NCBI RefSeq assembly: GCF_000703165.1
Contig: NZ_JNLQ01000002.1
Location: forward strand, 186,001 to 250,000
Origin: Butyrivibrio sp. AE3004
GTDB lineage: Bacteria > Bacillota > Clostridia > Lachnospirales > Lachnospiraceae
DNA length: 64,000 bases
Direction: 5' to 3'
The notes under the pieces were generated by a model. That model was not told where the DNA came from. It was given only the letters and a program-made list of their open reading frames with translations, and made no database searches. Numbering within the stretch: position 1 is the first letter of the stretch; every line of letters starts with the position of its first letter. Positions 1-64,000 of this stretch are shown in pieces. The position numbers and the translations under genes were made by a program.

Positions 1-70
1 CGCATTCAAGGCACCTTTCAGTATCAGCTGAGCATCTGGTTCCGCATACAGGACAATTGATAAGCTTCAT
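1..70 (-). CDS. zinc-ribbon protein, N-terminal part only (runs off the left edge)
   Basis: Reading the minus strand, an ATG at 70-68 follows a GGAG site with about 8 bases of spacing. The first 23 codons read MKLINCPVCG, then Cys residues spaced as two CxxC-like pairs (CPVC, then a later C and CLEC). That is a treble-clef/zinc-ribbon start like those of the proteins at 2748, 3809 and 4733. It lies downstream of the kinase on the same strand, so it may belong to the kinase transcription unit. The rest of the gene is outside the window, so no function can be given. Confidence 0.55.
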   Translation of the reverse strand, partial: MKLINCPVCGTRCSADTERCLEC

Positions 71-164
71 AAAAAGTTCTCCAAATTTTTATAATTTTCC
101 CACTGCTACGGTGGGAGTAAATATTTCTGTAGTTGCTATAATGTACCTGTGAGGAGGGAATACG

Positions 165-872
165 TTATATTTTCTCTAAAGCAGCCTTCAGTAGCAGGGC
201 TGAATGATATCTGTCTTTTGGATTCATTTCCAAGCACTTGTTTATTACTGATGATAGTTTTGGTGATACTTTCATGGAATTGTTATCAAGACCTAGTAGT
301 GCCTTAATAAGATTCCCCACTGCATAAATATCAGTCTGGCATGATGAATTGCCAAAACCAAATTGCTCCGGAGCAGCATAGCCCTCAGTGCCGATTAGTC
401 TTGTGTCCCGTTCTTTTTCACTGATGCATTGACGGGCGGCATTTAAATCAATCAGTATAATACGCTCATCCTCAGTAAGAATAACATTTGAAGGTTTGAT
501 GTCACGATGGATTAGTACAGGAGTTTGGGAATGTAATGCAATAAGAATATCGCAGAGTTTTATAGAGTAAGATATTGCATCGGATTCTGAGACAGAACCG
601 CAGAGATCGATTACTTCCTGCAGTGTATCACCGGAGATATATTCTTCAATAATGGTAAGAAGATTATCATGCTCATACATAGCATAAATGCGAGGAATAT
701 TCTTGACAGGATGTTTGAAGAGTTGTTCATACACAGCAAGATTGTATACCTTCAAGGTCTTCTTTAGATAAACCTTCTTGGTTTCAATATGCTGAACGAT
801 ATAAATTTGATGCTCTTCGCTGAGTGGAGCTATTTCCTTGTAGAAGGAAATGGGTAGTGAACTATCAAACAT
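165..872 (-). CDS. soluble serine/threonine protein kinase
   Basis: This 235-residue protein is a compact Hanks-type kinase that transfers phosphate from ATP to Ser/Thr of a partner. Visible motifs are a lobe-1 lysine (YLKK), the catalytic loop HRDIKPSN, a DLN in place of the usual DFG, and the APEQ motif after the activation segment (GTEGYAAPEQ). There is no membrane segment and no PASTA tail, unlike PknB-type sensors. The start is set at the ATG at 872 because GAGG lies just upstream; the longer reading to 923 would overlap the divergent gene. It is divergent from a helix-turn-helix gene and sits beside zinc-ribbon proteins, suggesting one signalling cluster. The glycine-rich loop is not obvious. 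Confidence 0.85.
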   Translation of the reverse strand: MFDSSLPISFYKEIAPLSEEHQIYIVQHIETKKVYLKKTLKVYNLAVYEQLFKHPVKNIPRIYAMYEHDNLLTIIEEYISGDTLQEVIDLCGSVSESDAISYSIKLCDILIALHSQTPVLIHRDIKPSNVILTEDERIILIDLNAARQCISEKERDTRLIGTEGYAAPEQFGFGNSSCQTDIYAVGNLIKALLGLDNNSMKVSPKLSSVINKCLEMNPKDRYHSALLLKAALEKI

Positions 873-922
873 ACTAATACCTCGCTTGTTATTAAAAGTA
901 TAGCACAGTAAAGGGGATATCA

Positions 923-1384
923 ATGTACAAAAAGAATACTAAGGAATTGGAAGAAATATTAGAGCATACTCATCCGGAGAATATCGGAGAGTTTGTTGAG
1001 AAGAATGAAGAGGATCTTCTGGATGGTAATCGAGACTTCATGAAATATATGAATGAGAAGTTTCGTGAAAAAGGACTCCAGAAGCAGGACATCCTCCTCA
1101 AAGCAGATATATCACAAGGATATGGATACAAATTGCTTTCTGAGGAAAAGGTAACGAAGCAGAGAGATATTATCTTGCGAATATGTTATGCTGCTGAATT
1201 TACTCTGAAGGAAACACAACAGGCATTGAAGATTTATCACATGGATACGCTTTATGCCCGGGATCCAAGAGATGCATTGCTTATGACATTCTTTAACGAA
1301 CATCCGGGAAGCATAATTGATATAAACGAAATGCTTTTGGCTAATAAGATGAAACCACTTAGATCAAGCGGTATGCAGGATTAA
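923..1384 (+). CDS. helix-turn-helix protein divergent from the kinase
   Basis: A 153-residue cytoplasmic protein with an acidic N-terminus and a central segment (about residues 50-100, DILLKADISQGYGYKLLSEE...) that reads like an XRE-type helix-turn-helix. It begins at an ATG with an AAGGGG site. Only 50 bases separate it from the kinase start on the other strand, so both genes probably share one divergent promoter region. Such HTH/kinase pairs are common in Lachnospiraceae; here it may be the kinase's regulator or substrate. No catalytic motif is seen. The assignment rests on pattern only. Confidence 0.6.
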   Translation: MYKKNTKELEEILEHTHPENIGEFVEKNEEDLLDGNRDFMKYMNEKFREKGLQKQDILLKADISQGYGYKLLSEEKVTKQRDIILRICYAAEFTLKETQQALKIYHMDTLYARDPRDALLMTFFNEHPGSIIDINEMLLANKMKPLRSSGMQD

Positions 1385-1433
1385 CAATACATTACGCATG
1401 GCTTTCACATTTTTCAGAGAGGGGTGAAAATCT

Positions 1434-2540
1434 ATGAATAGAAGGATAAAAGGCGTTATCTGTAGTTTGTTGTTTGTTGTACTTGTAATTGCTGGTTGTG
1501 GCAAGTCATCAGTTGTGCTTGATTATGGTGATGCAGAATCATTTGAGGCAGCTCTTAATGCGGGAGAAAACCTGGAGGGAAAGACAGTTCGGTTTTATGC
1601 AAGTGAGCTTCATCCTGACTCTGCCATGGGGTATAACATATGGGCTGGCGAACACCTGAATTTCATCTCATCGAGAAACCCAGATATAAAGGAAGGGTCA
1701 ACTGCTGATGTGAAGGTAACAGAAATAACAAGTTCATTAGGTTCATGGTTTATAAAATATGAAAAGATTGATAACGGAACCATAGGCGATAGTACTATAA
1801 CAAGCGCTTCTGCAAATACCGATAAGGGTTCTGTTGAAGAGAATACGAAGACAGATGATAGTTCAGCAGCGGGAGAGACAAACACTAATGTTGCGCAGGC
1901 AACAAAGGATGAGTCATCAAAAGTAAATGTTGAAGAGGAACTGGATAAAATAGAGGCTGTTGACGCTGGAATGGAAGTATTTGATAGTGGCTATGGCGGT
2001 AAATATGTCAGTGCTTATATGGCAATTAAGAATAACAGCAGCATAAACATAACTTTTTCGGATATGCGTTTTGAATATGTTGACGATGATGGGAAACTGT
2101 TGTCGGTAGATGATTATCTTAACTGTATCCCCGAGGCAATTAAACCAGGACAGACGGGATATATTTATTCCTACTACCACAGCATTGATGATGTAGATCT
2201 ATCCAACGGATTTACCTTTAAGCCAGATGGTAAGACCAGGGAAGCAGAGAATTTCTACGAGATAGAAGTGAGCGATCCGAGTTTTAGCGTTGGATCTGTA
2301 ATGGATATCAAAGTTATAGGTCGTGGAACAAATAATACTGATAAAGATCATTCATTGGCAGAACCTGGAGCGGTGTTCTTTGACAGTGATGGCAATGTTA
2401 TGGGCTTTTGCTATGGAATAGAATCATTTGATGCAGGACAAACCAAGGCTTTTGAAATCTCTGGAGATATTCTATCAAGAGATTATGATCCGAAAAAGGT
2501 AAGCAGAGTAGAAGTATATATTCAGGGTAATGATTGGTAA
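1434..2540 (+). CDS. lipoprotein with two beta-rich domains
   Basis: A 368-residue secreted lipoprotein. A charged start, hydrophobic stretch and lipobox (VIAGC, Cys about residue 22) give a type II signal peptide. Residues about 115-165 are a Ser/Thr/Glu/Asp-rich linker. Beyond it are two stretches of alternating hydrophobic residues (about 185-260 and 275-365) that resemble the small beta-sandwich domains of DUF4352/FxLYD-like surface lipoproteins. The start follows GAGAGGGG. It is the second gene of the rightward cluster, and its role is presumably outside the membrane. Exact family not recognised. Confidence 0.65.
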   Translation: MNRRIKGVICSLLFVVLVIAGCGKSSVVLDYGDAESFEAALNAGENLEGKTVRFYASELHPDSAMGYNIWAGEHLNFISSRNPDIKEGSTADVKVTEITSSLGSWFIKYEKIDNGTIGDSTITSASANTDKGSVEENTKTDDSSAAGETNTNVAQATKDESSKVNVEEELDKIEAVDAGMEVFDSGYGGKYVSAYMAIKNNSSINITFSDMRFEYVDDDGKLLSVDDYLNCIPEAIKPGQTGYIYSYYHSIDDVDLSNGFTFKPDGKTREAENFYEIEVSDPSFSVGSVMDIKVIGRGTNNTDKDHSLAEPGAVFFDSDGNVMGFCYGIESFDAGQTKAFEISGDILSRDYDPKKVSRVEVYIQGNDW

Positions 2541-2570
2541 TCTACTTGATATAACAGGAAGGAGAGCAGG

Positions 2571-2744
2571 ATGTTTGCTATTGGAATAATACTGATAATA
2601 TGGGGCGCAATAGGTATTGTTATGGGAATGATGATGTTCGGAGATATAGGTGTAGCATGTATAGTTGGTGCAGTTACAGCTATTCTCTGTGGCATAGGAT
2701 TCATAATTGCTAATAAGAAGGTTAAGAAGTTAAAGGAGGGCTGA
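2571..2744 (+). CDS. small two-TM membrane peptide
   Basis: A 57-residue ORF preceded by AGGAAGGAGAGC and ending 3 bases before the next gene. It consists of two hydrophobic stretches rich in Gly, Ile and Val, then a lysine-rich tail (NKKVKKLKEG), so it is predicted as a hairpin membrane protein with both ends inside. It fits exactly between its neighbours, and its last codons contain the ribosome site of the next gene, supporting a real coupled gene. No family recognised. Confidence 0.7.
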   Translation: MFAIGIILIIWGAIGIVMGMMMFGDIGVACIVGAVTAILCGIGFIIANKKVKKLKEG

Positions 2745-2747
2745 GGT

Positions 2748-3518
2748 ATGGCTTTCTGTTCAAATTGTGGTAAGGAGATCCCTTCTGGGAGTAATTTTTG
2801 CACAGCATGTGGAATCCCGGCTCCACAGCAGGATGCGATTCAAACGGATAATGCCATGGATGCCAATGCGGCACCAGTTCCGGCATATAATGCGCAGACA
2901 GTGAGTACTGATGTTACACCTGAAAAGAGGATGCATCTAATTTGGGGAATCATTGCAATGGTGCTGGGAATAGCATGTATAGTTTTACATGTTACATGGC
3001 CGTCAGTAGCATTGGGAATTGCGGCACTTGTGCTCGGAATAATCTGTCTGTCGAAACATTCCAAACTGTATGGATTTGCTATTGTGGCCATTGTTCTTTC
3101 TGTTGTAAACTTTTTGACTTATGTTATTGCTTACGATGCGTTGGAAAAAGAGATGGATGCAGCTAAAAGTGTCTACAGCGAGAATGAAACAAACGTATCT
3201 CAATCGGATTTCGATAGAAAAGAAGTTCCAGCAGGTGTGAATCCAGATCTTGTGGCATTCTTGGATGAATATGAGGATTTCGTAGATAAGTACTGTGAGT
3301 TCATGCAGAAATATTCTGAGAACCCAACCGACTTATCATTGTTAGCGGATTATGCAAGCATAATGCAAGAGTATTCTGATTTTGCGGAAAAGGTTAACTC
3401 TTACGATTCGAAATCAATGTCCACGGCTGATGCAAATTACTACATTGAGGTTACAACAAGATGTACACAAAAAATGCTGACTGTGGTTGGTAATATGGGA
3501 GATTCTGGAACAAACTAA
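2748..3518 (+). CDS. zinc-ribbon membrane protein
   Basis: A 256-residue protein that opens with a CxxC...CxxC zinc ribbon (FCSNCG...FCTACG, residues 4-23), followed by a flexible linker and two to three hydrophobic segments (about residues 65-130) like those of DUF4190 proteins. The C-terminal 120 residues are acidic and helical. GGAGG sits about 10 bases before the ATG. It is in a tightly spaced operon with the preceding lipoprotein and small membrane peptide. A cytoplasmic zinc ribbon on a membrane anchor suggests a scaffold or sensor role; this is inference. Confidence 0.7.
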   Translation: MAFCSNCGKEIPSGSNFCTACGIPAPQQDAIQTDNAMDANAAPVPAYNAQTVSTDVTPEKRMHLIWGIIAMVLGIACIVLHVTWPSVALGIAALVLGIICLSKHSKLYGFAIVAIVLSVVNFLTYVIAYDALEKEMDAAKSVYSENETNVSQSDFDRKEVPAGVNPDLVAFLDEYEDFVDKYCEFMQKYSENPTDLSLLADYASIMQEYSDFAEKVNSYDSKSMSTADANYYIEVTTRCTQKMLTVVGNMGDSGTN

Positions 3519-3808
3519 TTGGTTTAATATACAAAATTGTAGTTTATAAAAAATTAATGTTTTTGGAATTGCGATTATGGCTCTTTTGCGCGTTTTCATG
3601 GGTTTTGTGGCTATTATTATGTGGCTTGGATTTACGATTAGCGGTATAATAATAATCAGATTATTAGAAAAAATGAACTCTATCAGACATATTAAAACAT
3701 ATATACTATAAAACTGGTTTGCATAGACAAAGACCTGATATTGTAAAAAAGTAAATCTGCGTGGCTTAAACAAAGCATGAAAAAATGTATCGCAAAGGAG
3801 ACATAATA

Positions 3809-4714
3809 ATGGCAGATAATTTGGGCTTGGACTACGACGAGATAGTTATATTAAAGGAAACAAGTGTTGCCCATGGCGGTGTCATGGCAATGTATACAGA
3901 TGAGCTTGTGTTAACTAATAAGAAAATTATCTGTATAAGTAAGGGAATGTTTGGTGGTACAAAAAAAATATATCATTATCCGCTCGATCAAATAAAAGTG
4001 TTCAATGGTATGCCACAAGTACGTCAAGGAAAGTACTCTAATGGCACGGCTACTTTAGATGTGTATATGGTAGACGGAGAAGACCAGTTTAGTTTTCAAA
4101 CAAAAAACAAAAAAACCATATCTACGTGGATATATGAAATCAATAAACTATTTGGAATAGAAACTGTTCAGGGCGGCTCAGAGAATGGGGCAGATGATGA
4201 TACTGTATTGGGCGCATTCAAGGAAGTTGGCGAAGAGTTCAAGGATGTTGGAAGAGAAATAGCTGAACAGTTTGGTTTTAAACTCAAAAAGAAAAATACA
4301 GTAGGTGTAAATAATAATGGTAATACCTCTGCAGCAAACGGAATAAATACGGGATTAAAGTGTTCTGCCTGTGGAAATCCTATAACAGCAGGGGCAAAGT
4401 TTTGTCCTTCATGTGGCGCTGCGATTGGATTAAAAAAGCCAGCTGAAGTTACTCCACAAGAAATAATATGTCCTAATTGCGGAAAAAAGCTAGATCCAAG
4501 CTTGAGATTTTGCACAGAGTGTGGAACCGAATTGGTGGCCTCTACTACGACTGAAAAATCTGCAGATACTACCAATATATCAGTTGATGTTCCACCCAAA
4601 GGAACTCTTGCAGTTGATCAGCAGATCGAGTTGCTCCAAAAACTAAAATCTTTAGTTGATGCTGGAGTTATATCCCAAGAAGAATTTGAAGCAAAAAAGA
4701 AAGAAATTCTTTGA
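3809..4714 (+). CDS. PH-like, double zinc-ribbon protein with SHOCT tail
   Basis: This 301-residue protein has an N-terminal beta-rich region (about 1-110) resembling bacterial PH domains, two zinc ribbons (CSACG...CPSCG and CPNCG...CTECG, about 185-245), and a C-terminal SHOCT motif (LLQKLKSLVDAGVISQEEF, about 270-300). SHOCT tails are thought to mediate oligomerisation. The start is the ATG at 3809, placed after AAAGGAG; an earlier in-frame ATG at 3785 lacks a site. It lies 18 bases before the next zinc-ribbon gene, so it is in the same operon. No membrane segment is seen. Confidence 0.75.
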   Translation: MADNLGLDYDEIVILKETSVAHGGVMAMYTDELVLTNKKIICISKGMFGGTKKIYHYPLDQIKVFNGMPQVRQGKYSNGTATLDVYMVDGEDQFSFQTKNKKTISTWIYEINKLFGIETVQGGSENGADDDTVLGAFKEVGEEFKDVGREIAEQFGFKLKKKNTVGVNNNGNTSAANGINTGLKCSACGNPITAGAKFCPSCGAAIGLKKPAEVTPQEIICPNCGKKLDPSLRFCTECGTELVASTTTEKSADTTNISVDVPPKGTLAVDQQIELLQKLKSLVDAGVISQEEFEAKKKEIL

Positions 4715-4732
4715 TTCAGGAGGAAAATAATT

Positions 4733-5893
4733 ATGGCATATTGCACTAACTGCGGTAATTATGTGGAAGATGGAGCAAAATTTTGCGGCAAGTGTGGAAA
4801 AAAGATGTCCAGTAGTTCTGCTCCTAATATATCATCAGATTCTGCTGAAACCAAAGCATCGTCTCGCATTACTAAAAGAGAAACTGTTTACGAGGGTGAA
4901 ATTCACAAATGCCCAAATTGTGGAGCAACATTATCATCATTTGTTAAGAGTTGTCCTGAGTGCGGATATGAATTGAGAGGGGCTGCAAGTGCAAATTCCG
5001 TTCAAGAATTTAGCAAGAGCTATGCAAGTGCAACTAATAACTCAAAAAAAATAGATCTAATCCGGACTTTTGTTATACCTAATACAAGAGAGGATATTCT
5101 CGAGTTTGCTATACTTGCTTCATCAAATATTGATGCCGGTTCATATACAAGAGGTGCTACTGTTGTTTCAGGCGGTGTTTCTCAACAAGAGGTCAGCGAA
5201 GCATGGATGGCTAAATTTGAGCAAGCGCAGCAAAAGGCAAATATTTTGCTGACTGATGATCCATATCTTGAGAAAATCAATAAGCTTTATTCTGATAAGA
5301 AGAAAGAGCTTTCAAATGCTAAAACCATGTCGGTTGGGAAAAAAGTAATTGGTGGCATTTTCGGAAACGATTTTATAAAAATTATGGCTCCCTTCATTTT
5401 ACTCATGGTGTTAATGGGAGTCGGATTCCCCTTACTCTTGGGCGGTGGCGAAAAGAAACTTGAAAAACAAGTAAAGCAAATTGAAGCCTATATAGCTGAA
5501 GAGAATTATGACGCTGCTTTAACTACTGCTTATGCTATGTCGGATAGCTACAGTAATAGTTGGTCAGAAACAAGGGCAAGTTTAATAAACAGGATTCAAA
5601 ATCTTCAGGCAAAGAAGGAAGGTTTAAGTGAAGCTAATGCTGGAAAAGTGCAATTTCCAGCGCAAACATTAACTGGCAAACAGGTCAGTGATGTAGTATC
5701 GATTCTAACTGCAGCAGGTTTTACAAACGTTACACAGGAACCTGTGCAAACTGATTTACTAACTGGTTGGTTAGATAAGATGATTGAAACGAAGGGAGAA
5801 GTTGAGGAAATAACAGTAAACGGTTCTACAGATTATACTTCAGGAGCATGGTTGCCACCTGATACGCCAATTATTGTTAGATATTGGAAATGA
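4733..5893 (+). CDS. zinc-ribbon membrane protein with PASTA-like C-terminus
   Basis: A 386-residue protein with two N-terminal zinc ribbons (YCTNCG...FCGKCG and CPNCG...CPECG), a middle helical part, one strong membrane segment (about 217-240, IMAPFILLMVLMGVGFPLLL) and an external part with a coiled region. The last about 80 residues (LTGKQVSDVVSILTAAGF...) have the helix-strand pattern of a PASTA-like domain. PASTA domains usually sit on the outside of PknB kinases and sense cell-wall fragments; here the kinase nearby is soluble and this domain is on another protein. The start follows AGGAGG. The PASTA call is by pattern only. Confidence 0.65.
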   Translation: MAYCTNCGNYVEDGAKFCGKCGKKMSSSSAPNISSDSAETKASSRITKRETVYEGEIHKCPNCGATLSSFVKSCPECGYELRGAASANSVQEFSKSYASATNNSKKIDLIRTFVIPNTREDILEFAILASSNIDAGSYTRGATVVSGGVSQQEVSEAWMAKFEQAQQKANILLTDDPYLEKINKLYSDKKKELSNAKTMSVGKKVIGGIFGNDFIKIMAPFILLMVLMGVGFPLLLGGGEKKLEKQVKQIEAYIAEENYDAALTTAYAMSDSYSNSWSETRASLINRIQNLQAKKEGLSEANAGKVQFPAQTLTGKQVSDVVSILTAAGFTNVTQEPVQTDLLTGWLDKMIETKGEVEEITVNGSTDYTSGAWLPPDTPIIVRYWK

Positions 5894-5907
5894 TAAGGAG
5901 GGCTAAA

Positions 5908-7293
5908 ATGGGACTTTTTAGTGGGAAAAATGGAGGCTTTATGGATCAGATTCGTTGTGATGAGCCTTCATATCTCATTTGGAAATGGCATCCGACAGGT
6001 TCAGAATCTGGTAACAACACTAGAGAAAATGCTATACGGTGGGGATCTTCACTACGTGTAAGAGAAGGCTCTGTGGCTGTGTTTGTTTATTCTCAAAATG
6101 ATGGCACACTTCAAGAATATATTGAAGGGCCTTTTGATGAAGTGATTGCAACTAACAATTTTCCGGTATTGGCAAGTATAGTAGGCTTGGCATATCAAGG
6201 CGGTACCCCTTTTCAAGCTGAAATATACTTTATTAATCTTGCTCAGATAATTCAGATTAAATTTGCTGTACCTTATTTTGATGTATATGACCCAAGGTTC
6301 CTGGATTATGGAGTTCCTACAGCAGTTAGAGGAACTATCAGTTTTAAAATTACAGACTACAGGGAATTTGTGTCACTTCACAGACTTGAAACCTTTTCGG
6401 TTGAGGATTTTCAAAATCAGATAAAGGATGCGGTGATTCGATACGTTAAGGGAGTTGTATCTAATGTTCCTGAGGAAAATGGCATACCTGTTGTCCAGTT
6501 AGAGCGTAAAATAGAACAGATAAATGAAATAGTAGAGGCCAAGATAAAGAACCGACTTCAAGAAGAATTTGGCGTTACAGTTTCCAGTGTTGATATATCA
6601 GCTATAGATGTAGATAAAGAAAGCGAGGGATATCAGCAACTTAAGGCTGTAACACAAGACATAACCACGGCTCAAATACAGGCTACTTCAGAGATTGGAA
6701 TTAAAGAAATGCGAGACAGCCAAAAACTTGGCATCCTTGAAAGGGCTGGAAAAGCGTTTGTTGATATTAAGGAAGGCGCTTACGCAAGACATAAACAAAC
6801 TCAGTCTGCTAATTTTGCTGCTTATCAGACAGAAGCCCAAGAGCATGTTGGAGTAGCTGGTGCTGAGGGTCTCGGAAAAATGGGTTCTGGAGGTGCGGGA
6901 AACCTAGGCGGAGGTGGATTTAATCCGGCCGCGATGATGGCTGGAATGGCAGTTGGCGGAGCAATTGGACAGAATATTGCCGGAAAGGTGAGCAATATGA
7001 TGGGCGGAGCCGGTCAACAGCAACCTCAACAACCGACAACTCCGCCACCGATTACAGGTGCACTTTATAATGTTGCTGTAAATGGTCAGCCCACAGGACC
7101 TTTTGATATTGCTACTTTGTCGAAGATGGTTTCTTCTGGAGAACTTGTTAGAGAATCTCTTGTATGGACAAGTGGTATGGCTGAGTGGCAAAAAGCAGGT
7201 GATGTAGGAGACCTTGCTAGTATATTGGGGCAAGTTCCACCGCCAATTCCAAAGATAAATGGAGATGGAATGCCACCTATTCCGACTGAATGA
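5908..7293 (+). CDS. SPFH (band 7) protein with GYF_2 C-terminus
   Basis: A 461-residue protein. Residues about 20-250 match the SPFH family of the YdjI type (FMDQIRCDEPSYLIWKW..., RFLDYGVPTAVRGTISFKI), which forms membrane-associated ring scaffolds. Next come a helical part, a Gly/Ala/Met-rich hydrophobic stretch (about 325-365) and a C-terminal GYF_2/DUF4339 domain (residues about 385-440: GPFDIATLSKMV...VWTSGMAEWQKAG). The start at 5908 follows AAGGAGG. It closes the zinc-ribbon operon and is followed by a strong terminator. In Bacillus subtilis, YdjI is encoded with a PspA-like protein and a zinc-ribbon protein, a similar context. Confidence 0.85.
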   Translation: MGLFSGKNGGFMDQIRCDEPSYLIWKWHPTGSESGNNTRENAIRWGSSLRVREGSVAVFVYSQNDGTLQEYIEGPFDEVIATNNFPVLASIVGLAYQGGTPFQAEIYFINLAQIIQIKFAVPYFDVYDPRFLDYGVPTAVRGTISFKITDYREFVSLHRLETFSVEDFQNQIKDAVIRYVKGVVSNVPEENGIPVVQLERKIEQINEIVEAKIKNRLQEEFGVTVSSVDISAIDVDKESEGYQQLKAVTQDITTAQIQATSEIGIKEMRDSQKLGILERAGKAFVDIKEGAYARHKQTQSANFAAYQTEAQEHVGVAGAEGLGKMGSGGAGNLGGGGFNPAAMMAGMAVGGAIGQNIAGKVSNMMGGAGQQQPQQPTTPPPITGALYNVAVNGQPTGPFDIATLSKMVSSGELVRESLVWTSGMAEWQKAGDVGDLASILGQVPPPIPKINGDGMPPIPTE

Positions 7294-7302
7294 ATAAAGC
7301 TT

Positions 7303-7335
7303 GAGACAAGGTGTAGTTTTGCCTTGTCTCTTTTT
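7303..7335 (+). terminator. intrinsic terminator of the zinc-ribbon/SPFH operon
   Basis: Perfect 9-bp stem (GAGACAAGG / CCTTGTCTC) with a 10-base loop, followed at once by five T residues. It lies 10 bases after the SPFH stop codon. Confidence 0.9.
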
Positions 7336-7385
7336 ATAATATGTTTTTGAGTGGTTCATAGGATTTATGTAGAGGAAATGAAAAT

Positions 7386-8462
7386 ATGACGCCTAAAATG
7401 GACAGAATTTATTCTGTAATAATAGAGTATATGGATGTATTTTTTCCAGATAAATACAAAGTGCTGTTAAAATCCAGAGTTTCTTTAGGTCTTATTGTGG
7501 ACCAGATTATGATGGAGTGTTGCGAAAGGGCATATGACGAAAACGAGAACAAGCAATCTTTGTGGGCACATTTAAAAGCTGATGATCCTGATTTTGATAA
7601 TACTGATGTTGGAACAGCAAAACGGATGCGCTTTCAGGATAAAATTAACAAAATGAATAGTCGTAGTAAGATATTGGCTGATTACGTAAGAAAAGAGTAT
7701 TCTATAGAAATACGAGACAAGATGTATGACAAAGAAGACGGGCATTATATTTTAAATAATCTAGATTACTTAAAGATTGGGCATTTGGCTCAGGTGCCTG
7801 ACTTACAACTCATTGAAGCAATTTTGAGTAGAAGGATAGTTTCGGATAAATATACAGCCCAGGTATTTCAGGAGTGTTCGGATAATTATGAAGCCGAATG
7901 GAGAAAACTATCAGTATATGAAGGGAAGGATGAATTAACTAGAATTATCAATGGGTTGCTGAAATTTGAATTGGAATGGCAATGCTATTTTGATTTTATT
8001 TATGAAGTTGTTTGTGCCATGTCAAAATATAATATCAAGAGCATTCCTGATATAAAAGGCAGATTCACAGCTTTTTGCTATCAGCCAACTATTAAACCTG
8101 CGTTATCATGTGACCCGTCGTTTTCTTTTTTGCCAGAAATAACTGTTTTCAGCAGAGCGGTAAAAATCAGAAGATTGTTCATTAATGATATAGTTAGAGG
8201 AAGAGGTAATAAGTACGAATTTGCACAATCGCTTTTTCTTGAGTGCGTATATTGGATTGCATATTTTCAGGCTGCGATTTTGGTTGAAGATATGTCATTA
8301 GCGGAATGGTTTATAAAAAAGACTGATAAAGAAGACTGGGTTAGTGTTGTTGATTCTTATGATATAAATGATGCCTTCGTATCAGAAAAGCATTGGACAA
8401 AGCAAAAGGTTCGATATGCTAAGGATATATATGGACAGATGCTATTCGATTATAAAAAATAA
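7386..8462 (+). CDS. hypothetical cytoplasmic protein
   Basis: A 358-residue protein without signal peptide, membrane segment or recognisable motif. It is rich in charged and aromatic residues and appears mostly helical. The ribosome site is weak (AGAGGAAATGAAAAT before the ATG). It lies after the terminator of the SPFH operon, so it has its own transcription start, although orientation and spacing suggest a relation to the cluster. I do not recognise the family. Confidence 0.55.
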   Translation: MTPKMDRIYSVIIEYMDVFFPDKYKVLLKSRVSLGLIVDQIMMECCERAYDENENKQSLWAHLKADDPDFDNTDVGTAKRMRFQDKINKMNSRSKILADYVRKEYSIEIRDKMYDKEDGHYILNNLDYLKIGHLAQVPDLQLIEAILSRRIVSDKYTAQVFQECSDNYEAEWRKLSVYEGKDELTRIINGLLKFELEWQCYFDFIYEVVCAMSKYNIKSIPDIKGRFTAFCYQPTIKPALSCDPSFSFLPEITVFSRAVKIRRLFINDIVRGRGNKYEFAQSLFLECVYWIAYFQAAILVEDMSLAEWFIKKTDKEDWVSVVDSYDINDAFVSEKHWTKQKVRYAKDIYGQMLFDYKK

Positions 8463-8571
8463 AAAAATCGCTATTTTTCTTCTTAGTTGGATTATATAAA
8501 AACTTCTATACTTTGAGTAAAGAAACAGTTAAATGTATTCAAAGAGCGTAATGCTGAGAAAGAGGTGTATT

Positions 8572-8817
8572 ATGATTCAACACAATATGGAAACAAATTT
8601 GAGAGAAACAAGTGTCTCATCCAATGGTAGAATAATTCCTGATAGTATATGGTGGTTAATTGGGATGTACGTGATTCCATGTGTCCCAGAATTCATTAAA
8701 CAGATTATTGAAATTCCTGATCATATTATGGATAAAGGCTATAGCCTAAATATAACGAAGGGAGATATGGAAATAAGGTTTGAGAAGAATAACACAAATA
8801 ATGAGAACCAACAATAA
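8572..8817 (+). CDS. small single-TM protein
   Basis: An 81-residue protein started at the ATG at 8572, which follows AAAGAGGTG; an in-frame ATG upstream lacks a site. A polar N-terminus leads to one hydrophobic segment (about residues 25-45, SIWWLIGMYVIPCVPEFI) and an acidic/Asn-rich tail. Unknown function. It is followed by a hairpin shared with the convergent gene. Confidence 0.5.
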   Translation: MIQHNMETNLRETSVSSNGRIIPDSIWWLIGMYVIPCVPEFIKQIIEIPDHIMDKGYSLNITKGDMEIRFEKNNTNNENQQ

Positions 8818-8830
8818 ACTGTTAATATAT

Positions 8831-8866
8831 GCAGCGGGCTGTCTATACAAAAAACAGCTCGCTGCA
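8831..8866. terminator. bidirectional hairpin terminator between convergent genes
   Basis: Arms GCAGCGGGCTGT and ACAGCTCGCTGC pair with a single mismatch around an A-rich loop. The hairpin sits between the stop codons of the rightward gene at 8817 and the leftward gene at 8872, so it could serve both. Confidence 0.7.
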
Positions 8867-8871
8867 TGCGT

Positions 8872-10785
8872 TTAACTCGATATTTTTATTTTTCCATTTC
8901 CTATGGTTGTTACCGCCATATGTTGAAAGTCGGAGATTGTTCCATTTAAATCTAATTTGCTCATGAAACTTGTTGCTAATGATTGCCCGGAAGCCAACGC
9001 TTCTGGAACTACTGTCTCAAAGCCATTTTCGCCACGGACTTCAAGTATGATATCTTTTCCGGCAGCATATCCAGCTGAAGCTAACATTGCACCTGCCATA
9101 CTGCCTGCGACATAGGCAAAAGGAATAAATGGGAATAACGCTTGCAATAGAACACCGGATGTCTGTGAGGCTATGGCAATTATGATGTCCTGTGCCATAA
9201 GATCAGCATATTCGGCTTCTGTAATTTGCCCTTGAGATAATTGATATCCAAATCTGATGGCATCTATTGTGAGTACAGTTAGTGTGCCAACGGTTTCAGG
9301 TGCGATGTTCGTATATGCACTGCCAAACTTCCCGGACTGACATGCTATTACAATAGCGCTACTCACTGAGCCTTCTACGAATCCTTCACTGCCAGCGAGT
9401 ACACCTTCTATCCCGGTTTCTTTCAGCTTCTTTTCATCGATTTTTCCTTCTTTTGCCGCATCTACAATGATTGCATAAACATCAGGACCAATTGCAAAGG
9501 CCGTACTTATTACAGCAGCCTGTGTTCCAGCGTTGATAGACTGCTTTAGGATGTATTTTGTAGTAATAAGCTGTGAAGGGGTTACATTAAAATCAGCTAA
9601 ATCAAGATCTTTTCCGTCTCTGGTTAGTTCAACGAGTGCTTTGGCTTCTTTCTCTGTAAGCGGTCTGGACTTTGTACCGTCAGGAGCTTCTATTCTATCA
9701 GCAAGAGTGTCCAATGATTCTTGAAGCTCAGGAGAAAACTTATGTCTTTCAAGATTTGTGCTATTACTATTTTTTGCCTTTTTTCTTTTTAAGTAATCTT
9801 TGGCGTCATCGAGTTGATCCGAAGGAATGATTTTGCCTTGTCCTTCATAGAGAGAGTCATAAAGTGCGGTCAAAGGTTTATCATACTGTTCAAGATATTC
9901 TTCTGCACTAAGGGGAGGCTTTCCGTTTTTAGTATCCTTAGAAACCTTTTGCCGATAGTCTTCATAGAAAGTTTTTGCTTGTGCCTTTGCACTTTCATCA
10001 GCATTTTTATAATATTTTAAACTATAATCTTGAGAATAATCTTTTCCAGAAATAACGATATCAGGGGAAGCTTTACCGTTTGAATCAGGACGAGTGGCTC
10101 TAAATTCAGATCCATTGAGTGCCGCTTCGAGATTAAAACTATCAGTATGCCAAATTTCAGCTGCAAAGCCGGCATCTTGAGGAATTCCGCGCCCTCCTTT
10201 GACTTTGGCTCGAAGCTCTTTTTGCATCATTTTAGATGTTTCTGCGATCTGAGATTGCACTGAATTGACATAAGCTTTTCCCATAAGGGAAGATAGGGCT
10301 GTTCCAGTATATTTTGATGCGTAATCCCAACCTGCTTCAAATTTTTCAGTGTCTATATTTGTTACATAATTGATTATGTTCTCACTAATATCCTTTGCTT
10401 TAGATGATGCAGAATCATAAGCTTTACTAGCGTTCTCGGATATCACTTCACTTGCTTCTGTGGCTTTTTCCTTCGCTTTTTCGGCTCCTTCTTGTGCTGC
10501 CTTGCTAGCATCGTCTGTTTTTTCTTTTATAACTTTTCCAGCACTATCAGTTTTTTCTTTTATGGTTTGGCCTGCGCTGTCAACAGCCTCTTTTGCAGCC
10601 TGCCCAGCTTTATTGGCATTATCTTTTGCCGTTTCCCCGGCTTTTTGGGCATTGTCTAGTAAAGAATTACCAGCATCCTTTAAATCATCTAAACCAATGG
10701 CATAAGCATTAATTGAAGTATAAGGGGATGCTATAGATTGAAGCAATATAAGTGCAATAATAGCAAAGGAAAATATATTTTTCAT
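8872..10785 (-). CDS. secreted LEA-like repeat protein with conserved central domain
   Basis: A 637-residue protein with a signal peptide (about residues 1-29). Residues about 40-135 are a run of 11-residue-like amphipathic repeats rich in Ala, Lys, Glu and Asp (KAGETAKDNANKAG...), typical of LEA or apolipoprotein-like helices. A central domain (about 195-330) contains the segment GFAAEIWHTDSFNLEAALN and a recurrent SLKYY motif that I associate with a widespread family of unknown function. The last 250 residues hold glycine/alanine-rich hydrophobic segments that may insert in membranes. The leftward ATG follows GAGGA. It stands alone on its strand. A toxin-like or stress-protective role is conceivable, but nothing here proves either. 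Confidence 0.6.
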   Translation of the reverse strand: MKNIFSFAIIALILLQSIASPYTSINAYAIGLDDLKDAGNSLLDNAQKAGETAKDNANKAGQAAKEAVDSAGQTIKEKTDSAGKVIKEKTDDASKAAQEGAEKAKEKATEASEVISENASKAYDSASSKAKDISENIINYVTNIDTEKFEAGWDYASKYTGTALSSLMGKAYVNSVQSQIAETSKMMQKELRAKVKGGRGIPQDAGFAAEIWHTDSFNLEAALNGSEFRATRPDSNGKASPDIVISGKDYSQDYSLKYYKNADESAKAQAKTFYEDYRQKVSKDTKNGKPPLSAEEYLEQYDKPLTALYDSLYEGQGKIIPSDQLDDAKDYLKRKKAKNSNSTNLERHKFSPELQESLDTLADRIEAPDGTKSRPLTEKEAKALVELTRDGKDLDLADFNVTPSQLITTKYILKQSINAGTQAAVISTAFAIGPDVYAIIVDAAKEGKIDEKKLKETGIEGVLAGSEGFVEGSVSSAIVIACQSGKFGSAYTNIAPETVGTLTVLTIDAIRFGYQLSQGQITEAEYADLMAQDIIIAIASQTSGVLLQALFPFIPFAYVAGSMAGAMLASAGYAAGKDIILEVRGENGFETVVPEALASGQSLATSFMSKLDLNGTISDFQHMAVTTIGNGKIKISS

Positions 10786-10938
10786 GGTGTTATCCTCGTA
10801 AACAACTGATTTTACTGTAATAATAGCATGTTCAGCTGTTGCAAAATCTAAAGAAAGATGAGTTTAAAATAAAAAAAGCATAAACAAGAAACACCTTGTG
10901 CAACATTAATACTACCGTTTACTGATGAGGAACTGAAA

Positions 10939-10955
10939 TATCACAAATCGTGATA
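10939..10955. promoter_or_regulatory. palindromic operator, copy 1
   Basis: The 17-base sequence TATCACAAATCGTGATA (arms TATCAC/GTGATA) lies about 90 bases upstream of the gene at 11048. The identical 17 bases occur at 17991 before the sigma-like gene, pointing to one regulator acting at both places. Confidence 0.6.
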
Positions 10956-11047
10956 ATCCTTTCTGTTTTAGGGAAAAGAATAGCCAGATTCTATGCTATC
11001 ATCAATATAGACGTGCATCGTAATAACGAGTATTGGAGAAGAATGTT

Positions 11048-12721
11048 ATGATACCACCTTTTGATAAAGACTTTACCGGAGATATGTTTGATGATTATGG
11101 ATTTGATCCGGTTGAGCTGGCAAATAGAAAAGAACTGGCAGGCCTCATGATTGAGGATTTTTTCAGAAATAAGGATGAGAAGGTAGTTGCTCCGGATACT
11201 ACGGGAGTGGACTACTTCTTTTTACAGGAATTTATTAACGGCAGCATGGAGCAGGACTTCGCTGAGATAGAACAGGACTTTCTTAATAAGTGCCGCGCTA
11301 AACTCCAGGAGTTCAATGAGGCAGGGATTTATCTAGCCACAGAGTACAGGACGAGAAAAACGCTGGAGTGCATGCATAAGAAAATCATGATGCTTATCTA
11401 TAGCGGGGCAAAACTTGGTGATGAGTATTGCGTTGAACTCATTAAATATCTGTACAAGACTTATCATAAAAAGGAATACAACAGCCTTAAGAGATTTCAT
11501 AAGATCACAACGCAGGAAATCTTTGGCCTTGCTGAAGATGAATATGAAGAATATGACCTTCCGGTAATCGGCAGGATAATGGGCATGTGCCCTTTCATGC
11601 ATATTGAATATGATCCGAACTGTTCCATAATGTTCAAACTTCTTTTAAAACGCAGAGATGAGTGGATGTCTGACGAAGAGGATTCCTGCGAATATATGGA
11701 CTGGGATCATGATCTGTTCGTTTCATGTAAAGAACAGGTGGATGCATGGATTGATGAGAAGAAAAAGGAAAAGATTCCTTTCGAAAAGATGCATGCTAAA
11801 TACTGGGAGCAGAACGAGTTTGTTGGTGCCTGCTTAAGAAACCGCGGATATGCAGAGGATTACGTATATCTGTGCATGGAAAATAACATGGGGCTCAGTA
11901 TACAGCTGGCTCGTACTCTGGCTATATTAAAGACCATGCATCCAAACAAGGAATATACATTTGAAGAAGTCGAGCAGTATACCAACATGTATGATCTGGT
12001 GTCGTCCATGACGGACATTGCGGAGTGCGTAGAGTATGAGATCGGCTATCTAACCGGCGATAAGGTTGAAGAGTTTGAGGATGAGGATACCTGGTTCCAT
12101 CCGGAGGCAATTACCGTAAGGAACGCTCCTAAGAAAGAGGAGAAGAAACCACTAACAAATGTAGCACCAGTAAGTAATGGTAAAGTCAGTGATGATGACT
12201 ATCTTAAGGAGATTGCTGAACTCAGGAAAAAGCTCCACGAGCAGGAACAGGAAAACAAATATCTTAGAGATCAGTACAGAAGTGCAAGGAACTCTTTTGA
12301 AGAAGCAAATGGTCTTCTTAAGAAATATGAAGAAGAACGTGATGAACTTATTGCTCTTCGTGAGTATGCTTATAAGTCCGAACATGACAGTGATCCAGTA
12401 GAGGAAGATAAGATTCCGGATATGAAAGCTGCTATCGCTGATAAAAATATTGTTATCCTGGGCGGTCATGTAGCCTGGCAAAACAAGCTGAAAACTCTTT
12501 TTCCTAACTGGATGTTCGTATCTCCGGATGCCTATAAGACTGTGGATGGGAAGATGCTAGAGAACAAAGATATGGTATACTTTTACACGGATTATATTAA
12601 CCATATCAGCTACAAGAAGTTCATTGCAGCAGTCAGGGAGAGGAAGATTCCATTTGGGTATCTTGGCAGTAATAATGTAGATAATGTCGTGGATCAGATA
12701 TATAGCGATATGGTGAAATAA
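11048..12721 (+). CDS. DUF2325-type protein with long N-terminal extension
   Basis: A 557-residue cytoplasmic protein. The ATG at 11048 is preferred because GGAGAAG ends 6 bases before it; a TTG at 11033 is in frame but has no site. The first 370 residues are acidic, helical and unrecognised. Residues about 385-435 form a predicted coiled coil (ELRKKLHEQEQENKYLRDQ). The last about 90 (NIVILGGHVAWQNKLKTLF...FGYLGSNNVDNV) match the DUF2325 pattern, a Rossmann-like domain often found in mobile elements and near defence genes. The palindrome at 10939 probably regulates it. The next gene starts 25 bases downstream. Confidence 0.6.
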   Translation: MIPPFDKDFTGDMFDDYGFDPVELANRKELAGLMIEDFFRNKDEKVVAPDTTGVDYFFLQEFINGSMEQDFAEIEQDFLNKCRAKLQEFNEAGIYLATEYRTRKTLECMHKKIMMLIYSGAKLGDEYCVELIKYLYKTYHKKEYNSLKRFHKITTQEIFGLAEDEYEEYDLPVIGRIMGMCPFMHIEYDPNCSIMFKLLLKRRDEWMSDEEDSCEYMDWDHDLFVSCKEQVDAWIDEKKKEKIPFEKMHAKYWEQNEFVGACLRNRGYAEDYVYLCMENNMGLSIQLARTLAILKTMHPNKEYTFEEVEQYTNMYDLVSSMTDIAECVEYEIGYLTGDKVEEFEDEDTWFHPEAITVRNAPKKEEKKPLTNVAPVSNGKVSDDDYLKEIAELRKKLHEQEQENKYLRDQYRSARNSFEEANGLLKKYEEERDELIALREYAYKSEHDSDPVEEDKIPDMKAAIADKNIVILGGHVAWQNKLKTLFPNWMFVSPDAYKTVDGKMLENKDMVYFYTDYINHISYKKFIAAVRERKIPFGYLGSNNVDNVVDQIYSDMVK

Positions 12722-12745
12722 GAAAAAAGTTGATGGAGATTTGGT

Positions 12746-13531
12746 ATGATAGCAAATGTAGATGAAAACGATATTGATATTGATGCTGAGAGCCGGAAAG
12801 TTTGCCCTTTAACTGGAGGGATAATCAGAGATATTGATCATTATGAATGCATAACGTATGACTGTGCTGACGCTTCCAGGGATAAGTGGTCTTTGTTATA
12901 TGGTCACAAATACCACTGTCCATACGAGAAAAAAGCTATTGAGGACTGGCATGAACGACAGGAAAAAGCTAAGGCATATTACAGTAAGCTGGTTAATTCT
13001 CTTGATGCAGTAAGGGCGATAGACTTAGATGAGTTCTTTGATACTTGCAATAGGATTGATGAGCAGATGATCAGGGACAAGCAGGAGTATAACGAAAACT
13101 GGCTTATTAGCCCTTATCGTGAGGAAGATGAGAAATTTCTTGTTTATCTTTTTAAGGAAGATGAAATTGAGAAAATATCCCTTACAGAAAATGTTTTGAA
13201 CTTTATGGCAACACGGTATTCAGAGTTTTCTAAGAAGGAAAACCATTATGCCATGAGCTGTTGTACTTTGCCCAAACTAATTGCGGAAGCGGTGAATGTA
13301 AATCTCCAGATAAAATACAATATGGATGTTACTAAAGTTCTTGCCGCCGACAATCCTGTTTACATAGCTGCCAGTGCGGCAGGTAAATATATAGATGCTG
13401 CATATGGCTGGAAATGGGTGGATTTCAAAAAAGCCCTGGCAAGGCATCTTGAGACTACCGAGATTGTTAATTACGGAAGAATCATTTATATCAAGCAGGA
13501 GCTGGATGAGATTATTAGAAGAGAAGACTAA
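12746..13531 (+). CDS. hypothetical protein with N-terminal Cys/His cluster
   Basis: A 261-residue protein. Near the N-terminus there are CPLTGG, ECITYDC and HKYHCPYEKK, which could bind a metal; the rest is helical and charged. It is co-directional with the DUF2325-type gene, 25 bases behind it, and ends at a terminator, so the two probably form an operon. Family not recognised. Confidence 0.5.
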   Translation: MIANVDENDIDIDAESRKVCPLTGGIIRDIDHYECITYDCADASRDKWSLLYGHKYHCPYEKKAIEDWHERQEKAKAYYSKLVNSLDAVRAIDLDEFFDTCNRIDEQMIRDKQEYNENWLISPYREEDEKFLVYLFKEDEIEKISLTENVLNFMATRYSEFSKKENHYAMSCCTLPKLIAEAVNVNLQIKYNMDVTKVLAADNPVYIAASAAGKYIDAAYGWKWVDFKKALARHLETTEIVNYGRIIYIKQELDEIIRRED

Positions 13532-13544
13532 AAAGTATTGAGTA

Positions 13545-13571
13545 AAAAGATCGCTAAGGCGGTCTTTTTAT
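13545..13571 (+). terminator. intrinsic terminator
   Basis: Stem GATCGC/GCGGTC (one G-T pair) with a short loop followed by TTTTTATT, 14 bases after the stop of the preceding gene. Confidence 0.75.
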
Positions 13572-13723
13572 TATGCCTTCGAGACCATTTCGATATAGGA
13601 ATAACCAGGATATATGAACCATAGCTCATTGCTACCTTAGGAACAAAAAGGATTTTTGAAAATCGAATAAGTACCGATACTACCTATCATTTAATTATAA
13701 AATTAAAGAAAGGTGGTACTCGT

Positions 13724-14068
13724 ATGAGATACAAGAAAGGCGAAATTACTAAGAAAATTGCAGAGCGATTTAGGAAGGCCATGGAAAGATCTGCCTATTC
13801 CAAAACAGGCATGGCCATGGAATGGAAGGTTGAGAAGGAGCAGATGAACAAGTATCTGCGTGGTGAAACGTCAATCATTGGAGAACGTTTTTACCAGCTC
13901 TATTCGAAAGATTTCAATATCCTGTACATTATCACAGGTGAGAGGACTGCTCCGAGCCATAGATTCAATTGGATTTTGCAGGAGCTGACTGATGAAGAGT
14001 ACAAATTGTTCATGGCAGATATGGCGGAATTTATTAAACGAAAAGCTTTATATGATGATGAGAAGTGA
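13724..14068 (+). CDS. phage-type helix-turn-helix regulator
   Basis: A 114-residue protein with an N-terminal helix-turn-helix (AYSKTGMAMEWKVEKEQMNKYLRGET, about 20-48) followed by a segment (FNILYIITGE) typical of CI/XRE-like proteins of mobile elements. Good ribosome site (AAAGGTGG). It is bracketed by terminators and so is a single-gene unit, probably a regulator of the integrative element to its right. Confidence 0.65.
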   Translation: MRYKKGEITKKIAERFRKAMERSAYSKTGMAMEWKVEKEQMNKYLRGETSIIGERFYQLYSKDFNILYIITGERTAPSHRFNWILQELTDEEYKLFMADMAEFIKRKALYDDEK

Positions 14069-14069
14069 G

Positions 14070-14105
14070 ACCGGACGTATTAGATCCCTAATATGATCCG
14101 GTTTT
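14070..14105 (+). terminator. intrinsic terminator
   Basis: Nested hairpin: outer stem ACCGGA/TCCGGT and inner stem TATTAG/CTAATA, followed by TTTTGTGTTT, directly after the stop codon of the regulator. Confidence 0.85.
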
Positions 14106-14139
14106 GTGTTTATATTTTCTTATGAAGGAGGGCTTTCAT

Positions 14140-14754
14140 ATGTATAATGGCAGAAAATCAGAGGACTACAAAATGGTAGCGAGAAAGTGCAGGGAAGCAG
14201 GCTTTTCAGAAGGACGAGTTTATGTGCTGTGTATGCTGCTCTGTGAGTCCTATCGGGAGAAATACCTAAATGCATTAGCAGATGATGAGATTAAAGAGAT
14301 GACACCGGAGGCGATTGAAGCCAGTAAGCGTGAGTGTCGGGATTTGTTTCTTTATTTGTTCACTAAGCCTGCGGAGGAAAATATTGATGAGCAGAAGGAG
14401 CTTATTGATAAGCTTATCAAGCTGATATGGTTTAGGGGCAAGATTGACTATATTCTTGACAAGGTTCTGGATTTTAAAGGAAACGGCAATGGCTATGTGT
14501 ATAAGATGCTTGTCAAATTGAGCTATTTTGATGAGGAATACCGGACTAATAAAGATATTTACACCAAGCTTGATGTTTGTAAGACGGATTTTTATCCCAA
14601 AAGAGATATCGGAGTTATACTTTTTGGAATAAGCATGTGGATTTATGCGCTTCGCCGTCAGAAGGAAGATATGGAAGCCGGGATCATTCCTTACAAAGAA
14701 CTTCCCAAGCCTCAGGAAAATCTCAAGGATCTTCCGCCAATAGACGAGCTTTGA
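14140..14754 (+). CDS. hypothetical protein of an integrative element
   Basis: A 204-residue, charged, mostly helical protein without membrane segment. The ATG at 14140 follows AAGGAGGGC; a longer reading from 14104 has no site. No motif recognised. It lies between the HTH regulator and a zinc-ribbon gene in a block that ends with the integrase. Confidence 0.5.
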   Translation: MYNGRKSEDYKMVARKCREAGFSEGRVYVLCMLLCESYREKYLNALADDEIKEMTPEAIEASKRECRDLFLYLFTKPAEENIDEQKELIDKLIKLIWFRGKIDYILDKVLDFKGNGNGYVYKMLVKLSYFDEEYRTNKDIYTKLDVCKTDFYPKRDIGVILFGISMWIYALRRQKEDMEAGIIPYKELPKPQENLKDLPPIDEL

Positions 14755-14793
14755 CAGAATTGTTATTCAATTAACGCAAGTGTCAAAAAACTT

Positions 14794-14871
14794 ACGAACT
14801 GTCTGCGGACTCTTTCCGAACTCTCTACGAACTTTCGGTATTCCATTTATTTTTTCATGTGATAGAATACC
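14794..14871. promoter_or_regulatory. repeat-rich promoter region
   Basis: Three imperfect direct repeats beginning CGAACT (14795-14838) are followed by an inverted repeat GGTATTC/GAATACC (14837-14843 and 14865-14871). The region is upstream of the TTG-started zinc-ribbon gene at 14930 and is likely its control region. The binding factor is unknown. Confidence 0.35.
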
Positions 14872-14929
14872 TATGTTTTCGGAAACAAGTATGATGAAAA
14901 GCATTTAATACGAGGGAGGAAAATCATAA

Positions 14930-15211
14930 TTGAATATGGAAACTGCACAGACATTTGTTGCTTGGTGTCCTCATCATGGGATACCGTTACACGAAGCGAC
15001 TGCCGCTGATGGATGGGCTTGGTGTGATGACTGCCAGAAGATTTACAGGATAATCATCAAGGATAGCAAGGTTACTGTTATTGAAGATGATAAGCGTACT
15101 TACCACCAGAGTGCAATTCTGCGATGGCATATGGAGGTCATCCATGCGGCTAAAATGCAGATCAAGGCTAGAAGAAACCGGAGTTCTTCTGCTAATACAA
15201 CGCTTGCATAG
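14930..15211 (+). CDS. small zinc-ribbon protein of an integrative element
   Basis: A 93-residue protein with CPHH...WCDDC (about residues 13-35), the pattern of a small zinc finger, then a short beta strand pair and a basic tail. The start is read as TTG at 14930, 9 bases after GAGGGAGGA; an ATG two codons later is too far from the site. An analogous small Cys-rich protein precedes the XRE gene near 58.4 kb, so this is probably part of a conserved module. Confidence 0.5.
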   Translation: MNMETAQTFVAWCPHHGIPLHEATAADGWAWCDDCQKIYRIIIKDSKVTVIEDDKRTYHQSAILRWHMEVIHAAKMQIKARRNRSSSANTTLA

Positions 15212-15525
15212 TGTTTGAAGGTTTTCTTATTTGGGGAGATTGAAAATTGCATACTGTGAGGAACATTGCATTTGAGTGCTAAATAGCATCCCGTGATGGG
15301 ATTTGACTGACCGGCCCATGCATGTTCCAAGAGTTTGCCTAGTGCTTGGATGCTGAAATTACGCAGGGGAAGTCTGCAAAACGGAAAATACCATAAACAT
15401 TGTATTTTATGGTCTGTTTTCATTACCGTTTTGTAGGCTTTCTTTTTTGTTGTCCTGAAAACATATAGCACTAGGCAGTTGTGGCATTTTCCGTTTTCGG
15501 ATTCCGGAAAGGAATGGAAAATACC
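15212..15525. promoter_or_regulatory. 314-base noncoding region with inverted repeats before the XRE gene
   Basis: No convincing gene is seen. An imperfect long inverted repeat joins AAAACGGAAAATACCATAAA (about 15376) to its near complement ending in TTACCGTTTT (about 15432). A second one, ATTTTCC...GGAAAAT (15485-15522), sits on the ribosome-site side of the XRE start. Both share the element GGAAAATACCAT. These look like operators for an autoregulating XRE repressor. Confidence 0.4.
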
Positions 15526-15882
15526 ATGAACAAAACAAAAGAAGTAACAATCGGAGACCGTCTTAAGATGCTGAGGGAGGATGCAGATCTGACTCAGACA
15601 GAGCTTGCAAGAGAGCTTCATGTTCGTCACAACGGAGTGATTTCTATGTATGAGAACGGAAAGAAGAACTTATCTATTGAGATGCTGCTTATGTATTCAG
15701 AATATTTTAGAGTTACTACTGACTGGATCCTAAAGGGTGAGCCTGCCACATCAGAGGATGATAAGGGACTGAATGGCCTTGGCGGTTTGGAGGAGATTAA
15801 GAAGGTGTATCTTAGTATCAGACGACCAGAAGTAAGGCAGGTTGCGATAAGGCAGCTAAGGAATCTTGCGATACTGGGATGA
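15526..15882 (+). CDS. XRE-family transcriptional regulator
   Basis: A 118-residue repressor-like protein. Residues about 8-62 form a standard XRE helix-turn-helix (RLKMLREDADLTQTELAREL...ISMYENGKKNLS). The C-terminal tail (VYLSIRRPEVRQVAIRQL) resembles that of the XRE protein at 58842 and the fragment at 62859, so the three are a family in this window. The ATG at 15526 has AAAGGA about 12 bases upstream; the ATG at 15514 has no spacing. It precedes the AAA/RloB operon and is its likely regulator. Confidence 0.8.
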   Translation: MNKTKEVTIGDRLKMLREDADLTQTELARELHVRHNGVISMYENGKKNLSIEMLLMYSEYFRVTTDWILKGEPATSEDDKGLNGLGGLEEIKKVYLSIRRPEVRQVAIRQLRNLAILG

Positions 15883-15902
15883 AATAAAAAATCTGATAAG
15901 TG

Positions 15903-15997
15903 GAAAATTCGCATTTTTGCACCTGAGTATTATTTTGGGGCGTTTTTATATCTTTTTCACCTAAAAGAGACTGAAAATCTTTCACCTAAACCAGAAT
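15903..15997. repeat. dispersed repeat, copy 1 (other copy at 33227)
   Basis: About 95 bases with strong similarity to 33227-33319, including an identical core TTTTTGCACCTGAGTATTAT. Here it lies between the XRE gene and the AAA ATPase and carries the left arm of the operator. At 33 kb it abuts a truncated PrgI gene and the BlaI promoter. Confidence 0.75.
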
Positions 15998-16029
15998 TAT
16001 GGTTTAGGTAAAAGATTTTGTGCTATAAT
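15974..16029 (+). promoter_or_regulatory. operator/promoter of the AAA-RloB operon
   Basis: Two 19-base arms (15974-15992 and 16001-16019; core ACCTAAACC/GGTTTAGGT) form an inverted repeat with one mismatch and an 8-base loop. A TATAAT -10 box follows at 16024-16029, so the right arm covers the -35/spacer region. Binding there would block transcription; the XRE protein just upstream is the obvious candidate. Confidence 0.6.
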
Positions 16030-16064
16030 AGAGCTACGAAACAGTTTAAAAAGGAGGTTGCCAG

Positions 16065-17240
16065 ATGCTGATTAGCTTTAAATTCAATAACTTCTGCTCA
16101 TTCAATGTTGAGAGCGAATTTAGTATGGAGGCATCTAACAGCAAGGTTAAGACGAGATATCCTGATAACTATACTTCTACAGGTGTAGATTACGATCTTC
16201 TGAAGACAGCAGTTATCGTCGGTGAAAACGCAGGTGGTAAATCCAATTTTATCGGGAGTCTTAAGTTTTTGAAATCTCTTATAGACTTCAATTCCCAGGT
16301 ACAGTCGGTTGGTGCATATGTCAATGCATCCAGTTTTCTTACGGATAAAGATCCTGAACAGAGATTTGAGATATGCTTCATTTCGGAAAAGAATCATATC
16401 TACAAGTATTGTTTGGGAATAGACTCTAATGGAATAACAAGTGAAGGACTATATAAGCAGAGTAAGAGGAAAGGAACCTTCTCATGTCTCTTTTCTGTTA
16501 TGAGGGATAAGTCCGGGAAATATGAAAAGAAGGAAGGAAAAGCTTCTGAGCTTGGAACTGCATTAAAGAACAGTAACAACAGCTATGGTCTTTTTATCAG
16601 CAAGCTAGCTCTTCTTGGCAATGCGGATGCTATCGAGACTACAGGCTGGTTCAAAAATATCCTTCTCCCGGGTACGGTTCCGGAAGACCAGGATGGAAAT
16701 CCTGCAGGCAGGGATGAGGATATAAAGATAATGAGAGATCCCCGCTTTGTGGATATATTCCGCATGGTCGATTATAGTATCTGCAGTATAGAAGTGGATA
16801 ATGACAAGCCTTATGGTAAGTCATTGATCATTAGAAAAGATGCAGATGGGAATGAAATACGCAGAGAACTTCAGCAGGATTCAACCGGTGTAAGAGAGTT
16901 CTTTGCATGGGCTGTCCAGATATTCAGGGTTGTATATGAGAACAGGGTTGTATTTGCTGATGAGATGGACAGAGTACTCAATCCCATTCTTTCAGACAGG
17001 GTTGTTGCTTTTGTGAATGGTGAGGAACATAAAGGACAGTTTATCTTCTCCACGCACAACGTGCTTCATCTGAATCTGAAGACCTACATGAAGGAACAGA
17101 TCTATTTCGTGACAAAGAGTAAGGATAGTCTTACTTCTGAGCTGTATTCACTTGCAGATTTTCCAGAGGTAAGATATGAGACTGCCAAGGTCTATGAGTT
17201 CTACATGAAGGGAATATTGGGAGGTACAGCTTTTGAGTAG
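16065..17240 (+). CDS. AAA-family ATPase (RloA/AbiLi-like)
   Basis: A 391-residue ABC-like ATPase of the AAA_15/AAA_21 type. It has Walker A (GENAGGKS, residues 53-60), Walker B with catalytic acidic pair (VVFADEMDR, about 294-302) and a switch histidine (FSTHN, about 326-330). It overlaps by 8 bases the next gene, a RloB-type protein. ATPase-RloB pairs belong to the AbiL/RloAB class of antiphage systems, in which the ATPase is thought to sense infection and release the nuclease-like partner. Start: ATG after AAGGAGG. A second ATPase of this type begins at 63190. Confidence 0.85.
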   Translation: MLISFKFNNFCSFNVESEFSMEASNSKVKTRYPDNYTSTGVDYDLLKTAVIVGENAGGKSNFIGSLKFLKSLIDFNSQVQSVGAYVNASSFLTDKDPEQRFEICFISEKNHIYKYCLGIDSNGITSEGLYKQSKRKGTFSCLFSVMRDKSGKYEKKEGKASELGTALKNSNNSYGLFISKLALLGNADAIETTGWFKNILLPGTVPEDQDGNPAGRDEDIKIMRDPRFVDIFRMVDYSICSIEVDNDKPYGKSLIIRKDADGNEIRRELQQDSTGVREFFAWAVQIFRVVYENRVVFADEMDRVLNPILSDRVVAFVNGEEHKGQFIFSTHNVLHLNLKTYMKEQIYFVTKSKDSLTSELYSLADFPEVRYETAKVYEFYMKGILGGTAFE

Positions 17241-17883
17241 GAAAGAGAGGGTACTTAAGAAACGGTACGCCATTTTCTGCGAGGGCGATACCGAGTATAA
17301 CTATATCGATAAAATGCGTAAGAACCAGGGCGTTGAACTTGTTCTGAAACCGATAAATATGCATGGCGGTGGTTATTCCAATTTCCTGAGGCAGATCAAG
17401 AAGGAGGCTCAGTCCAACTATCTTGCAAAGTTTATCATTGTGGACGCTGACCGGATCAAGACCATTCCTGGAGAGCAGGAGAACTTCATTAAGCTCCTGG
17501 AATACTGCAAGCTGCAGAATGATAAGGGAAATACACCTCACTTCCTTATTGCTGATAATCCTGATTTTGAGTATGTTTCATGCCTGCATGATGTCGAATA
17601 TAAGGGACAGGACACCAAGAACTTTATTTCTAATGTCTGGAAATTTAAGGATATAGCTGCTTTTAAAAGCAATGAGGACGTTTATGAGTTCCTTAATTCC
17701 GGTAACAAATCATATAGTAATTTACTTGATGCTATCAGAAAGCAGGATAAGCTGGTCTCAAATAAGTATGAAATCAAGAAAAAGACTTTTGATATCATCA
17801 TCAAAAAGACTGATTATGATGAGGACGCATTGAATAAGAAAAACAGCAATATTGAAGAGTTCTTTGATGTTATCGATTGGTAA
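17233..17883 (+). CDS. RloB-family protein (TOPRIM-like effector)
   Basis: A 216-residue protein of the RloB family. The N-terminal strand with glutamate (AIFCEGDTEYNYI) and the later IIVDADRI and DNPDFEYV segments are the acidic positions of a TOPRIM-like nuclease fold. Translation starts at TTG 17233 inside the end of the ATPase gene, 8 bases after GGGAGG, indicating coupling. It is the presumed toxic effector of a two-gene antiphage system. It ends with a strong terminator. Confidence 0.8.
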   Translation: MSRKERVLKKRYAIFCEGDTEYNYIDKMRKNQGVELVLKPINMHGGGYSNFLRQIKKEAQSNYLAKFIIVDADRIKTIPGEQENFIKLLEYCKLQNDKGNTPHFLIADNPDFEYVSCLHDVEYKGQDTKNFISNVWKFKDIAAFKSNEDVYEFLNSGNKSYSNLLDAIRKQDKLVSNKYEIKKKTFDIIIKKTDYDEDALNKKNSNIEEFFDVIDW

Positions 17884-17899
17884 TTGATGAGAAGAGAGA

Positions 17900-17942
17900 A
17901 TGCCGAACTTCCTATTAATATAGGAGGCTCGGTATTTTTTTA
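17900..17942 (+). terminator. intrinsic terminator of the AAA-RloB operon
   Basis: Hairpin with paired segments ATGCCGA...TCGGTAT outside and CCTAT/ATAGG inside, followed by a run of T, about 17 bases after the RloB stop. Confidence 0.85.
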
Positions 17943-17990
17943 CCCCATAGAGCAGAAAGGGAATGCAAACGAGAGTAGATAACAAGGTAT

Positions 17991-18007
17991 TATCACAAAT
18001 CGTGATA
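17991..18007. promoter_or_regulatory. palindromic operator, copy 2
   Basis: TATCACAAATCGTGATA, identical over 17 bases to the copy at 10939. It lies about 105 bases upstream of the sigma-like gene at 18114. Confidence 0.6.
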
Positions 18008-18113
18008 AATGTTATTAAAGTGGGGAAACACAGACAGGGTGCGTACATTTACAATTATAAATGTCTTAAGACAACAGAATATGTTTTGGTTTTCATCAGC
18101 AAAGGAGGGTGCG

Positions 18114-18680
18114 ATGGCAGCTAAGAATGGTTTTGTACAGGGGTATGCTTCTTCACAAATTGATGAGCGTGTAGAGATTATCTTTAAGAATTTTGAAAAC
18201 TTCATTGATCTTGTTGATATGTTTGAAGACAACATCTGTGATCAGATTACTGAGGAAAAGAGGTTCAACAGACGCGCTGAGATTGGTGAGTGTGGTGTAA
18301 GAGTCCAGACCTCAAGAAAGAGTGATCCGACTTTTTCTCAGGCGTCAAATCACTACGATAACATCATTGATATCAGAAGAGGCGATCTTGATAAGCTTCT
18401 GGAATATACAGATGATGCGGAGGGGCATCGTGATGAGATTGAGACATTGGAGCTCATGCGTAGGGATTACACAACAGTCACAAGTGCTATGAGTGTTCTG
18501 TCTCCGAAAGATAGGAATGAGCTTAAGGATGTCCTCAACAAAGAGAAGGCGATTGTTGACATCATCGAGTCCACAGGCAACCTGTATGAATCAGTAAAAT
18601 CGAGGCTGTATCGAAACCGCCGCAAGGTGAAGATCCAGGCAAAAGAACTTATAGAATTGAGAATGGGAAAGGCGGCTTAA
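18114..18680 (+). CDS. sigma-70 region 4-like regulator of an integrative element
   Basis: A 188-residue protein. Its last 80 residues (MSVLSPKDRNELKDVLNKEKAIVDIIESTGNLYESVKSRLYRNRRKVK) have the layout of sigma region 4/phage antitermination-type HTH. The central GECGVRVQTS segment recurs as GDIGVRVQTS in the protein at 59300, showing homology. The ATG at 18114 follows AAAGGAGGG. It is followed within 3 bases by the excisionase-like gene, so it probably regulates excision of the element. Confidence 0.65.
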   Translation: MAAKNGFVQGYASSQIDERVEIIFKNFENFIDLVDMFEDNICDQITEEKRFNRRAEIGECGVRVQTSRKSDPTFSQASNHYDNIIDIRRGDLDKLLEYTDDAEGHRDEIETLELMRRDYTTVTSAMSVLSPKDRNELKDVLNKEKAIVDIIESTGNLYESVKSRLYRNRRKVKIQAKELIELRMGKAA

Positions 18681-18683
18681 GAT

Positions 18684-18902
18684 ATGAGAGCAAGTGAGAG
18701 ATATAAGGAGCAGATTAAACTGGCAAGACAGCAGTCAATGAGACTGATGAGAGTGCCTGCAGCAATGGATTTCTTTGGATTAGGAAGAACCAAGCTTATG
18801 AAAATAGCAAACGACTGTGAGGCAGTTATTGAGATGAACAACAACATGGTTTGGCTCGATAAAGAACGAATTGAAGAATATCTGTTGACATTTAGGAAGT
18901 AA
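18684..18902 (+). CDS. excisionase-like DNA-binding protein
   Basis: A 72-residue basic protein. Residues about 25-65 (VPAAMDFFGLGRTKLMKIANDCEAVIEMNNNMVWLDKERIEEYL) form a winged-helix of the Xis/DUF6462 type. It lies directly before the integrase, the usual Tn916-like order xis-int, and would direct excision. It starts at an ATG 3 bases after the previous stop codon. Confidence 0.75.
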   Translation: MRASERYKEQIKLARQQSMRLMRVPAAMDFFGLGRTKLMKIANDCEAVIEMNNNMVWLDKERIEEYLLTFRK

Positions 18903-18939
18903 AAGAAAGGTAAGTACAGGACTTGGCAACAGCAAAAAT

Positions 18940-20277
18940 ATGCTTGCCCCGAAAGGCTTTAAGCGCGATAATAATATTGTACCTATGAGAGCTTTTCGAG
19001 ATAAGAAGCCGGGTCCTTTTACATGGAGGGATTATATGGCAGTATCAAGAAAAGATAATAAGGGACGTGCTCTGAGAAAGGGCGAATGCCAGCGTAAATC
19101 TGACATGCGGTATATGTATTCGTACACGGATCCATTAGGGCGCAGGAGGTATGTTTACGATACGGATTTGCAGAGGCTCAGAGAACGAGAGAAAAAACTT
19201 ATGAGAGACCAGTTGGATGGACTTGATATCTATGCAGCTGGAAGGTCAACACTCAACCAGGCTTTTGACAGGTACATGGCAACTAAATACAAGCTGAAGG
19301 ACAGCACCATGAGCGGATATCAGTATACCTATGACAGGTATGTGAGAGACGGGTTCGGAGAGAAGAGGCTCATTGATATCAAGTGCTCGGATGTGATGCA
19401 GTTTTACATCTATCTTTTACAAGAGAAAAACTTAGCAGTGGCCACTGTTGATTCAGTGCACTGCCTGCTTCATCCAACATTCGACCTTGCAGTGAGAGAT
19501 GATATATTGAGGAAGAATCCCACGCATGGTGTTATGCGAGAAGTAACCAAGAGAGTTGATGATGATAAAGAACTTCGATTCGCTCTTAAGGTTGAAGAGC
19601 AGAGAGCATTCATGGACTATGTTGCATCTCATCCAATTTTTTATCATTGGTGGCCGCTCTTCACAGTACTTCTTGGTACCGGAATGAGAATCGGAGAATG
19701 CACTGGTATCACCTGGAAGGACATTGATTACGAGAACAATGAGATTAGCGTTAATCACAATCTTGTCTACTATCCGGAGAGAGAGTCCAGAGTATCTGAG
19801 TATCATATCCACACTCCTAAGACAAAAGCCGGTATCAGAACCATTCCGCTTCTCGATGTAGTAAAAGACGCATTAGAGATGGAGAGAGAAGATCAGCTTG
19901 AAACAGTTGGGCTTAACCAGACAGTGATTGATGGTGTTTCTGGATTCGTTTTTCAGAATCGCTATGGAGACGTACTTAATCCTCAGTCGGTTAATAAGAC
20001 CATAAGCAGAATAGTTGAGAGTTACAACCACGAAGAGATGCTCAATGCAGCCAGAGAGAATAGAGAGCCGTTCTTGCTCCCTCATATCACATGTCACATT
20101 TTCAGATATACATTTGCGACAAGGCTGTGTGAAGCAGAGGATAACCTCAAGGTTATCCAGTCAGTAATGGGGCATAAGAGTATCGAAACAACGATGAACA
20201 TTTATGCTCAGGCAACTGGCAGAAAGAACCAGGAATCGTTTTTGAAGCTTGCAAGCAAGCTCGACAATCTGTTTTAA
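18940..20277 (+). CDS. tyrosine recombinase/integrase, complete
   Basis: A 445-residue integrase of the Tn916/ICE type. An N-terminal arm-binding part (about 50-75), a core-binding SAM-like domain (about 100-200) and a catalytic domain (about 215-440) are all present. Catalytic residues: R250 (GTGMRIGE), K296 (TKAG), H386 and R389 (CHIFRYTF), H412 (GHKS) and nucleophile Y422 (NIYAQ). The ribosome site is weak, so another start is possible. It ends the integrative-element block; the following 550 noncoding bases should contain an attachment site. Confidence 0.9.
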   Translation: MLAPKGFKRDNNIVPMRAFRDKKPGPFTWRDYMAVSRKDNKGRALRKGECQRKSDMRYMYSYTDPLGRRRYVYDTDLQRLREREKKLMRDQLDGLDIYAAGRSTLNQAFDRYMATKYKLKDSTMSGYQYTYDRYVRDGFGEKRLIDIKCSDVMQFYIYLLQEKNLAVATVDSVHCLLHPTFDLAVRDDILRKNPTHGVMREVTKRVDDDKELRFALKVEEQRAFMDYVASHPIFYHWWPLFTVLLGTGMRIGECTGITWKDIDYENNEISVNHNLVYYPERESRVSEYHIHTPKTKAGIRTIPLLDVVKDALEMEREDQLETVGLNQTVIDGVSGFVFQNRYGDVLNPQSVNKTISRIVESYNHEEMLNAARENREPFLLPHITCHIFRYTFATRLCEAEDNLKVIQSVMGHKSIETTMNIYAQATGRKNQESFLKLASKLDNLF

Positions 20278-20652
20278 AAAGCGACTCCTCGTGCTGAACA
20301 TTTGACAAAAAATATCTTGTTACAACGATTTTGCAACACGTGCTTTTCAGCAGGCAACACCAGACAAGAGTGTTGAAAAAGGGAAAAAAGAAAGAGAAGG
20401 TATCATGTGAGAACAGATAGGATGGTACCGGAAATAATCCCGACCTTGAAATCACAGAAGTAACACACGGACTCATTAGGAATCACTGAAATCCATAGAC
20501 GTACTATGTTATCCAAAAATGCAACATTTTTACAACGAATTCATTGGACGAGTACGGAGCTATTTGGACTTGTATGTAGTTTTTATCTAAAATAAATAGG
20601 ACATCAGTGGTGTGTCAAAAGACAATTTCTACTTGCTAAAAAAACGCATTTT

Positions 20653-20684
20653 GGGATAGGAACTTTTAAAAGTTTCTATCCCAG
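20653..20684. repeat. 16-bp arm inverted repeat without loop
   Basis: Arms TGGGATAGGAACTTTT and AAAAGTTTCTATCCCA match except for one base and abut directly. Outer flanks GACAATT (20624) and AATTGTC (20689) extend the symmetry. There is no T-run after it, so a terminator is unlikely; a recombinase or replication site is possible. Confidence 0.6.
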
Positions 20685-20730
20685 GGTAATTGTCAAAGGA
20701 ATAATCGGTTCAGACACATCACATATTTGA

Positions 20731-20767
20731 CCACATTTCTCGAAGGAAGAGAAGATGTGGTTTTTTT
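20731..20767 (+). terminator. intrinsic terminator
   Basis: Stem CCACAT...ATGTGG extended by TCTC/GAGA, followed by seven T residues, 60 bases before the gene at 20827. Confidence 0.8.
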
Positions 20768-20826
20768 GTACCCAAAATTCTGATCTTCTTAATTGCATCT
20801 CGTAACACCAGAAACGGAGGTTACAG

Positions 20827-21285
20827 ATGAATCGTGGAAAATCCCCACCAGTTGACTTAGACAAGTATCTTGTCGGAAAAGAACATCGATATTGCACCTA
20901 CCAGGACGGAGCCAGACTTTACAGCATGGCATATTGGTCATTTGTGACTCTGGCAAAAGAAGCAAAGGCCAATATAAAGCTTCGGAAAACAGCCCTTGTG
21001 GATTTAGACTTGATCGAACAGTACATTGAACAGTTTTGTGAAGAAGGAAATGAAAGTGAGGAAGTATTCATGGCTAGAAGAAAGAAAATCGAAGATTTAG
21101 CAGAAATCGTTAAGGAAGGCAAAAAGAAATATGTCAGGTACGCTGAAGGGGCAGAGCTTTATTCTATGGGGCTTCATACTTTTGAAAGCCTTGCAAAGGA
21201 AGCCAAGGCCACAAGAAAGGTAAAGGGAGTGGTTCTCTGCAACACAGAAAAGATTGACGCGTTTATTGAGTCATTTGATGAATAA
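20827..21285 (+). CDS. tandem DUF6462-like DNA-binding protein
   Basis: A 152-residue protein made of two copies of one domain: residues about 20-75 (YCTYQDGARLYSMAYWSFVTLAKEAKANIKLRK) and 95-150 (YVRYAEGAELYSMGLHTFESLAKEAKATRKVKG). Each resembles the winged-helix DUF6462/excisionase-like family of Lachnospiraceae mobile elements. It begins the partition/replication block, 12 bases before parA. The duplication suggests binding of a repeated or palindromic site. Confidence 0.65.
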   Translation: MNRGKSPPVDLDKYLVGKEHRYCTYQDGARLYSMAYWSFVTLAKEAKANIKLRKTALVDLDLIEQYIEQFCEEGNESEEVFMARRKKIEDLAEIVKEGKKKYVRYAEGAELYSMGLHTFESLAKEAKATRKVKGVVLCNTEKIDAFIESFDE

Positions 21286-21297
21286 GGGGGAAAAGAG

Positions 21298-21694
21298 ATG
21301 TCTAAAGTTATAGCAGTAGCAAACCAAAAAGGTGGGGTAGGGAAGACAGTAACAAGTGTGAATCTTGGTATTGGGCTTGCCAGGGAAGGCTACAAGGTAC
21401 TCATGATAGATGCGGATCCTCAGGGTAGCATGTCAATAAGTCTTGGATGCGATGAACCGGACAGACTTGATTATTCTCTTGCCACAGCACTTGTAAATAT
21501 TATCAATGATGAGCCCGTAGATGTATCAAAAGGAATCATCCACCATGCAGAAGGTGTTGATCTGATGCCGGGAAATATTGAGCTCTCAAGCTTGGAAATA
21601 AGCATGACCGGAGTTATCAGCAGGGAAACAATTCTCAGAGAATATGTGGATAACGCCAGAAATACTTATGATTTTGTGATTATTGACTGTATTC
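21298..21694 (+). pseudogene. parA: ParA N-terminal half, fused out of frame to ParB
   Basis: The reading frame encodes a good ParA/Soj start: deviant Walker A KGGVGKT (residues about 10-16), DADPQGS (about 40-46) and the Walker B strand FVIIDC. At that point (about 21691) the sequence jumps into a ParB gene, and the frame stops after a few unrelated residues at 21717. Full ParA proteins are about 250-270 residues; only about 131 native residues remain, so ATPase-driven partition is lost. The ribosome site (AAGGGGG) and start are intact. Confidence 0.85.
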
Positions 21695-22213
21695 AAGATG
21701 AAAATGGATGCGATTAAACATCAGGGAAAGCAAGTTACAGGAACTTTGTTTCATGATGCAACAAAGTCAAATTCTGGAGATCTGATTGGAAAGGAAAATG
21801 GATTGAATAGAACCCAAGTATTTAGATATATCAGACTTACAGAACTTATTCCTAAGCTTTTGGATATGGTAGATGAAGGCAGGTTGTCATTTCTTGTTGC
21901 TGTTGAGATTTCGTATTTGAATCACAAGTATCAGCAATGGATATGGGAATACATCCACGAAAACGGCATGATCAAGCAGGAACAGCTTATGGATCTTCGT
22001 CAATATCGTGATGATGACTCTCTTACACAGGAACAGATGATAGACATTCTTATCCAAAAGAGATCCACACCACAGACTAGGAAGAAGATCCTTATTACAG
22101 AACGTAAGCTCAACAAGTACTTCCCTGCTTATTATTCACAGTCTGAGATTGAAAGAGTTATCGTAAGTCTCTTGGAGCAATGGAAGGCATCGCAGGAAAG
22201 TGAGGAACAATAA
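21695..22213 (+). pseudogene. parB: ParB C-terminal half (partition protein remnant)
   Basis: From KMKMDAIKHQG onward the frame encodes the ParB helix-turn-helix and linker (SGDLIGKENGLNRTQVFRYIRLTELIPKLLDMVDEG) and the C-terminal part to the stop. The N-terminal half with the CTP-binding box (GxRR/ENxxR region) is gone, deleted together with the 3' half of parA. The frame differs from parA, so no fusion protein is made unless an internal start is used. Confidence 0.8.
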
Positions 22214-22214
22214 T

Positions 22215-22580
22215 ATGATGGACTATTTTTATAATGCCCAGGCACAGCAATTTGCTTCTGTAGAGATACCAAGAGAGCTGCTTACAGGGAAGAGCTTTTC
22301 TTCCCTGTCGGCTTCGGCCAAAATGCTTTATGCAGTTCTTTTGGACCGCATGGGCGAAGCTAAGAAACATAATTGGTTTGATGATGATAACAGAGTCTAC
22401 ATCATTTATCCGTTAAGCAAGATTCAGGAAGATATCAATTTTTCCAAGCACACAATAATTGATTGTATGAATGAACTTGAAGAATTTGGTCTTATATATA
22501 AGTTACAGGCAAAAGGTAAGCCAAGCAAGATCTACGTCAAAAATTTCAATCGTAGATGCAGATTTCAGCTGATTGGGTAG
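22215..22580 (+). CDS. short RepA_N-type replication initiator
   Basis: A 121-residue protein with the RepA_N winged-helix domain (LPxxL-like SFSSLSASAKMLYAVLLDRM...NWFDDDNRVYIIYPLSKIQEDINFSKHTIIDCMNELEEFGLI). Full-length relatives carry a C-terminal DUF6017-type domain, absent here; the protein stops soon after the winged helix, so it may be truncated. GTGAGGA precedes the ATG. It lies 2 bases after the parB remnant and before a longer paralogue. Confidence 0.7.
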   Translation: MMDYFYNAQAQQFASVEIPRELLTGKSFSSLSASAKMLYAVLLDRMGEAKKHNWFDDDNRVYIIYPLSKIQEDINFSKHTIIDCMNELEEFGLIYKLQAKGKPSKIYVKNFNRRCRFQLIG

Positions 22581-22645
22581 TGCAGAAATTGCACCACTTA
22601 AATCCATGGAACGTCACAGAAAATCATTGAAGGGAGGAAAAAAGA

Positions 22646-23596
22646 GTGAGCGAAAGAATCATTTTTGACTATTTCAGCGGTCAGGAATCAGAAATGCTTG
22701 CCTTTTACAGAATACCAAAGCTTTTGTTCACAAACGCATATTTTAGCGGACTTGACGCGCTCGCTAAGACTCTTTATGGTCTTATGCTCGATAGAATGTC
22801 ATTATCCCTTAAAAATAGCTGGTTTGATGAGCTTCAGAGGGCATATATATACTTTGCACAGCAGGAAGCCGCAGAAATGCTGGGCTGTGGGGAAGATAAG
22901 ATCAGATGTCTTTTTAAGAGTCTTGAGGAATATGGGCTCATAGAGCGCAAAAAGCAGGGCCAGGGGAAGCCTACCAAGATCTATCTCAAGAACTTTGCTT
23001 CAAGAGAAAATGAAGAAGTTCAGACCTTGGAAAAACCAAGTTCTGGAACAAATATGGAAATTTCAGACCCCGGAAATATCGGGGTCAAGACCACGGAAAA
23101 TTCGGGTTCTAGACCAAGCGAAAATCCGGTTCTAGATCACGGAGAATCCGACCCTAATTATATTAATATTAATAATACTAAAAGAAATATAAATACTAAT
23201 CATATCTCTTCGATGAAAAGCGATTTGAATGATGAGTATAACGCTTATTCCGAAATAATCAGGGAGAATCTCTGCCTTGATACCATGCTTGAAAGATATC
23301 CTCATGATACAGAAATCATCGAAGGAATCTATGATCTGGTGCTTGAGACAGTTCTTTGCCAGAATCCAACAATCTGGATTTCCAAGAACGAGTATCCTAC
23401 AAACTTGGTTAAGTCCAAGTTCCTTAAGCTCAACCACATGCATCTAGAGTACGTAATGGACTGCATGAGGGGAAATACTACCAAGGTTCGGAATATAAAG
23501 AATTATCTGCTTTCAGCTCTTTTCAATGCTCCTACCACCATGGGCAGCTACTATCAGTCCGAGGTAAGTCATGATCAGGCATGCAGAGCCATGTAG
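22646..23596 (+). CDS. replication initiator, RepA_N plus DUF6017-type C-terminus
   Basis: A 316-residue initiator. The RepA_N winged helix occupies about residues 15-110 (LFTNAYFSGLDALAKTLYGLMLDRM...). A Ser/Asn/Pro-rich linker (about 115-190) joins a conserved C-terminal helical domain (YSEIIRENLCLDTMLERY... to NAPTTMGSYYQSEVSHDQA). GTG start after AAGGGAGG. Such proteins initiate replication of plasmids and of integrative elements in the circular state. A 24-codon remnant of a second such C-terminus is present at 36763. Confidence 0.8.
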   Translation: MSERIIFDYFSGQESEMLAFYRIPKLLFTNAYFSGLDALAKTLYGLMLDRMSLSLKNSWFDELQRAYIYFAQQEAAEMLGCGEDKIRCLFKSLEEYGLIERKKQGQGKPTKIYLKNFASRENEEVQTLEKPSSGTNMEISDPGNIGVKTTENSGSRPSENPVLDHGESDPNYININNTKRNINTNHISSMKSDLNDEYNAYSEIIRENLCLDTMLERYPHDTEIIEGIYDLVLETVLCQNPTIWISKNEYPTNLVKSKFLKLNHMHLEYVMDCMRGNTTKVRNIKNYLLSALFNAPTTMGSYYQSEVSHDQACRAM

Positions 23597-23674
23597 AGCA
23601 TTTGACATATATGTTCAACACTCATATAATCAAAATATAACATAACTGTTCAACACTCATAGGAGGATGAAGAC

Positions 23675-24106
23675 ATGCCAAGAGTAAATCTATCACTTAC
23701 ACAGGATATGTATGATTGTATTGAGAAGGAAGCTAAGAAGCAGAACATCACAGTAAACTATTTTATCTGCGAGATGCTGGAAGAGCGCTTCGGTAAAAGA
23801 ACTACCTACGACTATACAGTGGCCGTTGGTGAGATGATCAAGGAAGCCAAGAAGATGGATAAAGAGTTCACTCTGGCAGATCTTCCTACCTTTGCAGATG
23901 TTAATGAGATCCTTGTAGAGTACAAGATCAAGGAATCTCCTGCACAGGTAAGAGCACGCCTTGGCAAGATGTTCAACGAGGCAGTCAAGAAGGGCACAGC
24001 CAAGGGAATCGAGAGAGCCACAACTATAAAAGACGGAGAGGAGCAGCTCAAGTTCTATTGCAGAGCTGCAGTTTATGTGAATCAGTTTAACAAGCTGAAA
24101 AAATGA
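23675..24106 (+). CDS. ribbon-helix-helix protein with DUF1413-like tail
   Basis: A 143-residue protein. Residues 1-40 (PRVNLSLTQDMYDCIEKEAKKQNITVNYFICEML) are a ribbon-helix-helix DNA-binding fold. Residues about 60-125 (EFTLADLPTF...ARLGKMFNEAVKKG) resemble the DUF1413 winged-helix-like family. It follows the replication genes and starts after AGGAGG. It is probably a copy-number or element regulator. Repeats of CAACACTCATA upstream (about 23617 and 23649) could be operators. Confidence 0.6.
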   Translation: MPRVNLSLTQDMYDCIEKEAKKQNITVNYFICEMLEERFGKRTTYDYTVAVGEMIKEAKKMDKEFTLADLPTFADVNEILVEYKIKESPAQVRARLGKMFNEAVKKGTAKGIERATTIKDGEEQLKFYCRAAVYVNQFNKLKK

Positions 24107-24116
24107 GGATAAGAAT

Positions 24117-24503
24117 ATGGCAGCTGTACTAGATATTTTTCTATTACCGTTTATGTTGCTTCTCAGGGTAGCAATGTACCTGATCAGAAGAGTTGATGTC
24201 ACTAATTCCATTTTTATCGGAGCCATTCCTGTATTTCTTGTAAGAAACCAGGGCTATGATAAAGTAACCAACTGGATTATTTTCGGCATAACAGTGTTCT
24301 TTGCGCTTTTACTGCAGCATATGTTTGTAATTGCCAAGATACTTGCTTCTGTCTTCAGTTGCATGACTATTGCTTTTTTATGCTCAATCTGGAAGAACTA
24401 TGACACTAAGGCAGCGCAGATGACCGTGGTTACAATTGGAACAATCATAGCTGCTATATGGAATCTGCAGTATTGGACAGATTTTTCAGAAAGGGAAGTT
24501 TGA
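24117..24503 (+). CDS. small multi-pass membrane protein
   Basis: A 128-residue protein with about four hydrophobic segments (IFLLPFMLLLRVAMYLI, IFIGAIPVFLV, WIIFGITVFFALLLQHMFVIAKILASVFSC, VVTIGTIIAAIW). It starts 10 bases after the previous stop, with GAGGATAAG upstream, and ends just before the HigBA promoter. Unknown function. Confidence 0.55.
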   Translation: MAAVLDIFLLPFMLLLRVAMYLIRRVDVTNSIFIGAIPVFLVRNQGYDKVTNWIIFGITVFFALLLQHMFVIAKILASVFSCMTIAFLCSIWKNYDTKAAQMTVVTIGTIIAAIWNLQYWTDFSEREV

Positions 24504-24528
24504 CACCTGTAACGTTACAGGTTATAAT
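24500..24528 (+). promoter_or_regulatory. higBA promoter with operator in the spacer
   Basis: TTGACA (24500-24505), a 17-base spacer and TATAAT (24523-24528). The spacer contains the perfect 16-base palindrome CCTGTAACGTTACAGG, the expected binding site for HigA autorepression. Confidence 0.85.
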
Positions 24529-24534
24529 GTTGAT

Positions 24535-24813
24535 ATGATAAAATCGTTTGCACATAAAGGCTTAAAGGATTTTTATGAAACTGGCTCTAAGAAGGGGATT
24601 CAGCCAGATCATGCGCCCAAATTGGCAAGAATGCTTGACCGATTGGATGCCAGCATTAGTGCTCAGGATATGAATTTGCCAGGCTATAGATTGCATCCAC
24701 TTAAAGGAGATAAGCAGGATATGTGGTCTGTCACGGTGAATGGCAATTGGAGAATGACTTTTTACTTTGAAGGTCAGGATGCATATCTTGTGGACTATAT
24801 GGATTATCACTGA
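24535..24813 (+). CDS. higB: HigB-type mRNA interferase toxin
   Basis: A 92-residue RelE/HigB-superfamily toxin (FAHKGLKDFYETGSKKGI...RLHPLKGDKQDMWSVTVNGNWRMTFYFEGQDAYLVDYMDYH), a ribosome-dependent mRNA endonuclease. The order toxin-antitoxin is typical of hig. Its ATG lies only 6 bases after the -10 box, and there is no Shine-Dalgarno in between, so from this promoter the mRNA would be leaderless. It follows the replication module and may stabilise the element. Confidence 0.85.
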   Translation: MIKSFAHKGLKDFYETGSKKGIQPDHAPKLARMLDRLDASISAQDMNLPGYRLHPLKGDKQDMWSVTVNGNWRMTFYFEGQDAYLVDYMDYH

Positions 24814-24830
24814 GGAAGGAGGAAAGATAT

Positions 24831-25127
24831 ATGACTAGAAGACCTACACATCCAGGAAATGTATTCTTGGAAGATGTGATGAAACCACTAAATCTTACAG
24901 TTATTGATGCGGCTAGAATGCTTGGAGTCAGCAGAAAAGCTTTATCGGAGTTTGTTAATGAGAAAGCATCACTGAGTCCTGAGATGGCTATCAGAATAAG
25001 CAAGGCAACCAATACATCAGCAGAAAGCTGGATGAACATGCAGCAGAAACTGACACTGTGGATTGCACAGCAACACGAACCGTCAAATGTAATACCATTT
25101 CCTCTGGATGCAGTAAAAGAGGGATGA
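24831..25127 (+). CDS. higA: HigA-type antitoxin
   Basis: A 98-residue XRE-family antitoxin (RPTHPGNVFLEDVMKPLNLTVIDAARMLGVSRKALSEFVNEKASLSPEMAIRIS) that neutralises HigB and represses the operon. A strong AGGAAGGAGG site precedes the ATG, unlike the toxin gene, so antitoxin should be made in excess. It is 17 bases behind higB and ends at a terminator. Confidence 0.88.
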   Translation: MTRRPTHPGNVFLEDVMKPLNLTVIDAARMLGVSRKALSEFVNEKASLSPEMAIRISKATNTSAESWMNMQQKLTLWIAQQHEPSNVIPFPLDAVKEG

Positions 25128-25131
25128 TAGT

Positions 25132-25165
25132 GATAGCTCTGGAATTGTCCGGGGCTATTATTTTT
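25132..25165 (+). terminator. intrinsic terminator of higBA
   Basis: Stem ATAGCTC/GGGCTAT with a 12-base loop, then TATTTTTG, just after the higA stop. Confidence 0.75.
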
Positions 25166-25231
25166 GTCTGAAAAAAGGTATGATTATTCATAAGTTGTCT
25201 GAAATGATAGATTTAGGAAGTGTTTGGACGT

Positions 25232-25678
25232 ATGAAGAAATTATCTGTTTTGTTGGGAATAATAGCAGTGCTTTTATCCGACTGGATGTGCGCTGTGGTG
25301 GCATATAATTACCGGGGATTGGAAGCTGGTGCAGAATATGGAAATAGTGCGCCGCCATCAGTAGCATTTGTTTTAGCAGTACCTTTCTTGATTGGAATAG
25401 TTATATGCGCAGTATCAAGCGTATTACTTTGGAGAGGAATTGCTACAAAGGCAATAACTATAATGCTTGGAATAATTGCTGTGCTTATTGGAATAGTGGT
25501 AGTTGCAATAACTCTTTTAACAAGAAGGGCACATTCTGCCTCAATTATAGGTGGTGCTGACGGGCCTACTTCAATATTTCTGGCAGGGAAAATAGATTCG
25601 TGGTCATTGATTATAGGTCTTGTTGTGGGATTAGCACTTCTTGCAGCAGGAGTTGTTTTGATTAGGAAAAGAAAATAA
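25232..25678 (+). CDS. small membrane protein with GGADGPTSIF motif
   Basis: A 148-residue membrane protein with about four hydrophobic segments. Between the third and fourth lies IIGGADGPTSIFLAGK. This motif is diagnostic of the beta subunit of sodium-pumping decarboxylases (OadB/GcdB: GGADGPTAIF), but the protein is far too short to be one, and the catalytic partner subunits are absent. The same motif occurs in the lipoprotein at 42152. Start chosen at the ATG at 25232. Function unknown. Confidence 0.55.
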   Translation: MKKLSVLLGIIAVLLSDWMCAVVAYNYRGLEAGAEYGNSAPPSVAFVLAVPFLIGIVICAVSSVLLWRGIATKAITIMLGIIAVLIGIVVVAITLLTRRAHSASIIGGADGPTSIFLAGKIDSWSLIIGLVVGLALLAAGVVLIRKRK

Positions 25679-25711
25679 TATTTCAGTATATATGATAATA
25701 GAGAGGTTGAT

Positions 25712-26080
25712 ATGAATTTTCTATTTGTAGCACTTGGTGGTGCCTTGGGTGCAGTAGCGCGATATGCAATAAGTCTGATTCCTGTTAAGACTTATTTTCC
25801 GATATTAACTCTGATTACAAATATCCTCGGTGCCATACTAATTGGATTCGTTGTTGGAATTACCAGTAACCGAGAAAGTGTATCTGATAATACCATTCTT
25901 TTCTGGAAGACAGGGGTGTGTGGAGGTTTTACCACATTCTCTACATTTTCCCTTGAAGCTTTTAATTTGTTTGAGAAGAAACAATATATGAATGGCGGAT
26001 TATATGTGGTACTGAGTTGTTGTTGCTGCATATTTGGAATTCTATGCGGAAAGAAACTTGCGACGATAATAAAACTTTGA
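25712..26080 (+). CDS. crcB: CrcB/Fluc fluoride channel
   Basis: A 122-residue, four-TM protein of the CrcB family, a fluoride-specific channel that works as a dual-topology dimer. Family motifs are visible: GGALGAVARY at the N-terminus, the conserved Asn (TNILGAILIG) and the GxCGGFTTFSTFS signature in TM3. It stands alone; dual-topology dimers need only one gene. No fluoride riboswitch is seen in the 30-base leader. Confidence 0.92.
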   Translation: MNFLFVALGGALGAVARYAISLIPVKTYFPILTLITNILGAILIGFVVGITSNRESVSDNTILFWKTGVCGGFTTFSTFSLEAFNLFEKKQYMNGGLYVVLSCCCCIFGILCGKKLATIIKL

Positions 26081-26081
26081 A

Positions 26082-26113
26082 TTTCAGGATAATGAAATAA
26101 GCAAATCGGGATT
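26082..26113. repeat. boundary motif TTTCAGGATAAT...AAATCGGGATT
   Basis: Immediately after the crcB stop: TTTCAGGATAAT, 9 bases, then GCAAATCGGGATT. The same two-part motif recurs at 37587 and 48306 and partially at 38091 and 39651, always between unrelated small genes. Confidence 0.5.
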
Positions 26114-26126
26114 AGTGGAGTAGAAC

Positions 26127-27329
26127 ATGGATAAAAAAAGGGCTTTGTCTGGCGCCATAATATTTATAACCCTGATGGGAATCGTAAGTCTGTTTTCGGA
26201 CATGACTCATGAAGGCGCCAGAAGCATATTGGGCGAATATCTGAACCTCGCAGGGGCATCCGCTGCAACCATCGGATTTGTGTCCGGTATAGGAGAATTG
26301 TGCGGGTATTCACTAAGGCTCATATCCGGATTTATAGCAGATAAAACGAAGAAATACTGGACATTTGTTATCACAGGCTATGTAATACAGGCTCTGGCGA
26401 TTCCTGCACTGGCACTCGTACCTGAACATGGCTGGATTTGGGCCTGCGGTCTTGTGATCCTGGAGCGTATCGGAAAAGCGATAAAAAAGCCTGCCAAAAA
26501 CACATTGGTAAGCTTTGCGGCAAGCGAGATCGGAACCGGAAAAGGCTTTGCCTATCAGGAGTTTCTGGATCAGCTTGGCGCGTTTCTCGGACCAGTACTG
26601 CTTTTTGTAACAGCTCTTGTAAAAGGTACAGACGACCTTTTTACAACATATAGAATCTCTTTTGCGATACTGCTTGTTCCTGCAATGATCACCATAGCTC
26701 TTGTTTTGACAGCAAAGATAAGATACCCTGATCCGGAGATCTTTGAAAAGCAGGAAGATAAACCGGCAAGCTTTGAATTCAGGAAGTCATTTGTTCTGTT
26801 CATGGCGGCCATCTGCTTTTTTGCTTTTGGCTTTGCAGACTTCACCCTGATCACACTTCATTCGGCTAATACCGGAGCATTTAATGAATCCATGCTCAGC
26901 CTGCTATATGCTGGGGCAATGGCTGTGGATGCCTTTGCTGCACTATTCTTTGGCTGGCTTTATGATAAGGTCGGGCTGAAGGCTCTGATCATTTCCACAC
27001 TATGCAGCACATTCTTCTCATATTTTGTTTTTATGACTGGAAATGCCTGGTTGATCGGAGCTGGGATAATTCTGTGGGGGATTGGAATGGGTGCGCAGGA
27101 AAGTATTATGAAAGCAGCTGTCAGCGGAATCGTCCCGCGTTCCATGCGAAGCACCGGTTTCGGAATATTTGAGACAGGATTTGGTATTGCGTGGTTTCTG
27201 GGCAGTTGGCTTCTCGGTGCCCTGTATGATTTGAATCCTGTGTATCTTGTCACTGTGTCTGTGGTATCACAGTTTCTGGCGATTGTATTTTATGCTTTAT
27301 GCCTCCGGTGCAATAAGACAGAGTGCTAA
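26127..27329 (+). CDS. MFS transporter
   Basis: A 400-residue integral membrane protein with about twelve TM segments and the conserved loop 2-3 region (RLISGFIADKTKK) of the major facilitator superfamily. It has the SDMTHEGARSILG motif near the N-terminus that marks a clade of uncharacterised MFS proteins widespread in bacteria and archaea. Substrate not predictable. The ATG at 26127 has only a weak GTGGAG site. It is preceded by the TCGGGAT boundary motif. Confidence 0.82.
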   Translation: MDKKRALSGAIIFITLMGIVSLFSDMTHEGARSILGEYLNLAGASAATIGFVSGIGELCGYSLRLISGFIADKTKKYWTFVITGYVIQALAIPALALVPEHGWIWACGLVILERIGKAIKKPAKNTLVSFAASEIGTGKGFAYQEFLDQLGAFLGPVLLFVTALVKGTDDLFTTYRISFAILLVPAMITIALVLTAKIRYPDPEIFEKQEDKPASFEFRKSFVLFMAAICFFAFGFADFTLITLHSANTGAFNESMLSLLYAGAMAVDAFAALFFGWLYDKVGLKALIISTLCSTFFSYFVFMTGNAWLIGAGIILWGIGMGAQESIMKAAVSGIVPRSMRSTGFGIFETGFGIAWFLGSWLLGALYDLNPVYLVTVSVVSQFLAIVFYALCLRCNKTEC

Positions 27330-27331
27330 CA

Positions 27332-27372
27332 ATTCCAGTTTGCTGGAATGAGCATTATACCGGAAGTTAATC
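27332..27372 (+). other. hairpin and CCGGAAGTTAATC element after the MFS gene
   Basis: ATTCCAG/CTGGAAT hairpin (27333-27350) without a clear T-run, then ACCGGAAGTTAATC. This second element recurs at 39073 (AAACCGGAAGTTAATC) and in shorter form near 48913 and 51031. Confidence 0.4.
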
Positions 27373-27494
27373 TAACTTTATCCATAAACATTTAAAGAAT
27401 ATTGCCGATATAAAAGATAGCAACGGAAATGCGTGTCTTTTCAATGGAATGAACATCCTTGAAAGGGCACGTTTTTTGTTATCTGGAGGCAATC

Positions 27495-28265
27495 ATGGGT
27501 ATAGCAGCGATAGCAAATGATTATTTAACAAGACCATTAGGATCTGCAGCTGGAAAAGAGACAACTCCAGTCATAAGTGAGACTGAAGGCTTTGGACAGA
27601 AGCTACAGGCTGAAACTGAGAAAAAATGTCCATACAGCTTTCTGGCGAAGAATGGAGTCATACAGTACAAAGGAGTTACTTTTGTCTGTGATTACAAGCA
27701 AAATGCCATAACGCTCGGAAATATGTATGAAAAGGATAAGGTCCTTAAGATTGCCCTTCCTAGTGGTGGAAGCCTTCATGTCAACGTGGACAACATTGAT
27801 ACTCTCTCCAAGGCAGCGAGTATGTTCACTCCAGAGGATCTCAACGCCATAATGCGTGCTATCCATGAGTATAATCATTGCACCAGAAAACGCATGGAGA
27901 TAGAAGAAGAGAAAGCTGAGACTGCAGAGGAAGCAGCTGCAGAGTCAGAAACTCCTGATGCTGAGAAAGAGTCAGAGGAGGACAATATTGCACTGACAGA
28001 GCAGATCAGCGCGTTCAGGATGGAGCTGTACTACAAGCTCATCAATAATGAAACTGAGATCAAAATCCAGATAGGCAGCCAGGAGATGAGCATAAAGGAA
28101 TGGGATAAGCTCATGGACAGCATTGATAAAGAACTTGAGACTATTCACGAAGCACTTCTGGAGAAAGAAGAAAAGCAGTCTGAAAAAGAGCAGGAAGAAC
28201 GGATCAGAAAGCTTTTTGAAGATAGAAACGCAAATGAAGAAATGACTAATGTGGTTGGCGCATAA
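27495..28265 (+). CDS. conserved hypothetical protein (DUF6033-like)
   Basis: A 256-residue cytoplasmic protein. A globular part (about 35-140, NGVIQYKGVTFVCDYKQNAITLGNM...) is followed by a long Glu/Lys-rich helical tail (about 140-250). It resembles the DUF6033 family seen in Lachnospiraceae mobile regions; I hold this loosely. The ATG at 27495 follows GGAGG; an earlier in-frame start at 27459 lacks a site. It opens the stretch rich in element fragments. Confidence 0.5.
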   Translation: MGIAAIANDYLTRPLGSAAGKETTPVISETEGFGQKLQAETEKKCPYSFLAKNGVIQYKGVTFVCDYKQNAITLGNMYEKDKVLKIALPSGGSLHVNVDNIDTLSKAASMFTPEDLNAIMRAIHEYNHCTRKRMEIEEEKAETAEEAAAESETPDAEKESEEDNIALTEQISAFRMELYYKLINNETEIKIQIGSQEMSIKEWDKLMDSIDKELETIHEALLEKEEKQSEKEQEERIRKLFEDRNANEEMTNVVGA

Positions 28266-28282
28266 TTTACCAATTGAAAAAG

Positions 28283-28328
28283 CGTCCCCAAATGTCACCC
28301 AGATGACACCCAAATGGCACCCAAATGG
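28283..28328. repeat. tandem 11-bp repeats (iteron-like)
   Basis: Three exact-period units TGTCACCCAGA, TGACACCCAAA and TGGCACCCAAA, preceded by a degenerate CGTCCCCAAA and followed by TGG. They lie 20 bases after a stop codon and upstream of the DUF5688 fragment. An 11-base period equals one helical turn, as in iterons or repressor arrays. Confidence 0.6.
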
Positions 28329-28440
28329 TAGTTTCCATGCAGTTTTGGGCATGATATTATTATAATGAGCCAAGGAATGAACGAGAGAACAAAATCGATT
28401 CATTCTTTGGTTTTTCTTTTGCAAAAGAATAACTGTTGTG

Positions 28441-28483
28441 AAGCGCTGCTTCCGGTATTCCTGCCGGGGTGGCGCTTTTATTA
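28441..28483 (+). terminator. intrinsic terminator
   Basis: Stem AAGCGC/GCGCTT with an inner CCGG pairing, followed by TTTTATT, just before the DUF5688 start. Confidence 0.65.
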
Positions 28484-28514
28484 TGTCAAAAAAACAAAGA
28501 AGAAAGGGAAATGT

Positions 28515-28827
28515 ATGGATTTTGAACAATTCAAAGAGGAACTTGCTTCCAGCGTGAAGGAGATCATGTATTCCAAGTATGGAATGGAGGTTGAGGTCGA
28601 GGCCAGGACAATGGAGAAGATGAATTCCTCATATGAGGCACTCACTGTTAAGCCGGAGGACAGCATCATCGGTGTTAACCTCAATGCTACAGCTCTTTAC
28701 CAGCAGTACGAAAAGGGAATCGATATTGATGTCATTACTTCCAAGGCTGCTGAGCTTGCAGAGAGCGCACTTAACAGCAGACCTGATTTTGATATCGACT
28801 CCTTCAAGGATTACAGCAAGATGAAGA
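28515..28827 (+). pseudogene. DUF5688 N-terminal fragment
   Basis: The first 104 residues (MDFEQFKEELASSVKEIMYSKY...NLNATALYQQYEKGIDIDVI) match the N-terminus of DUF5688, a Lachnospiraceae family normally about 300 residues long. At about 28820 the sequence switches to the middle of an unrelated ParB-like gene in another frame; the DUF5688 frame stops at 28838. A DUF5688 C-terminal fragment occurs separately at 56533, so the family has been cut at two loci. Confidence 0.7.
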
Positions 28828-29517
28828 GATGGCATTAACTATGTCTTCAATGGACAGCATACTGCGGAAATAATAGCCATGGTATCAGAGAGCAGGGAAA
28901 CACCAGTCTGGTGTATGATATATGATGATCTGGAATACAACGAAGAAGCAGATATCTTTGCTAATCAGATGAAGAACGTCAAAGCCTTGTCGCCATACGA
29001 AATATTCAATGCAAATTGCGAGGCGGGTAATGATAAGGAGCTTCTGATCAAGGGGCTTGTGGAGTCCTATGAGCTTAAAATCCTTCCATCAGCCGGAGTT
29101 GGAGGCATATGTGCAGTCGGTGCTCTTGAAAATATCTATGATAAATACGGCTACGATGTACTGGACCGAGTGCTGAGACTCATCATAATGACCTGGGAAG
29201 GCGAGCAGAAGTCCTTCTCAGCAAATATGATGAACGGAGTGGCAAGGCTATTGAACAGTTTTGGGGATGAACTCAAGGAGACCACCTTCAAGGAAAAGCT
29301 TGGAGTTGTATCTGTCAAGGATATCACCAAGAATGCGAAGGAGCGGCGGCCAGGATCCCTTGGATTTGCGGAGGCAATGCTGGTGGTATATAACAAACGA
29401 ATGAAACCGGGGCTGCAATGGAGTAAGTTGTATTCGGTGAAAGCCAGCGGTGGTGGTAAGAAAAAAGAGAATAAGGAATATGATGAGGATGCTGAGGTGG
29501 AGCAAGATGCATCATAA
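28828..29517 (+). pseudogene. ParB/sulfiredoxin-like (DUF6551-type) C-terminal fragment
   Basis: The frame reads DGINYVFNGQHTAEIIA at once after the junction, the typical D/E-G-xx-VxxGQHT nuclease-like motif of ParB-type proteins. It continues through a helical domain to the stop (YELKILPSAGVGGICAVGALENIYDKYG...). The N-terminal part that should precede it is missing. An ATG at 28879 could still start a 212-residue product without the motif. Confidence 0.6.
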
Positions 29518-29586
29518 ATAAAATTAGGGAATGAAAAAATTGTGATTTAATAGCGACACGTAAAGAATTGGATTATTTGAGAATAA

Positions 29587-29620
29587 AATCAGGGGCTGTA
29601 TATGCCTCTGATTTTTTTAG
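29587..29620 (+). terminator. intrinsic terminator
   Basis: Stem ATCAG-GGC/GCC-CTGAT with a short loop, followed by seven T residues. Confidence 0.85.
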
Positions 29621-29717
29621 CACTATAACAAAGGTAAAGGGTTATTATCTAGAAATAATCTATTTGTAGTATACTTAAAATAGTTGTTTTGTTTATGTTG
29701 ATGGCTGGAGTAATTGT

Positions 29718-30209
29718 ATGGTTAACGCGGATACAACTAAAGAAAATCTTTATGTCATAACTAATCACAGATTTCCAAGCGACAACTATGGGAATGATGA
29801 TTATCTCGGGAACTGGCCGATGCTTTATATCCTGGAAAATGGAAATAAGGTTTATATTGGCGAGTCTACAAATGTTGCTGAGAGAATGAAGCAGCATTAC
29901 ACCAATCATGAGAAGAGAGAATTCAATCAAGTCCATTTTATATATTCTGACAGATTCAATCAGTCTGTTACGTTTGATTATGAGTCTAAACTTATCCAGT
30001 TTGTTTCTGCTGATGGAAAATTCATAATAACTAACAAGAATGATGGCATTGCGAATAAGAACTATTTTAAAAAGCCGGATTATGATGATACCTTTGAAGA
30101 TTTATGGAATAAACTGATTTCGTATAATCTTGCCGAGCATACTCTTGAATATATCAAGAACAGTGAATTCTATAAATATTCTCCATTTAAAGAATTAAAT
30201 AAGCTGTAA
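29718..30209 (+). pseudogene. GIY-YIG nuclease domain cut from a DUF2075 helicase
   Basis: 163 residues with a GIY-YIG-type core (MLYILENGNKVYIGESTNVAERMKQHYTN...). In full-length relatives this N-terminal nuclease domain is followed, after a conserved segment (FYKYSPFKEL), by a large DUF2075/schlafen-like helicase. Here the frame stops right after that segment and a budA fragment begins. The helicase is gone, so the protein is probably inactive as a system, although the nuclease domain could fold. Confidence 0.65.
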
Positions 30210-30211
30210 AA

Positions 30212-30790
30212 CAAGGAACATCTGAAACTAATAACAGAGAGTCGATAAATCAGGTATCTCTTTTACAGGGGCTGACATTTGGTGATTACAATGGAAGTCT
30301 GTCAGCAAAAGAAGTGAAAGCTCTGGGTGATACTGGAATAGGCACCTTTGATGGCCTTAATGGTGAGCTTGTAATGTTAGACGGTGTGATATACAGAGCA
30401 GCCGGAGATGGAAGCGTTGAAGCAGTACCGGATACGGAGACCATTCCCTTTTGTGATGTGACTTTTTTTGATAATGATAAAAGTCAAACACTTACAGATG
30501 TTCAGGACATTGATGCTCTGAAAGGAGCTCTTGATCAGAAGGTAAATGAATTTGGCAGCAACCGCTTCTACATGGTCAGAATAGACGGCACATTTAAAGA
30601 AATGAATGTTCGCAGTGAACTTGCTCAGACAAAACCTTATGAGCCTCTTGCAAAGGTGCTTGAAACAGATCAGACCTTCTTTGATTACACTGATATAAAA
30701 GGGACAGTTGTTGGATTATATTGCCCGGCATATATGGACAGGCTCAATGCTGTTGGATGGCATTTCCATTTTGTTTCGGATGCCGGATAT
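30212..30790 (+). pseudogene. budA: alpha-acetolactate decarboxylase, fragment 1
   Basis: In frame from about 30212 (NQVSLLQGLTFGDYNGSLSA) to VGWHFHFVS at about 30780, this matches most of the acetolactate decarboxylase fold (acetoin pathway; zinc enzyme). The signal peptide/start and the C-terminal segment with the third zinc histidine (GGHVLG) are missing. It is joined to an IS66 remnant. A second copy, also cut at the 3' end, lies at 55346. Confidence 0.8.
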
Positions 30791-31010
30791 TGTACCTATA
30801 GCTGAAATTCCTCAAACAAGTCTTCCGTCTGTTGCCCCTTCACCTTCATCGTTGATCAATCTCCCTTGTATCGCATCGCACGATTCGCGCAACACAATCG
30901 CCACATCATCACCCATCTCCATATCCCTCGGAGATATCCGTATAGAAATCGGTTCAAAAGCATCTGATGATGTTATAACCAGCATCATAAAGGCGGTGCG
31001 CCATGCTTAA
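30785..31010 (+). pseudogene. IS66 accessory protein TnpA fragment
   Basis: The frame ending at 31010 (ISISLGDIRIEIGSKASDDVITSIIKAVRHA) has the ending typical of IS66 OrfA/TnpA, and it overlaps the start of the TnpB frame by 8 bases as in intact IS66 elements. Its N-terminal half is replaced by the budA fragment. Confidence 0.6.
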
Positions 31011-31300
31011 AGATGCTGATTTCAATTACTTCCCTGCTGTATACGTTGTATGCGGACGTACAGATATGCGTTACGGCGTGGATTCACTTGCTGCCATAAT
31101 CGAAAGAAAGTACAAGGTTGATTTATTCGTCCCAAACACACTCTTCCTTTTCTGTGGCAGATCCTCAAGTAAAATCAAGGGCTTACTTTGGGAAGGTGAT
31201 GGTTTTCTTCTCTTATACAAGCGTGTTGAACAGGGTCATTTTGCCTGGCCGCGTTCCAGTGATGAACTCCGCCAGTTACGGCCGGAACAGTTCAAATGCG
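31003..31300 (+). pseudogene. tnpB: IS66 accessory protein TnpB, 3'-truncated
   Basis: MLKDADFNYFPAVYVVCGRTDMRYGVDSLA...LFCGRSSSKIKGLLWEGDGFLLLYKRVEQGHFAWPR is a clear IS66 Orf2/TnpB. It ends at PEQFK, a few residues short of the native end, where it runs into a recombinase fragment. No IS66 transposase (TnpC) follows, so this is a dead remnant. Confidence 0.85.
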
Positions 31301-31801
31301 GAAGAGGTTGCACGTAGCCTTGCAGATGCCTATGAGCAGGAGCGGGAGAACCAGAAAGAGCTTCTGGAGCGGAACATAGCGAAGGCAAAGAGCCGTATTG
31401 AAACTCTTGACCGCATGACATCCAAGCTCTATGAGGATCTTCTTTCAGGGAGAATCTCAGAGAATATCTTTGAATCAATGATCGAGAAAACCAAGACAGA
31501 AGCTGAAGATCTCGAAAAGCAGATTGCAGAAGATGAAAAGCGTCTCTCAAAAAATGACAGCGAAAGCGGTAATGCCAGAAAGTGGATAGACCTTATCAAG
31601 GACTATGCAGATATTACAGAGCTTGATGCTGATACTCTCAATCGTCTTATCAACAAAATCATTGTTCACGAGGAAATAACAGAGGACGGAGATAGGAACA
31701 TCTCAATGGAGATCCACTATAATTTTCGTCCAACAGATGAATCTAAGACTTACAATCTATCAGACATGGCTGCAGCCAATTCTGTGGCAAAGGCTATGTG
31801 A
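31295..31801 (+). pseudogene. large serine recombinase C-terminal fragment
   Basis: From NAEEVARSL the frame encodes about 168 residues with a coiled coil (KAKSRIETLDRMTSKLYEDLLSGRISENIFESM) and the terminal segment ELDADTLNRLINKIIVHEEI...ISMEIHYNFRP, the signature of the DUF4368 tail of Tn4451-type large serine recombinases. The catalytic domain is absent. Junction with TnpB is at a short shared AAATG. Confidence 0.8.
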
Positions 31802-31825
31802 TCATGAATTCTATATAACTTCTAC

Positions 31826-31859
31826 GTAGGAAGTAGCTATTATTCTACCTACTTCCTAC
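31826..31859. terminator. perfect 11-bp hairpin after the recombinase fragment
   Basis: GTAGGAAGTAG and CTACTTCCTAC with a 12-base loop, 25 bases after the stop codon. No T-run follows, so it may be a terminator in weakened form or a recombination site. Confidence 0.5.
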
Positions 31860-31874
31860 ACCATAAAAATTTCC

Positions 31875-31964
31875 ATCAAATTAGGTATAACACAGCTCAT
31901 GGCCGGAGGTGGAGTTGCCCTCATTGGAACCACACTTGTTCCTCTTCTTTCAGGTCTTTTTTGA
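31875..31964 (+). pseudogene. Maff2-type conjugation membrane protein, C-terminal remnant
   Basis: The frame reads IKLGITQLMAGGGVALIGTT and then LVPLLSGLF before the stop, matching the end of the small Maff2 family proteins in Firmicutes conjugative elements. The first half is missing. Together with the fragments at 32763 and 33008 it marks a former type IV secretion region. Confidence 0.65.
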
Positions 31965-31997
31965 TCTGCCGGAGGAATCGGAAAAAAGCATGTCTCA

Positions 31998-32053
31998 TTG
32001 ACATAAGGACGCTTAGGGAGTATTATAATGATAGGTGGGATATCCCACCTATC
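31998..32053 (+). promoter_or_regulatory. promoter and 24-bp perfect palindrome of the TA operon
   Basis: TTGACA (31998-32003) and TATTATAAT (32021-32029) form the promoter. Directly after it, 32030-32053 is a perfect palindrome with half-site GATAGGTGGGAT, overlapping the expected transcription start. It is the likely operator for autorepression by the antitoxin. Confidence 0.8.
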
Positions 32054-32072
32054 ATATATGGAGGTGGACCTT

Positions 32073-32312
32073 ATGGAAGCTATCAAAGATTATACGGTAC
32101 ACATTGACAGCAAAAAGAGAATCACCCTCAGAGGTGCATTGTATCAATACTATAATGTAAAAGAATACGAAAATGGTTGCATAATGCTTGAACCGCGTGA
32201 ACTAACTGTTCCTGATGGCATCTCGGCAAATACTTTAAAAGATATGGATAGAGCAATAGAGAATTTCAAGATGGGAGATGTTTCACCCGCTATTGATCTG
32301 TCTGATTTTTAG
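32073..32312 (+). CDS. AbrB-like antitoxin
   Basis: A 79-residue protein. Its N-terminal half (YTVHIDSKKRITLRGALYQYYNVKEYENGCIMLEPRE) has the swapped-hairpin AbrB/SpoVT pattern, a DNA-binding fold common in antitoxins; the acidic C-terminal half would bind the toxin. The ATG at 32073 follows GGAGGTGG. It is 15 bases before a RelE-fold toxin and behind a palindromic operator. Confidence 0.75.
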   Translation: MEAIKDYTVHIDSKKRITLRGALYQYYNVKEYENGCIMLEPRELTVPDGISANTLKDMDRAIENFKMGDVSPAIDLSDF

Positions 32313-32327
32313 GGGGGAATTGCCTGG

Positions 32328-32696
32328 ATGGGATATGCGATTAGGATGGGAATTCCTGAAATGGAGGAATTATGGAATTCTCTTCAGACTCAGTACCGAG
32401 ATGGTACTATCAGTAAAAAAGACGACGAGCTTTATAAAAAATGGGGTAATGCTTTGAAGAAGTTATCCCTTGATCCTATGTACCCGGGCTTAAAATCTCA
32501 TGAAATAACTGAATTGTCCAGACGATATGGAATGAAAGTCTGGCAGTCATATCTTGAGAATAAAAAGAGCGGGGCGCGTCGCATGTACTGGGTATATGGA
32601 CCAGATCAGCAGGAGATAACCATAATCGGGTTGGAACCACATCCTGAAGATGCAAAAAATGGTGCATATGACAGGATAAAGCTGTCGGAATTATAA
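32328..32696 (+). CDS. RelE/ParE-fold toxin
   Basis: A 122-residue protein. The C-terminal part (GARRMYWVYGPDQQEITIIGLEPHPEDAKNGAYDRIKLSEL) carries the beta-sheet and conserved HPED/YDRI pattern of RelE-like toxins that pair with AbrB-like antitoxins. It is the second gene of an intact toxin-antitoxin operon that ends with a terminator, standing among element fragments, which fits its role in persistence of this region. Confidence 0.72.
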   Translation: MGYAIRMGIPEMEELWNSLQTQYRDGTISKKDDELYKKWGNALKKLSLDPMYPGLKSHEITELSRRYGMKVWQSYLENKKSGARRMYWVYGPDQQEITIIGLEPHPEDAKNGAYDRIKLSEL

Positions 32697-32718
32697 CAAC
32701 TTAATATTGATGTAGTGC

Positions 32719-32748
32719 AGGACCATTCAACAAAGGATGGTCCTTTTT
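32719..32748 (+). terminator. intrinsic terminator of the TA operon
   Basis: Perfect stem AGGACCAT/ATGGTCCT with a 10-base loop followed by TTTTT. Confidence 0.9.
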
Positions 32749-32762
32749 AATGCAAAAAAGTA

Positions 32763-32936
32763 GGAGGTAACAAGTGGACAGCATGTGTTGGAATATATGC
32801 GGTTCTTATTCAGACCGTGACGTTTTCTACAGATATCATCGGCTCTCTATGGGGAGTCATGGGCTACACGATACTATTGGCATTTACGCTCTTTAAGACA
32901 GGGGCAGTTGCCAAATCAATTCTCCATGCACACTGA
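32763..32936 (+). pseudogene. conjugation-region membrane protein, 3' fragment
   Basis: The open frame without a good start reads KWTACVGIYAVLIQTVTF, then GSLWGVMGYTILLAFTLFKT before the stop: two hydrophobic segments. Its place between a Maff2 remnant and PrgI is that of the TrbL/VirB6-type membrane gene in Firmicutes conjugative elements. A GTG at 32774 has a perfect site but opens an implausible frame. The assignment rests on position. Confidence 0.4.
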
Positions 32937-32977
32937 TAGGGAACAAATGCAGGAGAAATAAATACAAAAGTTCCCTA
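32937..32977. repeat. 8-bp inverted repeat before PrgI
   Basis: TAGGGAAC and GTTCCCTA, perfect arms about 25 bases apart, between the membrane-gene fragment and PrgI. Possible regulatory hairpin. Confidence 0.35.
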
Positions 32978-33007
32978 AAACAAAAGAAAGGATTTTTGGT
33001 AACAAAC

Positions 33008-33226
33008 ATGGCAGCATCATATATCTCGGTGCCTCGTGATCTCACGAAGGTCAAAAGTAAGGTGATGTTCAATATGACAAAAAGACAGCTGATCTGTTTC
33101 AGTGTTGCAGCACTGTTTGGAGTGCCGACCTTTTTTCTGATAAAAAGGTCGCATCCCCAACTACAGCAGTTATGGGAATGATGGTGATAATGATGCCGTT
33201 TTTCTTCCTGGCTAGACTGATGCGCA
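33008..33226 (+). pseudogene. PrgI-family conjugation protein, frameshifted and truncated
   Basis: MAASYISVPRDLTKVKSKVMFNMTKRQLICF is the classic PrgI start (a membrane component of the conjugative type IV system, upstream of VirB4). A slip at the AAAAAGG run near 33144 shifts the frame: the zero frame stops at 33181, while the native sequence (VASPTTAVMGMMVIMMPFFFLA) continues in another frame to about 33220. There the dispersed repeat begins and the rest of PrgI, and VirB4, are absent. Confidence 0.8.
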
Positions 33227-33319
33227 GAAATTTCACTTTTTGCACCTGAGTATTATTTTGGGGTATTTTTATAACTTCTTCATCTAAAAAGGCTGGAAAT
33301 CTTTTCATATAAACCATAG
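33227..33319. repeat. dispersed repeat, copy 2 (other copy at 15903)
   Basis: Similar over about 95 bases to 15903-15997. It starts exactly where PrgI is cut and ends just before the BlaI promoter, so it probably marks a recombination point. The right operator arm present at 16001 is not retained here. Confidence 0.75.
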
Positions 33320-33329
33320 AGAATAAAGG

Positions 33330-33390
33330 TTGACAACTTGGTCTATTCAGAGTAAACTCAGAATATGAAGTCTACACAGAATAGACCAAG
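33330..33390 (+). promoter_or_regulatory. blaI-type promoter with split inverted repeat
   Basis: TTGACA (33330-33335), 17 bases, TAAACT (33353-33358). The 12-base element CTTGGTCTATTC (33337-33348) lies in the spacer and its exact inverse GAATAGACCAAG (33379-33390) reaches into the ribosome site. They are the likely binding sites of the BlaI-type repressor encoded next. Confidence 0.75.
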
Positions 33391-33399
33391 GAGGTAAAT

Positions 33400-33756
33400 A
33401 TGGCAGTTGAATTAGGGGAAGTTCAGATGCAGTTTGCCAGGCTTATATGGGAGAAGGAGCCTGTTGGTTCGGGAGAGCTTGTAAAGCTTTGCACCGATGA
33501 ATTCGGGTGGAAGAAATCTACCACCTACACAGTTCTTAAGAAACTCTGCGAGAAGGGTTTATTTCAAAATGAGGATGGAGTTGTCTCATCCAAAATCTCA
33601 CAGGAAGAATTTTATACGAGAAAGAGCGAGGAGTTTGTAGAGGAAACATTTGGGGGATCCTTACCTGCTTTTCTTGCAGCTTTCACTTCTCGTCAGAAGC
33701 TCTCAAAAAAGGAGCTTGATGAGATTAGGGAAATCATTGATAAGGCGAAGGATTAA
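33400..33756 (+). CDS. BlaI/MecI-family repressor
   Basis: A 118-residue winged-helix repressor of the BlaI/MecI/CopY family (LGEVQMQFARLIWEKEPVGSGELVKLC...WKKSTTYTVLKKLCEKGLFQ) with a C-terminal dimerisation helix region (RQKLSKKELDEIREII). It pairs with a BlaR1-type sensor protease downstream, which would cleave it on signal. It starts after AAGGAGG, and the operator overlaps its promoter. Confidence 0.9.
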   Translation: MAVELGEVQMQFARLIWEKEPVGSGELVKLCTDEFGWKKSTTYTVLKKLCEKGLFQNEDGVVSSKISQEEFYTRKSEEFVEETFGGSLPAFLAAFTSRQKLSKKELDEIREIIDKAKD

Positions 33757-33855
33757 ATGCTTGCTTTTGTTGGGATATGGTGCAGGAAAATAAATGAATT
33801 ACAGAAATAGGTGCTTTCACAGTACCTGGATTACTTGAAAATTGGAGGGAAATGT

Positions 33856-35775
33856 ATGGGGACAGTTTTTATTAAAATTCTTGAGATGAGCATAACAGCC
33901 TCATTTCTCATGATAGCAGTTATTCTTTTGAGGTTTCCTTTAAAGAAGGCACCTAAGTGGTTTATGGGTGTGCTTTGGGCTATTGTAGCATTAAAGCTCA
34001 TCATGCCTTTTCAGGTTGAATCACAGTTTGGGATTTTCCCGGATGTGAATGGGGCAGTAGAATCTCTTTTGCTTGGAAATAACAAAGATGAAGAAGTGCC
34101 TGAGGTTACTTATCATGACTACACTCCGGCTTCTGAAGTGGGAGCTGCGTCTATAGGTGGCGATAATATGATAGTGCCTTCTGATGCAGAGTATGACTAT
34201 CTGCCAAATGAACAGATCATAGCCACCAGCGCAAATAGTGGAGCGCTGGAGGTTTTGTCTGTAAGAAGTGAAATTCTTGCATGGCTTTGGATGGTATGGA
34301 TTATCGGCGTTTTTGCAGTGGCTTTATATGCAGTTGTGAGCTTTATTTCAATTAAAAAAGATATAAATGTTTCTATTAAACTTGGTAAGAACAATGAGTG
34401 TGGGGATGGTGCAAAAGCAGCAGGGAAAGCACATGATGATGTTTTCGTGTGTGATGCTATAGATACTCCCTTTATTCTTGGATTTATAAAGCCTGCAATT
34501 TATCTGCCTTCAGGTCTTGATGAGGAGACTGTCGGTAATGTGCTTTTACATGAGAGAGCGCATATTGCAAGGTATGACCACATTAGAAAGCTTATAGGCT
34601 TTATTCTTCTTGGAATTCACTGGTTTAATCCTCTTGTGTGGATTTCCTTTACACTGTTTTGTAAGGACATTGAACTTTCCTGCGACGAGCGCGTGATAAA
34701 GAATATGTCACTTGAAGAGAAGAAGTCCTATGCTACATCACTCTTAAATTGCAGTACACATAGAAGATATGCCCTCACATATTCACTTGCTTTTGGAGAG
34801 GTGGGAGTAAAAACAAGAATTAAACAGATATTCAATTATAGAAAGCCTTCCTTCTGGCTTATCACAATGTTGATCGCGGTAAGCGTTGCTCTCTATGGAT
34901 GCTTCTTTACAAGTGCTTCTGGTGGAAATGAAAAGAGTGATGATTACTCTGAAAGAGCGGCGTATGATGAACTGCTTTCTAACTGGATTAATGACTTCGA
35001 AGACAGGAATGGGGATGCAATTGTTTCTAATTCAAATGAGAAGGCAATGCAGAATCTGATGGACGAGGAGCTTTTGTTTTTTGATGCGGATGGATCCATA
35101 TCCTTTGGATATTCAAGCCCATGGCCCAGTATGTTTGGAAGTGAGGAAATTCCCAATAAAACAATAATCGTTACAGATGATTATAATAAGGCAGAGGTGC
35201 ACTACTATGCTGCAGATTCAGAGCCTCACGTATATGTATGGCAGGAGACTTTGGAATTTGCCAAGGACAGAGAAGGTGTAGTAATGGTGGACTCCGAGGA
35301 GATGAACTTCTGCGAAAATATCGAATCAGTAAAGGATTTTAACAAAGCTTATTGCGAGCATCCTGAGGATTTCAATGCTGTTAATTACACTAAGAACGGC
35401 CTTGGTGAAATCCTTAACGGAATCGCAAAGCAGGATACAAACGGATACTACAGTAAGTTGTTTGATCCCAGTGCTTCTGCAAGATATCTTCTCAACCTTT
35501 CAGATGATGAAACAAAAGTTAAGATTGAGATTCAAGAGGAGACAGAACAAGGAGTTGTCATTAATCTGCTTTTCCCTGATGGTGCTTTCTATGAAAGCTA
35601 CGTCATGGTTCAACCTTGGGGCAGTGATGGCATCTATGTTCCTGTAATTACCGGTGGTTATGATTTAGGAGAGGAAGATGAACTTGAAAACCACCCTGTA
35701 GAAGATGATACTGATAATAATGATGTAACAGAGCATATTATAGAACTTGAAGAACATGATGCTATGGATCCTTGA
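33856..35775 (+). CDS. BlaR1/MecR1-type M56 sensor metallopeptidase
   Basis: A 639-residue membrane protein. N-terminal TM segments surround the cytoplasmic zinc protease domain; the M56 motif is LLHERAHIARYDH (HExxH-like HERAH, about residues 232-236), with GIHWFNPLVW and ELSCDERV following. After the last TM (about 335-355) is an external region of about 280 acidic residues, not a penicillin-binding domain, so the signal is unlikely to be a beta-lactam. No beta-lactamase gene is nearby. The start is the ATG at 33856, after GGAGGG. Confidence 0.85.
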   Translation: MGTVFIKILEMSITASFLMIAVILLRFPLKKAPKWFMGVLWAIVALKLIMPFQVESQFGIFPDVNGAVESLLLGNNKDEEVPEVTYHDYTPASEVGAASIGGDNMIVPSDAEYDYLPNEQIIATSANSGALEVLSVRSEILAWLWMVWIIGVFAVALYAVVSFISIKKDINVSIKLGKNNECGDGAKAAGKAHDDVFVCDAIDTPFILGFIKPAIYLPSGLDEETVGNVLLHERAHIARYDHIRKLIGFILLGIHWFNPLVWISFTLFCKDIELSCDERVIKNMSLEEKKSYATSLLNCSTHRRYALTYSLAFGEVGVKTRIKQIFNYRKPSFWLITMLIAVSVALYGCFFTSASGGNEKSDDYSERAAYDELLSNWINDFEDRNGDAIVSNSNEKAMQNLMDEELLFFDADGSISFGYSSPWPSMFGSEEIPNKTIIVTDDYNKAEVHYYAADSEPHVYVWQETLEFAKDREGVVMVDSEEMNFCENIESVKDFNKAYCEHPEDFNAVNYTKNGLGEILNGIAKQDTNGYYSKLFDPSASARYLLNLSDDETKVKIEIQEETEQGVVINLLFPDGAFYESYVMVQPWGSDGIYVPVITGGYDLGEEDELENHPVEDDTDNNDVTEHIIELEEHDAMDP

Positions 35776-36354
35776 GCATCTAATGGGCGTAGATGTGATA
35801 TAGAAGCAGATAATGCAATTCTAAGTGACATTGCAAATTACAGGGACAAATATGATGGATGGTATCGTGTATCGCCTCCGGGTAAGATAACAGAATGCAC
35901 AGCCTGCCCCAAATATAAAGGTTGCTTAACGGATTTAGTTTGTCATACTTCGCCCGTGGAAAGTGCCATTAAGATACTGGAATGCGGTAGCCTTCTTTCA
36001 CCGGTGCGTGCACGCAATATGACAGCTTTGCAGTTACAAAAAGAAAGCAGAAATGCTGCAAAGGATCTGAGTACTGGTTTTACACCCGGAGTGCGATTCT
36101 TTTTCAGATATGAGGAGCTAATCAGGCATCCTGATGCAACTTTTGAGGGGGTTCTTCCTCTAAAGGTCAAAAATGAAGTTGCATTAAAGGATTGGGTATA
36201 TGCTATTGTGGCACTTTCCGAATATAGAGGGGAGCTTGCACCACATGTTCTGGATGAATTAACTGGTAAAATGTATTTTATAGACCACGACTGTGAAGAT
36301 ATATGGGCATGGTCTGAAAAGGTCTATGAATTTGTCAGAACACTGACAGATTGA
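35776..36354 (+). pseudogene. conserved hypothetical protein lacking its 5' end
   Basis: The frame is open directly after the M56 stop codon and encodes about 190 residues: a Cys cluster (ECTACPKYKGC), then HTSPVESAIKILECGSLLSPVRA and GFTPGVRFFFRYEELIRHPDATF to the stop. No in-frame ATG and no ribosome site are found; the GTG at 35956 is poor. The segment NAAKDLSTGFTPG looks as if an internal stretch is missing compared with relatives I recall. It is probably a 5'-deleted gene of unknown function. Confidence 0.45.
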
Positions 36355-36370
36355 GAGGAGTTTGTTGCAT

Positions 36371-36754
36371 ATGAAAATTCTTTTTATTGGTAATAGCCAT
36401 ACATATATGAATGATATGCCGTAGCTTACCAGGGAAATGATAGAGAGTGCTACGGGCGAGAACTGCGAAGTATTCATGCTGGCATATTCGGCCAGATCAC
36501 TAAAATGGCATATGGGAGAGGAATACTTTTCAGAACGGTTTAATATACTTCATGGCAAATATGACTACTGCATTATCCAGGAACAAGCTCATCCCATGAC
36601 GGAAGAATCTGACACAATTACTTATGCAGGAAGAATAATTGAACTCTGTGACTGCGCTTCTGGCATTTGTGCTGCAGCATATGTTCAGGATCGGGAAGAT
36701 TGTCCTAGGAATATGGGGCTGTATAGCTGTGGGGATCATTTGCTATCTCTTTAG
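36371..36754 (+). pseudogene. SGNH/DUF4886-like hydrolase with early stop
   Basis: MKILFIGNSHTYMNDMP, an SGNH block I motif (GNSH), is followed by an in-frame TAG at 36422-36424. The sequence then continues in frame (LTREMIESATGENCEVFML...YDYCIIQEQAHP) for about 75 family-like residues before losing similarity. Both a nonsense mutation and a 3' disruption are present, so it is inactive. GAGAGGAG precedes the ATG. Confidence 0.7.
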
Positions 36755-36762
36755 GGACAGCA

Positions 36763-36834
36763 GCCCATATAATGGGAGCCTTTTACCAGGCTGAAGTAAA
36801 TCATGATATGGCTTATGGGGCGTGCGAGGCATGA
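36763..36834 (+). pseudogene. RepA/DUF6017 C-terminal remnant
   Basis: The codons read AHIMGAFYQAEVNHDMAYGACEA before the stop, matching the end of the initiator at 22646 (PTTMGSYYQSEVSHDQACRAM). It shows that a second replication initiator was once here and was deleted up to its last 24 codons. Confidence 0.7.
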
Positions 36835-36877
36835 TATAATTTAAAGAGTGAAATTGAACAAAGGAGCATATGCTGAT

Positions 36878-37234
36878 ATGAATCTCTTTGAATATATGGC
36901 TGAGGGCAGAAAAGAAAAAGAAGCGCCTTTAGCTGCAAGAATGCGTCCACAGACACTTGATGAAGTTGTGGGACAGGAAGATATAATAGGTGAAGACAAG
37001 CTGCTTTATCGTGCTATCAAGGCAGACAGACTTAGTTCGATAATCCTGTATGGACCTCCCGGGGTAGGAAAGACAACCCTTGCAAAAGTGATTGCCAATA
37101 CTACCTCGGCAGACTTCCATCAGGTCAATGCTACGATAGCCGGTAAAAAAGATATGGAGTCTGTAGTTGAAACAGCCAAGAACAATCTGGGTGGATACGG
37201 AAGAAAGACAATACTTTTCATAGATGAGATAAGA
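36878..37234 (+). pseudogene. rarA: RarA (MgsA) N-terminal fragment
   Basis: About 118 residues of the replication-associated recombination ATPase RarA: PLAARMRPQTLDEVVGQEDI, Walker A GPPGVGKTT, sensor region and Walker B ILFIDEI. RarA is normally about 420-440 residues. At FIDEI the sequence runs into a transporter fragment. The ATG at 36878 follows AAGGAGC. Presumably an intact rarA exists elsewhere in the genome. Confidence 0.85.
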
Positions 37235-37584
37235 TAGGAATTGAAGGAGTTGATTCTAATCTGGCTACGGCCATTCGAACTGTGGTAGTGGTAGGAATAG
37301 CTTGGATTATGGTTTTTATAACTCATGCACAGAACGGTTTATCAACGATCGGTAAAAGAAGCTGGATATTTCTTATTCTTTCAGGTTTAGCTACGGGTGC
37401 TTCGTGGTTATGTTATTACAAAGCATTGCAGATGGGAGAAGCTTCCAAAGTAGTGCCTATAGACAAGCTCAGTGTGGTGATTACGCTGGTGCTTGCATTC
37501 GTGTTCCTGCATGAACAGTTTACAGTAAAATGAATCTTAGGATGTATCTTGATTGGAGTCGGAACATTGCTGATGGTAGTATAA
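37231..37584 (+). pseudogene. EamA-family transporter fragment (copy of 47078 gene)
   Basis: From KIGIEGVDSNLATAI the frame encodes residues about 28 to the end of the EamA-type protein at 47078, with four visible residue changes and a TGA at 37531 replacing a Ser codon. The 5' end is replaced by RarA. It is a partial degraded duplicate of the intact gene 9.8 kb downstream. Confidence 0.85.
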
Positions 37585-37586
37585 TA

Positions 37587-37620
37587 TTTCAGGATAATCC
37601 AAAAAACTACAAATCGGTTT
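37587..37620. repeat. boundary motif TTTCAGGATAAT...ACAAATCGG
   Basis: TTTCAGGATAAT, 10 bases, ACAAATCGGTTTT, just after the EamA copy and before the VOC gene. Same motif as at 26082 and 48306. Confidence 0.5.
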
Positions 37621-37645
37621 TTCTGGTTAAAACAGGAGGCGCCTC

Positions 37646-38023
37646 ATGAAATTAAATCGCATTCATCATATTGCGGTGATTTGTTCCGACAAAGACACTG
37701 CTCTGAACTTTTACCATAATAAGCTTGGCTTTCGAATTCTGCGAGAGAACTATAGACCGGAACGGGATGATTGGAAGATTGACCTTAAGCTCGATGACAG
37801 CGAAATTGAACTTTTTATTATGAAGGATCATCCACTCCGTCCTTCTCCCGAAGCTTACGGATTGCGTCATCTTGCTTTCCGTGTAGATAGTGTAGATGAG
37901 ACCGTCGCAGAATTGGAGTCTATGGGTATCCCTTGTGAACCGATACGACGGGATGCTTTCACGGGTGAAAAAATGACGTTTTTCCGTGACCCGGACGGGC
38001 TTCCTTTGGAAATACATGAGTAA
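37646..38023 (+). CDS. VOC-family (glyoxalase-like) metalloprotein
   Basis: A 125-residue protein of the vicinal oxygen chelate superfamily, with two beta-alpha-beta-beta-beta units. Metal-ligand positions fit: His near the start (IHHIAVI), Glu (IELFIM), His in the second unit (LRHLAFRV) and Glu near the end (PLEIHE). It resembles the GloA2/YaeR-type subgroup. AGGAGGC precedes the ATG. Substrate unknown. It opens the run of small unrelated genes. Confidence 0.85.
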   Translation: MKLNRIHHIAVICSDKDTALNFYHNKLGFRILRENYRPERDDWKIDLKLDDSEIELFIMKDHPLRPSPEAYGLRHLAFRVDSVDETVAELESMGIPCEPIRRDAFTGEKMTFFRDPDGLPLEIHE

Positions 38024-38090
38024 ACTACTTGTGACAAATGAGATTGGTCTGGCTGAAGTGTTAGCAAGTTCTCCCGGAAAACAATGCAGA

Positions 38091-38110
38091 ACGACAAATC
38101 GGGATTTTAG
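38091..38110. repeat. boundary motif ACAAATCGGGATT
   Basis: CGACAAATCGGGATTTTAGG between the VOC and DUF3795 genes, matching the second half of the motif at 26082. A related GACAAATGAGATTGG lies at 38032. Confidence 0.45.
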
Positions 38111-38119
38111 GAGCGCGTG

Positions 38120-38380
38120 ATGAATACCCAAATAGCCTACTGCGGAGTTAACTGCTTTGCATGTTCTGATTACATTAACAAAATCTGTCCTTCCTGCAAG
38201 CATACACAGTGGACGGAAGAAGATATATGTATGCCTGTTAAGTGTTGCAAAGAAAAAGAGATCGATTTCTGCGCATTTTGCAATAACTTTCCGTGTGATG
38301 ATATGGCAGATTTTTATGAGGAGTCAAAAAGTCACAAAGAAGCATATCACAGAATGGTATCGATGAATGCGGACCGCTAA
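38120..38380 (+). CDS. DUF3795 cysteine-rich protein
   Basis: An 86-residue protein with the DUF3795 pattern: AYCGVNCFACSDY, CPSCKHTQWTEEDICMPVKCC and FCAFCNNFPCDDM. The dozen cysteines suggest metal or Fe-S binding. The start is the ATG at 38120 (GTG at 38117 is also possible), after AGGAGC. Physiological role not known for the family. Confidence 0.8.
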   Translation: MNTQIAYCGVNCFACSDYINKICPSCKHTQWTEEDICMPVKCCKEKEIDFCAFCNNFPCDDMADFYEESKSHKEAYHRMVSMNADR

Positions 38381-38426
38381 CCCGACAACTTCAAATTTGT
38401 ATGGTTAAGGACAGGAGGAAAAAGTG

Positions 38427-39029
38427 ATGAAGATTGACGCAAGTTCAATGGAATGGATTAGAAAACCGAAATCATGTCGGGTCACAAAGGATAAGGTTGA
38501 AATCATGACCGAACCTCATACTGATCTATGGCAGAGGACCTATTATCACTTCAGAAATGACAATGCCCCTGTCTTGCAAATGAAAACAATAGACCAATTT
38601 TTCTCGTTTGTGGTACGGACAGAGTTTGATTCCAAGGTACGCTATGATCAGAGTGGGGTAATCATGTACTTGGATAGTGACAATTGGCTTAAGGCTGCTA
38701 TGGAATATGAAAATGAAAAGATTCAGAGATTAGGAAGTGTTGTCACAAATAATGGCTATTCTGATTGGGCATCTACAGATGTTGACGCCGCAATAAAGTC
38801 TGTATGGTTTCGTCTAAGTCGCAGGGAAGATGATTTCTGTGTAGAAAATTCTTTTGATGGAATAGATTTTAAACAGATGAGGATATGTCATATGTTCAAT
38901 GCTCCAAAGGAAATTCGTTTCGGCATCTATGCATGCAGCGCCGAGGAGTCATCTTTTTTGGCTGCTTTTACAGATATGGAAATCACTGAATGCGCATGGA
39001 AGGCGCATGATGGTCAGCAACCAGATTAG
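38427..39029 (+). CDS. DUF1349 concanavalin-like protein
   Basis: A 200-residue protein of the DUF1349 family, predicted to have a lectin/glucanase-like beta sandwich (FFSFVVRTEFDSKVRYDQSGVIMYLDSDNWLKAAMEYEN, ...RFGIYACS). No secretion signal. AGGAGGAAAAAGTG precedes the ATG. Unknown ligand. A free-standing gene in the cassette-like region. Confidence 0.8.
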   Translation: MKIDASSMEWIRKPKSCRVTKDKVEIMTEPHTDLWQRTYYHFRNDNAPVLQMKTIDQFFSFVVRTEFDSKVRYDQSGVIMYLDSDNWLKAAMEYENEKIQRLGSVVTNNGYSDWASTDVDAAIKSVWFRLSRREDDFCVENSFDGIDFKQMRICHMFNAPKEIRFGIYACSAEESSFLAAFTDMEITECAWKAHDGQQPD

Positions 39030-39161
39030 AAGTATTACAATATGGTGTATTCCTGTTGAGGTGACAAGTTAAACCGGAAGTTAATCGCACAAATTCAAGT
39101 TTTGTTTCATGTTTTTATTAATGAATATTGCTTATAATGTTGCTATAAAGGAGTTTGAAAA

Positions 39162-39629
39162 ATGGATTTAAAGAAAATTGGTGCTTTTATAGCAGCATGT
39201 AGAAAGCGACATAAACTAACACAACTTGAACTAGCAGAAGAACTTGGTGTAACAGATCGTTCAGTTTCAAATTGGGAAAATGGAATATGCTTACCCGATG
39301 CTAGTTTGTATAGGCAGTTATGTGATATATTACAGATTTCAATCAACGAATTGTTCGCCGGTGAATACCTTTGCGAAGAAAACTATAAGAAAGCAGCTGA
39401 TGACAACCTGCTGTGTTTATTAGAACATAGACTGTACGAAATGTCTCCTACAGATATAAATTTTGATGATTTTCAGAATGCATTAAGAAGAATATCTGAG
39501 GCTACCACGCTGCTGAAAAGATTCGATGATAAGCAAGAAGCTGTATCCTATTTAGTGAACGAGACAGGATTATCATTTGATGAATGTGACAAGGCTTATG
39601 ATTATTACATGGAAATGTTTTCTTTTTAA
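39162..39629 (+). CDS. XRE-family regulator
   Basis: A 155-residue protein with an N-terminal helix-turn-helix (IGAFIAACRKRHKLTQLELAEELGVTDRSVSNWENGICLPDASL) and a C-terminal helical part of unknown role (about 85-155). A TATAAT box at 39133-39138 and AAAGGAG upstream show it has its own promoter, unlike most genes around it. Confidence 0.8.
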   Translation: MDLKKIGAFIAACRKRHKLTQLELAEELGVTDRSVSNWENGICLPDASLYRQLCDILQISINELFAGEYLCEENYKKAADDNLLCLLEHRLYEMSPTDINFDDFQNALRRISEATTLLKRFDDKQEAVSYLVNETGLSFDECDKAYDYYMEMFSF

Positions 39630-39650
39630 TTTTTTAATATAAATGAGTAT

Positions 39651-39666
39651 GACAAATCGGAGATTG
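39651..39666. repeat. boundary motif GACAAATCGGAGATT
   Basis: Between the XRE and DUF4256 genes. The second DUF4256 copy has GACAAATCGCGGATT at the same distance (48327). Confidence 0.45.
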
Positions 39667-39678
39667 GAGGGGGAAACT

Positions 39679-40200
39679 ATGTTAGAAATATTAAAAGCGA
39701 GGTTTCAGGTTAATAAGAATCTTCATATGGAACTGAGTTGGCTTGACGTGGAGAAACGTTTGCTTGAGCATCAGGGCTCCATGGATGTTTTGAGAAGGAT
39801 GGAGGAGAGCGGCGGAGAACCGGATACCATCGGCTATGACGAAAAGACGGGAAAGCTAATTTTCTGCGACTGCGCAAAGGAATCCCCTTCTGGGCGCAGA
39901 AACCTGTGCTATGACGAAAAGGCATTACAGGGGCGTGCTAAAAACCCGCCGTCAGGCAGCGCCGAATGGAAAGCAAAAGAAATCGGCGTTTTGATCATGA
40001 AGGAGGAACTCTATCGCCGACTGCAAAGTCTCGGGGAATTTGATTTGAAAACGTCAAGTTGGATCACTACGCCGGATGATATTCGCGACAAGGGCGGTGC
40101 ATTGTTCTGCGAACGACGTTACGGAAGGGTTTTCACATTCCATAACGGGGCGGATTCGTACTATTCCGTGCGCGGGTTCAGAGGTTATACGTTTATATAA
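39679..40200 (+). CDS. DUF4256 protein, copy A
   Basis: A 173-residue cytoplasmic protein of the DUF4256 family (ILKARF...HMELSWLDVEKRLLEHQGSMDVLRRMEESGGEPDTIG...YYSVRGFRG). It differs from copy B at 48353 at only seven residues by eye. GGAGGGGG precedes the ATG. Function of the family is not known. Its flanking boundary motifs are duplicated together with it. Confidence 0.85.
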   Translation: MLEILKARFQVNKNLHMELSWLDVEKRLLEHQGSMDVLRRMEESGGEPDTIGYDEKTGKLIFCDCAKESPSGRRNLCYDEKALQGRAKNPPSGSAEWKAKEIGVLIMKEELYRRLQSLGEFDLKTSSWITTPDDIRDKGGALFCERRYGRVFTFHNGADSYYSVRGFRGYTFI

Positions 40201-40236
40201 ATTCAAGTTTGTCGGGATGTCTATAAATCGAGATTT
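40201..40236. repeat. boundary motif TTCAAGTTTGTCGGGATG...AAATCGAGATTTGAA
   Basis: Directly after the DUF4256 copy A stop. The ends TTCAA and TTGAA pair as an imperfect inverted repeat. The left half recurs after copy B (48876) and near 46970 (CCAAGTATGTCGGGATG). Confidence 0.5.
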
Positions 40237-40250
40237 GAAGAGGTGAAGCC

Positions 40251-40658
40251 ATGGCATGGAAATGTCCGAAATGCGGCAGAGAGTTCAGCAGACAAAACCA
40301 GGACCATTACTGTGTGAAACCGCAGAATATTGATGAATACATTGCTGCCCAGGATGAGAAATATAAGCCCAGATTAATGGAGATCCGGGAGATCCTTCGT
40401 GATGCACTGCCGGACGCGGAGGAACGGATTTCCTGGTCGATGCCCACTTATTGGAAAGGTCGTAATATCATTCATTTCGCAGCATCAAAGAAACATCTGG
40501 GCATTTATCCCGGTGATGAGGCTACAGCTGTATTTACGGAGGAACTCTCCGATTATGATGTAAGCAAGGGCACGATACGGATCCCCTATGATCAGCCTTT
40601 ACCGGAAGCACTGATCATAAGGATCGCAAAATGGTGCTTTGAGAACTATTCCAAATAA
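40251..40658 (+). CDS. DUF1801 (YdhG-like) protein with zinc-finger N-terminus
   Basis: A 135-residue protein. CPKCGREFSRQNQDHYC (residues 5-21) is a C2HC-type finger; the rest (IDEYIAAQ...MEIREILRDALPDAEERISWSMPTYWKGRNIIHFAASKKHLGIYPG) is a standard DUF1801 domain. It follows AGAGGTG. Cytoplasmic; function of DUF1801 is not established. Confidence 0.85.
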   Translation: MAWKCPKCGREFSRQNQDHYCVKPQNIDEYIAAQDEKYKPRLMEIREILRDALPDAEERISWSMPTYWKGRNIIHFAASKKHLGIYPGDEATAVFTEELSDYDVSKGTIRIPYDQPLPEALIIRIAKWCFENYSK

Positions 40659-40672
40659 GGTGTAAAGATGGT

Positions 40673-40920
40673 ATGAAGAACGCAATAGAGTTCCGTTGTA
40701 TTCGGGAAAACGAACTCGGCCTTCTCAAAGACTTTTTATATGAAGCCATATTCATTCCGGAAGGTGTGGAGCCGCCTTCGAGAGATATTGTAGAGAAACC
40801 GGAACTGCGCGTATACACTGATGGTTTCGGTACAAAGTCTGGAGACAACTGCCTCGTCGCGATCCACGACGGAAAAATAGTTGGGGCTGTCTGGACGAGG
40901 ATCATGAATGATTACGGCCA
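40673..40920 (+). pseudogene. GNAT acetyltransferase N-terminal fragment
   Basis: About 83 residues of a GNAT-type protein (IEFRCIRENELGLLKDFLYEAIF...NCLVAIHDGKIVGAVWTRIMNDYGH). The acetyl-CoA binding part that should follow is missing: at 40920 the sequence becomes the end of a sigma-factor gene in another frame. The leftover frame stops at 41053 after unrelated residues. Confidence 0.75.
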
Positions 40921-41082
40921 TTGGACAAGCTTCCTCCTGCACAAAAGCGTAGATGTATTCTGTATTTTTATCATGGCCTTTCTGAAAAAGAAATCGCTAA
41001 AGCTGAGGGTGTATCACAGCAGATGGTTTCCCTTTCGCTTGATGGAGCTCTGAAAAAACTTAAGAAGTACCTGAAGCTTTAA
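40921..41082 (+). pseudogene. sigma-70 region 4 fragment of a mobile element
   Basis: The frame encodes LDKLPPAQKRRCILYFYHG, then LSEKEIAKAEGVSQQMVSLS and ends LKKLKKYLKL: a sigma region 4 HTH like the sigma factors of Tn916-type elements. The rest of the gene upstream is absent. Confidence 0.75.
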
Positions 41083-41230
41083 TATGCTATTTACAATGGG
41101 TGTGCATGTTCCAGGCAGTCTGGGATATGCATGCCTTAAATAGGTAAAAGTAAGTTTTTGTAATGATAGCAATGGTGTAAAATGGTAGAGATATATTTTG
41201 TTAAAGAATAATTGTTGGCGGAGGAAAAAA

Positions 41231-41602
41231 GTGAAGTTCTTGAAGTGGTTAAATCTAATTCCCCTTGTAATGTTTGTGATTAGGGATATGCTCGGAATAG
41301 CTGATATTAATCCTATATGGATGATAGTTATTGCGGCATTTGTCATAATGAATGTTTTTATGGCTAAAAGCATGAAGGAGTATCTCCTGTCATCGTTGTT
41401 ATTGCTGATATCATGCGTTGCTGGAATGATACTTAGTACATATTATTACTACTATTTTATTAGTTCTGATTTTGAAACGCCTATTGTAGGTGCTTTCATT
41501 GCGATGGTCTATGGAATATTTGTGCTTGTGCTGGCGGGAGTCGGTACAGCTGTCTTTGCCATCAGGAACAGAAAAGAGGCAGTGAAAAATGGAGATATTT
41601 GA
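41231..41602 (+). CDS. small three- to four-TM membrane protein
   Basis: A 123-residue protein with hydrophobic segments at about 8-24, 31-48, 55-76 and 85-110. GTG start at 41231 after CGGAGG. It overlaps the NUDIX gene by 14 bases, so the two are coupled. No family recognised. Confidence 0.55.
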   Translation: MKFLKWLNLIPLVMFVIRDMLGIADINPIWMIVIAAFVIMNVFMAKSMKEYLLSSLLLLISCVAGMILSTYYYYYFISSDFETPIVGAFIAMVYGIFVLVLAGVGTAVFAIRNRKEAVKNGDI

Positions 41603-42155
41603 TATAACTGACGATAACGGCTTTCCGACCGGGGAGACTGTAAGCAGAAGTGATGCACATGACAATGGTATTCCTCACAGGACTGCTCATATATGGATCG
41701 TGAGAAAAGAGGGAGATAAGTATCAGGTCCTTCTTCAGAAGAGAAGTGCTGAAAAAGAGTCTTTTCCCGGGATGTACGATACTTCATCAGCGGGACATAT
41801 CCAGGCTGGCGACGAACCACTGGAGTCTGCACAGAGAGAACTGTTTGAGGAGCTTGGAATAAAAACGCTGGCCGGAGATCTTACTTTTGCCGGGAAGTTT
41901 CATATTAAGTATGAGATGGAATTCCATGGAAAAATGTTCAAGGACAATGAAGTTGCTTTTGTTTATGTGTATGAAAAGCCGGTGGATACATCTAAGCTGA
42001 AGCTTCAGACAGAGGAAGTGGAAGAAGTCAAGTGGTTTGATATCGATAAAGTCCATGAGGGATGCATACACAGGGATGGCACGTTTTGTGTTCCGATGGA
42101 AGGGCTTGAGACAGTAATGAAGTATCTTAAGGAAAAAGAAGAGAGACTAAGATGA
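41589..42155 (+). CDS. NUDIX hydrolase (IDI-like subgroup)
   Basis: A 188-residue NUDIX protein. The Nudix box is GHIQAGDEPLESAQRELFEELGI (about residues 74-96), with the metal-binding glutamates REL-FEE. The N-terminal EIFDITDDNGFPTGETVSR and RTAHIWIV resemble the YfcD/isopentenyl-diphosphate isomerase-like group, which hydrolyse nucleoside or other diphosphates. It overlaps the lipoprotein start as ATGA. Exact substrate unknown. Confidence 0.88.
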   Translation: MEIFDITDDNGFPTGETVSRSDAHDNGIPHRTAHIWIVRKEGDKYQVLLQKRSAEKESFPGMYDTSSAGHIQAGDEPLESAQRELFEELGIKTLAGDLTFAGKFHIKYEMEFHGKMFKDNEVAFVYVYEKPVDTSKLKLQTEEVEEVKWFDIDKVHEGCIHRDGTFCVPMEGLETVMKYLKEKEERLR

Positions 42156-42628
42156 AGAAAATAGTAGTGACAGCGCTTGTGCTGATAATGGTAATAGGAA
42201 CAGTAGGATGTGGTGCGAAAAAAGAAGATGCAGCGATAATCGGTGGAGCTGACGGTCCAACATCTATTTTTCTGGCATCAAAAGTGAGTGATCCTGTGGT
42301 ATCAGGAACCTGGCAGACAGCATCCATAGGCTATGAGACTGATGGGGATATGCAGCCTGAATACTATGTACAGTTTGGTGATGCAGAGATAATTTATGGT
42401 CATATGGAAAATAATGATTTTGTTCCGGATCATTTTGATAGTATTTCGCTATTCGAGGAACTGGAGACTGGAGGATACAAGATTAAGGCAGAGTCTGATA
42501 ACGGAGTTCAGTACACGTATCAGTCTTCTGAAGAAGATGCGAATATCCTGGAATATTATGAGACATGGAACGAGGATGATTTTTCAGAGAAGTACAGTGG
42601 CGGCGCTTCTCTTAGCAGATGTGATTAA
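42152..42628 (+). CDS. lipoprotein with GGADGPTSIF motif
   Basis: A 158-residue lipoprotein: signal peptide with lipobox GTVGC (Cys about 20), then at once IIGGADGPTSIFLASK (about 28-44), then an acidic soluble domain. The motif is the conserved signature of OadB-type decarboxylase beta subunits but stands here on an unrelated short protein; it also occurs in the membrane protein at 25232. ATGA overlap with the NUDIX gene gives translational coupling. Confidence 0.65.
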   Translation: MKKIVVTALVLIMVIGTVGCGAKKEDAAIIGGADGPTSIFLASKVSDPVVSGTWQTASIGYETDGDMQPEYYVQFGDAEIIYGHMENNDFVPDHFDSISLFEELETGGYKIKAESDNGVQYTYQSSEEDANILEYYETWNEDDFSEKYSGGASLSRCD

Positions 42629-42673
42629 ACTTTAGTCTATAGTTTGTTTTGAACAGTGAGTAATGAGGGAAAC

Positions 42674-44161
42674 ATGAAAAGACGAGTAGTATTATTTGTG
42701 TTTGCATTATGTCTTGTGGCTGGATGCGGTAATAGAAATGAAACTGTTACAGACAATGAGGATAGTAGCATGGCAAGCGCTGATAAAGTGGTTCAGGATG
42801 ATAATAACGATGATGTAGGCGTTGAAGAACCTGCTGAGGATGATAATAGTGCTTTAGGATTAGACACATCCAAAATCATAGAGGAACAGTCATTTGATAT
42901 CAAGCTAAATGGATGGGGAGACGTAAGATTTGTATCCTGTCTGCCTGATAAAGATAAAGATCCTCTGGCAGATGCTACGTTTTACCTTATGGATGATGAG
43001 AAGGTGATTTACAAAATGCCTTCTGTTTACGAAAACGACATCAGAGAATGGGGGCTTTTTGAGGACATTTCTTTTGTTGCATTCAAGGATATAAATGAAG
43101 ATCAAAAGGATGAGGTAATTGTAGGAGAACTATACGTTACCGGTGCCGGACCGCAGGGAATGTTACCACGTACAGAGGTAAGAATATTCGAGGATAAGGG
43201 AGATGCATTTGAATATGCTAAGGATCTAAGCGAGTATATAAATGATTCAATGCCTGATGATGGCACAATTTACGATGTTTATGAAAAAGCTGATGGGCTT
43301 AAACAGAATGGTTTAGACAACAGTTCTGATAAGGCTTCTGCTGAGGATAGTACTGCGGGAGCAGGCAAATCACAGGAAGAGGGATATGATCGCACGTACC
43401 TTGAAGAAAAAGACGGTGTCTATACATACAGGCTGTCAGATGCCTCCATCATTGAAAAATATGATGAGTTGTATACAACTGCGTTTTCCAATTTCATTGA
43501 CTCTTATAATGAAGTGATGAAATGGCAGAACCAGAGCTATAGATCAAAAGAGAAGTATACTGCAAATAGTCTTGTGCTAAAGAATAATGAAGAAAACAGT
43601 GTTGTCAAAACAGGCTCATATTATGAAATGGATTTTGGATTCAATCTCGATAATGTTGGTTATACTTATGTCGATCTGGATTGTGATGGAACCTTTGAGC
43701 TTATATTTGGCATTTTAAAATACGATGAATGGGTACCGGATAATGTTTTTGAAAGGGCTTATGCCCTGGTGGATGGAAGAACAGTAAAGATTTGTGAAGG
43801 TGGAAGCAGAGATACTCACTGGCTTGGATCAGATGGATATATATATGAAACAGGAAGTAGCGGAGCTGCTTATAGTGGGACATCCAGACTTCGGTTTGAC
43901 AGTAAGAAGTTGCAGGTTGATGAAGATACAGATTGGGGCAGTCAGGGCTTTATAGAAGAGGAGTTCCTGGGATACTGGGAAAGACCTGTGCATATTATTG
44001 GACCCTATTCTGATATAGATGAAGCAGCAAGGCGTCCAGAAAGTGAAATATCAGATGATGAGTGGAGAACACTTTTTGACGAATGGGATGCAAGACAGGT
44101 TGGAATAGAATGGTTGAAAATGTCTGATTATTTAACAAAGCATCATCTGTTAGAATTTTGA
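42674..44161 (+). CDS. large lipoprotein
   Basis: A 495-residue lipoprotein with lipobox CLVAGC (Cys about 18). A long Asp/Glu/Ser-rich spacer leads to two beta-rich domains; the second (about 290-480) contains YTYVDLDCDGTFELIFG, an EF-hand-like or beta-propeller-like calcium loop pattern. The ATG at 42674 follows GAGGG. It probably forms one unit with the lipoprotein before it. Family not recognised. Confidence 0.6.
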   Translation: MKRRVVLFVFALCLVAGCGNRNETVTDNEDSSMASADKVVQDDNNDDVGVEEPAEDDNSALGLDTSKIIEEQSFDIKLNGWGDVRFVSCLPDKDKDPLADATFYLMDDEKVIYKMPSVYENDIREWGLFEDISFVAFKDINEDQKDEVIVGELYVTGAGPQGMLPRTEVRIFEDKGDAFEYAKDLSEYINDSMPDDGTIYDVYEKADGLKQNGLDNSSDKASAEDSTAGAGKSQEEGYDRTYLEEKDGVYTYRLSDASIIEKYDELYTTAFSNFIDSYNEVMKWQNQSYRSKEKYTANSLVLKNNEENSVVKTGSYYEMDFGFNLDNVGYTYVDLDCDGTFELIFGILKYDEWVPDNVFERAYALVDGRTVKICEGGSRDTHWLGSDGYIYETGSSGAAYSGTSRLRFDSKKLQVDEDTDWGSQGFIEEEFLGYWERPVHIIGPYSDIDEAARRPESEISDDEWRTLFDEWDARQVGIEWLKMSDYLTKHHLLEF

Positions 44162-44736
44162 TTTACTTTTAAATAATCCAATAGAATTAGTAATAAGTCG
44201 TGTCTATTTCGTAGTCTTTATTGCAGAAGTCATATGACATTTGCAGAAAGGGTTGCGTTTTTGGCACGACTTTTGTTCTTATGGGGCTGGAAAAATATTG
44301 ATTGGGAAAATAGATATAGCTTATTTGCAGAGCTGAATATATATTCACATGCCGTATCATATTAAGATTATTTCATCAACAAATTATCTAGGTCACAGGA
44401 GAACAGGAGGAGATTCTATATGACACCCAGCATTTTGCTTCTTTGAGATTGTTACAGAGGGCTATTGTGGTTATGATACAACATATCAGGGGTGGATATG
44501 GCAAGGAGAAAATGATCCGCTTTTTGGGATTATGAGCATATGGAATAGAGGCGATATGATATATCGGATAGATGATACTTCAGTTGCTCCTTGACCATGA
44601 AAACTTAGGGCACTAAAGGGAGAAAACATTTTTGACAAAAAGACGGTAATAAGCGTAGAGCGAGACAGCTTCTGTATGAGTAACCGTAATTGCTTCGGGA
44701 TTTTTATAAATTAAGGATAGAGGCGGAAGGAATGGT
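44162..44736. other. 575-base noncoding region with decayed coding remnant
   Basis: AAGTCGTG (44195) and CACGACTT (44265) could form a long hairpin, followed by TTTTG. An open stretch of about 50 codons at 44442-44594 (FEIVTEGYCGYDTTYQGWIW...) looks like the end of a degraded gene but has no start; family not identified. A good ribosome site (AGGAGGAG) at 44404 leads only to a short ORF. Nothing else is seen. Confidence 0.4.
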
Positions 44737-45069
44737 ATGAGAATTTTTCTTTGTATTGATGCGATGATGGTTTTGCTATTTCTGTTCATGGGTTTCTATT
44801 TTTATAAATCGAATGGCAAAGCAGCGAACTATCTTTCAGGATATAACATGAAGTCCGATAAAGAACGTGAGAAATATGATGAAGCAGGTATGTGTAAAGA
44901 TTATGGTAAAAGAATAATGTTTATGGCAGTTCCTTTTATTGTAGGAAGTGCTATTGATTATAAGTTTGCTGGAATCGGAACAGGAATTGCATGGGCAATC
45001 TGGTTAGTAATGTTTATTTTACTGCTATTTGAAAGACATAAACGCGAAGGTAAGAGGCATAGTTCATAA
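44737..45069 (+). CDS. DUF3784 membrane protein
   Basis: A 110-residue protein with three hydrophobic segments and the DUF3784 core NGKAANYLSGYNMKSDKEREKYDEAGMCKDYGKR between TM1 and TM2. Family role unknown. GAGGCGGAAGG precedes the ATG. Confidence 0.75.
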   Translation: MRIFLCIDAMMVLLFLFMGFYFYKSNGKAANYLSGYNMKSDKEREKYDEAGMCKDYGKRIMFMAVPFIVGSAIDYKFAGIGTGIAWAIWLVMFILLLFERHKREGKRHSS

Positions 45070-45083
45070 GGAAGGTTGGAATA

Positions 45084-45431
45084 ATGGATATAAATTACGC
45101 TTTAGCACTATATAAAGAACTTGAGGCATATCTGAAAAAATATGGAGATCAATCCATCGTCTTTCATTACAGTAGTCTGGTGGATGGAATAGCTGTTCTT
45201 GAAGCTGATTATTCGGATGAGGATAAAGAGGACTGTATTCTGACTTTGTATGAAAGGCTATATCCTGGAAGGGGAGGACTTACTGATTTTTTCATAAATA
45301 GTGAGGATCCGGAACAAAGAAAAGCATTAAACGAACAATTATCCCACATCCAGCTAGAGTTGTGGAAAATAGTAAAAGACAAAATAGTCGAGCATAGTAG
45401 CCCGGGTAAATTTAGACATGAAGAAGCATAA
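45084..45431 (+). CDS. hypothetical acidic protein
   Basis: A 115-residue soluble, acidic, helical protein without recognised motif. It starts after AAGGAAGG, 15 bases behind the DUF3784 gene, so it is probably cotranscribed with it. Confidence 0.5.
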   Translation: MDINYALALYKELEAYLKKYGDQSIVFHYSSLVDGIAVLEADYSDEDKEDCILTLYERLYPGRGGLTDFFINSEDPEQRKALNEQLSHIQLELWKIVKDKIVEHSSPGKFRHEEA

Positions 45432-45460
45432 TAATATGGATTCAAACGAGGAAGAAGGCC

Positions 45461-46264
45461 ATGTTCTACAATGCAAAGAATGAAAATATAAAATTTGATG
45501 GAACAGACTGTGATTATATAAGCTTTGGAACCGGTGATAAGAACCTTATCATGCTCCCAGGGGTAGGAGACGGATTCAAAACAGCAAGAGGAATCGCAGT
45601 GCCATTTGCTTTTGTGTATTCAGGATTTGCCAAGGAGTTTAAGGTCTATGTGTTTAGCAGAAGGAATAACCTTCCGGATGAATTTTCAACTGCTGATATG
45701 GCTGATGATATAGATAAGATCATGGACATGATTGGCATTAAAACTGCCAGTGTTTTCGGAGTGTCGCAGGGCGGTATGATATCCCAGCAGCTTGCTATAA
45801 GACATCCTGACAAGGTAAAAAAGCTTGTCCTTGCAGTTACTGCATCAAGGCCAAATGAACTGATGAAGGAGGCACTCGAATCCTGGATAAATATGGCAGA
45901 TAATGATGATTATGCCGGAATAATGCTTGATACAGCAAAGCGTTCATATACCGGGAAGTATCTTGAACGTGGGATTAGAATGAATGCTCTTTTGGCAAGA
46001 ATGAAGCCAAAGGACTATTCGAGGTTTAAGATTCTATGCAGATCGTGTATGGAACATGATGTTTATGACAGACTTTCAGAGATAAGCTGCCCAACTTTGA
46101 TTATAGGGGCAGATAGTGATCTTGTTCTTGGAGGTGAAGCATCAGTTGAAATGTATGACAGGATAAATGACAGTACGCTGTATATGTATGAAGGTTACAG
46201 TCATGGAGTATATGAACAGGCCAAGGATTTTAATGGCAGGGTTATGGATTATTTAAAAAACTGA
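45461..46264 (+). CDS. alpha/beta hydrolase
   Basis: A 267-residue alpha/beta hydrolase. Nucleophile elbow GVSQGGM (Ser about 103), acidic residue in IIGADSDLVLGG (about 220-231) and catalytic His in YSHGVYEQ (about 249-250). The early LIMLPGVGDG gives the oxyanion-hole loop. The substrate cannot be told; the fold is that of esterases and thioesterases. It is followed 15 bases later by the DUF523 gene. Confidence 0.88.
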   Translation: MFYNAKNENIKFDGTDCDYISFGTGDKNLIMLPGVGDGFKTARGIAVPFAFVYSGFAKEFKVYVFSRRNNLPDEFSTADMADDIDKIMDMIGIKTASVFGVSQGGMISQQLAIRHPDKVKKLVLAVTASRPNELMKEALESWINMADNDDYAGIMLDTAKRSYTGKYLERGIRMNALLARMKPKDYSRFKILCRSCMEHDVYDRLSEISCPTLIIGADSDLVLGGEASVEMYDRINDSTLYMYEGYSHGVYEQAKDFNGRVMDYLKN

Positions 46265-46279
46265 GACAGGAGTCCGTTT

Positions 46280-46705
46280 ATGAAGATTATGGTCAGTGCC
46301 TGTTTGCTTGGACAGAACTGCAAGTATAATGGCGGCAACAATTATTGTGATAAAGTGGCTTCGTTTCTTGAGGGGCATGAAGTAATCCCTGTATGTCCTG
46401 AAGTGGAAGGTGGCCTTCCGGTACCAAGGATCCCTTGTGAAATAGTAGATGGTATAGTTACAAACAAGCAGGGTGAAAGCAAAGACAAAGAATTCAGATC
46501 AGGTGCCAAGAAGTGCCTTCAAAAAGCCATCGATGAAAAAGTTGATCTGGTAATACTTCAGTCAAGGAGTCCATCCTGCGGAGTTAAGCAGATATATGAT
46601 GGCAGCTTTACAGGCAAACTCATTGAAGGAAAAGGAGTTTTTGCGGAACTACTGTCTGAGAATGGGATTAAGACTATGGATTTAAGTGACCTTTTGGAGG
46701 GATAA
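46280..46705 (+). CDS. DUF523 protein
   Basis: A 141-residue protein of the DUF523 family. Conserved pieces: MVSACLLGQNCKYNGGNN, PVCPEVEGGLPVPRIPCEI and LQSRSPSCGVKQIYDGSF. The paired conserved cysteines suggest a metal or Fe-S site. It is co-directional with the hydrolase. Biochemical role not established. Confidence 0.9.
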   Translation: MKIMVSACLLGQNCKYNGGNNYCDKVASFLEGHEVIPVCPEVEGGLPVPRIPCEIVDGIVTNKQGESKDKEFRSGAKKCLQKAIDEKVDLVILQSRSPSCGVKQIYDGSFTGKLIEGKGVFAELLSENGIKTMDLSDLLEG

Positions 46706-46729
46706 TCTATATTAATAGGAGATTTTCAC

Positions 46730-46939
46730 ATGATCATTACATATAATGGTGAAAAATTAAGATATGTTGAAGATTATTATGGAGAGCCGGTACTCTGGAT
46801 TACCAAACCTTCTCAAATTTCCATGGAACACATGAAATTTGTCGGTGGATATCCTGATGAATACTGCATTTATTTAAAAGATCTTTCTGAGACTGATGTT
46901 ATAAAAATCAGAGAACAAGTAGTGAATGGAGCAGAATGA
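46730..46939 (+). CDS. small hypothetical protein
   Basis: A 69-residue soluble protein with an alternating hydrophobic pattern and no recognised motif. ATAGGAGATT precedes the ATG. It is followed by a boundary motif (46970). Confidence 0.45.
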   Translation: MIITYNGEKLRYVEDYYGEPVLWITKPSQISMEHMKFVGGYPDEYCIYLKDLSETDVIKIREQVVNGAE

Positions 46940-46967
46940 GCAAAAAGAAAACACCACCAAAAATGAA

Positions 46968-46996
46968 ACACTTGAATCCAAGTATGTCGGGATGAT
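46968..46996. repeat. boundary motif AATCCAAGTATGTCGGGATG
   Basis: Matches the left half of the motif after DUF4256 copy A (TTCAAGTTTGTCGGGATG). It lies between the small gene at 46730 and the EamA transporter. Confidence 0.4.
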
Positions 46997-47077
46997 GCGA
47001 TAGTAAGTTCAATCAGAATTTATTATTTTGAAACTTTAATTGTCGGAATGAAATATAGATGGGGAGGTTTTAGATAT

Positions 47078-47491
47078 ATGTGGATCATATTTGCACTGTT
47101 ATCTGCAGTATTTGCCGCATTAACCTCAATATTGGCTAAGATAGGAATCGAAGGAGTGGATTCTAATCTGGCTACGGCCATCCGAACCGTGGTAGTGGTT
47201 GGAATGGCCTGGATTATGGTATTCATAACTCATGCACAGAGCGGGTTATCGACGATCGGCAAAAGAAGCTGGATATTTCTTATTCTCTCAGGTCTGGCTA
47301 CGGGTGCTTCGTGGTTATGTTATTACAAAGCATTACAGTTGGGAGAAGCTTCTAAAGTAGTACCTATAGACAAACTCAGCGTGGTGATCACTCTGGTTCT
47401 GGCATTTGTGTTCCTGCATGAGCAGTTTACTGCAAAGTCAATTATGGGATGCATCCTGATTGGAGCGGGGACGCTGCTGATGGTAATATAA
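47078..47491 (+). CDS. EamA-family (DMT) four-TM transporter, intact copy
   Basis: A 137-residue membrane protein corresponding to one EamA repeat (IIFALLSAVFAALTSILAKIGIEGVDSNLATAIRT...KALQLGEASKVVPIDKLSVVITLVLAFVFLHEQF), as in single-domain drug/metabolite transporters that act as dimers. The ATG at 47078 follows GGGGAGG. A degraded 5'-truncated duplicate lies at 37231. Confidence 0.85.
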   Translation: MWIIFALLSAVFAALTSILAKIGIEGVDSNLATAIRTVVVVGMAWIMVFITHAQSGLSTIGKRSWIFLILSGLATGASWLCYYKALQLGEASKVVPIDKLSVVITLVLAFVFLHEQFTAKSIMGCILIGAGTLLMVI

Positions 47492-47523
47492 TATTCAGGC
47501 ATTATCAATCAAGGAGGCAAGTA

Positions 47524-48306
47524 ATGAAGCAATATATTGTTGATGCTTTTACAGATAAGCCGTTTTCCGGAAATCCGGCGGCGGTTTGTGTAATGGATAA
47601 ATGGCCGAAAGAAGACTTCATGATGAAGTTGGCTATGGAGAATAATCTGAGCGAGACAGCGTTTATTGTCAAGGAGGAACAGGGGTATCATCTCAGATGG
47701 TTTACTCCCGGATCCGAAGTTGAACTATGTGGTCATGCTACTCTGGCATCTTCTTTTGTGATATTCAATTACTTTGAGCAGAATGAGGATGTAATAGAAT
47801 TTAATACTCTCAGCGGAAAACTGACGATTGTCAGAAAGGGTAAGCTTTATGAGATGGATTTTCCTACTTATGAACAGCAGGAGATAACGGTGACAGATGA
47901 GATGGAAAGTGCTTTTGGTGTGAGACCCGTTAAGGCGATACTGGGGCCAGATCTTGTATGTATTTTTGAATCTGAGGAGCAGATCCGGAACATGAAGCCG
48001 GATCAGGCTAAACTTGCAGGGCTTCCCGGACGTGGACAAAATGTTACGGCAAAAGGAAAAGATACAGACTGCGTATCGAGGAGTTTCTTTCCTAAACTTC
48101 TGGTTCCCGAAGATCCCGTTTGCGGTTCTGCGCATTGCCAGATAGCTGATTATTGGTCAAAAGAATTAGGGAAATCAGAGATTCATGCGTACCAGGCGTC
48201 GAAGAGAGGTGGGCATCTATATTGCGAACTCCTTGAGCATGGAAGGATAAGAATTAGCGGAGAAGCTACATTGGTTGCCATCTCAGATATTCTCGTTGAT
48301 TTTTAA
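47524..48306 (+). CDS. PhzF-family isomerase-like protein
   Basis: A 260-residue PhzF/YddE-type protein: KQYIVDAFTDKPFSGNPAAVCVM at the N-terminus, the conserved acid in NNLSETAFI (Glu about 46), FTPGSEVELCGHATLASSFVIF and DPVCGSAHCQ in the second half. The family catalyses proton-shuttling isomerisations; substrates of most members are unknown. The ATG at 47524 follows AAGGAGG, 32 bases behind EamA. Confidence 0.9.
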   Translation: MKQYIVDAFTDKPFSGNPAAVCVMDKWPKEDFMMKLAMENNLSETAFIVKEEQGYHLRWFTPGSEVELCGHATLASSFVIFNYFEQNEDVIEFNTLSGKLTIVRKGKLYEMDFPTYEQQEITVTDEMESAFGVRPVKAILGPDLVCIFESEEQIRNMKPDQAKLAGLPGRGQNVTAKGKDTDCVSRSFFPKLLVPEDPVCGSAHCQIADYWSKELGKSEIHAYQASKRGGHLYCELLEHGRIRISGEATLVAISDILVDF

Positions 48307-48340
48307 TTTCAGGATAATAGACTAAGACAAATCGCGGATT
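48306..48340. repeat. boundary motif TTTCAGGATAAT...ACAAATCGCGGATT
   Basis: Full two-part motif between PhzF and DUF4256 copy B, like those at 26082 and 37587. Confidence 0.5.
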
Positions 48341-48352
48341 GGAGGGGAAAAC

Positions 48353-48874
48353 ATGTTAGAAATATTAAAAGCGAGGTTTCAGGATAATAAGAATCTTCAT
48401 ATGGATCTGAGTTGGCTTGACGTGGAGAAACGTTTGCTTGAGCATCCGAGCTCCATGGATGTTTTGAGAAGGATGGAGGAGAGCGGAGGAGAACCGGATA
48501 CCATCGGCTATGACGAAAAGACGGGAAAGCTAATTTTCTGCGACTGCGCAAAGGAGTCCCCTTCTGGGCGCAGAAGCCTGTGCTATGACGAAAAGGCATT
48601 ACAGGGGCGTGCTAAAAACCCGCCGTCAGGCAGCGCCGAATGGAAAGCAAAAGAAATCGGCGTTTTGATCATGACGGAAGAACTCTATCGCCGACTGCAA
48701 AGTCTTGGGGAATTTGATTTGAAAACGTCAAGTTGGATCACTACGCCGGATGATATTCGCGACAAGGGCGGTGCATTGTTCTGCGAACGACGCTACGGAA
48801 GGGTTTTCACATTCCATAACGGGGCGGATTCGTACTATTCCGTGCGCGGGTTCAGAGGCTATACGCTTATATAA
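48353..48874 (+). CDS. DUF4256 protein, copy B
   Basis: A 173-residue paralogue of the protein at 39679, seven residues different, in the same orientation. The upstream GACAAATCGCGGATTGGAGG and downstream AAATTCAAATTTATCGAGATG also match the flanks of copy A, so the unit was duplicated with its boundaries. Function unknown. Confidence 0.85.
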   Translation: MLEILKARFQDNKNLHMDLSWLDVEKRLLEHPSSMDVLRRMEESGGEPDTIGYDEKTGKLIFCDCAKESPSGRRSLCYDEKALQGRAKNPPSGSAEWKAKEIGVLIMTEELYRRLQSLGEFDLKTSSWITTPDDIRDKGGALFCERRYGRVFTFHNGADSYYSVRGFRGYTLI

Positions 48875-48875
48875 A

Positions 48876-48896
48876 TTCAAATTTATCGAGATGAAC
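48876..48896. repeat. boundary motif TTCAAATTTATCGAGATG
   Basis: Follows the stop of DUF4256 copy B; same as the motif after copy A (40203) with three changes. Confidence 0.45.
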
Positions 48897-48932
48897 GGTG
48901 GAACGTTATCTCGGAAGTTATGATATGTGTGC

Positions 48933-48983
48933 TTGACAAAAATACTCCTATATCGTAGTATAAAACTACGATATAGGAGTATT
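48933..48983 (+). promoter_or_regulatory. MarR operon promoter overlapped by a perfect 19-bp-arm palindrome
   Basis: TTGACA (48933-48938) and TAGTAT (48956-48961) with 17-base spacing. Arms AATACTCCTATATCGTAGT (48941-48959) and its exact inverse (48965-48983) are separated by 5 bases. The right arm contains the GGAG ribosome site, so both transcription and translation of marR may be controlled here. Confidence 0.85.
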
Positions 48984-48988
48984 AAATT

Positions 48989-49426
48989 ATGAAGACAAAT
49001 GGTGGATTTCTTGTTACAAAAATAAAACAGCTGGGTGATCGTATATTTGAAAGGATACTGGCAGAAAAAAACATTGATGCATTTAACGGAGCTCAGGGAA
49101 GGATTCTTTATGTCTTATGGCAGGAAGATGGTGTTCCTATTAAAATTATTTCCGAGAAAAGCGGACTTGCAATTACTTCACTTACGACCATGCTTGAGCG
49201 GATGGAAAAAAACGGACTGATAAGCCGCAAAACTGATGAAGCTGATAAGAGAAAAACGCTTCTGTTCCTCACAGATAAAGCCAAAGAACTTAAAGAAGCT
49301 TATGACTCCGTATCAAATGAGATGGGGAATATTTATTATCGTGATTTTACGGATAAAGAGATTCTTCAGTTTGAAGAGTATCTTAACCGCATCAGGGTAA
49401 ACCTTGAGGAATGGAGTGACAAATGA
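48989..49426 (+). CDS. MarR regulator of the radical SAM mobile pair system
   Basis: A 145-residue winged-helix protein of the MarR family (IFERILAEKNIDAFNGAQGRILYVLWQEDGVPIKIISEKSGLAITSLTTMLERMEKNGLISRK). It overlaps the first radical SAM gene by 4 bases (ATGA). MarR plus two radical SAM genes in this order is the defined radical SAM mobile pair system. The large palindrome at its promoter is its likely own operator. Confidence 0.88.
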   Translation: MKTNGGFLVTKIKQLGDRIFERILAEKNIDAFNGAQGRILYVLWQEDGVPIKIISEKSGLAITSLTTMLERMEKNGLISRKTDEADKRKTLLFLTDKAKELKEAYDSVSNEMGNIYYRDFTDKEILQFEEYLNRIRVNLEEWSDK

Positions 49427-50121
49427 GTATCTGTATTAAAGATCAGATTCAGAACATGAATCTTGTTATAGGGTGCACTGTTGGATGTCCGTACTGCTAT
49501 GCCAGAAACAATACGAGGCGTTATCACATCATAGATGATTTTGAAAAACCACAGTTTTTTCAAGGAAAGCTTCGTATGATGGAAAAGAAAAAGCCGCAGA
49601 ATTTTCTGCTGACCGGCATGAGCGATCTCTCGGGCTGGCATGAGGAATGGAGAGAGGAAGTCTTTAAAAAGATAGCAGAGAATCCTCAGCACCAGTTTCT
49701 TTTTCTTACCAAACGACCGGATCTTCTGTCTTTTGAAACAGATCTTGATAATGCATGGTTTGGCGTTACAGTTACGAGAAAGTCTGAGTTATGGCGTATT
49801 GATGCACTGCGGAGCAATGTGAAGGCAAAAAAATATCATGTTACCTTTGAGCCTTTGTTCGATGATCCGGGTAAGGTTGATCTTACAGGCATTGACTGGA
49901 TTGTGGTGGGAACCATGACAGGTGCAAAGAGCAGGACTGTTAAAACAGATCCCGGGTGGGCGTATTCATTGACAGAACAGGCTCATGAACTGAACATTCC
50001 TGTATTCTGGAAAGAAGATCTTGTTCCGATTATGGGAGAAGAAATGATACAGGAAATGCCGGATGCTTTTAACAAAGTGCTGGAGGAACAGAGGATATGG
50101 AACAACCAGAAATCAAAGTAA
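49423..50121 (+). CDS. radical SAM mobile pair protein A
   Basis: A 232-residue radical SAM enzyme. CTVGCPYC (about residues 18-25) is the CxxxCxxC 4Fe-4S/SAM motif; FLFLTKRPDLL and IDWIVVGTMTGA are typical of the DUF5131/Gp37-like fold. It overlaps both neighbours (4 and 25 bases), so all three proteins are translationally coupled. The substrate is not known. Confidence 0.88.
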   Translation: MSICIKDQIQNMNLVIGCTVGCPYCYARNNTRRYHIIDDFEKPQFFQGKLRMMEKKKPQNFLLTGMSDLSGWHEEWREEVFKKIAENPQHQFLFLTKRPDLLSFETDLDNAWFGVTVTRKSELWRIDALRSNVKAKKYHVTFEPLFDDPGKVDLTGIDWIVVGTMTGAKSRTVKTDPGWAYSLTEQAHELNIPVFWKEDLVPIMGEEMIQEMPDAFNKVLEEQRIWNNQKSK

Positions 50122-51020
50122 ATCATATAGAAACAAAAAGTGTAATGACAAAATCGAATACTCCTATTGGAGGATATTCGGTGAATCCCTATGTGGGGTG
50201 TCCCCATGCCTGTAAATACTGCTACGCATCTTTTATGAAACGCTTTACAGGGCATACGGAGGAATGGGGAACTTTCATGGATGTGAAAGACTGGCCTGAA
50301 ATAAAGAATCCAAAGAAGTATGCCGGCCAGAAGGTGATCATTGGAACAGTTACGGATGGTTATAATCCGCTAGAGGAAACATATAAAAATACAAGAAGAC
50401 TTCTGGAAGAACTAAAGGAAAGTGGGGCGGACATACTTATCTGCACAAAGTCAGACCTTGTACTAAGAGATCTGGATCTGCTAAAAGATATCAATGAAAA
50501 TAGCAGACTTACAGTATCATGGTCAATCAATACTCTCGATGAAGAGTTTAAAGATGATATGGATGCGGCAGTAAGCATAGAAAGAAGGCTTGCTGCAATG
50601 AAAGAGGTATATGCGGCAGGCATTCGTACAATTTGCTTCATTTCACCCGTGTTCCCGGGGATTACTGATATAGAAGCAATCATAGACAGGACAAAAGATC
50701 AGTGTGACCTTGTATGGCTTGAGAATCTGAATCTTCGCGGAGGTTTTAAGGCAGATATCATGAAATACATTTCCGATAAACATCCGGATCTGCTGCCGCT
50801 GTATGACGAAATCTATAACAAAAAGAACCGCAGCTATTTTGAAGCGCTGGAAAAGAAAGCAGAAGAGCTGGCTAAAAAGTATGATTGCAGGTTTGTTGAT
50901 AATGAAACTCCGTATGAGAGAGTAGAGAAAGGACATCCAACAATCGTAGATTACTTTTACCACGAAGAAGTAAGAGGAACTGCCAATAGTGGAAAGAGAA
51001 ATGTAATACATAATCCTTGA
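50097..51020 (+). CDS. radical SAM mobile pair protein B
   Basis: A 307-residue SPL-type radical SAM protein. CPHACKYC (about residues 35-42) binds the cluster; VIIGTVTDGYNPLE and the long TIM-barrel-like body follow. It is related to the spore photoproduct lyase-like group. It starts inside gene A (25-base overlap). The operon ends at a strong convergent hairpin. Spread of this trio between genomes is known; its biological role is not. Confidence 0.88.
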   Translation: MEQPEIKVNHIETKSVMTKSNTPIGGYSVNPYVGCPHACKYCYASFMKRFTGHTEEWGTFMDVKDWPEIKNPKKYAGQKVIIGTVTDGYNPLEETYKNTRRLLEELKESGADILICTKSDLVLRDLDLLKDINENSRLTVSWSINTLDEEFKDDMDAAVSIERRLAAMKEVYAAGIRTICFISPVFPGITDIEAIIDRTKDQCDLVWLENLNLRGGFKADIMKYISDKHPDLLPLYDEIYNKKNRSYFEALEKKAEELAKKYDCRFVDNETPYERVEKGHPTIVDYFYHEEVRGTANSGKRNVIHNP

Positions 51021-51051
51021 TGGAAGAATAAACCGGAAGATATAAAATAAC

Positions 51052-51086
51052 AAATGGCGGAAATGAGAAACTCATGACCGCCATTT
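51052..51086. terminator. bidirectional terminator
   Basis: Stem AAATGGCGG/CCGCCATTT continuing as ATGAG/CTCAT with a 3-base loop, between the convergent radical SAM operon and HxlR gene. Confidence 0.88.
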
Positions 51087-51097
51087 TGCGTTTATTC

Positions 51098-51421
51098 TTA
51101 AAGTCCCTGTTTGTAGTTATTTCCCCAAGCTTCCATGGACTTTATAATCGGACGCATGGACTCACCAAGCTCACTTAATGCGTATTCGACGCGGGGCGGA
51201 ACCTCGGGATATACGGTACGGGTAATGATGCCGTCTGCTTCCATGGAGCGCAAACTGTCTGTAAGCACCTTCTGACTGATTCCATCCAGAGATTTCTGTA
51301 ATTCGTTAAAACGCCAGGGGCGGACAAGGAGATTTCTCATGATAAGCAGTTTCCATTTGCTGCCGATCAGGCTGACCGTTGTAGCTACCGGGCAATCAGG
51401 TAATTCATCTTTTGTTTTCAT
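51098..51421 (-). CDS. HxlR-family regulator
   Basis: A 107-residue winged-helix protein of the HxlR family (CPVATTVSLIGSKWKLLIMRNLLVRPWRFNELQKSLDGISQKVLTDSLRSMEADGIITRTVYPEVPPRVEYALSELGESM). It starts at the ATG at 51421, after GAGGTG. It is divergent from the ACGX-peptide operon, which ends with a nitroreductase gene; HxlR proteins often control adjacent reductase genes in response to electrophiles or redox stress. It carries the conserved CPV cysteine near residue 10. Confidence 0.9.
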   Translation of the reverse strand: MKTKDELPDCPVATTVSLIGSKWKLLIMRNLLVRPWRFNELQKSLDGISQKVLTDSLRSMEADGIITRTVYPEVPPRVEYALSELGESMRPIIKSMEAWGNNYKQGL

Positions 51422-51627
51422 TGATAACACCTCATTTTTATCAAAACTTCAAATTTGAATGTTACATATAAATTTTACTGTTATGGCGTTTGACAGTCAA
51501 TAGGTTACAAAAAGGTAACTATCTAATAAAAAAGTGCGTACTTACAATGATTTCCGGCCTCTGCGATAATCATGATAACAGGAAGGCAATAGGGCCTACT
51601 GAAATCAACTTAACGGAGGTAAATATC
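51422..51627. promoter_or_regulatory. divergent control region of hxlR and the RiPP operon
   Basis: TTGACA at 51490-51495 is followed by an inverted repeat ATAGGTTAC...GTAACTAT (about 51500-51522) and GTGCGTACTTAC (51536), the kind of site bound by HxlR regulators. It suggests HxlR controls the rightward RiPP operon and itself. The exact -10 is not clear. Confidence 0.5.
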
Positions 51628-51843
51628 ATGGCATTATCAAACATTGCAGGATGGAACGAAAACACGGCAGGGAGTGCTTGCGGCGCATCCGACAAACCGG
51701 CAGCATGTGGTGCATCTGAGAAGCCCGCTGCTTGTGGTGCAGGAGATAAGCCCGCTGAAACACCTGCAGCATGTGGGGCGGCAGATAAGCCGGAAGAGAA
51801 ACCTGCAGCTTGCGGAAGTGCTTGTGGCGCAGGGGACAAATAA
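51628..51843 (+). CDS. ACGX-repeat RiPP precursor peptide
   Basis: A 71-residue peptide. After a leader of about 15 residues (MALSNIAGWNENTAG) it is built of repeats with the core ACG followed by Ala or Ser and spacers such as DKPA or EKPA; six ACG units are visible. The start follows CGGAGGT. The next genes encode a SPASM radical SAM enzyme and a nitroreductase. This matches the ACGX-repeat peptide/maturase class proposed by comparative genomics, where the repeated Cys or neighbours would be crosslinked. The mature product is not known to me. Confidence 0.88.
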   Translation: MALSNIAGWNENTAGSACGASDKPAACGASEKPAACGAGDKPAETPAACGAADKPEEKPAACGSACGAGDK

Positions 51844-51860
51844 GAAAGACATACCATGTG

Positions 51861-51891
51861 GATCCCCCAGGCAGTCAAAAGCCGGGGGATC
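51861..51891 (+). terminator. attenuator-like hairpin between precursor and maturase
   Basis: Perfect 8-bp stem GATCCCCC/GGGGGATC with a 15-base loop, followed by ATTTTAG. It lies 17 bases after the precursor stop. A partial terminator here would make precursor mRNA exceed maturase mRNA, as is usual in RiPP operons. Confidence 0.75.
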
Positions 51892-51944
51892 ATTTTAGAA
51901 GACCATCAGCTTACGTGCTGTTTACGATACGGAGGGATACAGAT

Positions 51945-53006
51945 ATGAAGCCATACTTTTCTTTTCAATGGCATATAACAGATGAATGCGATCAGAGATG
52001 TAAGCATTGCTACATCTATTCAGCAGGTAATCACACCTGCCTACAATCCATGAACAGGAAGCAGATGGAAGACACCTTTTATAACTGCCTTGATTTTTGT
52101 GAAATGTATGGCCGTACACCGTATTTCTACATCACGGGCGGAGATCCAATCTTGCATCCGGATTTCTGGAGGCTGCTTGGACTCCTGAAAGAACATGAGA
52201 TCAAGTTTACGGTTCTTGGAAACCCCTTCCACCTAAACAATCAGGTATGCATGGAACTAAAGGGCTATGGATGTGAGAAATATCAGCTTTCTCTTGATGG
52301 CCTCAGAGAGACTCATGACTGGTTCAGAAAGCCGGGCTCCTTTGACTGTACGCTTGAAAAGATTGCATGCATCAATAAGGCAGGGATCCGAAGCGTTATC
52401 ATGACTACGGTTTCAAAAACAAACCGCATGGAAGTTCCGGGGATCATTGATGAAGTGGTAAAGGCAGGTGCTAACGTATTCGCTTTTTCACGGTATGTAC
52501 CGAGCGGCGGAGATCTGGATGCCAGCATGACCGCACAGGAATACAGAGAGCTTCTGGCTGTCTGTGACAAGAAGTTCAAAGAATACGAAGCAGAAGGATG
52601 TGAGACATACTTTAACAAGAAGGATCACCTTTGGACGCTTTATGAATATGAGACCGGTGAGTTTAAGATTCCCGAGAGCGCAAAAGAGGGAATGATATAT
52701 GGCGGATGTAACTGCGGAAACTGCCATATCACGATCCTTCCTAATGGCGATATTTATGCATGCCGAAGAGTAGCAGAGAGTAAAGTAGGAAACGTATTTG
52801 AAGACAGACTTGCGGATGTGTGGGTTTGTCAGATGGAGAGTTACAGAGAGTATGAGAAGTTCAGTAAATGTTCTAAATGTGAATTAAAGCCCTGGTGCAG
52901 GGGATGTCCTGCAGTCGCAAAAGGAACAAACGGAGATTTTTATGCTGCGGATCCGCAGTGCTGGAAAATAAAGAACGAGATCACAGGGGAGGTGTTATCA
53001 TGTTGA
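51945..53006 (+). CDS. radical SAM/SPASM peptide maturase (ACGX type)
   Basis: A 353-residue radical SAM enzyme. CDQRCKHC (about residues 14-21) is the SAM cluster motif, followed by FYITGGDPILHP. The C-terminal SPASM region supplies cysteines for auxiliary clusters: CNCGNCH, ACRRV, CSKCELKPWCRGCPA and DPQC. Start at the ATG at 51945 after CGGAGGG. It would install bonds in the neighbouring ACGX peptide. Its stop overlaps the nitroreductase start (ATGTTGA), so the two are coupled. Confidence 0.9.
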   Translation: MKPYFSFQWHITDECDQRCKHCYIYSAGNHTCLQSMNRKQMEDTFYNCLDFCEMYGRTPYFYITGGDPILHPDFWRLLGLLKEHEIKFTVLGNPFHLNNQVCMELKGYGCEKYQLSLDGLRETHDWFRKPGSFDCTLEKIACINKAGIRSVIMTTVSKTNRMEVPGIIDEVVKAGANVFAFSRYVPSGGDLDASMTAQEYRELLAVCDKKFKEYEAEGCETYFNKKDHLWTLYEYETGEFKIPESAKEGMIYGGCNCGNCHITILPNGDIYACRRVAESKVGNVFEDRLADVWVCQMESYREYEKFSKCSKCELKPWCRGCPAVAKGTNGDFYAADPQCWKIKNEITGEVLSC

Positions 53007-53575
53007 TGGATATCATTAAAAGCAGACATTCGATCAGGAAGTATACGGATGAACAGATCAGTCGTGAGGATCTTGAGAAGATTCTCGAAGCAGGAAACTA
53101 TGCGCCGAATGCAGGCGGAGGGCAGCGCAGCATGATGGTGGCTCTTCACAATAAGGAGCTGACTAGAAAGCTTGGTATCATGAACCTTGCGAAGTTTAAC
53201 AGGGGAAACCTTGTTGGTTCTTATGTGTCGAAGGAGCAGCCCAGTGTCATTGATGATCCGACAATGAAGGATGGCTTCTACGGAGCACCGACGGTTATAG
53301 CTATCTTTTCACAGGGGAATTTCCTGCTTAAGACGGCAGATGCTTTCTGCATGGCAGAAAATATAGTCCTTCAGGCAACGGAACTTGGTATTGCATCGTG
53401 CATCATTTCCAGAGGCGAGGAGACTTTTGACAGTGAAGAAGGCCGGACACTTATGAAAGAATGGGCCGTTCCCGATAATTATATATGTCAGGGCTTTGTG
53501 GTTCTCGGATATATCGACGGAGAGCAACCGGTAAGCAAACCGAGAAAACCCGGCAGAGTACAGATCATAGAGTGA
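53000..53575 (+). CDS. nitroreductase-family flavoprotein
   Basis: A 191-residue FMN-dependent nitroreductase-like protein (IKSRHSIRKYTDEQISREDLEKILEAGNYAPNAGGGQRSMMVAL...ALGIASC-like ELGIASCII, QGFVVLGYIDGEQPVSKPRKPGRV). Start ATG at 53000, overlapping the maturase stop by 7 bases. In the same operon as the precursor peptide it may oxidise or reduce the modified peptide, or supply electrons to the maturase; both are inference. A hairpin follows. Confidence 0.88.
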   Translation: MLMDIIKSRHSIRKYTDEQISREDLEKILEAGNYAPNAGGGQRSMMVALHNKELTRKLGIMNLAKFNRGNLVGSYVSKEQPSVIDDPTMKDGFYGAPTVIAIFSQGNFLLKTADAFCMAENIVLQATELGIASCIISRGEETFDSEEGRTLMKEWAVPDNYICQGFVVLGYIDGEQPVSKPRKPGRVQIIE

Positions 53576-53579
53576 GGGA

Positions 53580-53617
53580 GGTGCGATTATGACGAAGTCA
53601 TAATTATGCATCGCACC
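53580..53617 (+). terminator. hairpin after the RiPP operon
   Basis: Outer stem GGTGCGA/TCGCACC and inner ATGAC/GTCAT, directly after the nitroreductase stop. There is no T-run, so termination strength is uncertain. Confidence 0.55.
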
Positions 53618-53803
53618 GACCGACTGGGCAGGATTACGAAGTAAGCGTGCCATTACATATTATACAAGAAGCAATATTTAGATTTCTTACAGCTGTTTAA
53701 TGTGGTAAATAAGCTTCTTAGTGAACTGGATAAACTATTGATGATGTGATAAAACTGTTTTGTAGGTATATTACGACGTAAAATCAAACGAGGAAAAGAG
53801 GGT

Positions 53804-54013
53804 ATGAAAAAGAACGAGAGAGCATTTTTAGTTAATGTAATGTGGGTGCCACTGTTTGGCGGAATTATGACAGCGGCTCTTTCGAAAAATCCAGGTGTAA
53901 ATCCATACATAATTGCTGTCTTAATGGGAGTAATTGGTATGGCTATGTGTTACTTGGACTATAAGGTGTTTATGAAAAAAGAGTTCTCCAGCGAAAACAA
54001 TGTAACAAAATAA
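53804..54013 (+). CDS. small two-TM membrane protein
   Basis: A 69-residue protein with two hydrophobic segments (LVNVMWVPLFGGIMTAAL and YIIAVLMGVIGMAMCYLDY) and a charged tail. AGGAAAAGAGGGT precedes the ATG. Family not recognised. Confidence 0.5.
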   Translation: MKKNERAFLVNVMWVPLFGGIMTAALSKNPGVNPYIIAVLMGVIGMAMCYLDYKVFMKKEFSSENNVTK

Positions 54014-54085
54014 TCTATGATGTTAATTTTATAACCATTACGATTTGATAGAACAGTGAAAGAGGTATGAAAGGAAAAAACGGAT

Positions 54086-54145
54086 ATGACTAAAAAACAT
54101 GGTGTTTTAGACCGTCCAATCATTGGCTATTATTTTGATAGATGA
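54086..54145 (+). pseudogene. 19-codon remnant before the M20 peptidase
   Basis: MTKKHGVLDRPIIGYYFDR then stop, preceded by AAAGGAAAAAACGGAT. The ORF runs straight into the peptidase region (TGA overlaps an ATG at 54142). It is probably the surviving start of a deleted gene; its family is not recognisable. Confidence 0.3.
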
Positions 54146-54171
54146 CTGTGAAGAAGCAGGAGCAATTTTCT

Positions 54172-55305
54172 ATGAGAGAAAATGACAAGAGAGTAGTAGA
54201 CAGATTTACAGAGCTTGCGCTGGTAGACGGTGAATCCTTTAATGAGAGGCTTGTCGCTGATTATCTTATAGCAGAGTTCCAAAAGCTGGGAATAAAGCTT
54301 ATCGAGGATGATATTGCCGGTAAGATCGGTGGTAACTGTGGGAATCTGTATGGCTTTGCAGAGGGGCGGGGAAAGTATGCAGACTCTGAGCCTATTCTGT
54401 TCTGTGCACATATGGACACCGTATCTCCGGGGAACAATAAGAAGATCATATTAAATGACGGCGAAACAATCACAAGCGATCATACGACTGTCCTGGGAGC
54501 AGATGACAGGGTTGGCATAGCAGGGATTATCGAGGCGTACACCAGAGTAATCGAGGAAAATCTGGATCATCCGCCAATAGAGTTTCTGTTTACGGTGGCA
54601 GAAGAGGTTTACGGCCTTGGAAGCGCGGCTCTTGATTATTCAAGGATTCGCTCCAGGATAGCCTTTGCTCCCGACTGCAGCGGAGAATATGGAGTCTATT
54701 CATCCTGCGAGCCGACACTCATTTCATTCGAAGTACATATAAAGGGTAAGGCTTCCCACGCTGGTTATGAGCCTGAAAAGGGAATAAATGCAATAGCAGT
54801 AGCAGCTGCTGCAATCAGCAGAATAAAGCAGGGGTGGGCTGATGATCACACCACGCTGAATATCGGAATAATAGAAGGTGGAAGTGTTACCAACGCTGTT
54901 CCGGAAAACTGTTTTATAAAAGGTGAGATAAGAAGCGGTGTCCATGAAGATGCACATCGGACAATAGACTTAGTAGAAAGCATTTTTTCAGAAGAAGCGA
55001 ATAGAGCAGGTGCAGAGCTTTGCATAGATAAAAAAGAAAGAATCACCGTTTACAGGATAAATCCCGAAGCCGCAGAAGGAAGTGCTTTGGATAGATATAA
55101 GAGAACATTAGAGAAACAGGGAAGGAGAGCCGTGGCAAAGAAATCCTTTGGAGGAAGTGATATAAATTCTTTGATAAAACACGGAATGGACGGACTAAAT
55201 ATATACGGTCCCATGCATAACATACATACAACTGAAGAATACACAACTGTCCAGGAAATAGCAGACTTCACAGAACTGATAAAGATACTTATGACACAAC
55301 CATGA
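54172..55305 (+). CDS. M20-family metallopeptidase (PepT-like)
   Basis: A 377-residue zinc exopeptidase. Metal ligands are visible in order: CAHMDTV (His, Asp), GADDR (bridging Asp), AEEVYG (catalytic Glu and ligand Glu), DCSGE (Asp) and the late His in MHNIHTTEEY. It resembles PepT-like tripeptidases, which release N-terminal residues from short peptides. The ATG at 54172 follows AGCAGGAG; an ATG at 54142 in frame has no site. Intact. Confidence 0.88.
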   Translation: MRENDKRVVDRFTELALVDGESFNERLVADYLIAEFQKLGIKLIEDDIAGKIGGNCGNLYGFAEGRGKYADSEPILFCAHMDTVSPGNNKKIILNDGETITSDHTTVLGADDRVGIAGIIEAYTRVIEENLDHPPIEFLFTVAEEVYGLGSAALDYSRIRSRIAFAPDCSGEYGVYSSCEPTLISFEVHIKGKASHAGYEPEKGINAIAVAAAAISRIKQGWADDHTTLNIGIIEGGSVTNAVPENCFIKGEIRSGVHEDAHRTIDLVESIFSEEANRAGAELCIDKKERITVYRINPEAAEGSALDRYKRTLEKQGRRAVAKKSFGGSDINSLIKHGMDGLNIYGPMHNIHTTEEYTTVQEIADFTELIKILMTQP

Positions 55306-55345
55306 GGAACAATTTAAAGGCTTTTGCGAATATAAGGGGGCAAAA

Positions 55346-56045
55346 ATGAGAAAGAAACTGGTTTTAGCACCGATTATGATGGCAGCTGTCTTATTGTTTA
55401 CGGCATCTGCTTCGTCCGGAAGCACCGGAGGGAGTGGAGAAGGGGCAGACCGTGAGGTTCTTTTTCAGGTTTCATTGCTTCAGGGTTTAACCTTCGGTGA
55501 TTATCATGGCAGTATTACTGCCGGAGAACTTAAACAGAACGGAGATACCGGGCTTGGTACTTTTGACGGACTTGATGGCGAAATGATAGTACTTGACGGT
55601 GTTGTTTATAAAGCAAAGAGTGATGGCTTAGTCGAAAAGATAAGTGATGATGAGACAATCCCTTTTTCAAATGTGACTTTCTTTGACGAGGGTGAAAATG
55701 TAACGCTCGAAGGAATCACTGATATTGACGCATTAAAGGAGCTGCTGAATGAAAAACTTGAAGGGAAACTCCCGAATGGGTTCTGCGTTATACGAATCGA
55801 TGGTAAATTTAAGGAGATGAATGTTCGCAGCGAATATAAGCAAAACGAACCTTATAAGCCACTTGCAAAGGTTCTTGAGACAGACCAGACATTTTTTGAT
55901 TATTCCGATATAGAAGGAACTGTGGTGGGATTATACTGTCCGCCATATATGGATAAGTTAAATGCGGCAGGATGGCATCTGCACTTTATTTCAAAAGACA
56001 GGGAAAAAGGAGGCCATGTACTTGGCCTGAATATTGATAATGATC
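55346..56045 (+). pseudogene. budA: alpha-acetolactate decarboxylase, copy 2, 3'-truncated
   Basis: A signal peptide (about residues 1-25), then the acetolactate decarboxylase fold (FQVSLLQGLTFGDYHGSITAGEL...) through the zinc site HLHF and GGHVLG. The enzyme makes acetoin from acetolactate; secreted forms exist in Firmicutes. At about residue 232 (LNIDNDLLDF) it runs into a tyrosine recombinase fragment on the other strand, so the last about 25-30 residues are lost; the frame stops at 56083. It may be inactive or unstable. Ribosome site AAGGGGGC. Confidence 0.82.
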
Positions 56046-56340
56046 TCCTCGATTTTTGCTGTTGCGTACGTGAACCTGCATAGTGCTCATGTAAATATCG
56101 CCAGGTGCAAGCCTGACAACTTCACCTGCACGTAGTCCTGAAGAATAGACAAGAGCTATTATGGCTTTGTTCCTGATATTTTCAGCAGTGTCTATTAGTT
56201 TTTCAATTTCTTCCAAAGAAAGAGTTTGTGGTAATGTCCAATCAATCTTCATTCTGGGAACGATATCAAGATCCCACGGGATATGTATATCAGTCCATTT
56301 TTGAGATAACAAATAACTGTCTGCTAAAGCTTTTATAAAG
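56045..56340 (-). pseudogene. tyrosine recombinase fragment
   Basis: Minus-strand codons read LPQTLSLEEIEKLIDTAENI, then RNKAIIALVYSSGLRAGEVV with the catalytic Arg, then LAPGDIYMSTMQVHVRNSKN. This is the middle of an XerC-like/IS91-associated integrase. Both ends are missing: one is joined to budA, the other to the aldo-keto reductase region. Confidence 0.8.
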
Positions 56341-56387
56341 TATAGCAGACTGACACAAAACAACAAATATAAGGAGGACAAAGCAAA

Positions 56388-56537
56388 ATGGCAAATTTAC
56401 CTAAGATCGCCCTTGGCGCATGGGCATGGGGCAACGATGGAACTTTCGGAAGCAATCTGACAACAGAGAATCTTAAACCAATTTTTGATACTGCTATGAA
56501 AAATGGACTTAATCTCTGGGATACAGCTTATGCATGA
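56388..56537 (+). pseudogene. aldo/keto reductase N-terminal fragment
   Basis: MANLPKIALGAWAWGNDGTF then ...NLKPIFDTAMKNGLNLWDTAYA, the first 49 residues of an aldo/keto reductase (the Asp of the catalytic tetrad in DTAYA). A perfect AAGGAGG site precedes it. At the codon after DTAYA it joins the C-terminal part of a DUF5688 gene and stops. Confidence 0.82.
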
Positions 56538-56886
56538 GGATGCTGTAAAGAATGCTCCGGAGATCAGACCTATCGTTATTCAGGGGATGGCGGAAGTACT
56601 TGCTAAATCAATGGGAGTTGAGGATCTTGAAATGATGGGGCTCAATATTCTACCAGAGCAGGAGCAGATGTTTGTTGCATCAGTTCCGGGAAATGTTCAT
56701 GGCGCCGGAGTCATTGCTTATGAGGATTTCAAGGATAAGGCATCTGAGCGCGTAGGTGATCAGTCTTTCTTTATTTTGCCAAGTTCTATTCATGAGCTGC
56801 TGATCATTCCTGACAACGGGAACTTTGATCTTAAAGGAAAGCGACATGTGCTTTCCTTTTTTGATACAATAAGAATAGTGAAATAG
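56533..56886 (+). pseudogene. DUF5688 C-terminal fragment
   Basis: About 117 residues (HEDAVKNAPEIRPIVIQGMAEVLAKSMGVED...FFILPSSIHELLIIPDNG) matching the C-terminal half of DUF5688 proteins. The N-terminal half is replaced by the aldo/keto reductase start. A DUF5688 N-terminal fragment lies at 28515; the two are not adjacent and are probably from different copies. Confidence 0.7.
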
Positions 56887-56904
56887 GGTGAGGAGGAACT
56901 TAAG

Positions 56905-58152
56905 ATGGCTGAATTCTATGAGCCAATGCTCTATATGTCTACACCAGAACATCCTAATACCATGGGAGCGTACATCGTGGTGAAGGAGCCTATTGATGGA
57001 GATATACTTCGAAACGCAGTGGAAGATCTAAGGGCAAGATTTCCATACTTTTATGTCAAGGTAGTTTCTTTTGAAAATGATCTGATCGTAGAGGATAATT
57101 CGCTTCCTATGACGGTGCGAAACACCTGGGAGCCAATAAAACTGAATTCAAAGGAATCGAATTTTCACCTGGCAGCTTGGAAGTTTGAAGGAAGGAAACT
57201 GGCTTTTGAGATTTCGCATTCCCTGACGGATGGAGCAGGTGTTTTACCATATATGAAGAGTACACTGTTTTTATATTTGTCACGCAGGTATGGCATGTCT
57301 TTTGAAACAGAAGGATTTCGACTTCCAGGGGATACGATACCGATTTCGGAGACAGGAAATCCCTTTGAGGGACTTGATATAGATGGGGCAGAAGAACCTA
57401 TGTATACCAGGGAGGCAATAACAGATTTCTACAGATTCAGTGAAGGGACGCACAATGATCCGTTTGCGACATTTGTTAAGATACCGGAGTCGCAGATGAT
57501 GCAGTATTGCAGGGATTATGACGGTAGCCCCAATACTTTTTTGGCGGTGATGTTTGCAAGGGCAGTTCGACACTATGATCCTGATAGTGATAAGACAGTC
57601 AGCGTTTCCATAGCCATAGATCACAAGGCCATGATTGGTAATCACGACAATTACCGCATGTTTGCTAATGCTCTTGAACTGGAGTTTACTAAAGACAGGT
57701 CTTTGGAGGATATTGCCAGGAACTGCACTATGGCCCGGGGCCAGGTAATGCTGCAGGCGTCTCCAGAGAATTCCCTTTGGGCGATGAAGCAGAGGAAGGC
57801 AACATATGTCAAACTGAGTCAGGTGCCGCTGGATACGAAACTTGGTATGATTGCCAAATCAGCAGGGAGTCTGCGGTGGAGTATTGCAATATCCTATGCT
57901 GACAGCAGATCTTTTGGCCCGCTTGATCCATATATTGATGAACTGTATTTGTTGTCAGAACCAGGTGTAACGGACGTTGTATGTGAAGTTGCCTGCATCA
58001 ATCACTATTTCTTTTTATGCATCGCACGGACCTTTCCTTCTGAAAAGTTTATGAAGGTATTCCTGGATGAGCTGTCAAGGGTAGGGATCGATTATGAAGT
58101 TACAGGTACAGAACCTTTTCACCTGTGTGGGATGGAAGAATACAGGAAATAA
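56905..58152 (+). CDS. condensation/acyltransferase-superfamily enzyme
   Basis: A 415-residue protein of the CoA-dependent acyltransferase/condensation superfamily. The catalytic HxxxDG motif is HSLTDGAG (about residues 113-119); SVSIAIDHKAM and SIAISYADSRSFG are the second-half segments (the latter corresponds to the DFGWG-like region). Such free-standing proteins include alcohol acetyltransferases and wax synthase-like enzymes. The start follows GAGGAGG. It is intact although the gene before it is broken. Confidence 0.75.
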   Translation: MAEFYEPMLYMSTPEHPNTMGAYIVVKEPIDGDILRNAVEDLRARFPYFYVKVVSFENDLIVEDNSLPMTVRNTWEPIKLNSKESNFHLAAWKFEGRKLAFEISHSLTDGAGVLPYMKSTLFLYLSRRYGMSFETEGFRLPGDTIPISETGNPFEGLDIDGAEEPMYTREAITDFYRFSEGTHNDPFATFVKIPESQMMQYCRDYDGSPNTFLAVMFARAVRHYDPDSDKTVSVSIAIDHKAMIGNHDNYRMFANALELEFTKDRSLEDIARNCTMARGQVMLQASPENSLWAMKQRKATYVKLSQVPLDTKLGMIAKSAGSLRWSIAISYADSRSFGPLDPYIDELYLLSEPGVTDVVCEVACINHYFFLCIARTFPSEKFMKVFLDELSRVGIDYEVTGTEPFHLCGMEEYRK

Positions 58153-58423
58153 GCCATGGATGAATCCGAAACTACTGAAGCACAATTGGTTTGAAACACG
58201 GAACTGAATCAAAAATCCTGAAGATTAGAAAATATGGCTTTTGATGGAAACTCTTTTGTGCTATCATTTGATGTGCAGCAAATACAATTGTCGTAATAAT
58301 ATGAAGTTGTATATGAATTGTCAGATTCGATGGGACAAATTCGGGACAGACTTTCTCTCAGAGTGTGTTATTTTATTCACATAATTTCTTCGAAGAATAA
58401 TGCTTATTGATTGGAGGAGATTA
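58153..58423. other. 270-base noncoding region
   Basis: Contains short repeats AATTGTC (58277, 58318) and GGGACA (58332, 58344) but no convincing promoter or hairpin. It separates the acyltransferase from the right-hand integrative-element module and could be an element boundary. Confidence 0.3.
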
Positions 58424-58690
58424 TTGGAGAAAGTGGTTCATATTTCCGGAAGGCATGATCATCCGGATGTGCAGGAAAGTAAAACATCATTTCGTGAAGT
58501 GAATATTTGCTGCATGAAATGTAAGAAGAGTTTTAGACTGACCTATACTGAAATTGGTGATCCCAGGATAGTTGCTTTCAGGAACGTGGGATTCACCTGC
58601 GGCAGGTGTAAGAGACAGAAGCGCATAAAGGCCATTACAGAAGGCGCACTTCTCAGAAATGTCACTGTATGGAATGCAGTTTATATCTGA
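58424..58690 (+). CDS. small zinc-finger protein of an integrative element
   Basis: An 88-residue protein started at TTG 58424, 5 bases after GGAGGA (an ATG at 58400 lacks a site). NICCMKCKKSF and FTCGRCKRQK form a CxxC/CxxC zinc ribbon. It occupies the same place before an XRE gene as the protein at 14930, supporting two parallel modules. Confidence 0.5.
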   Translation: MEKVVHISGRHDHPDVQESKTSFREVNICCMKCKKSFRLTYTEIGDPRIVAFRNVGFTCGRCKRQKRIKAITEGALLRNVTVWNAVYI

Positions 58691-58798
58691 AAACAAATTT
58701 AATGAAGGCATCATGATATTGGCTATAGGCCTACGGACGCATGAGTATGATCAGCAGGGAAACTGGCATTACTCATGCCGGGTATCTGGATAATATAG

Positions 58799-58840
58799 AC
58801 ATCCGCTCTCCTGATCAGTTCAGGAAGAGGGGATGTTTTT
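58799..58840 (+). terminator. terminator-like hairpin overlapping the XRE ribosome site
   Basis: Stem CATCC-CTCT-CTGA/TCAG-AGAG-GGATG with two mismatches, followed by TTTTT. It ends 1 base before the XRE ATG and includes its GAGGGG site, so it could terminate upstream transcription and also mask the start. Confidence 0.7.
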
Positions 58841-58841
58841 G

Positions 58842-59165
58842 ATGTCTGGGGGAACAGAAAATACAGCCGGAAAAAGAATAAGGCAAAAGAGAAAGGAACT
58901 TGGGCTATCACAGGAAGAGCTGGCAGAGCGCATGAATGTGACGGCTGCACTCATATCCAATTACGAAAATGACAAAGTGGATATCAAGACCAGTGTCATG
59001 CGTGAACTCGCCGGTATCCTGGGCACATCTGTAGCTTATCTTATGGATGGGGCTCCGGAGATTGACCCTGATATCATGAACCTAATAAGGATTTACATAA
59101 CTCTTGGAAAACCAAATGTCCGGAAAGTTGCCCTGGAGCAGATGAGAATCTTAAATGGGATTTAA
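58842..59165 (+). CDS. XRE-family transcriptional regulator
   Basis: A 107-residue repressor-like protein: helix-turn-helix AGKRIRQKRKELGLSQEELAERMNVTAALISNYENDKVDIKTS (about 9-52), then VAYLMDGAPE and the tail LIRIYITLGKPNVRKVALEQMRIL shared with the XRE proteins at 15526 and 62859. ATG at 58842 after AGAGGGG (ATG at 58833 also in frame). Confidence 0.82.
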   Translation: MSGGTENTAGKRIRQKRKELGLSQEELAERMNVTAALISNYENDKVDIKTSVMRELAGILGTSVAYLMDGAPEIDPDIMNLIRIYITLGKPNVRKVALEQMRILNGI

Positions 59166-59249
59166 GTTTTACCGGAATATATAAGCGGTTTTTAAATAAC
59201 CTGGTAAGGTATACGGGCTATGTCTCCTGTAGAATTGTTTTTATAAAAG

Positions 59250-59272
59250 AGAGCGCATACCGGTATCGCTCT
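59250..59272. promoter_or_regulatory. near-palindrome upstream of the sigma-like gene
   Basis: AGAGCGCATACC and GGTATCGCTCT form a 23-base near-perfect palindrome 28 bases before the ATG at 59300. Possible operator. Confidence 0.45.
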
Positions 59273-59299
59273 GGTATATCAGATTACTTTGGAGGTCAG

Positions 59300-59848
59300 A
59301 TGAATACTGGAGCAGCAGTTATCAGTGAGTATCAGGAGTACAGTTATAAGAAAAGGATTGATTTTATCCTGAAAAATTATTGCGGCATTGAGGAGTACAT
59401 CAAAGGTTATGAAGAGATTCTTTGTGACAGCATCATGGTGGACAGACTCGTCGATCGCAGGGATGGCTATGGTGATATTGGAGTTAGAGTGCAGACATCT
59501 TATACAGGAGATTCTACTGCCATGACAGCAGTAGAAAGGTCTACTATCCTGGAAAAGATGTCAGAGAAAGCTTTGACCAGGCATATTTCTGAAGATCCTG
59601 TCCTTAACAAAGAGGCCGTTACCTTAAGGACCATGAAGAGGGATCTGGGATTTGTTAATCGTGCCATAAGGATGCTTCCAGGCCGTGACAGCAGGGAGCT
59701 TGGACAATTATTATCTCATGAAAAGACTATCGATGCTGTTGCCGAGGAAAAGGGAATACAGTATGAATCGGCAAAAATGCATATTTACAGGACAAGACTC
59801 AAAGTAAAAGAGCGTGCTCTTGAATTTATGGAGAGAGCGTGTGCCTGA
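59300..59848 (+). CDS. sigma-70 region 4-like regulator, paralogue of 18114
   Basis: A 182-residue protein. GYGDIGVRVQTSYTGDSTAM and the C-terminal IRMLPGRDSRELGQLLSHEKTIDAVAEEKGIQYESAKMHIYRTRLKVKERALEFME parallel the protein at 18114 (GECGVRVQTS..., ...YESVKSRLYRNRRKVKIQAKELIEL). The HTH resembles sigma region 4. GGAGGTCAG precedes the ATG. Likely a transcription activator of the integrative element. Confidence 0.65.
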   Translation: MNTGAAVISEYQEYSYKKRIDFILKNYCGIEEYIKGYEEILCDSIMVDRLVDRRDGYGDIGVRVQTSYTGDSTAMTAVERSTILEKMSEKALTRHISEDPVLNKEAVTLRTMKRDLGFVNRAIRMLPGRDSRELGQLLSHEKTIDAVAEEKGIQYESAKMHIYRTRLKVKERALEFMERACA

Positions 59849-59899
59849 CAGAGGCATTGTCCTGGAAATAAATTGCTGTAGAAAATTGGAGGAATTATA

Positions 59900-60157
59900 A
59901 TGATAGCAAATATGAATATTGAAGGACTTGAAGCTTTATGTGAAGGGAAGTTTAAGAAACTGCCACAGTGCATGAATCCTGCAAGGGAGCGGTATATAAG
60001 GAAAACAGATGCATCACTTGTATATCCATTCGGGCGACACGTGATAGATGATATAGCATCCAAGGCAGGTGCAATCATCCCCATCAGGGGATGCATTGCA
60101 TATGATACGGACAGGATAAATAAGTACCTGGATGATATGAGGCTGCCTGCGGAATGA
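59900..60157 (+). CDS. DUF6462-like DNA-binding protein
   Basis: An 85-residue protein (KKLPQCMNPARERYIRKTDASLVYPFGRHVIDDIASKAGAIIPIRGCIAYDTDRINKYLDDM) of the excisionase-like winged-helix type. Very similar to the protein at 60596, so one is a tandem duplicate. GGAGGAATT precedes the ATG. Confidence 0.65.
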   Translation: MIANMNIEGLEALCEGKFKKLPQCMNPARERYIRKTDASLVYPFGRHVIDDIASKAGAIIPIRGCIAYDTDRINKYLDDMRLPAE

Positions 60158-60293
60158 TAGCACTAACAATATGAATAGGGCTTCATTATATAGGCATATG
60201 GACGTATGATGATATAGGAGAAGAGTACAGCTATGTGTTATATGTTCATCAGACTGCTTGTCATACTTTTCTTTAGGATGAATGAGCTATATT

Positions 60294-60341
60294 TGGTCAA
60301 ACCAAAAAATATTGATAATATGGTTAAACCAGATGTATAAT
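60294..60341 (+). promoter_or_regulatory. promoter with paired TGGTYAAACCA operators
   Basis: TGGTCAAACCA (60294-60304) and TGGTTAAACCA (60321-60331) are 11-base palindromes 27 bases apart. The second lies between TTGATA (60312-60317) and TATAAT (60336-60341). They are probable sites for the ribbon-helix-helix protein encoded next. Confidence 0.7.
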
Positions 60342-60368
60342 TGATAGTAACTAACGGGGGTATCAATT

Positions 60369-60560
60369 ATGGCAAAGACAGGCAGACCAAAGAGCGAAGA
60401 TTCTATAACACATTTCGTGGGAGTAAAACTCAATAATCATGACTATGACCTCGTAATTGAATATTGTAAAAAGCATAACATGACCTTATCCCACATGATC
60501 AGGTATGGACTCCAGCTTCAGCTCCAGGACGAAGGAGAAGATCTGGAACGTTTGGACTGA
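60369..60560 (+). CDS. ribbon-helix-helix regulator
   Basis: A 63-residue protein with GRPKSEDSITHFVGVKLNNHDYDLVIEYCKKHNMTLSHMIRYGLQL, a MetJ/Arc-type ribbon-helix-helix with a basic N-terminal arm. ACGGGGG precedes the ATG. Autoregulation through the TGGTYAAACCA sites is likely. Confidence 0.78.
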   Translation: MAKTGRPKSEDSITHFVGVKLNNHDYDLVIEYCKKHNMTLSHMIRYGLQLQLQDEGEDLERLD

Positions 60561-60595
60561 CTGCTTGACAGACCATTCATTTGGAGGGACATGTT

Positions 60596-60853
60596 ATGAA
60601 TACAAATATCAAATTTGAAGGAGTAGAAATCTTAAGCAAAGGTGATTATAAAAAGTTGCCGCAATGCTTTAATCCTGGAAGGGAAAAATATATCAGAAAA
60701 ACAGATGCATCCATGGTCTATCCATTAGGCAGACATGCGATTGATGATATAGAGCAGAAGGCTGGGGCAGTGATACCTGTAAGAGGGTGTGTCCTGTATG
60801 ATACTGAGCGTATCAATAAATATCTTGATAGTTTCAGACTTGAGGCAATGTGA
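60596..60853 (+). CDS. DUF6462-like DNA-binding protein, tandem paralogue
   Basis: An 85-residue protein (KLPQCFNPGREKYIRKTDASMVYPLGRHAIDDIEQKAGAVIPVRGCVLYDTERINKYLDSF) closely similar to the one at 59900. ATG at 60596 after GGAGGG. Probably an excision or regulation factor of the same element. Confidence 0.65.
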   Translation: MNTNIKFEGVEILSKGDYKKLPQCFNPGREKYIRKTDASMVYPLGRHAIDDIEQKAGAVIPVRGCVLYDTERINKYLDSFRLEAM

Positions 60854-60968
60854 TTATTTGATAAAAAATAAAGGATGGCAGATAGAATCAGCATTTTGTT
60901 GAATGCGGGATTCAGTGCCTATATAATTTTATGTGAAGATTTACTGATAGAATCAGGAGATGCAAAAC

Positions 60969-61418
60969 ATGCTAAAGATATATTACGGTGATCTCAAAGC
61001 GGATAATTATATTTTCAATCCAGACGTGTTTTTTAACAACAGTTATGAGGATGAATGGATTACGGATCCCTTTTCTGTAGAGATGATAAAGGATATAGAT
61101 CAGTCAGATGTCCTGGGGGCTAAAGTGATAGATAGTCCTTTTTTGGGATCCATTCCTGTAGAAAGACTTTCAGGTGGCGTAAAGACACTGATACTAATGA
61201 ATAATGATTCAGAGCACATTTTCAATGCCTCGGCTTGTGGGGATAACTGTGCCAAATGGATACTTGAGATTGCAAAAAAGAAGGATCTTACTATCAGATT
61301 AGGTTATCTGATGGATTTCGGCAAGGATGATTTTTCAATAGAAATAGTCAATCTTGGGAAAGAAGTCCACAATGCACTGGAGCTTACTGAAGCAGTGCTG
61401 GACAATCATTTAATATAG
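60969..61418 (+). CDS. DUF4869 protein
   Basis: A 149-residue protein matching DUF4869: MLKIYYGDLKADNYIFNPDVFFNNSYEDEWITDPFSVEMIKDIDQSDVLG, ...LSGGVKTLILM and NASACGDNCAKWIL. Start at 60969 after CAGGAG. Ten bases later begins a P-loop protein; DUF4869 is usually found next to such a gene, so they act together. Function is not known; the mobile context suggests defence or conflict, which is inference. Confidence 0.78.
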   Translation: MLKIYYGDLKADNYIFNPDVFFNNSYEDEWITDPFSVEMIKDIDQSDVLGAKVIDSPFLGSIPVERLSGGVKTLILMNNDSEHIFNASACGDNCAKWILEIAKKKDLTIRLGYLMDFGKDDFSIEIVNLGKEVHNALELTEAVLDNHLI

Positions 61419-61428
61419 GAAGAATTAT

Positions 61429-62409
61429 ATGATAGGGATTTACGATATTGAGGTATACAATAACAAAATACATTATTATCTGACTGTAAAACGTAATCTG
61501 ACCTTAGTACGTGGAGATAGTGCCAGTGGTAAGACAGAGCTTGTAAGGCTTGTCGGTGAATATGAAGCAAATGGCAGTTCATCAGGTATAACTTTAAAAT
61601 GTGACAAGAGGTGTACTGTCCTGACAAATGTTGACTGGGAAATGCGACTTGTATCACTGAGCCAGACAATAATATTTATAGATGAAACAGCAAGCTTTCT
61701 GAGAACAAAGAGTTTTGCTGAACATGTCAAGGGATCAGATAACTATTTTGTAATTATCACCAGGGACGATTTGGATATGCTCCCCTATAGCGTTGAGGAG
61801 ATATACGGATTGAAAAATGTTTCAGATTCCTCAAAATATAAGTCCTATAAAAAAGTCTATAATGAGATGTACAAGCTGTATAATCTTTCGGACATAAATG
61901 AAATTGTGAATCCGGATCAAGTCATTACTGAAGATACAAACGCAGGACATGAATGCTACGTTGAGATCTATGGAGATATGTGCAGCGCTGCGGGTGGTAA
62001 GACAAAGGTGTATGAATGCATCAGGACAAGTGATAAGAAGAGCATTCTTGCAATAATTGACGGTGCAGCATTTGGCTCTGATATAGGTAAGGTGATGGGA
62101 TATCTTGCAGTGTCCGGCAAAAAATGTGTACTGTACGCACCGGAGTCTTTTGAATATCTTTTGCTGAAAGCAAATATAATCGATGTCCCGCAGGCAATCC
62201 TGGATGAGACATATAACTATGCGGACAGTCAAAAGTTTTTCAGCTGGGAGGAATACTATACCGATTACCTTGTCCAGAACACTAAGAATACTCCGTTCAG
62301 ATATGGAAAGACCAGACTGAATGAGAGCTATAAGTCCCATAGGATAATCGAAAAGATTAAAAGTGTAATGCCAGATCAGATAATATCTGTGGAGGAACGG
62401 AGTGAATAA
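61429..62409 (+). CDS. P-loop partner of DUF4869
   Basis: A 326-residue protein with Walker A GDSASGKTE (residues 29-37) and Walker B-like IIFIDET (81-87), and a second half (about 185-260) with a conserved AIIDGAAFGSDIGKV segment that resembles a nucleotide-handling or TOPRIM-like strand-loop, by pattern only. GGAAGAATT precedes the ATG. Coupled to the DUF4869 gene and closed by a strong terminator, the two make a compact two-gene operon. Confidence 0.68.
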   Translation: MIGIYDIEVYNNKIHYYLTVKRNLTLVRGDSASGKTELVRLVGEYEANGSSSGITLKCDKRCTVLTNVDWEMRLVSLSQTIIFIDETASFLRTKSFAEHVKGSDNYFVIITRDDLDMLPYSVEEIYGLKNVSDSSKYKSYKKVYNEMYKLYNLSDINEIVNPDQVITEDTNAGHECYVEIYGDMCSAAGGKTKVYECIRTSDKKSILAIIDGAAFGSDIGKVMGYLAVSGKKCVLYAPESFEYLLLKANIIDVPQAILDETYNYADSQKFFSWEEYYTDYLVQNTKNTPFRYGKTRLNESYKSHRIIEKIKSVMPDQIISVEERSE

Positions 62410-62477
62410 CATGCCGGGAAATGCTTCAAGTGAATATCTTGAAGATAAAGTTTCGATGAAAGATTACAAAAGGTTAT

Positions 62478-62524
62478 AAGAGCTACTTTTTAGAAAACAA
62501 AATTCTAAGAAGTAGCTCTTTTTT
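62478..62524 (+). terminator. intrinsic terminator of the DUF4869/P-loop operon
   Basis: Arms AAGAGCTACTTTTTAG and CTAAGAAGTAGCTCTT (one mismatch) around an A-rich loop, followed by TTTTTT. Confidence 0.92.
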
Positions 62525-62581
62525 GTTGGCTAATTCATGGATGGTTCTTCAGCACATAAAAGAATAAGGAGGACATCATTC

Positions 62582-62862
62582 ATGAAAAGAAAAAAAGAAG
62601 ACAGACCGTATTTTGATGATAACCGTGATTACGTTGGCGAACTTGAAAATGAGAATGAGAAAACAGTCCATTTAACCGGGAAGTTATAGTCCAGGAAAAA
62701 GTAGTGATGCGTACCTTGAGGAAAAAGTGGCTCAGATATAGGGATGCAGAAATTGTTTACAGCCTTGAGCATAAGAAAATTCTTGAGATGGCAGACCAGG
62801 CAGGAGCGATTTACAGAAGAGAAGGAACCGTTCTGATCAACAGAGACATCTTTGATGAATGA
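62582..62862 (+). pseudogene. DUF6462-like gene with frameshift
   Basis: A perfect AAGGAGG site leads to an ATG at 62582, but that frame stops at 62688. The DUF6462-like part (LRKKWLRYRDAEIVYSLEHKKILEMADQAGAIYRREGTVLINRDIFDE) is in another frame, readable upstream as NREVIVQEKVVMRTL. A shift near 62670 best explains this. A 51-residue product from ATG 62707 is still possible. Its end is fused to an XRE remnant. Confidence 0.55.
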
Positions 62863-63035
62863 TTGCAGAGTTTGCAGATATCCTTGGAACGACTGTTGAA
62901 TACCTTATCTGTGGAGTCATCAAGTCACCTGAGCTGGATGCGGATTCAGTTGAGCTTCTTAAGTTGTTTGGAGCTATGGATGAGAGGACCAGGCAGATTA
63001 TGCTGGTTCAGATGAGGGCTGTTGCCAGATTTTAA
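62859..63035 (+). pseudogene. XRE regulator C-terminal fragment
   Basis: 58 codons (MIAEFADILGTTVEYLICGVIKSPELDADSVELLKLFGAMDERTRQIMLVQMRAVARF) that match the part after the helix-turn-helix in the XRE proteins at 15526 and 58842. The DNA-binding domain is absent; the junction with the DUF6462-like gene is at 62860. Confidence 0.7.
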
Positions 63036-63189
63036 TCATCTGGAGAGGTAAATGGGAGTGTGAAATGATAGATTTGCTCATTTGAGATAGCTAAACAGAG
63101 ATAAAATCTCTAAATAAGTAAATGGGATATTGAATTTCTTAAATTGAAAGCTTATAATTAAAGAACACCCTGGAAAGGAGGCACTTATT

Positions 63190-64000
63190 ATGCTGGTCAA
63201 ATTGTCTGTAGAAAACTTTAAATCGTTTGATCAAAAGGAAGAATTATCAATGATTTCTTCCAGTAAAATGCAGGGAAATAAGAGCCATCGTGTGAAGATC
63301 AAGCAGACACAATTGTTGAAGAATGCAATTGTTTATGGAGCTAATGCTTCTGGCAAATCTAATCTTGTTGTGGCATTTGCTTTTATTAAAGCCGCTTTAA
63401 TGGAGGGGCTACCGGTTGGATCAGCAAATGATTTTTGCAGGAACCGACAGGAAAATAAAAATCGCGAAAGTGTATTTGAAATCCAGTTTACTGTGGGTGA
63501 TACTTTTTATGCCTATGGTTTTTCTGCAATACTCAGTCAAAGAAGGATTACTGAGGAATGGTTGAATGAACTTATGCAGGATGGAAGTGCGCATCAACTG
63601 TTTATAAGGGAAGGCAGCAATGCACCGGTTCTTGGGGAAACTGTTAAGATGTCTGCTTCTGAGAAGCGCAGATTCAGCGTTTATTCAGAGGACTTTGCAG
63701 GTCAGGATGCGCAGCTGTTTTTGACTGAGATGAACCGCGGAAAGAAATACCCTGAAAATTCCAGGCTTACATTCTTTGTGGAAGCTTTCAGCTGGATCAT
63801 GAATAATATAATAGTTATCAATCCTAACATGGGTATTTCAAATACTGAAGCATATTATAATGATGAATCTTTGGATAATATCAGTAAACTGATCCAGACT
63901 TTTGATACTGGTGTTACAGAGATAAGGACCAGGCAGATTACAATAGATGAGATGGGCAAGATGATTCCTGCAGAAGTCGTTCAGGGAATCTTTTCACAGT
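63190..64000 (+). CDS. AAA-family ATPase, 5' part (runs off the right edge)
   Basis: The first 270 residues of a second ATPase of the kind at 16065: MLVKLSVENFKSFDQKEELSM, Walker A GANASGKSN (about residues 50-58) and the ATPase core insert. Walker B and the C-terminus lie beyond the window. GGAAAGGAGG precedes the ATG and a TATAAT-like box lies at about 63153. By analogy a RloB- or TOPRIM-type partner may follow. Confidence 0.82.
   Translation, partial: MLVKLSVENFKSFDQKEELSMISSSKMQGNKSHRVKIKQTQLLKNAIVYGANASGKSNLVVAFAFIKAALMEGLPVGSANDFCRNRQENKNRESVFEIQFTVGDTFYAYGFSAILSQRRITEEWLNELMQDGSAHQLFIREGSNAPVLGETVKMSASEKRRFSVYSEDFAGQDAQLFLTEMNRGKKYPENSRLTFFVEAFSWIMNNIIVINPNMGISNTEAYYNDESLDNISKLIQTFDTGVTEIRTRQITIDEMGKMIPAEVVQGIFSQ

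Follow-up and report, generated by a model that had tools for sequence, protein, structure and literature searches.

Several described systems resemble parts of the locus analysed here. The closest is the ACGX system of NCBIfam, a repeat precursor peptide (TIGR04341) with its radical SAM/SPASM maturase (TIGR04340). The names and descriptions of these models are silent on an HxlR-linked motif, exchangeable oxidoreductases and a link to Zn-Macro/SirTM. In the open-licence PMC literature, part of whose matches were seen, no ACGX product or role was found, and the letters "ACGX" have other meanings among the matches listed. Nor did that literature yield a paper joining HxlR, radical SAM and RiPP, or one joining at least three of macrodomain, sirtuin, radical SAM and peptide maturase. 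Among characterised enzymes, SbtM (TIGR04082) is a SPASM radical SAM enzyme that acts on Cys or selenocysteine; four hydrogens are lost per Cys and a thio(seleno)oxazole is formed (excerpts of PMC11002830). PapB, the enzyme of the ranthipeptide freyrasin (NF047865), joins Cys to Asp/Glu in CX3D/E motifs with a loss of 2 Da (excerpts of PMC9413430). Captophorins and bufferins carry EGKCG repeats with 5-thiooxazoles that bind Cu, by a route that needs O2-using MNIO enzymes (excerpts of the preprint PMC12668002 and of PMC12538549). They share repeated Cys-Gly units and a stress setting with the ACGX operon, which uses a radical SAM enzyme instead of an MNIO. In the HypR/YodB/HxlR-type regulons of B. 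subtilis, a nitroreductase or quinone-reductase-like gene neighbours that of a DUF24 regulator with a Cys near its N-terminus. Cys14 of HypR reacts under thiol stress, and the regulator family controls a nitroreductase there (excerpts of PMC6943732). Finally, the extended SirTM/Zn-Macro operon (GcvH-L, LplA2, OYE, LLM) combines a writer/eraser pair with oxidoreductases. SirTM has been tied to oxidative stress (excerpts of PMC4518038), and the targets of the pairs beyond GcvH-L are stated to be unknown in excerpts of PMC11490716.

The window, that is, the whole stretch of 64,000 nucleotides of the rumen-type bacterium Butyrivibrio sp. AE3004 that was analysed, contains at 51422..53617 an ACGX-system operon that is an intact member of this already known family (Table 1). 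Precursor and enzyme genes are adjacent, both products pass the cut-offs of the curated models, and no defining difference from the family was found. An earlier note had described the operon from its letters as a six-unit ACG precursor, a SPASM radical SAM gene, a nitroreductase gene joined to it, a divergent HxlR gene and an attenuator-like hairpin after the precursor. All five are present, and the pairing of enzyme and repeat peptide is confirmed by the two family models, whose use the same note had proposed. Its word "complete" holds for the genes that it named, all of which are intact; a Zn-macrodomain and a SirTM, found at 26 of 52 longer relative loci, are missing here. The family itself being known, the new part is the genomic context: HxlR, exchangeable oxidoreductases and Zn-Macro/SirTM. 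No tRNA was found within the window by a tRNA scan.

Table 1. Features of the ACGX locus (positions in the window)
Feature	Positions	Strand	Details	Basis
HxlR/DUF24-family regulator	51098..51421	-	107 aa, divergent from the operon, single Cys10	PF01638
Putative HxlR operator, first tandem copy	51504..51519	.	inverted repeat, GTTACAAAAAGGTAAC	sequence; like sequences 5' of relatives' precursors
Putative HxlR operator, second copy	51524..51543	.	TAATAAAAAAGTGCGTACTT, touches the -35 element	sequence and relatives
Putative promoter	51542..51570	+	-35 TTACAA 51542-51547, 17-nt spacer, -10 GATAAT 51565-51570	by eye, window and relatives
ACGX-repeat precursor	51628..51843	+	71 aa, six ACG units, leader MALSNIAGW	TIGR04341 and translation
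Terminator/attenuator-like hairpin, precursor-enzyme gap	~51860..51891	+	-21.8 kcal/mol	
Radical SAM/SPASM maturase, ACGX system	51945..53006	+	353 aa, CX3CX2C and seven SPASM cysteines	TIGR04340
Nitroreductase-family protein	53000..53575	+	191 aa, ATG overlaps the radical SAM stop by 7 nt	PF00881
Palindrome 3' of nitroreductase, possible operon end	53580..53617	.	no T run after it	by eye

The precursor scores 73.1 bits against TIGR04341 (cut-off 28, model positions 1-65 of 65), and the enzyme 587 bits against TIGR04340 (cut-off 400, positions 2-339 of 341). At least one relative of the enzyme is encoded in each of 524 genome stretches found by a contig search, the best 80 of which were kept. 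Precursor homologues passing E 0.01 number 2011 (90% clusters), and PF27855 of Pfam is present in each of the 120 that were listed. With relatives in these numbers, the operon lies far above chance expectation. Many of the carriers that have names are rumen and gut anaerobes. Four rows taken as copies or near-copies (L086, L088, L090 and L091, of L006, L007, L048 and L043) were, except where noted, left out of the counts below, and the window's own copy (L089) was dropped from most of them. By Pfam, the enzyme contains radical SAM and SPASM domains only, and no recognition-element domain was found in the four operon proteins. Its cysteines 15, 19, 22, 257, 273, 309, 312, 318, 321 and 339 are invariant in 83 of 83 rows. 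Comparison with the PDB returned weak relatives only, the best being SkfB at 37.9 bits.

The regulator matches PF01638 with 108.3 bits (cut-off 20.8). Its gene falls outside the interval 51422..53617, which starts where the HxlR start codon ends. Residues 9-103 align with residues 13-107 of YybR, which we take to be HypR of B. subtilis, and Cys10 falls on the position of HypR Cys14. This Cys is invariant in all 68 rows of the unfiltered HxlR collection (an earlier GSKW-filtered set had 39 rows), and 64 of these have no later Cys. A divergent HxlR gene is found at 58 of the 60 relative loci with at least 1.5 kb of upstream DNA, a length that removes the near-copies from this count. The promoter motif accompanies HxlR at 63 of 68 loci, and both are absent from four divergent loci, one of which has an upstream LysR gene; a single locus is discordant. 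By family and by its conserved N-terminal Cys, the regulator is predicted to be of the HypR type and would control the promoter in a thiol-dependent manner. As in the B. subtilis regulons, a nitroreductase gene lies nearby; the difference is that the window HxlR adjoins a modified-peptide operon and that regulation here is predicted. Within the 4.47-Mb genome, the window site is the sole match to TTAYAAAAARGTGCGTAC with at most one mismatch. A wider HxlR regulon was also considered for this genome and dropped. At up to three mismatches there are 20 motif matches as against 27 for a reversed control. The genome has no further strong motif site, and so no wider regulon is seen.

The hairpin between precursor and enzyme has counterparts in the relatives. 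Scored as the strongest 45-nt fold per gap, a strong hairpin is present in 69 of 69 precursor-enzyme gaps (68 of the 77 from relatives, plus the window copy), with z < -1.64 in 64; gaps shorter than 60 nt (6/77) or longer than 240 nt (3/77) were excluded, and among 12 rows listed, L005, L008 and L010 give a hairpin different from the usual one. Another hairpin, at 51578-51603 in the 5' leader RNA, was persuasive on inspection, and the folding energy of the window leader is -11.1 kcal/mol. It was rejected, as RNAalifold gave no pair on an alignment of the window with 59 of 71 relatives' leaders. The leaders excluded (L005, L006, L017, L021, L044, L050, L052, L053, L059, L063, L065 and L071) were near-copies or were without the element, and the remaining set was thus favourable to the hairpin.

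The nitroreductase matches PF00881 with 82.9 bits (cut-off 23.5). An oxidoreductase is encoded within 3 kb downstream at all 57 relative loci compared. Within 1.5 kb one is found at 72 of 74 loci, a count that kept the near-copies; L035 and L084 are without one. The type of oxidoreductase varies. A nitroreductase of the window type occurs within 3 kb at 31 of the 57 loci, and at another 24 its place is taken by a quinone-oxidoreductase-like gene. At matches of at least 50 bits, the two never share a locus; one quinone-oxidoreductase locus (L012) has an additional 49-bit match to the window nitroreductase. Ferredoxin-fused nitroreductase-domain proteins do accompany quinone-oxidoreductase-like genes. 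The nitroreductase is thus a replaceable component of ACGX loci. None of 24 other radical SAM loci of the relatives has any ACGX partner gene in flanks of about 1.5 kb.

These neighbours in the relatives suggest that the peptide guards the cell against redox or thiol stress and is not an antibiotic. A stress-protective role for the operon is, in our judgement, probable. The fuller reading, an inducible, intracellular, HxlR-controlled thiol/redox-stress device with locally modified Cys, has somewhat less than an even chance of being right as a whole. In it, Cys10 would let HxlR sense oxidants, reactive electrophiles or a thiol imbalance, and the tandem motif beside the -35 element would be the site from which HxlR controls the precursor promoter. 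The hairpin after the precursor would cause more peptide than enzyme to be made. The radical SAM enzyme would bind the conserved MALSN(I/L)xGW leader and alter each ACG Cys locally, most likely in the manner of SbtM, with four hydrogens lost and a thiooxazole bearing a thiol formed. The resulting poly-thiol peptide would remain in the cell and be redox-active or bind soft metals; export via an unlinked transporter is possible. The neighbouring oxidoreductase (a nitroreductase in the window; at other loci a flavin/ferredoxin protein, an enzyme like quinone reductases, or more than one of these together) would reduce the same stressors or the peptide. We infer in this way the inducer, the direction of regulation, the chemistry, the location and the function of the operon. 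The earlier note had suggested a redox link from the nitroreductase and HxlR. The link is strengthened by the invariant HxlR Cys, the co-occurring promoter motif, the constant presence of an oxidoreductase and the pair of SirTM and Zn-Macro at half of the longer loci, but a nitroreductase of the window type is not a fixed component. ACGX peptides are numerous, and their context now points to a concrete role.

The earlier note had expected thioether or similar crosslinks, with 2 Da lost per repeat. Thioethers are not the chemistry with most support, since the SbtM model gives the enzyme a higher score than the PapB model does. SbtM is the nearest characterised model and the second-best model for four of four ACGX enzymes (159.6-191.8 bits), and it is absent among the best 25 models for five of five other SPASM enzymes. 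PapB reaches 58-71 bits in three ACGX enzymes, and for the fourth (L087) it is absent among the models listed. Kinship was judged here by model scores in place of a tree with authentic sequences, and the heme-pathway AhbD (111-147 bits) and TIGR04053 (115-139 bits) are not far behind SbtM. The window enzyme reaches neither cut-off (159.6 bits against 350 for SbtM, 68.5 against 340 for PapB). It matches SbtM at positions 198-515 of 516 and is unmatched at 1-197, and the window peptide has no selenocysteine. Local modification of the Cys by SbtM-type chemistry is put forward tentatively, at a little under even odds, and the Cys perhaps become thiooxazoles. The other chemistry would make the product a ranthipeptide. 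As with PapB and freyrasin, every Cys would be linked by the enzyme to the Asp/Glu at +4, and the product would be a row of thioether rings in which few thiols stay free. Like freyrasin, the window peptide has six Cys-containing units, five of which have the acid at +4, and the divergent L092 peptide keeps CGTAD/CGTKD, with K lost. Across 73 distinct precursors +4 is D/E for 271 of 445 Cys; however, it is Cys for 151, and the flanks are more constant (A before Cys in 431, G after it in 438). These counts overstate the evidence, as do the locus counts, because the precursor finder accepted peptides with two or more [ASP]C[GSR] units, repeats in one peptide are not independent and the loci are related. 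The CGAS units of the L085 peptide have no acid at +4. The near-invariant ACG core and the Cys-X3-Cys units also set ACGX peptides apart from freyrasin. Crosslinking is an unlikely, if serious, alternative. In 398 genomes of the phylum, the PapB model matched 313 with none above the cut-off, and the one match examined (L164) is a SCIFF maturase. True SbtM was found in none of the 398 at E 1e-60, a search in which the controls were also silent and which does not prove absence. The rival chemistries would differ in mass: 4 Da lost per Cys with a 305-nm band, as against 2 Da per Cys/acid pair.

Other readings concern the function of the peptide. As a metallophore, a Cys or thiooxazole repeat peptide would mainly buffer copper or soft metals, as an anaerobe's radical SAM counterpart of bufferins and captophorins. 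The C-G core resembles the EGKCG repeats, no match to MNIO (PF05114) was found in this genome (the control matched 2 of 14 genomes), and 3 of 88 loci have a cluster resembling P-type ATPases nearby. However, no metal regulator or metal transporter was seen by eye among the frequent neighbour clusters of the 88 loci, where HxlR and oxidoreductases of the flavin/NAD(P)H type are the common partners, and we regard this function as improbable. The constant oxidoreductase, together with a mycofactocin model among the matches to ACGX enzymes (79-95 bits), would also suit a peptide-derived redox cofactor for that enzyme, like mycofactocin or PQQ. Three to ten Cys per precursor and variable repeat numbers fit a polymeric thiol carrier better than one small cofactor, no frequent peptidase cluster was seen by eye and the oxidoreductase family is freely exchanged, so that a cofactor is decidedly improbable. 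Secreted RiPPs are common among radical SAM peptides. An antimicrobial or signalling product exported by an unlinked transporter could draw on this precedent and on the rarer neighbours, an ABC-ATPase cluster near 5 of 88 loci and a MATE-like one near 4. We consider it very improbable: by eye, the clusters near more than 7 of 88 loci include no exporter, peptidase/protease or immunity gene, and the leader shows neither a GG-type nor a signal sequence; the enzyme is also strongly conserved (83 rows, the best 80 of the 524 relatives plus a few others, have a median pairwise identity of 81%). Should the chemistry prove SbtM-like, anaerobes would arrive by a radical route at what O2-using MNIO enzymes give aerobes.

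The ACGX system is also a candidate partner for SirTM/Zn-Macro pairs. Among 52 loci with 5 kb of downstream DNA, Zn-Macro is encoded at 27, SirTM at 31 and both at 26. There the ACGX peptide and its radical SAM enzyme occupy the place of GcvH-L and LplA2 in the extended operon, from which the window copy differs in having no pair. One could imagine the modified peptide as a ribosomal stand-in for GcvH-L with its lipoyl group: a redox carrier working through thiols, perhaps as a poly-thiooxazole, that the operon oxidoreductase would charge and discharge and that SirTM/Zn-Macro would switch by ADP-ribosylation on its many Asp/Glu. This is a long shot. If it held, SirTM would have a target besides GcvH-L, and the product would be a new redox peptide of radical SAM origin. 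In 99 genomes, SirTM occurs in 26 (this one included) and the ACGX enzyme over its cut-off in 8, numbers on which ACGX as a general SirTM target was rejected. The stand-in keeps some room because GcvH matches stay at or below 30 bits in all 26 SirTM-positive genomes, whereas they exceed 100 bits in seven SirTM-negative ones. It is weakened because the ACGX enzyme passes its cut-off in only 5 of the 26. No SirTM match lies beside the window operon; the matches of this genome are elsewhere, and its SirTM/Zn-Macro pair is about 290 kb from the operon.

The ACGX operon that the earlier note had called complete is real and intact, with the precursor, the enzyme, the nitroreductase and the divergent HxlR gene all located. 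The two proposed family memberships were borne out by curated models. The peptide scored 73.1 bits against TIGR04341 (cut-off 28), and the radical SAM enzyme scored 587 bits against the maturase model TIGR04340 (cut-off 400). By these models the locus is known in kind, a normal representative of the ACGX system. A literature search of open-licence PMC papers found no description of the ACGX product.

Features of the ACGX operon and its promoter region (window positions)
Feature	Position	Remarks
HxlR gene	51098-51421	divergent from operon
Tandem motif copy 1	51504-51519	GTTACAAAAAGGTAAC; 5' of precursor
Tandem motif copy 2	51524-51543	TAATAAAAAAGTGCGTACTT; abuts -35 element
ACGX precursor	51628-51843	71 aa; translation starts MALSNIAGWNENTAGS, then six ACG units
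Radical SAM/SPASM enzyme	51945-53006	CX3CX2C and complete seven-Cys SPASM set
Nitroreductase		start within last codons of enzyme gene; 7-nt overlap

For four ACGX enzymes, of which three are divergent, SbtM, a thio(seleno)oxazole-forming SPASM enzyme, ranked second among the NCBIfam models (159.6, 185.0, 178.7 and 191.8 bits), scoring highest in the most divergent (locus L092). It was followed by AhbD (111-147 bits), TIGR04053 (115-139 bits) and, where listed, the thioether-forming PapB (58-71 bits). In five SPASM enzymes outside the ACGX system, four of them TIGR04133-like and one a SCIFF enzyme, SbtM was absent from the 25 models listed. As described in part of PMC11002830, SbtM makes its thio(seleno)oxazole with the loss of four hydrogens. 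According to a preprint (PMC12668002), captophorins are Cu-binding peptides formed under stress, with 5-thiooxazoles on repeats like EGKCG. However, their makers are O2-using MNIO enzymes, whereas the ACGX maturase is a radical SAM enzyme. MNIO had no match in the Butyrivibrio sp. AE3004 genome.

Among 445 Cys in 73 distinct precursors, Ala precedes 431 and Gly follows 438, shares that are somewhat inflated because the precursor finder accepted only peptides with two or more [ASP]C[GSR] and repeats within a peptide are not independent. Such near-fixed immediate neighbours would fit ring formation local to each Cys. Position +4 is D/E in 271 and Cys in 151 of the 445, and the acid fits PapB-like thioethers (a passage of PMC9413430) between Cys and this residue. 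We rate such thioethers below local SbtM-type chemistry, which is ranked first with real doubt, since the ACGX enzymes stay under the SbtM cut-off of 350 and the N-terminal part of SbtM is unmatched. A further gene of the AE3004 genome (G000:C2:2357425-2358426) scores 287.8 bits with the PapB model and probably encodes the widespread SCIFF maturase, as at locus L164.

The divergent HxlR gene is present in 58 of 60 ACGX loci having at least 1.5 kb upstream. The half-site (A/G)TGCGT occurs in 70 of 74 regions upstream of precursors and both halves in 64; of 2260 random 130-nt pieces cut from the examined loci, 27 contain both. HxlR and motif are jointly present in 63 loci and jointly absent in four (L084, L085, L087 and L092), and the discordant locus, L064, has the motif without HxlR. 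We infer that HxlR acts on the tandem motif, as activator or repressor. Two divergent loci that lack HxlR, L085 and L084, carry a LysR-family gene upstream in its place (recognised by PF00126 and by eye, respectively), which shows that the regulator can be exchanged.

HxlR Cys10 is conserved in 68 of 68 aligned rows, 64 of them without any later Cys. Residues 9-103 of the window's HxlR protein align to YybR 13-107, the offset of four at the Cys being read from the alignment ends. YybR is presumably HypR. In PMC6943732, HypR Cys14 is a redox-sensing Cys, the N-terminal Cys of DUF24 regulators senses HOCl, quinones and diamide, and the nitroreductase YodC belongs to a DUF24-type regulon.

In every one of the 57 loci whose downstream DNA reaches 3 kb or more, a same-strand oxidoreductase of one of four kinds follows within 3 kb; within 1.5 kb, 72 of 74 ACGX loci have an oxidoreductase. 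The window-type nitroreductase is found in 31 of the 57 and a quinone-oxidoreductase-like gene (QOR; TIGR02824 148 bits, under the cut-off of 296.8) in 24. The two never occur together when matches of at least 50 bits are counted; the QOR locus L012 has an extra nitroreductase match at 49 bits. The remaining loci carry PPOX-ferredoxin or ferredoxin-nitroreductase proteins, kinds that also occur beside both, and ferredoxin-fused nitroreductase-domain proteins co-occur with QOR. None of the partners was found at 24 other radical SAM control loci from relatives and the AE3004 genome (about 1.5 kb flank per side). The 25th, L093, is a truncated ACGX enzyme with the nitroreductase and SirTM, a macrodomain-linked sirtuin. 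No exporter or peptidase was seen among neighbour clusters found at eight or more of the 88 loci; rarer clusters included an ABC-ATPase (5/88) and a MATE-like protein (4/88), all clusters being named by eye. Desulfoferrodoxin-like genes (by eye) lie near three closely related ACGX loci (L050, L063, L065) and L145, a SirTM locus of an ACGX genome, a further hint of oxygen stress.

Among 52 loci with 5 kb downstream, a Zn-macrodomain gene (Zn-Macro) is present in 27, SirTM in 31 and both in 26, the two being identified from L006. There, Zn-Macro scores 371.9 bits against NF003163 (cut-off 272), with 8rsi and 5kiv as top PDB matches. The SIR2 gene has 5a3a as its top PDB match (252.6 bits) and a Pfam SIR2 score of 21.6, slightly below the cut-off of 24. 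5a3a is named 'SIR2 family protein' in the PDB comparison, and we take it to be S. pyogenes SirTM. The window's operon is without the pair, and the AE3004 genome's pair lies about 290 kb away. Positions 48911-51042, on the far side of HxlR (2132 bp; MarR, DUF5131, radical SAM), are 99.1% identical to the DNA directly after the distant SirTM, so a recent duplication connects the two loci.

According to PMC4518038 and PMC11490716, SirTM is an ADP-ribosyl transferase with lipoylated GcvH-L as its sole known target; its operon includes oxidoreductases and it takes part in oxidative stress, and its targets in other systems are stated there to be unknown. GcvH had no match in the AE3004 genome. Matches above 100 bits occurred in 7 of the 99 compared genomes, all SirTM-negative. 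The 26 SirTM-positive genomes had no match or partial ones of 20-29 bits, several passing the low Pfam cut-off of 22.2, which we take for other lipoyl/biotinyl domains. Since only 5 of these 26 have an ACGX enzyme above cut-off (AE3004, G005, G014, G058 and G088; G041 has a truncated copy), ACGX is a possible SirTM partner where both occur, not generally. The ACGX context makes the unknown targets of SirTM/Zn-Macro pairs directly testable.

Most likely, HxlR would sense thiols or electrophiles and turn on the Cys-rich peptide and its maturase along with the reductase. The peptide would most likely stay intracellular as a redox-active poly-thiol, possibly metal-binding. In the way it would work, the locus resembles a redox regulon, a thiooxazole peptide and a SirTM redox carrier. 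Its context makes the uncharacterised RiPP family directly testable.

The hairpin after the precursor, also noted earlier, folds at -21.8 kcal/mol and has counterparts in relatives. All 69 precursor-enzyme gaps examined, the window's and 68 of the 77 from relatives, have a strong hairpin, defined as a best 45-nt fold of -10 kcal/mol or lower; in 64 of them z is < -1.64 against 30 shuffles each. Stem sequences vary widely between lineages, and for three loci at least (L005, L008, L010) the usual hairpin is not the strongest. The hairpin would probably serve to hold the enzyme at a lower expression level than the peptide. A possible stem-loop at 51578-51603, close to where the precursor mRNA should begin, was recognised by eye in many relatives. 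On a partly hand-picked alignment, RNAalifold gave no pair for it.

The AE3004 genome (4.47 Mb) has one ACGX enzyme above cut-off. Of the 99 genomes, this one included, 8 carry such an enzyme. Six of these are among the 61 congeneric genomes, which makes the distribution of the operon patchy. Among the best 80 of 524 loci, the closest named isolates by enzyme are Butyrivibrio sp. XPD2002 (L006, 99%) and INlla14 (L007, 93%). MAGs labelled Prevotella, Succinivibrio, Spirochaetales and Sphaerochaetaceae (L005, L009, L016, L030) have enzymes 85-98% identical to the window's, reflecting either recent transfer or binning errors. A tyrosine recombinase fragment (PF00589; 55986-56381, minus strand), close to the alpha-acetolactate decarboxylase gene, points to past rearrangement.
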